Below, piece by piece: positions 1 through 23,047 of a DNA stretch of 23,047 nucleotides (position 1 is the stretch's first letter; each line of letters starts with the position of its first letter). The notes beneath the pieces were generated by a model. That model was not told where the DNA came from. It saw only the letters and a program-made list of their open reading frames with translations, and did not search any database. The position numbers and the translations under genes are program-made. The stretch comes from a virus, in the IMG/VR virus record IMGVR_UViG_3300042453_000668, positions 1 through 23,047 of that record; one strand, given 5' to 3'.

Positions 1-801
1 TGGCAGCAAAATGCCGGTTCAGTAACACCACCCGCTGGATTTACCAACTATTTAGGATTTACTTCGTCATCGGCGTATACAGTTGGCGCCGCTGAACAAT
101 TTAACTTATATCAACCAGTCGAAGGATTTAACGTAGCCGATCTAGCCTGGGGAACTGCCAACGCCAAAACAATCACGGTTTCTTTTTGGGTGCGTTCATC
201 ACTTACTGGAACTTTTGGCGGATCTATATACAACAGTGCGGTGAATAGAAGTTATCCATTCAGCTATACAATTAGCAGCGCAAACACGTGGGAATCTAAA
301 GCTGTTGTAATTTCTGGTGATACTAGCGGAACGTGGCTGACAACTAATGGTATCGGCCTTTATTTGAATTTTAGCTTAGGTGCTGGGTCAACAGTGAGCG
401 GGACTGCTGGATCATGGTCTGCTGGCAGATATGACAGTGCCACCGGAGCCACCTCTGTCGTCGGCACCAACGGCGCCACCTTCTACATCACCGGCGTCCA
501 ACTAGAACCCGGCAGCGTCGCCACCCCGTTTGAGCGCAGGAGCTACGGGCAGGAGCTGGAGTTGTGTCAGAGGTATTTCACTGCTGGCACTTCCATGCCT
601 GTCTTTAACAACGCACCATCCGGCGGCAATGATTATCCGACGAGTCAAACGACGTTCAGCTCAAGGATGAGGGCTGTGCCAACTCTGACAGGCGCTTTAG
701 GGACAACATATATCTATGCCGATGGTTTTGTGGCCGCACGTTACACTGTTCCCGGTAGTTGGACCGGTTCTATTGCCTATACCGCCTCCGCCGAGCTTTG
801 A
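1..801 (+). CDS. Tail fibre / receptor-binding protein, C-terminal part (5' partial)
   Basis: The frame is open from base 1 to TGA at 799-801, so the N-terminus lies outside the window. The visible 266 residues are Ser/Thr/Gly-rich and beta-like. They read as a lectin-like jelly-roll followed by a conserved phage-fibre junction ([20 protein letters not shown], then [12 protein letters not shown]) and a short C-terminal tip. This junction recurs in many phage tail proteins just after carbohydrate-binding modules, so host-surface recognition at the virion tail is the likely role. Base composition is mosaic: the junction DNA (about 436-560) is clearly GC-richer than the flanking modules, as expected for exchange of receptor-binding cassettes. 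The next gene starts three bases after the stop. Fibre class is confident; the receptor is unknown. Confidence 0.75.
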
Positions 802-803
802 TC

Positions 804-1037
804 ATGACTTACCAACTCACCACCGGCGACTCCATCATCCGCCTCGCGGACAACGCCTTTATCCCACCCGACCCCGCCAACACCGACTACCAGGCGTACC
901 TGGCCTGGCTGGAAGCCGGCAACACCCCCGAGCCTGCCCCAGAGCCCGAGCCCGTCCCCGAGCTGACGCCTGCTGAAAAGCTGGCCGCTAGTGGGCTCAC
1001 GGTGGAGGAACTAAAAACACTTTTAGGCATTGCCTAA
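804..1037 (+). CDS. Small Pro/Glu-rich tail-region protein, function unknown
   Basis: This encodes 77 residues. I chose ATG 804, two bases after the fibre stop; the frame also extends upstream into the fibre gene, but those starts would give a long overlap. The N-terminal half is a compact domain ([20 protein letters not shown], then a [13 protein letters not shown] motif). A proline/glutamate-rich linker of PEP repeats follows, and then a short helix (about residues 55-77) ending LKTLLGIA. Small proteins with the DYQAYLAWL(E/A)xGN motif are common directly downstream of phage tail-fibre genes. Position suggests a fibre-assembly or tail accessory role, but this is not demonstrated. Confidence 0.7.
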
Positions 1038-1055
1038 TCTATCCACATAAGTATC

Positions 1056-1253
1056 ATGCTTACCATCCTTGGCCTTAAGGTCTCCTATGAGACCCTGCTT
1101 TTCCTTGGCCTGTTCGTTGCCTCCGAAGTAATTGGCAACAGCAAACTGAAATCGAATAGCGTTGTCCAAATCATTCTTGCTGGTATCAACGCCCTGAAGC
1201 CTCTGCGTAAAGAGGACGACAAACTCCAACAACTCAAGGATACGTTCAAATGA
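1056..1253 (+). CDS. Small membrane protein, candidate holin
   Basis: This encodes 65 residues with one hydrophobic segment near residues 8-26 (core LLFLGLFVASEVIG) followed by a charged, probably cytoplasmic tail (about 45-65, Lys/Asp-rich). The ATGA overlap at 1250-1253 couples it to the endolysin gene directly downstream. A small single-span protein before a peptidoglycan hydrolase fits a holin or lysis accessory that lets the endolysin reach the wall. Similar short proteins with an ASEVIGNxKLKSNSVVQ-type core occur in cyanophages as hypotheticals. A second small membrane protein at 4017-4262 occupies the position of the T7 holin, so which of the two forms the lysis hole is open. Confidence 0.6.
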   Translation: MLTILGLKVSYETLLFLGLFVASEVIGNSKLKSNSVVQIILAGINALKPLRKEDDKLQQLKDTFK

Positions 1254-1816
1254 GTATCCGGCTGACTGACGTAGCCAAGTACTACAAAGGTCTGCCCAAC
1301 CAAATCAAAGCCCTCCAAGCCCTTGAGAAACTCTTGGGTAAGGAGGGCCTTTCTGATTCTCAGGAGTGGGTTCAACTGTGGAGACTTCCTCCCGCTGAAC
1401 CTCCCAAGCAGCAGTTTAGTAATACATGGGATGGCATCGAAGCTGCTGCTGCTGCAGCTGGTGCCAAGTTTCCTGAAGTTGTGGCAGCCCAATGGGCACT
1501 TGAGTCTGCGTATGGCACCGCCCTGAGCGGTAAGAACAACTTCTTTGGCATCAAAGGTCCCGGCACGATTAAGACCACCTGGGAAGACTACGGCAACGGT
1601 CCAGTGACAATAAAGGCTGCGTTTATGGACTTTGCAACTCCATTTGACTGCGTAAATCATCTGGTTACCCAGTGGTACAAAGATTACAAAGGCTACAAAG
1701 GTGTTAACCGTGCAACCAGTCGTGAAGACTGTGCGTATCTACTGAAGCGTGAAGGATACGCTACAGATCCAGTCTATCCCCAGAAACTCATCCGTTTGAT
1801 GGAGCAAAACGATTAA
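1250..1816 (+). CDS. Endolysin, GH73 glucosaminidase (FlgJ-like)
   Basis: This encodes 188 residues. Residues about 60-180 match the glucosaminidase / FlgJ C-terminal family. The catalytic-helix motif AAQWALESAYGTALSGKNNF places the expected general-acid Glu at residue 85, followed by FFGIKG and the conserved Tyr/Asp-rich second half (DFATPFDCVNHLVTQW). These enzymes cleave the peptidoglycan glycan chain. N-terminal residues 1-55 (LTDVAKYYKGLPNQIKALQALEKLL) form a helical region of unknown role, perhaps a wall-binding module. I see no signal peptide, so export would depend on a holin, consistent with the upstream membrane protein whose stop overlaps this start. A C-terminal Arg/Leu/Met tail ends at TAA 1814-1816. 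Confidence 0.85.
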   Translation: MSIRLTDVAKYYKGLPNQIKALQALEKLLGKEGLSDSQEWVQLWRLPPAEPPKQQFSNTWDGIEAAAAAAGAKFPEVVAAQWALESAYGTALSGKNNFFGIKGPGTIKTTWEDYGNGPVTIKAAFMDFATPFDCVNHLVTQWYKDYKGYKGVNRATSREDCAYLLKREGYATDPVYPQKLIRLMEQND

Positions 1817-1818
1817 TC

Positions 1819-2118
1819 ATGGCATCTATTCCTAACAAAACTGATACTCTTGGCTCCCCTATCACTGCTCGTCAACTGAGTGCTGGGGCTACTTCTACCA
1901 ACACTGCTTTGTCTGTCAACACTCGTCGCATTACCATGCGTGCAGTTGGTGCTGACATTCGCTTTTCGATTGGAACTGGCAGTCAAACTGCTACTGCTAC
2001 TTCGCACTTTATTGCCAACGGTGAACGGCTTGACTTTGCTGTGCCTACGTCGGCAAACATTGCTGTCCTTCGTAACTCCACCACCAGCGGAACTATTGAA
2101 CTGACGGAGCTGGGCTGA
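1819..2118 (+). CDS. Small beta-rich, probably structural protein
   Basis: This encodes 99 residues, starting two bases after the endolysin stop and overlapping the next fibre gene by one base (TGATG). The composition is Thr/Ser/Ala-rich with alternating beta-strand patterns (RRITMRAVGADIRFSIGTG, and GERLDFAVPTSANIAVLR). There are no cysteines, no transmembrane segment and no enzymatic motif. It resembles small conserved cyanophage proteins encoded among tail genes, whose beta-sandwich-like character suggests a virion accessory, possibly a fibre tip or decoration protein. I do not recognise a named family. The real-gene call rests on packing between neighbours and uniform codon use; the role is inference. 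Confidence 0.65.
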   Translation: MASIPNKTDTLGSPITARQLSAGATSTNTALSVNTRRITMRAVGADIRFSIGTGSQTATATSHFIANGERLDFAVPTSANIAVLRNSTTSGTIELTELG

Positions 2119-3470
2119 TGAGGCTTAGTGCAACCAGGGCAACATCGGCAAATCAATCCGGTGGTCTTGGTAACCAGCTATTTGATTTAGCTGGCGCTAG
2201 GCCATCACTGGATCTTGATTTTGCCACCAATAAAACCCTTCAAGATAACATCAGTACTAACACGGATCTTATCACCTTCACCCGCGCCAGCAGTGGGACG
2301 TATGTGGGCAGCGACGGGCTGATCAAGACCGCAACGACGAACGAAGCACGGTTCGACCACAACCCCACGACCGGCGAAAGCCTTGGGCTTTTGGTGGAGG
2401 AGCAAAGGACGAATTTGTTTCAAAGAAGCGAGGAGTTTGATGATGCTTATTGGTCTAAAACAAACCTCCAAGGAACGTTGACCGCAAACCAAGCAGTAGA
2501 TCCTGACGGTGCAACAACCGCAGATTTGTATCAAGAAGATACTGCTACCACCGGTCGCTACCTTGCCAGGTCACAATCCTTTACAAGCGGCACTACTTAC
2601 TCCTTCTCTTGTTGGGCAAAACAAGCTCCTGGAGCTACTAGGTATTTGGGCTTAATTCTTCCAGCTGCCGCCTTTGGGACTAGTACTGCAGCGTCTTTTA
2701 CCCTTTCCGGAGCCGGTAGTTTTACCATAAGTATTTCTGGCACAAATACATCAGCGCAGATCCAAGCGTTTCCAAATGGCTGGTATAGATGCACGCTTAT
2801 TTCTCAAGCAACGGTAACAACAAGTATTGCTGTTCAAATTCGACTATCTTCTAGCGCCTCAAGTGCTGCAAACAACTACACCGGTGATGGCACCAGCGGC
2901 ATCTACCTCTGGGGCGCCCAACTAGAAGCCGGAGCCTTCCCCACCAGCTACATCCCCACCACCAGTGCCACGGTCACCCGCAGTGCAGACGTGGCCAGCA
3001 TCACGGGGGCGAACTTCAGCTCCTGGTATCGGCAGGATGAGGGGACGCTTTACGGAGACGTAGCAACAGCAGCAGTAATACAAGCTGGTGCTTCTAGGCG
3101 TATTGCGTCAGTCAGCGATGGTACAAATAATCAAAGAGTTACTATTGGCTATGCAGGAGCAATTAACACGCCGGCTGCGCTTGTCACAGATGGAGGTGTT
3201 GCTCAAGCTCTTTTCACATCTCCCACTGGCGCCTATGCGCTGCCAGCAAAAGTCGCGCTCAGTTATGCAGTCAATAGCTTTGCGGCAAGTGTTAATGGAT
3301 CTTCATTTACCGAAGACACTAGTGGGACGGTTCCCGTTGTGAATCAACTAAGAATAGGCGACATTGAAGCTGGGGGTACAGGTCCGCAGTGCATCAACGG
3401 CACCATCCGCCGCCTGACCTACTGGCCGCAACGCCTGCCCAACAGCACTTTGGTGGAGATCACCCGATGA
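2118..3470 (+). CDS. Tail fibre-like / carbohydrate-binding structural protein
   Basis: This encodes 450 residues. Three parts are visible. Residues about 30-105 carry a conserved phage module with LITFTRASSGTYVGSDGLIK and a TGESLGLLVEEQRTNL motif. Residues about 105-290 look like a carbohydrate-binding jelly-roll, ending in the recurrent GIYLWGAQLEAGAFPTSYIP block. Residues about 295-450 are a concanavalin/LamG-like sandwich ending IRRLTYWPQRLPNSTLVEIT. Such proteins sit on phage tails and bind surface glycans. The DNA for the conserved blocks (about 2280-2400 and 2880-3050) is GC-richer than the intervening variable modules, a mosaic pattern also seen in the fibre at 1-801. It overlaps the next gene by four bases (ATGA). 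Confidence 0.75.
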   Translation: MRLSATRATSANQSGGLGNQLFDLAGARPSLDLDFATNKTLQDNISTNTDLITFTRASSGTYVGSDGLIKTATTNEARFDHNPTTGESLGLLVEEQRTNLFQRSEEFDDAYWSKTNLQGTLTANQAVDPDGATTADLYQEDTATTGRYLARSQSFTSGTTYSFSCWAKQAPGATRYLGLILPAAAFGTSTAASFTLSGAGSFTISISGTNTSAQIQAFPNGWYRCTLISQATVTTSIAVQIRLSSSASSAANNYTGDGTSGIYLWGAQLEAGAFPTSYIPTTSATVTRSADVASITGANFSSWYRQDEGTLYGDVATAAVIQAGASRRIASVSDGTNNQRVTIGYAGAINTPAALVTDGGVAQALFTSPTGAYALPAKVALSYAVNSFAASVNGSSFTEDTSGTVPVVNQLRIGDIEAGGTGPQCINGTIRRLTYWPQRLPNSTLVEITR

Positions 3471-3793
3471 CCACCACTGCCATACAATATGAAAGGCCAG
3501 CGAGCTACGAACTCCTGACCCATGACCAATCCACTAGAGATGGACTGATGAACAAAGACTACCAAAGCAATGACTGGCACTGCTTGGCTGCTGGCGATCC
3601 GCCTCAGTTAACGCTTTGCGATTGGGTATTTGCTGCCGATACCTACACGGAGCGTGGCACTGGCACCTGGTATCGAGGCTCTAATGCTGGGGGCTTCAGC
3701 ACTGAGCAGGGTGTTTTTGTCAGCGATCCAGGGCGCACCTATTGGAAGGTTGTAGACCCTCAGCCGCTTTTGCAATTTATCACCCAACCATGA
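3467..3793 (+). CDS. Hypothetical protein
   Basis: This encodes 108 residues from ATG 3467, which overlaps the fibre stop (ATGA). An in-frame upstream Met would overlap the fibre gene by 80 bases and is less likely. It has no membrane segment. It is rich in Trp, Tyr and Asp with beta-like stretches (LTLCDWVFAADTYTERGTGT, and a terminal RTYWKVVDPQPLLQF). It ends with an ATGA overlap onto the following small gene. I do not recognise a family. Position between the fibre gene and the packaging genes suggests a tail-fibre accessory or a late protein of unknown role. Confidence 0.6.
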   Translation: MTTTAIQYERPASYELLTHDQSTRDGLMNKDYQSNDWHCLAAGDPPQLTLCDWVFAADTYTERGTGTWYRGSNAGGFSTEQGVFVSDPGRTYWKVVDPQPLLQFITQP

Positions 3794-4017
3794 CCCATTA
3801 TTTGCGCTTCCCCGATGAAGACACGGCCATCACCGTCCTGGCTGACTACCGTACCGAAGACGATACCTGGATCATCGCCAGCCACAGCCATGCGTTGGAT
3901 GTGATTGGTGAGATCCCTGAGTGCGCTGGGTGGCACGTTAATTACGTTGGTGATGTTCCTGAGGATTGGAAGCAATACTCCGTATATCCAGAGCAACCAG
4001 TAAGGGTTTTTATGTGA
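3790..4017 (+). CDS. Small conserved tail-region protein, unknown function
   Basis: This encodes 75 residues, starting at ATG 3790 inside the previous stop (ATGA) and ending at TGA 4015-4017, where the next start codon shares one base. The C-terminal half has the pattern GWHVNYVGDVPEDWKQYSV ending PEQPVRVF. That signature (GWHVN, then P..W..Y.V.P..P.RVF) recurs in small proteins near fibre genes of many tailed phages and prophages. No enzymatic motif or membrane segment is visible. A fibre-assembly or tail-tip accessory role is guesswork from position. Confidence 0.65.
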   Translation: MTHYLRFPDEDTAITVLADYRTEDDTWIIASHSHALDVIGEIPECAGWHVNYVGDVPEDWKQYSVYPEQPVRVFM

Positions 4018-4262
4018 TGATTGAAGCAATTATTACAGGAGTTTTTTCTCTCATTATTGGCGTTGGAGGAGGAGTTGCTGCTCTCAATAGCAAATCCTCT
4101 TCCCGTATGGATGTGATTGACAAACGTATCGACGGTCTTGAACTTCGCATTGCAGAGAAATACGTCCCTCGACAAGAACTGACTGTGGCTCTTCAAAAGA
4201 TGGAAGACCACATGATCAGGATTGAAAACAAACTAGATCAAATCGCTCTGCGTCATGGCTAA
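4017..4262 (+). CDS. Membrane-anchored coiled-coil protein, T7 gene 17.5-position holin candidate
   Basis: This encodes 81 residues. One N-terminal hydrophobic segment (about residues 3-23, IEAIITGVFSLIIGVGGGVA) is followed by a charged heptad-like helix (about 28-78, with RMDVIDKRIDGLELRIAEKY and a distal RIENKLDQIAL). This matches small cyanophage proteins with an N-terminal anchor and coiled coil. It lies just before the small terminase gene, exactly where T7 encodes its holin (gene 17.5), so a lysis or membrane role fits. It could also be a Rz/spanin-like or scaffolding component. The start ATG 4017 shares a base with the previous stop, and it overlaps terS by eight bases. Confidence 0.6.
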   Translation: MIEAIITGVFSLIIGVGGGVAALNSKSSSRMDVIDKRIDGLELRIAEKYVPRQELTVALQKMEDHMIRIENKLDQIALRHG

Positions 4263-4509
4263 TAAAAAGAAAGCCTCGGAGGACATGTTTAACGAGCTTC
4301 ATAACCTCGTAACAACTGAGTTTCTCCAACGCATTAAATCGGGTGAAGCCAGCACACAAGACCTTAAGGCTGCGTGTGACTGGCTTGCCAAGAATGACAT
4401 TAGTGGGGTTGCTTATGACGGTAACCCCTTGGATAAGTTGGCGTCTGTGATGCCCAAAGTAGACCCCGAAATGGTTCAACGGAGGCTGTATGGCTCAAAG
4501 CACGTCTGA
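4255..4509 (+). CDS. terS: Terminase small subunit (T7 gp18-like DNA maturase A)
   Basis: This encodes 84 mostly helical residues (FNELHNLVTTEFLQRIKSGE, then DLKAACDWLAKNDISGV). It resembles small terminase subunits of cyanopodoviruses, with the C-terminal VDPEMVQRRLYG block. The small subunit recognises concatemer DNA and regulates the large subunit's ATPase and nuclease. Length matches T7 gp18 (about 90 residues). Its position after the gp17.5-like membrane gene and upstream of terL reproduces T7 order, although five genes separate it from terL here. It overlaps the previous gene by 8 bases and the next by 20. The assignment rests on pattern and synteny, not on catalytic residues. Confidence 0.7.
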   Translation: MANKKKASEDMFNELHNLVTTEFLQRIKSGEASTQDLKAACDWLAKNDISGVAYDGNPLDKLASVMPKVDPEMVQRRLYGSKHV

Positions 4510-4744
4510 GTACTACAAACAGAATCCCAAGGCACGCAAGCGCCGACAAAAGCAGCAGTCAAAGTACAACAAAACCAACAATGGTTTAAAGATTCGTACT
4601 GCTGCAAACAAACTGAATAGAAATCTTGGCACATATGGTAACGGTGATGGGATGGACGCATCTCATACTGGACCATCTACTGGAAAACTAGAGAAACCTT
4701 CTGCTAACCGACGTAGACCCCGTACTAATCAAAAGTACGCATGA
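4490..4744 (+). CDS. Small basic protein of the packaging region, unknown function
   Basis: This encodes 84 residues and is strongly basic, with clusters KARKRRQKQQSKYNKT and a terminal NRRRPRTNQKY. The middle contains RNLGTYGNGDGMDASH followed by TGKLEKPSANRRR, a GNGDGxDxSH ... LExxxxNRxR pattern I associate with small conserved cyanophage and other phage proteins near nuclease or terminase genes. No fold or enzymatic role is assured. The charge suggests nucleic-acid binding. It overlaps terS by 20 bases and the downstream HNH gene by four (ATGA), so the three are probably translated together and may act together in DNA cutting or packaging. Confidence 0.65.
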   Translation: MAQSTSEYYKQNPKARKRRQKQQSKYNKTNNGLKIRTAANKLNRNLGTYGNGDGMDASHTGPSTGKLEKPSANRRRPRTNQKYA

Positions 4745-5067
4745 CCCCGTTACTACCCACGCCTGATCACTACCTCCAAAACCTAATAACCATGACCAGT
4801 CCAGAAGCAAAACGGCTCTGGAGAAGAGCCATTAAGGAACACTTCAACTGTCAATGCGTTTATTGTGGAGAAACTTATGAATTACATGAACTTACACTTG
4901 ACCACGTACGTCCTCGCTGCCTTGGTGGGGAAGACCTTACATCAAACCTTGTACCCAGCTGTTGGAAGTGTAATCAGGCAAAAGGTAGTAGTAACTGGCT
5001 CCAGTTTATGAGGAGCACTTTTGGTATAACGCCAAGAGAGAATCTAATCCTTTCACACATTAGTTAA
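4741..5067 (+). CDS. HNH endonuclease
   Basis: This encodes 108 residues with a complete HNH/zinc core: C39-V-Y-C42, the catalytic-type D54-H55 in LTLDHVRPRCLGGEDLTSN, N69-L-V, C74-W-K-C77, then N78 and K81 (CNQAKGS). The two CxxC pairs would hold the structural zinc, and H55 would activate water on a metal-bound phosphate. The start ATG overlaps the preceding stop (ATGA). HNH proteins beside terminase genes often assist packaging-site cleavage, but free-standing homing enzymes look the same. Residues 1-35 are helical and lack a recognisable DNA-binding domain. Nuclease family is certain; biological role is not. Confidence 0.9.
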   Translation: MTPLLPTPDHYLQNLITMTSPEAKRLWRRAIKEHFNCQCVYCGETYELHELTLDHVRPRCLGGEDLTSNLVPSCWKCNQAKGSSNWLQFMRSTFGITPRENLILSHIS

Positions 5068-5069
5068 TT

Positions 5070-5696
5070 ATGCCAGCTTTAAACGAAGCTCAACGCAAAC
5101 GGCAGCGTATGCTGCAACAACAACGTGAAGAAGCTTATGCGGCTTCTATGCGTCCTAAACCGGGTCAAAAGGGACAGCAAACTGGTGCTCAAGGGTCTGC
5201 CTCTAAAGGGGAAACCATTGGTGGTGCACCTCAACGTGTTCGTGTTAAGAACCCTGCCAAAAGCAAGCAACTCACTGCTGACGAAGCACGCACTCCTCGT
5301 GTAGAGAAAGGTATGCGTGACCCTGAGTTTCGCCGTCCAGCTCCTGCTGAAGTGAAGCCTGCTAAACCAGTTATGCGTGCAGCTCAACAGCCTACCACGG
5401 CCACTAAGGCTCCTGCTGCTAAGCCTGCTGAAAAGTCTAAGGCACCTGCTTCAACTGCATCCACTTATCGTGATCCTTTCGATACCAAAGGGCTGTCTGT
5501 AGGTCGGTATCGTACGCTGGAAGAGCACCGCGCTGCTGTTCAAGCTAACAAAGCTATGAAGATTGGCAGCAAGTTTGATAAGACTATGGATGTTTACACT
5601 CCGTCTACCAAGATGGAAGGTAAAGAAATGGACACCTCTAAGGTTACTGCTAAAACCGAAGAGTATAATAAAAAGAAGCGCAAGAACCTTAAATAA
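5070..5696 (+). CDS. Low-complexity Lys/Ala/Pro-rich protein, possible virion or DNA-binding protein
   Basis: This encodes 208 residues and starts two bases after the HNH stop. The N-terminus (about 1-25) is a charged Gln/Arg helix (NEAQRKRQRMLQQQREEAY). Residues 26-130 are disordered and rich in Lys, Pro, Ala and Gln (PAPAEVKPAKPVM, ATKAPAAKPAEKSKAP). The C-terminus (about 135-208) is more ordered (DPFDTKGLSVGRYRTLEEHR) and ends with the basic tail EEYNKKKRKNLK. There are no cysteines and no membrane segment. A similar lysine/proline bias recurs in the next gene, so the two may be functionally paired. Function is unknown. Transcription probably stops just downstream at a strong terminator. 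Confidence 0.6.
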   Translation: MPALNEAQRKRQRMLQQQREEAYAASMRPKPGQKGQQTGAQGSASKGETIGGAPQRVRVKNPAKSKQLTADEARTPRVEKGMRDPEFRRPAPAEVKPAKPVMRAAQQPTTATKAPAAKPAEKSKAPASTASTYRDPFDTKGLSVGRYRTLEEHRAAVQANKAMKIGSKFDKTMDVYTPSTKMEGKEMDTSKVTAKTEEYNKKKRKNLK

Positions 5697-5720
5697 GCAT
5701 CTTCCTTATTAAACGATAGT

Positions 5721-5747
5721 GCCGCTCCAAACCGGGGCGGCTTTTTT
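5721..5747 (+). terminator. Strong rho-independent terminator
   Basis: An 8-bp stem (GCCGCTCC with GGGGCGGC, one G-U pair), a five-base loop (AAACC) and six consecutive T residues lie 24 bases after the 5070-5696 stop. The GC-rich stem plus U-tract is a textbook intrinsic terminator. The following gene's ATG is only two bases past the U-tract, so transcripts ending here exclude it and read-through would place its start beside the hairpin. Confidence 0.85.
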
Positions 5748-5748
5748 C

Positions 5749-6648
5749 ATGCCAGAATTTATTCCTGTTAAAACACGATCTGACGCAATTAAAGCCGCTC
5801 AAACATACTTAGAAGATAAACCTTCTTTGTCTGGTGGTAACCTTTATGAGTTACCTAATGGGGATAAACTACGGGTACGTAAAAAAGAAGGTGGGCGGCT
5901 TTCTGCGGAAAACTACAGTACTAAAGAAACTGCGGACACTAAACGCAGTAAAGAAGAACGCAAGTTTAAAACAGAAGCAGAACGTGAAAATGTTTCTCAA
6001 TTAAAAAAAGAAGCAAAACAACAATCTGCATCTACCGAACATCAATTTGTAGCTGGTTCTAAACCTACTATTGTTGAGCATGACGTTCGACTGGCTTCCG
6101 GTGGTACAAATGAATATGTGTCTTTATCTGATCCAGATTATAAAGTATTTAAAGATACAGTTGAATCAAAGGTTTACGCTGCTTATGGCGACAAGTACGT
6201 CATAGATATTGATGATGTAACCGGTTATCCACGTGCTATTCCCAAAGAATATCACAACAAATACCAACCTACAAGTCAGCAACCTGGATTAGATTTTGAA
6301 CCCGGTGTAGATATTGATAAAGCACTTCAAAAACTGCCTAACTCTGGAGTTTTATCAAAATCAACAGCAAGTATTCGATACACACCGAATGTAACTGCAC
6401 CTCCCGCACCTAAGCCTAAACCAATGGCTAAACCCGCAGCTGCTGCTAAACCAGTAGCTAAACCAACGCCAGTTGCTAAGCCAGTTGCTAAACCTAAACC
6501 TGTTGCGAAGCCTAAAGCCCTAACCAATAAAGCCGGTAACATTAGATTTAGCCGTTCTTTGATTCCTACTGAAGTACCTTCACAAGAACGATTCGGCCCT
6601 GGTGGCATGATAGGTACTGTTGATCAACCACACGAGCGTCAATTCTAA
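5749..6648 (+). CDS. Hypothetical protein with PVAKP-repeat C-terminus
   Basis: This encodes 299 residues from ATG 5749; an in-frame GTG at 5719 is less likely because it lies at the terminator stem. Residues 1-75 are a small alpha/beta-like region (IKAAQTYLEDKPSLSGGNLY, RVRKKEGGRLSAENYSTKET), then a charged linker. Residues about 105-180 form another possible domain (KVYAAYGDKYVIDIDDVTGY). Residues about 225-275 are a proline/lysine/alanine repeat made of PVAKP, KPKP and KPTPVAKP units. The end (GNIRFSRSLIPTEVPSQERF) may be a conserved tail. It lies between a terminator and terL and shares the Lys/Pro/Ala bias of the previous gene. Low AT-rich codon bias relative to the fibres is evident. 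Function unknown. Confidence 0.6.
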   Translation: MPEFIPVKTRSDAIKAAQTYLEDKPSLSGGNLYELPNGDKLRVRKKEGGRLSAENYSTKETADTKRSKEERKFKTEAERENVSQLKKEAKQQSASTEHQFVAGSKPTIVEHDVRLASGGTNEYVSLSDPDYKVFKDTVESKVYAAYGDKYVIDIDDVTGYPRAIPKEYHNKYQPTSQQPGLDFEPGVDIDKALQKLPNSGVLSKSTASIRYTPNVTAPPAPKPKPMAKPAAAAKPVAKPTPVAKPVAKPKPVAKPKALTNKAGNIRFSRSLIPTEVPSQERFGPGGMIGTVDQPHERQF

Positions 6649-6719
6649 TACCAGCGTTAGAGGCACCTACAAGCCCCTACAACACCCCTTAAACCACCTT
6701 TAGGTACAATCTACCATCT

Positions 6720-8483
6720 ATGCCCGTAAAACGCCGTACAGACGCTGCTAGAGGGGACTCCGTGTTAGAGTCCCTTCAACAGGATTTTAAGCTATTTCTT
6801 CAAGCCCTTTGGGGACAACTTGATTTACCTTCACCGACACGTGCTCAATACGCTATTGCTGATTATCTACAGCACGGTCCTAAACGTTTACAGATTCAAG
6901 CGTTCCGGGGTGTAGGTAAATCGTGGATTACTGGTGCCTTTGTGTTGTGGACACTCTTTAATAACCCCGAAAAGAAGATCATGATCATCTCGGCTTCCAA
7001 AGAGCGGGCAGATAACATGTCAATTTTCCTACAGAAACTGATCATTGAAACCCCGTGGCTAGTACATCTTAGACCGAAGTCAGATGATGCCCGGTGGTCT
7101 CGTATTAGTTTTGATGTTAACTGCAGTCCACACCAAGCACCATCCGTTAAATCCGTTGGTATTACCGGTCAGTTGACTGGTTCTCGTGCTGATTTGATGA
7201 TTCTTGATGACATTGAAGTTCCTGGTAACTCAATGACTGAAATGATGCGAGAAAAACTTTTGCAACTGTGTACAGAAGCTGAGTCAATCCTTACTCCTAA
7301 GTCGGATTCAAGGATTATGTACCTTGGTACACCTCAGACTACCTTTACCATTTACCGTAAACTAGCCGAACGTAACTATCGACCGTTTGTTTGGCCTGCA
7401 AGAGTACCTCGTAAACTGTCAAACTACGAAGGACTGATTGCTCCTCAACTTCAAGAAGACATTGATAACGGTGCTGAACCGTGGTCAGTAACAGATCCAG
7501 ATCGTTTCCAAGACGAGGATCTGCTTGAACGGGAAGCAGCAATGGGTAGGAGCAACTTCATGCTCCAGTTCATGCTTGATACGAGTCTTAGTGATGCAGA
7601 AAAGTTCCCACTTAAGTTCCAAGACCTTATCGTTACCTCCGTTAACCCGACTCAAGCGCCGGATTCTGTTGTGTGGTGCAGTGATCCTCGTAATGTGCTC
7701 AAGGATCTGCCTACAGTTGGCCTACCGGGTGATTATTTCTACTCCCCGATGCAGCTTCAAGGAGAGTGGGGTCCGTACACTGAAACGATATGCAGCGTTG
7801 ACCCGTCAGGTAGAGGTACAGACGAAACAGCTGCCACTTACATAAGCCAACGCAACGGCTTCCTTTACGTTCATGAAATCCGTTCTTACCGAGACGGTTA
7901 CTCCGACAACACTTTGCTAGACATTCTCAGGGGTTGTAAGAAATACAACGTTACCAACCTTGTCATTGAGACAAACTTTGGTGATGGTATCGTCTCCGAA
8001 TTGTTTCGTAAACACCTTCAACAGACAAAACAAAACATTGGCATTGAAGAAGTACGAGCTAACGTTCGTAAAGAAGAACGAATCATTGATGCTCTTGAAC
8101 CCATCATGAACCAACACCGCCTCATCATTGATCGGGGTGTTGTTGAATGGGATTACAACAGTAACAAAGACGATCCACCCGAGAAACGACTCCTTTACAT
8201 GCTCTTTTACCAAATGAGTCGGATGTGTCGTGAAAAGTTTGCTATCAAACACGATGACCGTCTAGACTCTCTTGCACAAGGCGTTAAGTACTTTACCGAT
8301 GCTATGGGTATCTCTGCCCAAGAAACGGTAAAACAACGTAAGATGGAAGAGTGGAACGACATGCTTACAGCATTTATTGACGACCCTCAATCTGAGACAA
8401 ACCATCTTGTTTTGGGTATGTCCTTAGACCAAAAAAGACAAGCAAGAGGCTTTTCTAAAAACGGAGTCTCCACCTGGGTTTAG
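6720..8483 (+). CDS. terL: Terminase large subunit (T7 gp19-like)
   Basis: This encodes 587 residues, the same size as T7 gp19. The N-terminal ATPase shows Walker A in AFRGVGKSW (residues 61-69), Walker B LMILDDIE (159-166) and the coupling motif YLGTPQTT (about 201-208). The C-terminal RNase H-like nuclease shows the metal-binding strand SVDPSGRGTDE with D361, then VIETNFGDG, and a final acidic cluster near DDRLDSLAQG. It drives ATP-powered DNA translocation into the prohead and cuts the concatemer. It starts 71 bases after the preceding gene, in a spacer with a weak TACAAT box at 6705-6710 but no convincing -35 box. The gene ends at TAG 8481-8483, directly followed by a promoter-like repeat and a terminator. 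Confidence 0.95.
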   Translation: MPVKRRTDAARGDSVLESLQQDFKLFLQALWGQLDLPSPTRAQYAIADYLQHGPKRLQIQAFRGVGKSWITGAFVLWTLFNNPEKKIMIISASKERADNMSIFLQKLIIETPWLVHLRPKSDDARWSRISFDVNCSPHQAPSVKSVGITGQLTGSRADLMILDDIEVPGNSMTEMMREKLLQLCTEAESILTPKSDSRIMYLGTPQTTFTIYRKLAERNYRPFVWPARVPRKLSNYEGLIAPQLQEDIDNGAEPWSVTDPDRFQDEDLLEREAAMGRSNFMLQFMLDTSLSDAEKFPLKFQDLIVTSVNPTQAPDSVVWCSDPRNVLKDLPTVGLPGDYFYSPMQLQGEWGPYTETICSVDPSGRGTDETAATYISQRNGFLYVHEIRSYRDGYSDNTLLDILRGCKKYNVTNLVIETNFGDGIVSELFRKHLQQTKQNIGIEEVRANVRKEERIIDALEPIMNQHRLIIDRGVVEWDYNSNKDDPPEKRLLYMLFYQMSRMCREKFAIKHDDRLDSLAQGVKYFTDAMGISAQETVKQRKMEEWNDMLTAFIDDPQSETNHLVLGMSLDQKRQARGFSKNGVSTWV

Positions 8484-8486
8484 CGT

Positions 8487-8506
8487 TAACCAGGGATCTA
8501 TACAGG
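8487..8506 (+). repeat. 20-base direct repeat, copy 1; candidate phage RNA polymerase promoter
   Basis: This 20-base stretch, beginning four bases after the terL stop, is identical to 13472-13491 inside the RNA polymerase gene. Both copies continue as AGAA after a one-base length difference. The sequence has a CTATA core followed by CAGG(G)AGA, reminiscent of the CTATAGGGAGA end of T7-family promoters. T7 has a late promoter (phiOR) at this same place, downstream of gene 19. Promoter function is inference; the exact repeat is seen. Confidence 0.45.
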
Positions 8507-8534
8507 AGAAGGGAGGGTGGACCCAACTCCTGGG

Positions 8535-8569
8535 GGAGAGGAAGACAATCATTTCTTTCTCTCCTTTTT
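8535..8569 (+). terminator. Rho-independent terminator after terL
   Basis: An 11-bp stem (GGAGAGGAAGA at 8535-8545 with TCTTTCTCTCC at 8554-8564, one G-U pair) with an 8-base loop is followed by five T residues. It lies between terL and thyX and should end late transcription from the packaging block. The spacer remainder (8570-8656) is AT-rich, with small repeats of CGG/CCG flanked by A or T runs, and may contain a weak promoter for thyX (TTGAAC near 8608), which I cannot confirm. Confidence 0.8.
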
Positions 8570-8656
8570 CTACGGTAAACCGAATAAGGTTTTATTTTTC
8601 CTCCCCATTGAACAAAATACGGTTATTTCCGTTTTACTACTGTCTGTCTAACTTTA

Positions 8657-9304
8657 ATGAGTACCACCCACTCCGTTCAACTTATTCACATCACACCCGA
8701 TGCAGAAGAACTAATAGCTTACATGGCTAGAGTTTCTAACCCATCTAATCAAAACAACACTAAGACAAGTGCTAAGTTAATTAGATACCTTATTGAACAC
8801 AAACATTGGTCTCCCTTTGAAATGGTGAACATGTGTGTACAAATAGAAACTACTAGAAGTATAGCTGCACAGATCCTTCGGCATCGTTCCTTTAGCTTTC
8901 AAGAGTTTAGTCAACGGTATGCACGGGTAAATGAAATACCTCAAGTACCTAACCTTAGAACTCAAGACCTAAAGAATCGTCAGAATAGTATTGATAACTT
9001 GGATGAGGTGCTGGCTAAGAAGTTTGAGTTTGAAATCAATAAACATTACCTGGATGCTTACCGGCTTTACACCGATATGGTTGATGCTGGCGTTGCTAAG
9101 GAGTGTGCAAGAGACGTGCTTCCTTTGGCAGCTCCAACTAAAATGTACATGAATGGAACCATTAGGTCTTGGTTGCATTACTGTGACCTCCGAACAAGTA
9201 ATGGTACTCAAAAAGAACACGCACAAATAGCTGGTCAAGTCCAAGACCTGCTGTATCAACACCTTCCTAATGTTTGTGAGGCTATGTGGTCTCATAATGA
9301 TTAA
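8657..9304 (+). CDS. thyX: Flavin-dependent thymidylate synthase ThyX
   Basis: This encodes 215 residues, normal for ThyX. The signature RHRSFSFQEFSQRY occupies residues 75-88, with the dUMP-contacting Arg/Ser positions retained. Upstream is the conserved HWSPFE (50-55). Downstream is CARDVLPLAAPTKMYMNGTI followed by RSWLHYCDLR, the dUMP- and FAD-binding helix pair. ThyX makes dTMP from dUMP using methylene-tetrahydrofolate, with NADPH reducing FAD. With MazG and ribonucleotide reductase elsewhere in the window, it supplies dNTPs for phage replication. It stands alone behind a terminator, so it probably has its own promoter. The start follows an AT-rich leader with no clear Shine-Dalgarno. 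Confidence 0.95.
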   Translation: MSTTHSVQLIHITPDAEELIAYMARVSNPSNQNNTKTSAKLIRYLIEHKHWSPFEMVNMCVQIETTRSIAAQILRHRSFSFQEFSQRYARVNEIPQVPNLRTQDLKNRQNSIDNLDEVLAKKFEFEINKHYLDAYRLYTDMVDAGVAKECARDVLPLAAPTKMYMNGTIRSWLHYCDLRTSNGTQKEHAQIAGQVQDLLYQHLPNVCEAMWSHND

Positions 9305-9322
9305 ACTATCATCATTCGACCT

Positions 9323-9619
9323 GTGGGAAAAGAACTTAAGCTGAATGAGTTTCACACACTGTATGTGACGTGGAAACAAGGCATCCCTTGGTTTGATCAC
9401 CTGTTGCTTGGTCTGCTTGTCTGGATTGAACGGTGGGTGATTGATCAGAGGGTAGACACAGAGCTTGATACGGCTATTGAGCAGTTTCATGCTGAGGTTA
9501 AAGCGGTTGAACCTGATTATGTCACTCCTATTTACACAGAAACGCTCTCAGAGGGGTCTACAAGCCTCCCTGAGATGCGTCTAACTGCTCCTTGGTATAA
9601 GGAGGCCGATAAAGGGTAA
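9323..9619 (+). CDS. Hypothetical protein with an amphipathic or membrane helix
   Basis: This encodes 98 residues if GTG 9323 is used; no in-frame ATG is available near the N-terminus, so the start is uncertain. A hydrophobic, Trp-rich helix at about residues 21-40 (GIPWFDHLLLGLLVWIERWV) could lie in or on the membrane. It is followed by an acidic helix (TELDTAIEQFHAEVKAVEPD) and a polar tail. I do not recognise a family. It is the last gene before the large non-coding island and is followed immediately by a hairpin, so it may be the right-most gene of the linear genome. Confidence 0.5.
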   Translation: MGKELKLNEFHTLYVTWKQGIPWFDHLLLGLLVWIERWVIDQRVDTELDTAIEQFHAEVKAVEPDYVTPIYTETLSEGSTSLPEMRLTAPWYKEADKG

Positions 9620-9620
9620 A

Positions 9621-9647
9621 ACCCCTTACAGACGATTGTAGAGGGGT
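9621..9647. other. Hairpin at the edge of the non-coding island
   Basis: A 10-bp stem with one bulged G (ACCCCTTACA with TGTAGAGGGGT) and a six-base loop lies one base after the 9323-9619 stop. There is no U-tract, so it is a weak terminator at best. The right arm's AGAGGGGTCT also occurs at 9550-9559 inside the preceding gene, a short local direct repeat. Confidence 0.4.
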
Positions 9648-9856
9648 CTGATGAATCCGAACAAAAATTTGTGAAGCCTTATACGGATAGCGGCGGCCCC
9701 AGCATCCCCCGTGGGGGTACGGGTCGCAGCCGTGTCCACGTGTCCGCGCACCTGTCACATACGCAGGTACGCAAGCGGCCACACCCCTGGTCCCGCCTGG
9801 TTTGTCCTCGCCTGAGCCTGTGTCCAGCCGTGTCCACCTGTGTCCATGCGGGTGTT

Positions 9857-9882
9857 ACCTGGCGGAACCTGGCGGAACCTGG
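9857..9882. repeat. Tandem 10-base repeat with distant inverted copy
   Basis: The unit ACCTGGCGGA occurs twice in tandem plus a partial third. The reverse complement of 9864-9879 (16 bases, GGAACCTGGCGGAACC) appears perfectly at 9999-10014, about 120 bases downstream. The two arms could form a long-range stem in RNA or act as a paired protein-binding site. Confidence 0.8.
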
Positions 9883-9998
9883 GGCAAGGAGGAGGGCAGA
9901 TGCCTTGGAGTCACTGGATTTCAAGTGATCTGTTTGCCGTCCTATTAGCAAATCTGATGGGACAGATAAGCACCACTGATAACCACTGCGCTGCAATG

Positions 9999-10014
9999 GG
10001 TTCCGCCAGGTTCC
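9999..10014. repeat. Inverted partner of the 9857-9882 repeat
   Basis: These 16 bases, GGTTCCGCCAGGTTCC, are the exact reverse complement of 9864-9879. The pairing brackets a 119-base segment of lower GC content. Confidence 0.8.
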
Positions 10015-10089
10015 ACCCAGCCATTGTGCCAGTTCCTCGGACTGTCCACCGTCCAACCGGCTTCAGAGGCTGTATGCTGGGACAGAGAT

Positions 10090-10161
10090 GGTTGATTGAA
10101 GGTCTTGATCTCGACTCTCCCTGTTAAGGGGGAGGAGAGTCTCGATCTTCAACCATCAACC
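10090..10161. repeat. Long imperfect stem-loop
   Basis: Outer arms GGTTGAT/ATCAACC (7 bp) enclose TGAAG/CTTCA and GATC/GATC segments and an inner perfect 8-bp stem GACTCTCC/GGAGAGTC (10113-10120 with 10134-10141). The loop is CTGTTAAGGGGGA. Small bulges separate the helices. No U-tract follows, so this is not a typical intrinsic terminator. A structured early leader, a replication or packaging signal, or a protein-binding site are all possible. Confidence 0.75.
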
Positions 10162-10380
10162 ACTCCCCCTCAGAACCTCGACAACCGAAGAGCCAAGGCT
10201 GAGTAGGGCCACGGGTCACTGCCGCCAACCACCTGCCGAGCGGGATTCCAGGGGTTGGGCTAGGGTACACTCCTCAGGTGCCAGCCGTGCCACGCCGAGA
10301 AGGGTGAGCACCAGCAAGCGGCGAGCCACAGCCGCTAGATGCGCTACTGCGTATCGCTACAAGTATGCTCATGGCACACC

Positions 10381-10428
10381 GGCTAGTATGCACCGGCGTA
10401 CACCAGGGTTCGAGTCCCTGGCTAGTCA
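10381..10428 (+). other. tRNA-like element with canonical T-arm (possible tRNA relic or att-type site)
   Basis: Positions 10403-10421 form a T-arm: six base pairs (CCAGGG/CCCTGG) around the canonical seven-base loop TTCGAGT. The following TAGTC plus A at 10428 looks like an acceptor 3' strand and discriminator, with no encoded CCA. GGCTA at 10381-10385 pairs with TAGTC (one G-U). Between them GTATGC-ACCG-GCGTAC forms a second hairpin (10386-10401). The whole is only 48 nt, so D- and anticodon arms are not both present. It could be a degenerate tRNA, an integration site derived from a host tRNA 3' end, or a tRNA mimic. Confidence 0.5.
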
Positions 10429-10429
10429 T

Positions 10430-10447
10430 TGCGATCTCAAGGTCGCA
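10430..10447 (+). promoter_or_regulatory. Leader hairpin before the first early gene
   Basis: A 7-bp stem TGCGATC/GGTCGCA (one G-U) with loop TCAA ends 28 bases before ATG 10476. Hairpins at nearly the same distance precede the next two genes. Confidence 0.45.
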
Positions 10448-10475
10448 ACACATTCCATCATTACACTTTCACAAC

Positions 10476-10709
10476 ATGCCTACTTTCAACATTGCTCCTC
10501 GTACCTCTGATGCTGTCTCGTATCTGCAGGTTGACCCGTTCAACGGTGTTGCCTACGTTACATTCGAGAACGGCTATGAGTATGAGTACACCAACGTCAG
10601 CCGCCGGGCTATCATGAACCTGTTGCTCAATCCCAACATGTCGCTTGGGTTCTGGGTTAACAAGAACTGCGTCAACACTAAGCGTACTTCTTACCTTCAA
10701 CTCGTCTGA
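10476..10709 (+). CDS. KTSC-domain-like small early protein
   Basis: This encodes 77 residues from ATG 10476, preceded by TTTCACAAC. The sequence pattern SYLQVDPFNGVAYVTFENGY followed by YEYTNVSRRAIMNLLL and SLGFWVNKN resembles the KTSC domain (a short beta-sheet with an L.V.F.NG..Y.Y..V signature and a following helix). KTSC proteins are small and their biochemical role is not well defined. Here it is the first gene after the non-coding island, so early host takeover or nucleic-acid-related activity is plausible but unproven. It ends before a hairpin at 10736-10754. Confidence 0.7.
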   Translation: MPTFNIAPRTSDAVSYLQVDPFNGVAYVTFENGYEYEYTNVSRRAIMNLLLNPNMSLGFWVNKNCVNTKRTSYLQLV

Positions 10710-10735
10710 TCTTCAGCCCCGTTGGTTACACTTAG

Positions 10736-10758
10736 CCATCACATTTTGTGATGGTTTC
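10736..10758 (+). terminator. Possible terminator / processing hairpin
   Basis: A perfect 8-bp stem CCATCACA/TGTGATGG with a TTT loop is followed by TTTCC. The short T run makes termination partial at best. An RNase cleavage site between early messages is an equal possibility. Confidence 0.4.
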
Positions 10759-10760
10759 CT

Positions 10761-10776
10761 GTAGCCTACAAGCTAC
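10761..10776 (+). promoter_or_regulatory. Leader hairpin, copy 1 of a repeated module
   Basis: GTAGC-CTACAA-GCTAC lies 26 bases before ATG 10803. The context TTTCCTGTAG ... CTACGCTTGTTC closely parallels TTTTCTGTAG ... CTACGTGTTC at 11171-11199, so a module, not merely a hairpin, is repeated before two consecutive genes. Confidence 0.55.
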
Positions 10777-10802
10777 GCTTGTTCACTTGTTTACATTCAC
10801 AC

Positions 10803-11129
10803 ATGTCTTACATCACCATGCGTACCATGCATCAGGCTCTCACCGAGCGCTTCGATGACGCTGATGAGATCAAGGACGTAGCCAACCATGGCTGCGCCGG
10901 AGGTGTCTCTGGCTTCATCTATTACTCCGAGACTGAGAAGTTCTTCGATGAGTATGAAGATGAGATTTACGATTACCTCAACGATTGCGGGTTCTCTATG
11001 AAGAACTTTGTTGACACTGGTTCTACTATCTCCACCCTCAAGAATGAGATGGTGTGGTGTGTAGTTGAGCTATGGTGTCAAGCACAACACATGGGTAATG
11101 AGCTTGAGCGTGAGGCTCTTGCTGCCTAA
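10803..11129 (+). CDS. Small acidic early protein, conserved phage family of unknown function
   Basis: This encodes 108 residues from ATG 10803; a TTG eight codons upstream in frame is less likely. It is acidic, with the recognisable block DVANHGCAGGVSGFIYYSET, then FFDEYEDEIYDYLND and a C-terminal helix rich in Trp/Glu (EMVWCVVELWCQAQHMGNEL). Proteins with the NHGC.GGV.GFIYY pattern occur in several phage groups without assigned function. It has its own intergenic leader with a hairpin and TTCACACATG at the start, suggesting separate post-transcriptional control in the early operon. Confidence 0.65.
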   Translation: MSYITMRTMHQALTERFDDADEIKDVANHGCAGGVSGFIYYSETEKFFDEYEDEIYDYLNDCGFSMKNFVDTGSTISTLKNEMVWCVVELWCQAQHMGNELEREALAA

Positions 11130-11175
11130 GCCTGACGATTACACTCAGGGATGCACGTTATGTGTCTCCTTTTCT

Positions 11176-11192
11176 GTAGTCCTCATGACTAC
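11176..11192 (+). promoter_or_regulatory. Leader hairpin, copy 2 of the repeated module
   Basis: GTAGTC-CTCAT-GACTAC lies 24 bases before ATG 11217. The loop and two stem positions differ from copy 1 while pairing is kept, which is the pattern expected of a conserved RNA structure. An upstream CCTGA/TCAGG stem (about 11131-11149) occupies the place of the 10736 hairpin. Confidence 0.55.
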
Positions 11193-11216
11193 GTGTTCTT
11201 TCACATGGAGTTAGTT

Positions 11217-11360
11217 ATGTCCAACATTGAATACTTGCGTCAGCAACTTGAGTATGCAGAAGAGCAACTCATGATCGCTGATGACATGTATACCAAGGTC
11301 ACATGGGGTAACCGATGTGACATGCTTGAAGCTGCCCTTGCTGATGCGGAGGTGGCTTGA
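11217..11360 (+). CDS. Small early protein, coiled-coil-like
   Basis: This encodes 47 residues. I prefer ATG 11217 over ATG 11205 because GGAG lies six bases before it and the hairpin-to-start distance (24) matches the neighbouring genes (26-28). It is acidic and helical throughout (IEYLRQQLEYAEEQLMIADD, then NRCDMLEAALADAEV), consistent with a short coiled coil that could bind a host protein. The stop overlaps the next start (TGATG). Function unknown. Confidence 0.55.
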   Translation: MSNIEYLRQQLEYAEEQLMIADDMYTKVTWGNRCDMLEAALADAEVA

Positions 11361-11503
11361 TGCAGTACATCAACCCTGCACCTGATCAGTCTTCCTTAGA
11401 CGTTTGGATCAACGCAAGTTATCAAACAGTAAGGACTTACCCTGATCACATCTTGTTTACGTATGAATTGTTGTCTCGTATTGATGAGGAGGTTTACTAT
11501 TGA
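11360..11503 (+). CDS. Small early protein, unknown
   Basis: This encodes 47 residues (MQYINPAPDQSSLDVWINAS ... RIDEEVYY) and starts and ends on TGATG overlaps, which is strong support for translation in series with its neighbours. It has no membrane segment or known motif. It shares its first three residues (MQY) with the next gene. Its last codons contain GAGGAGG, which serves as a ribosome-binding site for the following start. Confidence 0.55.
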   Translation: MQYINPAPDQSSLDVWINASYQTVRTYPDHILFTYELLSRIDEEVYY

Positions 11504-11676
11504 TGCAGTACCAAGTTCTTTACACCAAGGGTCGTGATGTCTGTGCCTGTGAGTACGTAACTGCTCGCTCAGTTATGGAAGCATGGAGCATGGGTAATGC
11601 ACGAGCACAAGGACATGAGCGTGTCCTTGATGTTGTCCCGATGAACACTAACCTGCACACTTACAAGGAGTTCTAA
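11503..11676 (+). CDS. Small early protein, unknown
   Basis: This encodes 57 residues (MQYQVLYTKGRDVCACEYVT, then SMGNARAQGHERVLDVVPMN), predicted as a small alpha/beta fold. A GAGGAGG sequence lies about 10 bases upstream of ATG 11503, one of the clearest ribosome-binding sites in the window, and the start overlaps the previous stop. Its own end contains AAGGAG for the next gene. No family is recognised. The CAC cysteine pair is not enough to call a metal site. Confidence 0.55.
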   Translation: MQYQVLYTKGRDVCACEYVTARSVMEAWSMGNARAQGHERVLDVVPMNTNLHTYKEF

Positions 11677-11678
11677 TT

Positions 11679-11864
11679 ATGACTGAACAATCCACTGCAA
11701 TCAAAGTACCTACATTCCCTGATGAGTTTAAACCTATCATCAAGGTACTCAATCGTGCATGTTGTAATGATGACATTATGCAACATGTAACTGAAAAGGA
11801 AGCTGGTCTTATTAGTGGCTGGCTTGATGAATTTAAAGACCTTGCATTGGAGTTTGCTGAATGA
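11679..11864 (+). CDS. Small acidic early protein, unknown
   Basis: This encodes 61 residues and is acidic and helical (FPDEFKPIIKVLNRACCNDD, then EAGLISGWLDEFKDLALEFA). An AAGGAG ribosome-binding site precedes the ATG by about ten bases, and the stop overlaps the next start (ATGA). Its size and charge are typical of early phage inhibitors of host enzymes, but no specific target can be read from sequence. Confidence 0.6.
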   Translation: MTEQSTAIKVPTFPDEFKPIIKVLNRACCNDDIMQHVTEKEAGLISGWLDEFKDLALEFAE

Positions 11865-12106
11865 CTGAAACACTTACTCGATCCCGTGAATGGCTGCTAC
11901 TTAATGCAGTCGAAGCTTGGCTACATAACTACGAAAGTGTAGGTGATGTTCCTACAGTTGAGCAGTACAAACTACTGCGTAATGAGTTCCATGATGCGTA
12001 CATGCAAACCTTGGGCATGGACGTACCCGAATCTGCACCTACACGTACCACATCTACCCGCAAAGGTAAAACAAATGGTTCACAATCATCAGCCAAAGCT
12101 ATATGA
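11861..12106 (+). CDS. Small early protein, unknown
   Basis: This encodes 81 residues. The N-terminal 55 residues are helical (REWLLLNAVEAWLHNYESVG, then EQYKLLRNEFHDAYMQTLG). The C-terminal 25 are a disordered Thr/Ser/Lys-rich tail (APTRTTSTRKGKTNGSQSSA). The start overlaps the previous stop, and its 3' end overlaps the next gene by 32 bases. No known family. Confidence 0.6.
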   Translation: MTETLTRSREWLLLNAVEAWLHNYESVGDVPTVEQYKLLRNEFHDAYMQTLGMDVPESAPTRTTSTRKGKTNGSQSSAKAI

Positions 12107-12236
12107 AGTCACCCTACGTTCAGGCACTATTCATCTATTAGCGCCCGATTCTGAGTCTGCTGCATGGCAGGCTTTAGAATTGTCCCAAGAACGCAACGAC
12201 GAACTAATCAATGTGAGGCAATCCGATGAGTGGTAA
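12075..12236 (+). CDS. Small early protein, unknown
   Basis: This encodes 53 residues from ATG 12075; upstream in-frame starts would overlap the preceding gene heavily. The pattern YEVTLRSGTIHLLAPDSESA, then AAWQALELSQERNDELINVR ending DEW, suggests a beta-hairpin followed by a helix, as in small conserved cyanophage early proteins. It overlaps the next gene by 11 bases. Function is unknown. Confidence 0.55.
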   Translation: MVHNHQPKLYEVTLRSGTIHLLAPDSESAAWQALELSQERNDELINVRQSDEW

Positions 12237-12540
12237 GCGTTACTTTCCCAACAACTGGGAAGCTTTCAAGGACGCACCAGATGAGATGTTTGAACCTCAT
12301 CTATTTGAGGAAGTAATGGACTGGAAAGTAGGCGGTTGGGAGTTACCTTCATCCGTATGTTGTATCATACGGGTACGTGACACCAAGACCTACAAGGTTC
12401 AAGAACACGTCTACATGCGTAGATCCGCAGCACAAAACAAGGTCAGCCAGCTCATGCACACGCCTGACATTGAGTTTACTGTTTGTGATCACGAAGCAAT
12501 CCACCACCTTACTTGTGAGAAACCTGACAATGACGACTAA
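12226..12540 (+). CDS. Conserved-looking cyanophage early protein, unknown function
   Basis: This encodes 104 residues (RYFPNNWEAFKDAPDEMFEP, then DWKVGGWELPSSVCCIIRV). The second half reads EHVYMRRSAAQNKVSQLMHT with a beta-rich end (IEFTVCDHEAIHHL). The mix of strands and a central basic helix suggests a compact alpha/beta domain. Similar proteins sit just upstream of the RNA polymerase in cyanopodoviruses. It overlaps both neighbours slightly, indicating coupled translation. No catalytic signature is evident. Confidence 0.65.
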   Translation: MSGKRYFPNNWEAFKDAPDEMFEPHLFEEVMDWKVGGWELPSSVCCIIRVRDTKTYKVQEHVYMRRSAAQNKVSQLMHTPDIEFTVCDHEAIHHLTCEKPDNDD

Positions 12541-12679
12541 AGTTTACTATCGCCGGTTGCACGAATTGTGTGCACAACTGCAGAATCATCCCCATCGTGA
12601 TGAGATCCTACAGCTGGCTATGGACCAGCTCGCTGATGACAACGATGTAATTGAGGATGCCTATGGCTACACCAGCTGA
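12530..12679 (+). CDS. Small early protein, unknown
   Basis: This encodes 49 residues from ATG 12530, overlapping the previous gene by 11 bases and the RNA polymerase start by 17. It is helical and acidic at its C-terminus (RRLHELCAQLQNHPHRDEIL, then AMDQLADDNDVIEDAYGY). Its 3' end supplies GAGG upstream of the polymerase start, so its translation may open that start. Function is unknown. Confidence 0.5.
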   Translation: MTTKVYYRRLHELCAQLQNHPHRDEILQLAMDQLADDNDVIEDAYGYTS

Positions 12680-14999
12680 GATTGACGAACAAGTACAACT
12701 TGAGCGTGATCAGATAGCTCAAGGACTCAAGAGGTTGCACAAGAACACCCAAGATCTTGAGGAGAAGAGTTACGCATCAGCTAGTGTTTATGGTATTGCC
12801 TCGATTGATGAGTTACTGCCGAAAGTAGTAAAACACATTGAAAGTACATTCAATCGTCTTACTAAAGGCCAAGCAGGTAAATCATTCAAGGAGATCCAAC
12901 ATTACATTATTGATCTTGAGCCCTTGGCATCTGCAGCCATTGCACTTAAGTTAACCTTTGACAAGGTGTTTTCCTTTAAGGAGGGCAGTGATCAGCTCAC
13001 AAAAGTATGTGAGGCTATTGGTCAGGCAGTGGAGAATGAGTGCCAGATGCGTTTCTACGAACGTTCTGCACCTGGATTGCTGAACGTACTCAAAAAGAAA
13101 TACTGGCACTCTTCTAGCGGCACACAGCAACGTCTCAGCAACATCCGCAGACCTATGAATGCTGTAGATGTGAAGTGGGATTCATGGGGTTCTGTTAATC
13201 GTGTTAAATTAGGCATTTGGTTACTTGACTGTATCATTGCTGAATCACATTGGTTCACCAAAGAGACACGTTATGAAGGACGCAAACGAGTTAACTACGT
13301 TGTTCCTACACCTGAGTTTATGTCAATTAAGGACAAGGTAATGGAAGAGGCTGAATTGTTTGCTCCACTTGCTTGGCCCATGCTCATTGAGCCTAATGAT
13401 TGGACTAACGATCGTGCTGGTGGTTACTTACTTAATGAGGTAATGAGAGGGCATGATCTGGTTAGGCGCGGTAACCAGGGATCTATACAGGGAGAAACCC
13501 CTATCGAGTTTCTGAACAAGATTCAGAAGGTCGCCTTCACTCTTAATCCTTTCATAGTGGAGGTTGCGGAAGAACTAGATAGATTGAAACGAGCAGTAGG
13601 CAAGTTCCTCCCCATTGTCAACCATGAGTTACCGCCTAAACCTGTAGACATTGCGGAGAACAAAGAGTCTCGTAAGAAATACAGACAAGAAGCAGCTCAG
13701 ACAATGAATCTGAATGCACAAGAGTTTAAGAAATCTTGTCGTACTCGGATGACGATGAAGGCAGTGAAGAGGTTTAAGAACGTACCTAAGTTCTACATTC
13801 CGTGGTCTTTTGATTATAGAGGTAGAGCTTACCCTATTCCTGCCTTTCTTACTCCTCAAGACACAGACTTTGGAAAAAGTTTGTTAGTCTTTGCTGAGGG
13901 GTCTTACACAACTGAAGAGTCAGATGAATGGTTAGCTTTTCAAGTAGCTACTACATACGGTCTTGATAAAGCACCGTTGATTGAGCGTCTTGAATGGACA
14001 AGAAATAACCATGAATTGTTCACACTCATAGCAGAACATCCCGTCGATAACTTACATCTTTGGGAGAATGTTGAAGAACCTTGGCAGTTCTTAGCAGCTG
14101 TGGAAGAGTATTATCATTGTGTTGTAGTTGCTGATAGGCAATTCACTCGTCTTATGGTGGCAACTGATGCTACCTGTTCAGGTCTTCAGATCTTGGCAGG
14201 ATTAGCTAGGGATAAGTCCACCGCACGTCTTGTTAATGTTTTACCAAGCAATCAGCCTCAAGATGCTTACAAGGTCGTAGCAGAAGCAGCTAAGCCTAAC
14301 TGCCCTGAATCCATCCAACCTTATTTAGATAGGAAGGTGGTCAAAAGGGTAGTTATGACTGTTCCTTACAACGCTAAACCTTTCTCTAATCGTGGTTACA
14401 TCCGTGAAGCACTAGCTGAGAAAGGTGTAGAGATTAGCAAGGAAGATTTAACTGCTACTGTTAGGGCAGTAAGAGCTGCTATGGATAGTGTCGTTCCTGG
14501 TCCTATGGCTGTTATGGCATGGATTGAGCAGGAAGTAGCAACAGCTATCAAGAACGGTAAAGACTTCTTAGAATGGACAACACCTTCAGAGTTTGTCGTC
14601 CATCAAAAACTAAATAAAAAAGAAGTTGTACGTCTTCAGTTACAACTGCTTGGAACCTGTGAAATGCAGGTTGCTGTAGGCGATACCGACGAGGTTGACC
14701 TTAACCACCACAAGAACGCAACAGCTCCTAACCTCATCCATTCCCTTGATGCATCGTTGCTGCACTTAGCTGCGCTACGCTTCGATGCACCGATTGCCCT
14801 TATCCATGACTCTGTGTTATGCAGAGCCACGGACATGTCCACGCTATCTACTTTGGTACGTGAGACATACATGCACCTGTTCGCAGAGCATGACTTTCTC
14901 AATGACTTCGCATCTCAAATAGGTGCGGAGACTGCCCCACCGATCATTGGCGATCTTAAGCCTGAATCGGTTATCGAATCCACCTACTTTTTCTGTTAA
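12663..14999 (+). CDS. Single-subunit T7-like RNA polymerase (gp1)
   Basis: This encodes 778 residues from ATG 12663, with GAGG six bases upstream; ATG 12657 is an alternative. The polymerase core is intact: FDYRGRAYPIPAF (T7 Arg425 region), motif A with catalytic D502 in MVATDATCSGLQ, motif B KVVKRVVMTVPYNAKPF with K561 and Y569 (T7 Lys631 and Tyr639), and motif C ALIHDSV with D716 (T7 Asp812). The C-terminus ESTYFFC corresponds to the T7 ESDFAFA foot. It is about 100 residues shorter than T7 RNA polymerase, as usual in cyanopodoviruses. It should transcribe replication and late genes from phage promoters. It contains copy 2 of the 20-base repeat. Confidence 0.95.
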   Translation: MATPAEIDEQVQLERDQIAQGLKRLHKNTQDLEEKSYASASVYGIASIDELLPKVVKHIESTFNRLTKGQAGKSFKEIQHYIIDLEPLASAAIALKLTFDKVFSFKEGSDQLTKVCEAIGQAVENECQMRFYERSAPGLLNVLKKKYWHSSSGTQQRLSNIRRPMNAVDVKWDSWGSVNRVKLGIWLLDCIIAESHWFTKETRYEGRKRVNYVVPTPEFMSIKDKVMEEAELFAPLAWPMLIEPNDWTNDRAGGYLLNEVMRGHDLVRRGNQGSIQGETPIEFLNKIQKVAFTLNPFIVEVAEELDRLKRAVGKFLPIVNHELPPKPVDIAENKESRKKYRQEAAQTMNLNAQEFKKSCRTRMTMKAVKRFKNVPKFYIPWSFDYRGRAYPIPAFLTPQDTDFGKSLLVFAEGSYTTEESDEWLAFQVATTYGLDKAPLIERLEWTRNNHELFTLIAEHPVDNLHLWENVEEPWQFLAAVEEYYHCVVVADRQFTRLMVATDATCSGLQILAGLARDKSTARLVNVLPSNQPQDAYKVVAEAAKPNCPESIQPYLDRKVVKRVVMTVPYNAKPFSNRGYIREALAEKGVEISKEDLTATVRAVRAAMDSVVPGPMAVMAWIEQEVATAIKNGKDFLEWTTPSEFVVHQKLNKKEVVRLQLQLLGTCEMQVAVGDTDEVDLNHHKNATAPNLIHSLDASLLHLAALRFDAPIALIHDSVLCRATDMSTLSTLVRETYMHLFAEHDFLNDFASQIGAETAPPIIGDLKPESVIESTYFFC
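13472..13491 (+). repeat. 20-base direct repeat, copy 2, inside the RNA polymerase gene
   Basis: This copy is identical to 8487-8506. Here it encodes part of RRGNQGSIQGE. It continues as GGAGAA, giving CTATACAGGGAGA, close to T7-family promoter 3' ends. If active it would drive ssb and the replication genes on the + strand. Coding constraint and promoter function cannot be separated by eye. Confidence 0.45.
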
Positions 15000-15568
15000 T
15001 GGCACAAACCATCCACAAGACCGAACAGCCTGTTGTCCTTGAAGGGTTCCAAGCTGTACTGAAACCTGGCAAGTTTGGTTACAAACTGTCTGCATTGCTC
15101 GATCAAGACACGATCAACACGCTTGAAGATGAGCGTACTGAACTGCTCAAGTGGGCAGAATCCAAACTGAAGAACCCCAAGCGTTCTACTCTCAAGCCTG
15201 AACCTTGGGAAGAAGTGAAGGACGGTAAGTACCAAGTTCGCTTCAGTTGGAATGATGAAACCCGTCCTCCTGTTGTTGATACTGAAGGCACGATCATCAC
15301 TGATGAAGATACCCCGCTGTATGGTGGGTCCAAGGTTAAGCTGGCTTTCCGCCAGAAGCCGTACATTCTCAAGGACGGGGTTACTTACGGCACTAGCCTG
15401 AAGCTTGCTGGTATTCAAGTGATTGCACTCAACACCTCTGCTGGTGTGGATACTGGTGACATGGATGATGCATCGGTGGCTGAGTTGTTTGGTAAGACTG
15501 CTGGTTTCAAGGCATCTGATCCCAATGTGACTCCTTCTGCTGATGTAGTAGAGGATGATGATTTCTGA
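14999..15568 (+). CDS. Single-stranded DNA-binding protein (T7 gp2.5-like)
   Basis: This encodes 189 residues. The N-terminal part has the OB-fold-like pattern of cyanophage gp2.5 proteins (VLEGFQAVLKPGKFGYKLSA, later KVKLAFRQKPYILKDGVTYG, then LKLAGIQVIAL). The last residues, DVVEDDDF, form the acidic tail with terminal Phe that in T7 gp2.5 contacts DNA polymerase and helicase. Its place between RNA polymerase and the gp3-like nuclease is the T7 order. The start ATG overlaps the polymerase stop (TAATG) and its stop overlaps the next start (TGATG). It coats and anneals ssDNA during replication and recombination. Confidence 0.85.
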   Translation: MAQTIHKTEQPVVLEGFQAVLKPGKFGYKLSALLDQDTINTLEDERTELLKWAESKLKNPKRSTLKPEPWEEVKDGKYQVRFSWNDETRPPVVDTEGTIITDEDTPLYGGSKVKLAFRQKPYILKDGVTYGTSLKLAGIQVIALNTSAGVDTGDMDDASVAELFGKTAGFKASDPNVTPSADVVEDDDF

Positions 15569-15918
15569 TGTTTAGATCGGGCTTAGAGGGTAAGGTCGCT
15601 GACCTTCTCTCTAGCTTGAAAGTTAACTACGAATACGAATCACGCAAACTCGCATACATCCTTGAATGCAACTACATCCCCGACTTTCTTTTGCCGAATG
15701 GCGTTTACTTAGAAGTAAAGGGACGCCTGACAAGCGAGGATCGCCGCAAGATGATCGCAGTGAAGAAGAGCAATCCAGACTTAGATATTCGATTTGTCTT
15801 TCAAGCACCCTTTAACAAAATCTACAAAGGGTCTAAAACAACCTATGCGAAGTGGTGTGAAAAGCACGGCTTCCCATGGTCTTCTTATCAATCCATCCCA
15901 ATCTCATGGCTAACTTGA
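15568..15918 (+). CDS. Endonuclease I / Holliday-junction resolvase (T7 gp3-like)
   Basis: This encodes 116 residues. The catalytic PD-ExK set is clear: E7 in FRSGLE, D39 in YIPDFLLPNG, and E49 with K51 in YLEVKGR, matching T7 Glu20, Asp55, Glu65 and Lys67. The C-terminal half (IRFVFQAPFNKIYKGSKTTY, then WCEKHGFPW) is the usual domain completing the dimer. It resolves branched replication intermediates and, in T7, also helps degrade host DNA. It starts inside the SSB stop (TGATG) and overlaps the next gene by 13 bases. It is shorter than T7 gp3 (149 residues) by N-terminal trimming. Confidence 0.92.
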   Translation: MFRSGLEGKVADLLSSLKVNYEYESRKLAYILECNYIPDFLLPNGVYLEVKGRLTSEDRRKMIAVKKSNPDLDIRFVFQAPFNKIYKGSKTTYAKWCEKHGFPWSSYQSIPISWLT

Positions 15919-16115
15919 ATTACGGTTCTCTTGAGTTTTATTCTGAGCAGTTCTCTGACATTCTTGCTGATGTGGATGCTACGACTCCTGATGTAGCAGA
16001 CAACATTATGAATGGGTTTATTCTTGCCCTTGATGAATGGCTCGATTATCACGACAAACAGGCATCTGCATATGCACAACTCCGAGAGCGAGTTCGTAAG
16101 GCACTTACCGTGTGA
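15906..16115 (+). CDS. Small conserved-looking replication-region protein, unknown
   Basis: This encodes 69 residues from ATG 15906. It is helical and acidic in its first half (YGSLEFYSEQFSDILADVDA, then DNIMNGFILALDEWLDYHDK) with a basic end (LRERVRKALTV). Proteins with the YGSL.FY..EF ... GF.LALD.W..Y pattern lie between endonuclease I and primase in related cyanophages. It overlaps both flanking genes (13 and 44 bases). Possibly a replisome accessory; this is inferred from position only. Confidence 0.6.
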   Translation: MANLNYGSLEFYSEQFSDILADVDATTPDVADNIMNGFILALDEWLDYHDKQASAYAQLRERVRKALTV

Positions 16116-17652
16116 ACATTGTGGGTCATCAGATGCAAACTCTTTGTACTCTGATGGCCACACTTTTTGTTTCTCGTGCAATACGTACGGTCACACTGAA
16201 GAAAATGTTCACACTCACAAAATGTCCACCAATGTACAGTTACGCGGATCAGCTGAACGGCTGCAAAAACGACGTATCTCAGAAAAAGTCTGCAAGCAGT
16301 ACCGGATACACAGGGACGGAGACGTTCTACGGTTCTATTATTTCAGCGATGCTGGAGTACTTGAAGGCTGCAAAGTAAAAACTAAAGACAAGGTATTTAC
16401 CTACGAAGGCAATGTCCCAGGCACACTCTTTGGACAACATTTATTTCCCGCCACTGGAAAACGAGTTGTCATTACAGAAGGCGAACTCGATGCAGCTTCA
16501 TGTCAAGAAGCTATGCCGGGGTGGCCGATGGTATCTTTACCTAGCGGTGCCGCTTCGGCCAAAAAGTCGATTCAGCGGGCTATCCCCTGGCTCCAGGGTT
16601 ACGAGGAGATTGTCCTGCTCTTCGACAATGACGAGGCAGGCCGTAAGGCGACGGAGGAAGCAGCAAGCGTACTCCCACCTGGCAAGTGCAAGATTGCATC
16701 GCTCCCGGATGATTACAAAGATGCGTCAGACGCCCTCGTTGCCAATGACGCTCAAGCAATTCGTGAGGCTATTTGGAACGCAAAACCTTACCGTCCAGAT
16801 GGCATCATTGATGGAAAGAGCCTCTTTGAACTCGTAACCACCCCGCTTCCACCATCTGATTATGACTACCCTTTCGCCGGACTACAAAATAAACTTCACG
16901 GGATCCGATACGGCGAGCTTGTTACAATTACTGCAGGATCTGGCATTGGTAAATCCAGCTTCTGTAGAGAGTTGGCAACTCACCTTCTTAGTTCCGGTGA
17001 ACGAGTTGGATACCTGGCTCTTGAAGAGTCAAATCGCCGCACAGCTCTCGGACTAATGTCCGCAGCAGTTGGTAAATCATTACACCTTGGAGAACATGAA
17101 CGATCTGATCTCACCAAAGCATATCAAGACACTCTTGCTAATTGGAACCTCTTTCTTTTCGACGGCTTTGGTTCTTTTGATCCTGATCTCATCTACAACC
17201 GAATTGAATACCTGGCAACAGGTCTTGATGCGCGGATCATCTTTCTAGATCACCTCAGCATCTTATTGTCTGGTCTTGACGGTGATGAACGCCGCATGAT
17301 CGACACCACCATGACACGCCTACGTTCTCTTGTTGAACGTACTGGTGTTGCTATGTTCCTCGTCTCCCACCTCAGGCGAACATCATCTGATACAAACCAT
17401 GAAGAGGGAGCACGTGTTACACTTGGACAGCTGCGAGGAAGTGCAGCTATTGCACAGCTGTCTGACGGAGTTATTGCACTTGAACGAAATCAACAGAGCA
17501 CAAGCAAACAGTCTGACACAACTGTTAGAGTCCTCAAGAATCGCTATTCAGGCGAAGTTGGCGTCGCGTGTAATTTAACTTACGATCTTTCCACCTGTAA
17601 ATTCAATGAAACTCAATCAGAACAAGAGTTCGACGCTACCACTGACTTCTAA
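16072..17652 (+). CDS. DNA primase-helicase (T7 gp4-like)
   Basis: This encodes 526 residues from ATG 16072; upstream in-frame starts overlap the previous gene far more and would precede the zinc domain. The zinc-binding domain has C14-EH-C17 and C33-FS-C36, followed by primase core motifs: TEGELDAAS (TOPRIM acidic residue) and LLFDNDEAGRKA. The helicase half has Walker A GSGIGKSS (289-296), the FLDHLSILLSG Walker B strand and the SHLRR arginine-finger-type motif. The C-terminal acidic tail ends in Phe (EFDATTDF), as in T7 gp4 where it binds DNA polymerase. It unwinds DNA and makes lagging-strand primers as a ring. Confidence 0.95.
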   Translation: MHNSESEFVRHLPCEHCGSSDANSLYSDGHTFCFSCNTYGHTEENVHTHKMSTNVQLRGSAERLQKRRISEKVCKQYRIHRDGDVLRFYYFSDAGVLEGCKVKTKDKVFTYEGNVPGTLFGQHLFPATGKRVVITEGELDAASCQEAMPGWPMVSLPSGAASAKKSIQRAIPWLQGYEEIVLLFDNDEAGRKATEEAASVLPPGKCKIASLPDDYKDASDALVANDAQAIREAIWNAKPYRPDGIIDGKSLFELVTTPLPPSDYDYPFAGLQNKLHGIRYGELVTITAGSGIGKSSFCRELATHLLSSGERVGYLALEESNRRTALGLMSAAVGKSLHLGEHERSDLTKAYQDTLANWNLFLFDGFGSFDPDLIYNRIEYLATGLDARIIFLDHLSILLSGLDGDERRMIDTTMTRLRSLVERTGVAMFLVSHLRRTSSDTNHEEGARVTLGQLRGSAAIAQLSDGVIALERNQQSTSKQSDTTVRVLKNRYSGEVGVACNLTYDLSTCKFNETQSEQEFDATTDF

Positions 17653-17773
17653 TGGTGAACGATATTTTCATCTTCCCACTGGAAAGGTGCTTCAAGCCCC
17701 AAAACCACCTACTCCTGAAGCTGTAGCAAAGGCACAGTTTGTAGACAAGACGTATCGTTGGACCGGTCGTTGA
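17606..17773 (+). CDS. Small protein between primase-helicase and DNA polymerase, unknown
   Basis: This is a 55-residue frame from ATG 17606, overlapping the primase-helicase 3' end by 47 bases and ending at TGA 17771-17773, directly abutting the exonuclease ATG at 17774. The sequence is MKLNQNKSSTLPLTSNGERY, then FHLPTGKVLQAPKPPTPEAV and a basic aromatic end KTYRWTGR. The tidy junction, absence of another gene in 17653-17773 and protein-like composition support it. A shorter start within the frame is possible. No function recognised. Confidence 0.55.
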   Translation: MKLNQNKSSTLPLTSNGERYFHLPTGKVLQAPKPPTPEAVAKAQFVDKTYRWTGR

Positions 17774-18295
17774 ATGTCACAACTGATCTTTGACTTAGAA
17801 ACAAACGGACTTCTGTATGATCTTACCAGCATTCACTGTTTGGTCATCTATGATAACGAGGCTGACCAAACCTTGGTTTACAATGACCAAGGCAGTCAAG
17901 AACCCATCGTCCGTGGTCTCTCAAGGTTAGAAGAAGCCGAGTGTATTATCGGCCACAACATCATTGGTTACGACATACCTGCTATCAAGAAGCTGTATCC
18001 TTGGTTCAAACCTGAAGGCAAGGTCATGGACACCCTACTTCTTTCACGGCTGTACCACACAGACTTGCTAAGTATCGACAAGAAGAAGAACTGGAAACAC
18101 ATGCCAGTGAAACTGTATGGTCGTCACTCCCTTGAAGCTTATGGCTATCGCCTGGGTGAATACAAAGGAGAGTTTGGTAAAACATCTGACTGGAAAGAAT
18201 GGTCAGAGGACATGCAAGACTACTGTGTACAAGACGTAACCGTTACCCGTAAACTATGCGAACACTTCCGTCCTTACCTGACTGGTGCTCGCTAG
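17774..18295 (+). CDS. DNA polymerase, 3'-5' exonuclease domain as separate ORF (T7 gp5 N-terminal part)
   Basis: This encodes 173 residues matching the exonuclease domain of T7 DNA polymerase. Exo I is FDLETNG with D7 and E9 (T7 Asp5/Glu7), Exo II is GHNIIGYDIPAI with D67, and Exo III is YCVQDVTVT with D154. HSLEAYGYRLGEYKGEF matches the T7 SHALEAWGYRLGEMKGEY block. All metal ligands are present, so proofreading should work if the domain reaches the polymerase. The frame stops at TAG 18293-18295, whereas T7 gp5 continues into the polymerase. The polymerase follows in the -1 frame, overlapping by 40 bases. A true split gene, programmed frameshift or sequence error could explain this. Confidence 0.9.
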   Translation: MSQLIFDLETNGLLYDLTSIHCLVIYDNEADQTLVYNDQGSQEPIVRGLSRLEEAECIIGHNIIGYDIPAIKKLYPWFKPEGKVMDTLLLSRLYHTDLLSIDKKKNWKHMPVKLYGRHSLEAYGYRLGEYKGEFGKTSDWKEWSEDMQDYCVQDVTVTRKLCEHFRPYLTGAR

Positions 18296-19518
18296 AGCAT
18301 CAAGTCGCAGAAATACTTACTCAACAAGAACTACATGGCTGGTACTTCAACGAGAGGCAGGCGTATGAGCTTGAATCAACTCTCCGAAGTGAACTGGAAT
18401 CTATTACAGGATCACTACGAGAGAGGCATCCTCTCATTGCAGGATCGGAATTTACTCCTAAGCGAAATAACAAAACTTCTGGCTACATTGAAGGATGCCC
18501 CTTCACACGGCTAAAGGAGTTCAACCCTACATCTCGTGATCACATCGCGTGGGTGATGCAGCAGTATTACGGCTGGAAACCTACAGAGTTCACAGATAAA
18601 GGTAAACCCACGATTGATGAAGTTGTATTGAAAGACATTGGTACGCCAATCGCTCTTGATTTCTTCCGTTGCCTTGAACTAACGAAACAGCTTGGCATGT
18701 TGTCCGAAGGCATCAATGCCTGGTTGAAGTTGGTAAGAGATAACCGTATTCATCATCACTGTTCTGTAGCTACGAACACATTTCGATGTGCTCACCGCAA
18801 ACCGAACCTTGCTCAAGTTCCCAGTGACGCTGATTTTAGAAAGCTATTCTGCGCTACTCCTGGCCTTGTTATGGTCGGTGCTGATCTCGCAGGCATTGAA
18901 CTCAGAATGCTTGCCCATTATCTGGCTCGATATGATGGAGGCAGGTATGCAGACGTTCTTCTCAACGGTGACATTCACCAGGAGAACGCCGACAAGATCG
19001 GAATTAGTCGTAAACAAGTCAAAACAGTAACGTATGCCTTTTTATACGGAGCTGGTGATGCCAAGTTGGGAAGAAGCTATGATCCTCAACTCAATGAAAA
19101 AGATGCAAAGAAAAAGGGTAAAGAGATACGTCAGGCTTACATGGATGCAGTTCCTGGACTTGAGAAGCTGGTTACTGCGGTTAAGTCCAAGGCAGAATCT
19201 GGTTACATCAACCTGTGTGACAATCGCCGCTGCCTTGTTGATGGTAGCCACAAAGCCCTTAACTACCTCTTGCAAGGATCCGCTGGTGTAATTGCCAAGC
19301 GGTGGATGCTTATTAATTACGACAACACACGTGAGCTATGTTGCTCACAACTAGCTTTTGTACATGACGAATTGCAATTTGAATGCGACCCAGGACACGT
19401 GGATCAACTACGAACATCCTTGGTACACTCAGCTGAAGCTGCAGGACAATTCTATGATTTGCGAATCCCCATCGCAGCAGAAGCCCAAGTCGGAAACAAC
19501 TGGTCAGAAGTGCACTAA
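18256..19518 (+). CDS. DNA polymerase, polymerase domain as separate ORF (T7 gp5 C-terminal part)
   Basis: This encodes 420 residues of family A polymerase. A stop at 18250-18252 in this frame makes ATG 18256 the first ATG. Residues 12-30 (SLEHQVAEILTQQELHGWY) match T7 immediately after its exonuclease domain. Motif A is VGADLAGIELR with D210, the O helix is RKQVKTVTYAFLYGAG with K256 and Y260, and motif C is FVHDELQ with H370-D371. It ends NNWSEVH like T7 NWAICH. The region before FNPTSRDHI is about 40 residues shorter than in T7, where the thioredoxin-binding loop lies. It must pair with the upstream exonuclease ORF to rebuild a T7-type enzyme. Confidence 0.92.
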   Translation: MRTLPSLPDWCSLEHQVAEILTQQELHGWYFNERQAYELESTLRSELESITGSLRERHPLIAGSEFTPKRNNKTSGYIEGCPFTRLKEFNPTSRDHIAWVMQQYYGWKPTEFTDKGKPTIDEVVLKDIGTPIALDFFRCLELTKQLGMLSEGINAWLKLVRDNRIHHHCSVATNTFRCAHRKPNLAQVPSDADFRKLFCATPGLVMVGADLAGIELRMLAHYLARYDGGRYADVLLNGDIHQENADKIGISRKQVKTVTYAFLYGAGDAKLGRSYDPQLNEKDAKKKGKEIRQAYMDAVPGLEKLVTAVKSKAESGYINLCDNRRCLVDGSHKALNYLLQGSAGVIAKRWMLINYDNTRELCCSQLAFVHDELQFECDPGHVDQLRTSLVHSAEAAGQFYDLRIPIAAEAQVGNNWSEVH

Positions 19519-19852
19519 GCAGTGTACTAAATGTTATGAAGAGAAACTGCTTTCTGAATTTCCTAAGCATAAACGTATGGTCAATGGTTATGACACCAGA
19601 TGTAAGGAGTGTTTTAAAAAGTATCAAAAATCTTTAAAGCAAGCACATAAGAATGCTCCTCCAAAACCTGATAGCTGCCACCTGTGTGACGCTACAGGAC
19701 GGTTGTATTTAGATCATTGCCATAAGACACACAAAGCGAGGCAGTGGCTTTGTGGAGATTGTAACAAGGGCATGGGTTATCTCAAAGAAGATCCTGTGTT
19801 GCTTCAAAAAGTTATTAATTATTTATCCATCCATAATGCCAGTCAAATCTAA
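19454..19852 (+). CDS. Endonuclease VII-type HNH nuclease
   Basis: This encodes 132 residues from ATG 19454, which overlaps the polymerase 3' end by 65 bases; an ATG at 19358 in the same frame would overlap by 161. The N-terminal zinc ribbon has C24-TK-C27 and C50-KE-C53. The C-terminal recombination endonuclease VII core is C75-HL-C78, LDHCH (86-90) and LCGDCNKGMG with C100, C103 and N104. T4 endonuclease VII resolves branched DNA, but short proteins with this zinc ribbon are usually free-standing homing enzymes. Placement directly behind the split DNA polymerase suggests homing at the polymerase locus. Confidence 0.88.
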   Translation: MICESPSQQKPKSETTGQKCTKQCTKCYEEKLLSEFPKHKRMVNGYDTRCKECFKKYQKSLKQAHKNAPPKPDSCHLCDATGRLYLDHCHKTHKARQWLCGDCNKGMGYLKEDPVLLQKVINYLSIHNASQI

Positions 19853-19973
19853 AACCACCCTTGGACGAGTTCAATTCAAGTCTCGTGCCAAGTTCAAACG
19901 CACCCATCAAGGTAACGGCACCCGCAGTCTTCCTTCGCATGGGCGGAAGCTCAAGCGAGGACAAGGTAAATGA
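19836..19973 (+). CDS. Small strongly basic protein, unknown
   Basis: This encodes 45 residues, about one third Lys/Arg (SKTTLGRVQFKSRAKFKRTH, then QGNGTRSLPSHGRKLKRGQG). It is too short for a folded enzyme and looks like an RNA- or DNA-binding peptide. Similar basic proteins with a RQGNG...S.P..GRK..RGQG pattern lie between DNA polymerase and exonuclease in other cyanophages. It overlaps the HNH gene by 17 bases and the exonuclease by four (ATGA). Confidence 0.65.
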   Translation: MPVKSKTTLGRVQFKSRAKFKRTHQGNGTRSLPSHGRKLKRGQGK

Positions 19974-20737
19974 GTCTACTAATAGATGCAGACTTCATTG
20001 TTTATAAGTGTTGCGCCGCCAACGAAACTGAAATCGACTGGGGAGATGACGTTATCGTCGTCACAAGCCGCTTCACCGAAGCCTACAACATGGTCGAACG
20101 AGAGTTATACAAAATCGCAAGTGACCTTGGAAACTTCGATGATTCTATTCTGTTTTTTACTGATAGTATCAACTTTCGTAAACGTATTGATCCAGCGTAT
20201 AAAGGACATAGAAATCGAAAGAAGCCGTGCGGTTACCGCCGGGTCATCAACAAACTCAAGGAAGAATACAACGTTGTTGTAATGCCTGAGCTAGAAGCTG
20301 ATGATGCCTTGGGCATCTACGCCACTAAAGAACCGGGACACATCATTTGTAGTCCTGATAAAGACATGCGACAGATACCTGGAGACCTGTATGATTTATC
20401 TACTGGAGTTATCACAATCACCAAAGAAGAAGGTGAGCGTTGGCACTACATTCAAACATTGGCTGGCGACCAAACTGATGGCTACAGCGGAGTTCCTGGA
20501 TTCGGAATCAAAAGGGCGGAAGCCTTCTTTGAAGAGAACGGATACTCCTGGTCTTCAGTCGTCAGTGCTTTTGCCAGCAAGGATCTTGATGAGTCCGTTG
20601 CCCTTCAAAACGCCAGGCTCGCAAAGATCCTTCAGCACACCGATTATGATTTCACCACCAACACCGTCAAACTATGGACCGCCCCCTCCGATTGTCGAAC
20701 TGACAATGGAGCAGCAGTTCAAGATGCGTCAGATTGA
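19970..20737 (+). CDS. 5'-3' exonuclease (T7 gp6-like, FEN family)
   Basis: This encodes 255 residues. FEN-family acidic clusters are all visible: D6 and D8 in LIDADF, the YKGHRNRKK arch segment (78-85), LEADDALG with E109, D111 and D112, CSPDKDMRQIPG with D130 and D132, and the helix-hairpin-helix LAGDQTDGYSGVPGFGIKRA with D167 and D170. It removes RNA primers and degrades 5' ends, as in T7 recombination and host DNA breakdown. It follows DNA polymerase in T7 order. The 3' 92 bases overlap the NblA-like gene in another frame, so the last 30 residues (DYDFTTNTVKLWTAPSDCRT onward) are under double constraint. Confidence 0.93.
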   Translation: MSLLIDADFIVYKCCAANETEIDWGDDVIVVTSRFTEAYNMVERELYKIASDLGNFDDSILFFTDSINFRKRIDPAYKGHRNRKKPCGYRRVINKLKEEYNVVVMPELEADDALGIYATKEPGHIICSPDKDMRQIPGDLYDLSTGVITITKEEGERWHYIQTLAGDQTDGYSGVPGFGIKRAEAFFEENGYSWSSVVSAFASKDLDESVALQNARLAKILQHTDYDFTTNTVKLWTAPSDCRTDNGAAVQDASD

Positions 20738-20933
20738 AGACGCACTGAATAAGTCAAAGGGGGAGGTTGATGCTATCATCACCCTTTTCCTTGCTCTTCA
20801 AAAGCAGTGCTTTGTTCTTGGTAATTCACTCTCTAACCTTGTAAAACATTGGCCAACACCAACTCAACTGGACCCGAATATTATCAACGAGGTTCTATCC
20901 AAGTTTGGGATTTCATCCGAGACCAAGGACTAG
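20646..20933 (+). CDS. nblA: NblA-like phycobilisome degradation adaptor
   Basis: This encodes 95 residues from ATG 20646; ATG 20706 would give 75. The segment PIVELTMEQQFKMRQIEDAL (15-34) matches the NblA opening PIELSLEQQFxxR. The second helix FLALQKQCFVLGNSLSNLVK aligns with NblA FLxxLxRQLMVKDNLxxxLLK, keeping the Gln, Val and Asn positions. I prefer the longer start because it includes the PI-EL-T lead-in, although it overlaps the exonuclease by 92 bases. NblA dimers tether ClpC to phycobilisomes to trigger antenna proteolysis; cyanophage copies are known. The 25-residue C-terminal tail (PTPTQLDPNIINEVLSKFGI) is longer than in cyanobacterial NblA. Assignment is by eye, without a profile search. 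Confidence 0.62.
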   Translation: MISPPTPSNYGPPPPIVELTMEQQFKMRQIEDALNKSKGEVDAIITLFLALQKQCFVLGNSLSNLVKHWPTPTQLDPNIINEVLSKFGISSETKD

Positions 20934-21148
20934 ACTTCCATCTAGGTAACGCAATCAAATACATTTGTCGTGCGGGATATAAAGACAGCCGCATCTCTGA
21001 TCTTCGTAAAGCAATCCACTATCTACAGAATGAACTTGAAAACGAAATCCTTCATCAGCGACCAAGCAAAGGAGTTCCGGAAAAGTTTCCAGGTCAACAA
21101 CAGTATGAGTCCAGCTTCACGGACTGGTCAGAGGACTTTGATCGTTGA
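20849..21148 (+). CDS. DUF3310 domain protein (putative nucleotide kinase-like)
   Basis: This encodes 99 residues if TTG 20849 is the start; there is no ATG upstream of the domain in this frame. The core YYQRGSIQVWDFIRDQGLDF, then HLGNAIKYICRAGYKDSRIS and DLRKAIHYLQNELE, is the DUF3310 signature common in phages, sometimes labelled nucleotide kinase (SaV-like) on limited evidence. The C-terminal 30 residues (RPSKGVPEKFPGQQQYESSF) are polar and overlap the MazG-like gene by 119 bases. The 5' end overlaps the NblA-like gene by 85 bases. Placement beside MazG and ribonucleotide reductase suggests a nucleotide-pool role. Confidence 0.78.
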   Translation: MANTNSTGPEYYQRGSIQVWDFIRDQGLDFHLGNAIKYICRAGYKDSRISDLRKAIHYLQNELENEILHQRPSKGVPEKFPGQQQYESSFTDWSEDFDR

Positions 21149-21419
21149 AGAGTTCAAAGAGTTTCTTGATGCTGAAAACCAACTCATCAAGGACTATACT
21201 ATCAACGCTGCTGATTGTTTGAAAGAGCTTGCAGACCTTGTTTATGTCTGCTATCAATACGCTGAGAATCTTGGATGGGATCTTGATGAAGCCCTTAACC
21301 GAGTACACATCAGCAACATGACCAAACTCGGTGAGGATGGTCAACCTATTCGCCGTGAAGACGGCAAGGTTCTCAAAGGACCAAATTATCAACCCCCTAC
21401 TCTTACTGATCTCGTTTAA
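21030..21419 (+). CDS. mazG: MazG-like nucleotide pyrophosphohydrolase
   Basis: This encodes 129 residues from ATG 21030. It has the MazG-type all-alpha fold signature with two acidic pairs: IVEEFKEFLDAENQLI and CLKELADLVYVCYQYAENLG (E..E then E..D), which bind Mg for NTP hydrolysis. The tail MTKLGEDGQPIRREDGKVLK then GPNYQPP is typical of a phage subfamily. The start is chosen because the SDQAKEFRKSF helix belongs to this subfamily, despite 119 bases of overlap with DUF3310; ATG 21105 is the alternative. Cyanophage MazG has been proposed to alter nucleotide or alarmone pools. The stop lies two bases before the ribonucleotide reductase start. Confidence 0.85.
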   Translation: MNLKTKSFISDQAKEFRKSFQVNNSMSPASRTGQRTLIVEEFKEFLDAENQLIKDYTINAADCLKELADLVYVCYQYAENLGWDLDEALNRVHISNMTKLGEDGQPIRREDGKVLKGPNYQPPTLTDLV

Positions 21420-21421
21420 TA

Positions 21422-22825
21422 ATGTCCGCTCCACAAAAAGAATTGATCGCCCGAACTGGGCGTGTGCAGTCTTGGATTGACGACCCCACCTCCCGCCTAC
21501 CTGTCTCCTGCACTGTTTTTGTGGTGGAGGACGAAATGGAAGGTCCAAATGGAATCGAAGCTTCGTGGCGATTCGTTAGTCATGCTCTTCGCTATGGAGC
21601 AGGTGTTGCAGTACATTTGTCCAAACTCCGCCCCAAAGGGGATGAGAACGGCAAAGGTCTTGTAGCATCTGGTCCGGTTTCCTTTGGTAAAATCTACTCA
21701 ACCCTGAATGAGATCCTTCGTCGTGGTGGTATTTACAAAAACGGGGCAGTAGTTCTGCACCTGGATTTGAACCACCCAGATGTTTTGGAGTTCATCACTG
21801 TAAGCCGAGTTGATCTGCCTTGGGTCAAACGTTGCGTTAACATCAACCCACACTGGTGGAATGAAGCCACGCAACAAGTAAAGAGCGCCTTGCTTGAAGG
21901 TATCAAGCGTGGTGACATTTGGCTCAACAAAACTAAAGTTGATCGTAATGGAAATCGAATCCGGGGAAACGTTTGCCTGGAGGTGTATCTGCCCTCACGG
22001 GGAACCTGTTTACTGCAACATGTCAACCTCGGTCAATGCGAACTCAATGACATTCAAAATGCATTTGTCAACGGAATGTCCGAGTTGTGCGCCCTCCATG
22101 CCAAAACAGGCGTTGAATCTAGCGGAGAGTACCTCCCTTCGGAGACGGATCGCCAGGTCGGTCTGGGAATGCTCGGACTGGCTAACCTGCTCCGTAAATC
22201 CGGTGTGACATATGCGGAGTTTGGTGAAGCACTTGAGTCAATCAACTCCAAACAGCCACACCCCCACACTCCTGCATCTATCTTTGCCCATGAACTGCTG
22301 GCTGGTATCCAAGCCGCCGCTAATGTGGCTAAGGTGAACAACATGGAGCGAGCCTTTGCTATTGCTCCTACAGCGTCCTGTAGTTACCGCTATACGGACC
22401 TTGATGGGTACACCACCTGCCCTGAAATTGCTCCTCCTATTGCCCGCCATGTGGACCGTGACAGCGGTACGTTTGGCGTCCAGAGCTTTGATTACGGTCC
22501 TGTTGAGATCGCGTCTGAGGTTGGCTGGGAGGCTTATAAGAAAGTCGCTGATGGCATCATGACGATGCTTAACAGCACGGGACTTCTTCACGGTTACAGC
22601 TTCAATAGTTGGTCTGATGTGATCACCTATGACGAAGCGTTTATCGAAGAGTGGCTTGCTTCTTCGCAAACCTCCCTTTACTATTCGCTTCAGGTTATGG
22701 GTGATACGCAAGATAAGACCAGTGCATATGCTGCATTGGAGGAATCAGAGGTTACCGATTACCTGGAGTCGATTCTCTATGATAGAGATGATGATCCTGC
22801 TCCTGATTGTAATTGCGGCGAATGA
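21422..22825 (+). CDS. nrdA: Ribonucleotide reductase large (alpha) subunit, class I-like, no ATP cone
   Basis: This encodes 467 residues, against about 760 for E. coli NrdA. Redox Cys C30 is in LPVSC. The radical-site triad N183, C185 and E187 is in NVCLEVYLP. C196 in GTCLLQHVNLG lines up with E. coli Cys462 (ALCTLSAFNLG). The class I radical-relay pair Y420-Y421 is in TSLYYS, and the C-terminal redox tail is C463-N-C465. PTASCSYRY is the substrate phosphate-binding loop. The N-terminal ATP cone is absent, so allosteric on/off control by ATP/dATP should be lacking. An ATGA overlap joins a diiron small-subunit gene. Related cyanophage proteins have often been labelled class II; these residues argue for class I. 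Confidence 0.88.
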   Translation: MSAPQKELIARTGRVQSWIDDPTSRLPVSCTVFVVEDEMEGPNGIEASWRFVSHALRYGAGVAVHLSKLRPKGDENGKGLVASGPVSFGKIYSTLNEILRRGGIYKNGAVVLHLDLNHPDVLEFITVSRVDLPWVKRCVNINPHWWNEATQQVKSALLEGIKRGDIWLNKTKVDRNGNRIRGNVCLEVYLPSRGTCLLQHVNLGQCELNDIQNAFVNGMSELCALHAKTGVESSGEYLPSETDRQVGLGMLGLANLLRKSGVTYAEFGEALESINSKQPHPHTPASIFAHELLAGIQAAANVAKVNNMERAFAIAPTASCSYRYTDLDGYTTCPEIAPPIARHVDRDSGTFGVQSFDYGPVEIASEVGWEAYKKVADGIMTMLNSTGLLHGYSFNSWSDVITYDEAFIEEWLASSQTSLYYSLQVMGDTQDKTSAYAALEESEVTDYLESILYDRDDDPAPDCNCGE

Positions 22826-23047
22826 ACCCTTATCAAAAACTCCTTAATCGTAAAAGAACCTGGACTCCTGTCCAAACCACTGCAGGCAAACTTGTAGAAG
22901 GTGCTGAAGAAACTATCTTTCGTGCCCTTGCTATCCGTCACATGGAGTTGCCTGTAGGTGATTTTATTCAAGAGGCTTTGAAGAATGAAGTTCCGAAGAA
23001 CGCAGTTGAGCTTCTTACTTCCAACGTGCGTGATGAAGAGAAACACG
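22822..23047 (+). CDS. nrdB: Ribonucleotide reductase small (beta) subunit, ferritin-like (3' partial)
   Basis: The window ends after 75 codons. Visible features are a first helix with E..HME-type acidic residues (AEETIFRALAIRHMELPVGD) and a second helix reaching DEEKH, an ExxH pair as in diiron ligands of class I beta subunits. Coupling by ATGA to the alpha gene, plus the alpha subunit's Tyr-Tyr relay, makes a radical-generating beta subunit the natural reading. The remaining ligands and any radical Tyr lie beyond the window, so the cofactor type (diiron, Mn/Fe or other) cannot be judged. Another ferritin-like protein is less likely. Confidence 0.75.
   Translation, partial: MNPYQKLLNRKRTWTPVQTTAGKLVEGAEETIFRALAIRHMELPVGDFIQEALKNEVPKNAVELLTSNVRDEEKH

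Follow-up and report, generated by a model that had tools for sequence, protein, structure and literature searches.

What is a 48-nucleotide sequence resembling parts of a tRNA doing in the non-coding island of a viral genome? The window (the whole stretch of 23,047 nucleotides analysed here) is part of a T7-like cyanopodovirus, whose RNA polymerase (12651–14999) shares 79% identity with its counterpart in Synechococcus phage S-CBP4. Its non-coding island is preceded by thyX and followed by a run of small early genes, the first of which is an open reading frame of 77 amino acids (10476–10709, plus strand) that gave no match in a Pfam search; a ‘KTSC domain’, guessed for this gene, has no support from Pfam. 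No integrase was found among the window ORFs read, and no sigma-70-like promoter was recognised upstream of the element in the window. The island also holds a long imperfect inverted repeat (10090–10160, core CTCGACTCTCCCTGTTAAGGGGGAGGAGAGTCTCGA), conserved in both S-TIP37 and S-CBP4; in a further contig (L163) it lies immediately 5′ of a tRNA-like structure.

Fold and flanking structures

The element, hereafter the tRNA-like structure (TLS), occupies 10381–10428 on the plus strand, as delineated by folding, a covariance model and covariation. Its minimum-free-energy fold comprises a 5-bp acceptor (GGCTA/TAGTC, 10381–10385/10423–10427), a mini-hairpin (10387–10390/10397–10400, loop CACCGG) and a 6-bp T-arm (annotated here as 10404–10408/10416–10420) with the loop TTCGAGT (10409–10415); 12 nt separate the T-loop from the discriminator, A10428. 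Sequence and fold thus bear out the T-arm and acceptor pairing reported in the preliminary description, as well as its view that a normal tRNA does not fit: the anticodon arm is absent, with no room for one in 48 nt, ARAGORN finds 0 tRNA genes and no tmRNA in the window, and a covariance search with Rfam at gathering thresholds returns nothing for the element, including the four-arm cloverleaf with anticodon of RF00005. Weak Rfam matches to GlsR9 and a plastid 3′UTR were put down to chance.

The fold energy of −20.8 kcal/mol (z = −2.6) is equalled by 2 of 200 shuffles, and the covariance model matches the element at E=8.8e-20, the window sequence being part of its training set. Thermodynamics alone would be weak evidence for such an element, and it is the comparison among relatives that we take to settle the matter.

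The TLS is flanked by further structure on both sides, again on the plus strand. Upstream, a hairpin designated H1, AGCGGC-(GAGCCACA)-GCCGCT (10317–10336), forms the first half of a predicted H-type pseudoknot, in which the GCCA of its loop (10325–10328) pairs with UGGC (10372–10375). The stem of H1 differs in sequence among relatives with its pairing preserved, and six 4-bp combinations are seen for the pseudoknot (GCCA/UGGC, GUCA/UGAC, GGCA/UGCC, CCCA/UGGG, UCCA/UGGA and GCCU/AGGC), with four of four pairs in every leader in which H1 was found except S-TIP37, where the script chose another hairpin; five leaders yielded no H1. Downstream, and directly after the discriminator, the sequence folds into an 8-bp hairpin, TTGCGATC-TCAA-GGTCGCAA (10429–10448), with the first early gene starting further on, at 10476. 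Hairpins occupy this position in 23 of 45 distinct elements, set against 4.3 in shuffles (an enrichment of 3–5-fold), and those of the relatives listed differ in sequence but preserve pairing.

Conservation and covariation

An identical 25-mer of the element is present in 11 IMG/VR contigs, and S-CBP3, S-RIP2/KBS-P-1A, S-SBP1, MedDCM-S45-C4, S-TIP37 and P-SSP7 have diverged orthologues at the same place, within the leader that precedes the first early gene; homologues of that gene carry the same module upstream. The preliminary description had named a missing host tRNA match and a lack of conservation as signs against its reading; the former is indeed what we find, whereas relatives plainly conserve the element. 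The closing stem is GGCTA/TAGTC in the window, as against GGCCA/TGGTC in KBS-P-1A, GCCTG/CAGGC in S-SBP1 and GCCAG/CTGGC in S-CBP3, such that the acceptor sequence changes freely with its pairing retained.

Across 25 diverged elements, all 250 cells that cover the D-like hairpin, T-stem and elbow pair hold standard pairs, with 76 double changes, and the covariation score is 0.847 as compared to 0.209 when shuffled and at most 0.222 when slid; most of the 25 rows came from a scan requiring acceptor and T-stem pairing, which to some extent presupposes pairing in those helices. That scan set no requirement for the D-like hairpin or the elbow pair, and it is the elbow pair and the fixed register that provide unbiased tests. 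At the elbow, 29 distinct relatives carry G19/C56 (19) or A19/U56 (10), with no mismatches; the loci were retrieved either through similarity of their proteins or as phage records, with no selection of sequence at either position. We use this set alone for the elbow claim, an earlier set having contained unrelated tRNAs among its G/C entries along with biased, pattern-derived loci.

The co-change between G-C and A-U at positions 19 and 56 shows the tertiary elbow pair G19–C56 of tRNA (10396 and 10411 in the window), which, alongside the 12-nt ‘ruler’ of a coaxial acceptor/T stack, is what a tRNA-like structure should possess. The mini-hairpin loop follows the consensus YACNGR, its last two bases occupying the places of G18 and G19 in a tRNA D-loop (10395 and 10396). 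Because the loop G pairs with T-loop position 56, the two covarying in concert, the mini-hairpin is the equivalent of the D-arm, and not the ‘extra’ hairpin it was first taken for. These comparisons establish the element as a real, conserved structural RNA, with the fold of a tRNA corner, just 5′ of the first early gene, and show that it is under strong structural selection.

The fixed-register test took all matches of a pattern (GGTGTAGNNNNGGTTCRANTCC) that fixes only the linker and inner T-arm, and neither the acceptor nor the outer T-stem. This pattern matched at least 120 viral stretches, and a slightly longer version matched two stretches in 84,980 cellular genomes. A full 5-bp acceptor is present, in one and the same register, in 50 of the 69 distinct matches, where 0.7% would be expected and where sliding the register leaves 0–1; the covariation score of the pattern-matched mini-TLS is 0.675 vs 0.189. 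As the first scanner had required pairing, key counts were repeated on protein-retrieved loci and with the acceptor-free pattern.

A class of elements in phages of cyanobacteria and actinobacteria

The window element is one of a class of TLS, 40–50 nt in length, that no Rfam family covers. Members lie on the sense strand between phage genes, usually adjoining a stop codon, and are followed by a short hairpin and a start codon. Scanning 388 kb gave 30 sense and 0 antisense matches (0.2 expected), and several copies per contig were seen among the fetched loci scanned; strand bias, shuffles and the fixed-register test together rule out a chance origin. P-SSP7, for example, has a TLS at 603–648, a 71-nt form at 975–1045 just before gene 001, and a third at ~2550–2605 before gene 003; an un-annotated ORF of 85 amino acids (~709–966 of this locus, L219), resembling the first early gene of the window, directly follows the TLS at 603–648. 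A second form of the element has no D-stem (NNNNN-ATGGTGTAG-7-bp T-arm-NNNNN). Of 113 distinct elements (the Gordonia set being counted separately), 101 have the 12-nt spacing between T-loop and discriminator; UU comes directly after the discriminator in 80 of the 113, and CCA, an antideterminant of RNase Z, in only three.

Among the genes 3′ of the cyanophage elements, identified by eye from their sequences, are the small early gene, psbA and the gene of the major capsid protein; in S-RIP1 a mini-TLS precedes the annotated major head protein. Forty cyanophage mini-elements have a long reading frame upstream, and in 25 of these its TGA stop makes up nucleotides 4–6 of the TLS. PhotoRC motifs, considered since mini-TLS precede psbA, were absent upstream of psbA in the psbA contigs. 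Glutamine-II riboswitches score above threshold in three cyanophage contigs (L338, 697–749; L220, 10599–10653; L261, 3513–3565), and that of S-RIP1 lies ~150 nt 5′ of the mini-TLS that precedes the major head protein gene.

True tRNA-Asp genes occupy the TLS slot in five contigs (L168, L208, L137, L172 and L197). The interchange can be followed for a single gene, ‘MRKIE...’, which has a mini-TLS upstream in L168 and L124, and a tRNA-Asp upstream in L172 and L197.

Beyond the cyanophages, blast and covariance models located un-annotated TLS in Streptomyces phage Dagobah, Caudovirus D_HF2_7, Corynebacterium phage PSonyx, and Gordonia phages VanLee and Morgana. In the VanLee and Morgana operons examined, all 25 inter-gene gaps of 50–260 nt contain one, where a chance T-loop would be expected in 0.7% of such gaps, and all 25 elements have five of five acceptor pairs, GG in the linker and exactly 12 nt from T-loop to discriminator. 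They begin at least 2 nt after the upstream stop codon, and between TLS and start codon there is usually a hairpin together with AAGGAG, which resembles a Shine-Dalgarno sequence. Of the other genomes checked, some cyanophage contigs apart, the majority hold few or no copies; many other cyanopodoviruses tested gave no matches, and neither did T7. The PSonyx element (L345, 10824–10864) lies directly 5′ of an RtcB-like RNA ligase gene.

Proposed tRNA punctuation and its alternatives

Synthesising these findings, we think it probable that the TLS serves as ‘tRNA punctuation’ of phage mRNAs by the tRNA-maturation enzymes of the host, a reading that we draw from the elbow, the T-loop, the 12-nt ruler, the scarcity of CCA and frequency of UU after the discriminator, the hairpin that follows, and the interchange with tRNA-Asp. 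The sub-threshold resemblance to mascRNA-menRNA (see below) and the lack of matches in T7, a phage that relies on RNase III sites, count in its favour as well. The sense-strand placement at gene borders (30:0 in the scan, and 25 of 25 Gordonia gaps) is that expected of such a signal. Both RNase P and RNase Z grip tRNA at the elbow and gauge this 12-nt distance from there, along the acceptor/T stack (PMC4919913), model hairpins made of acceptor plus T-arm suffice as substrates of RNase P (PMC11143913), and cyanobacteria possess RNase P, RNase Z, RNase E and the 5′–3′ exonuclease RNase J (PMC10989914).

We suggest that a minimal tRNA elbow and acceptor/T-stem stack is built into the leader of the phage early transcript, which, if transcribed through, would fold as the corner of the tRNA ‘L’; host enzymes would then clamp the elbow, measure ~12 bp along the stack, and cut. 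RNase Z would most likely cut 3′ of the discriminator A10428, and RNase P may cut 5′ of G10381, where no stop codon is lost, thereby parting the upstream RNA (the pseudoknot leader in the window, the preceding gene elsewhere) from the mRNA downstream. Cleavage between 10428 and 10429 would leave the first early mRNA with the 10429–10448 hairpin at its 5′ terminus, where it may protect against RNase E/J. The 3′ cut is the more secure of the two: in the cyanophage mini-elements a 5′ cut would remove the embedded TGA stop (25/40), which favours 3′ cleavage, or gating by a terminating ribosome, whereas in the Gordonia phages, with the TLS starting clear of the stop codon, both cuts would be possible.

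A different reading would leave the RNA uncut, with the TLS acting in cis on stability or translation, be it as a roadblock, as a 3′-end stabiliser against RNase J/E, or as a stop-codon switch gated by the ribosome. That many mini-TLS carry a stop codon within the acceptor strand would suit such a role, as would the hairpin directly 3′ and the fact that other hairpins can stand in at the same place. A simple roadblock, however, needs no G18G19, invariant T-loop, covarying elbow pair or fixed 12-nt ruler, and the interchange with true tRNA genes also speaks against it; we consider this reading unlikely, if worth keeping in view. Still less probable is a decoy or mimic acting in trans, on EF-Tu, the CCA-adding enzyme, a synthetase or a tRNA-targeting defence. 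EF-Tu recognises the elbow and acceptor of tRNA, which counts in favour of a decoy. CCA-adding enzymes likewise recognise elbow and acceptor (PMC4919913). Against this, the element has no anticodon arm, an acceptor free to change in sequence carries no synthetase identity, and one copy per gap across an operon fits action in cis and not in trans. Of the candidates offered in the preliminary description, a mimic engaging tRNA-handling enzymes is the best, and it is supported here in the more specific form of cis-acting mRNA punctuation.

The two other origins it had proposed, an att site derived from the 3′ end of a host tRNA and a tRNA relic, are contradicted by the sequence data. An attP core or decayed tRNA would explain the resemblance to a tRNA 3′ half; S-CBP1 has a tRNA-Leu-like piece 3′ of its integrase, and tRNA-Leu is the presumed integration site of P-SSP7-like phages, which again counts in favour. 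Yet a 20-mer from the 3′ half of the element (GGGTTCGAGTCCCTGGCTAG) has 0 matches in 84,980 prokaryote species genomes, the acceptor is variable, and the P-SSP7 integrase (4896–5768) lies 4 kb from the element at 603–648, so that neither identity to a host tRNA 3′ end nor a neighbouring integrase is found. Compensatory evolution and the many copies per genome speak against both origins, with the double compensatory changes, a mark of structural selection, leading us to reject a relic; we attach next to no credence to either.

Several known systems offer parallels for the proposed tRNA punctuation by phages. The closest Rfam match of the window element is mascRNA-menRNA (RF01684), at full length with E=0.04 and 21 bits, and the same family is the best match of a VanLee element (E=0.0085, 23 bits); both are sub-threshold, the gathering score being 42.5. 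These RNAs, at the 3′ ends of MALAT1 and NEAT1, are processing signals cut by RNase P and RNase Z and, like the phage TLS, are short and tRNA-like, with an acceptor, a T-arm and a reduced D/anticodon part; they differ in being mammalian, single-copy at an RNA 3′ end, and in having no downstream hairpin/start module. Mitochondrial punctuation likewise places tRNA structures between the genes of a polycistronic RNA, where excision by tRNA-maturation enzymes frees the mRNAs, and the five contigs with a real tRNA-Asp in the slot come close to this arrangement; most phage elements, though, are minimal structures of 40–50 nt, unable to serve as tRNAs, and their cleavage is what we propose. The tRNA-like domain of tmRNA resembles the mini-type TLS in its acceptor, T-arm and stem-less D-loop, but Rfam gives weak matches to the tmRNA T-arm only (17–18 nt, E 0.02–0.1), ARAGORN gives none, and the phage elements have neither a tag reading frame nor a long insert and, in most members, have C-G in place of the tmRNA G3-U70. 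Early mRNA of T7 is cut at RNase III sites, one of them before the first early gene, and in a related phage family these sites do the job proposed here of cutting a polycistronic early transcript, with another structure and presumably another host enzyme. Plant-virus TLS (TYMV etc.) are likewise viral tRNA mimics with a pseudoknot in or near the TLS, and are recognised by RNase P (PMC11143913), but they are aminoacylated and lie at the 3′ end of an RNA genome, as opposed to being repeated inside the transcripts of a dsDNA phage.

In the open-access PMC literature we found no description of punctuation by phage mini-TLS. With somewhat more reserve, we favour the broader view that this undescribed class forms an operon-wide processing code in phages of cyanobacteria and actinobacteria, with host RNase Z and RNase P as phage mRNA-processing machinery; in the cyanophage mini-elements, the stop codon in the acceptor stem would couple cleavage to termination of upstream translation. 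If true, viruses would use a device known mainly from mitochondria, with elements reduced to what tRNA-processing enzymes measure. This would account for conserved non-coding gaps left blank by annotation in many phages, supply natural minimal substrates of RNase P and RNase Z, point to one reason for the retention of odd tRNA genes by phages, and yield a tool of 40 nt with which to cut synthetic operons in cyanobacteria and actinobacteria.

Counted against punctuation, besides the missing promoter match upstream in the window, the stop codons embedded in cyanophage mini-elements and the low copy number in most genomes, were the findings that early genes 2 and 3 of the window have no TLS and that some Synechococcus phages retain the upstream pseudoknot with another hairpin in place of the TLS. 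Early genes 2 and 3 instead each have two successive hairpins ahead of them (at 10738–10790 and 11148–11193), of which the second is of the type CTGTAGC...GCTAC. Retention of the H1 loop and linker, with the TLS replaced, is seen in the leaders L016 (~590–660), L067, L070, L074, L084, L089, L091, L096, L098, L103 and L104; the hairpin that replaces it in L016, L067 and the leaders like them has a conserved loop (GTGRAAGCGATA) and covarying stems, and is possibly another processing or binding element.
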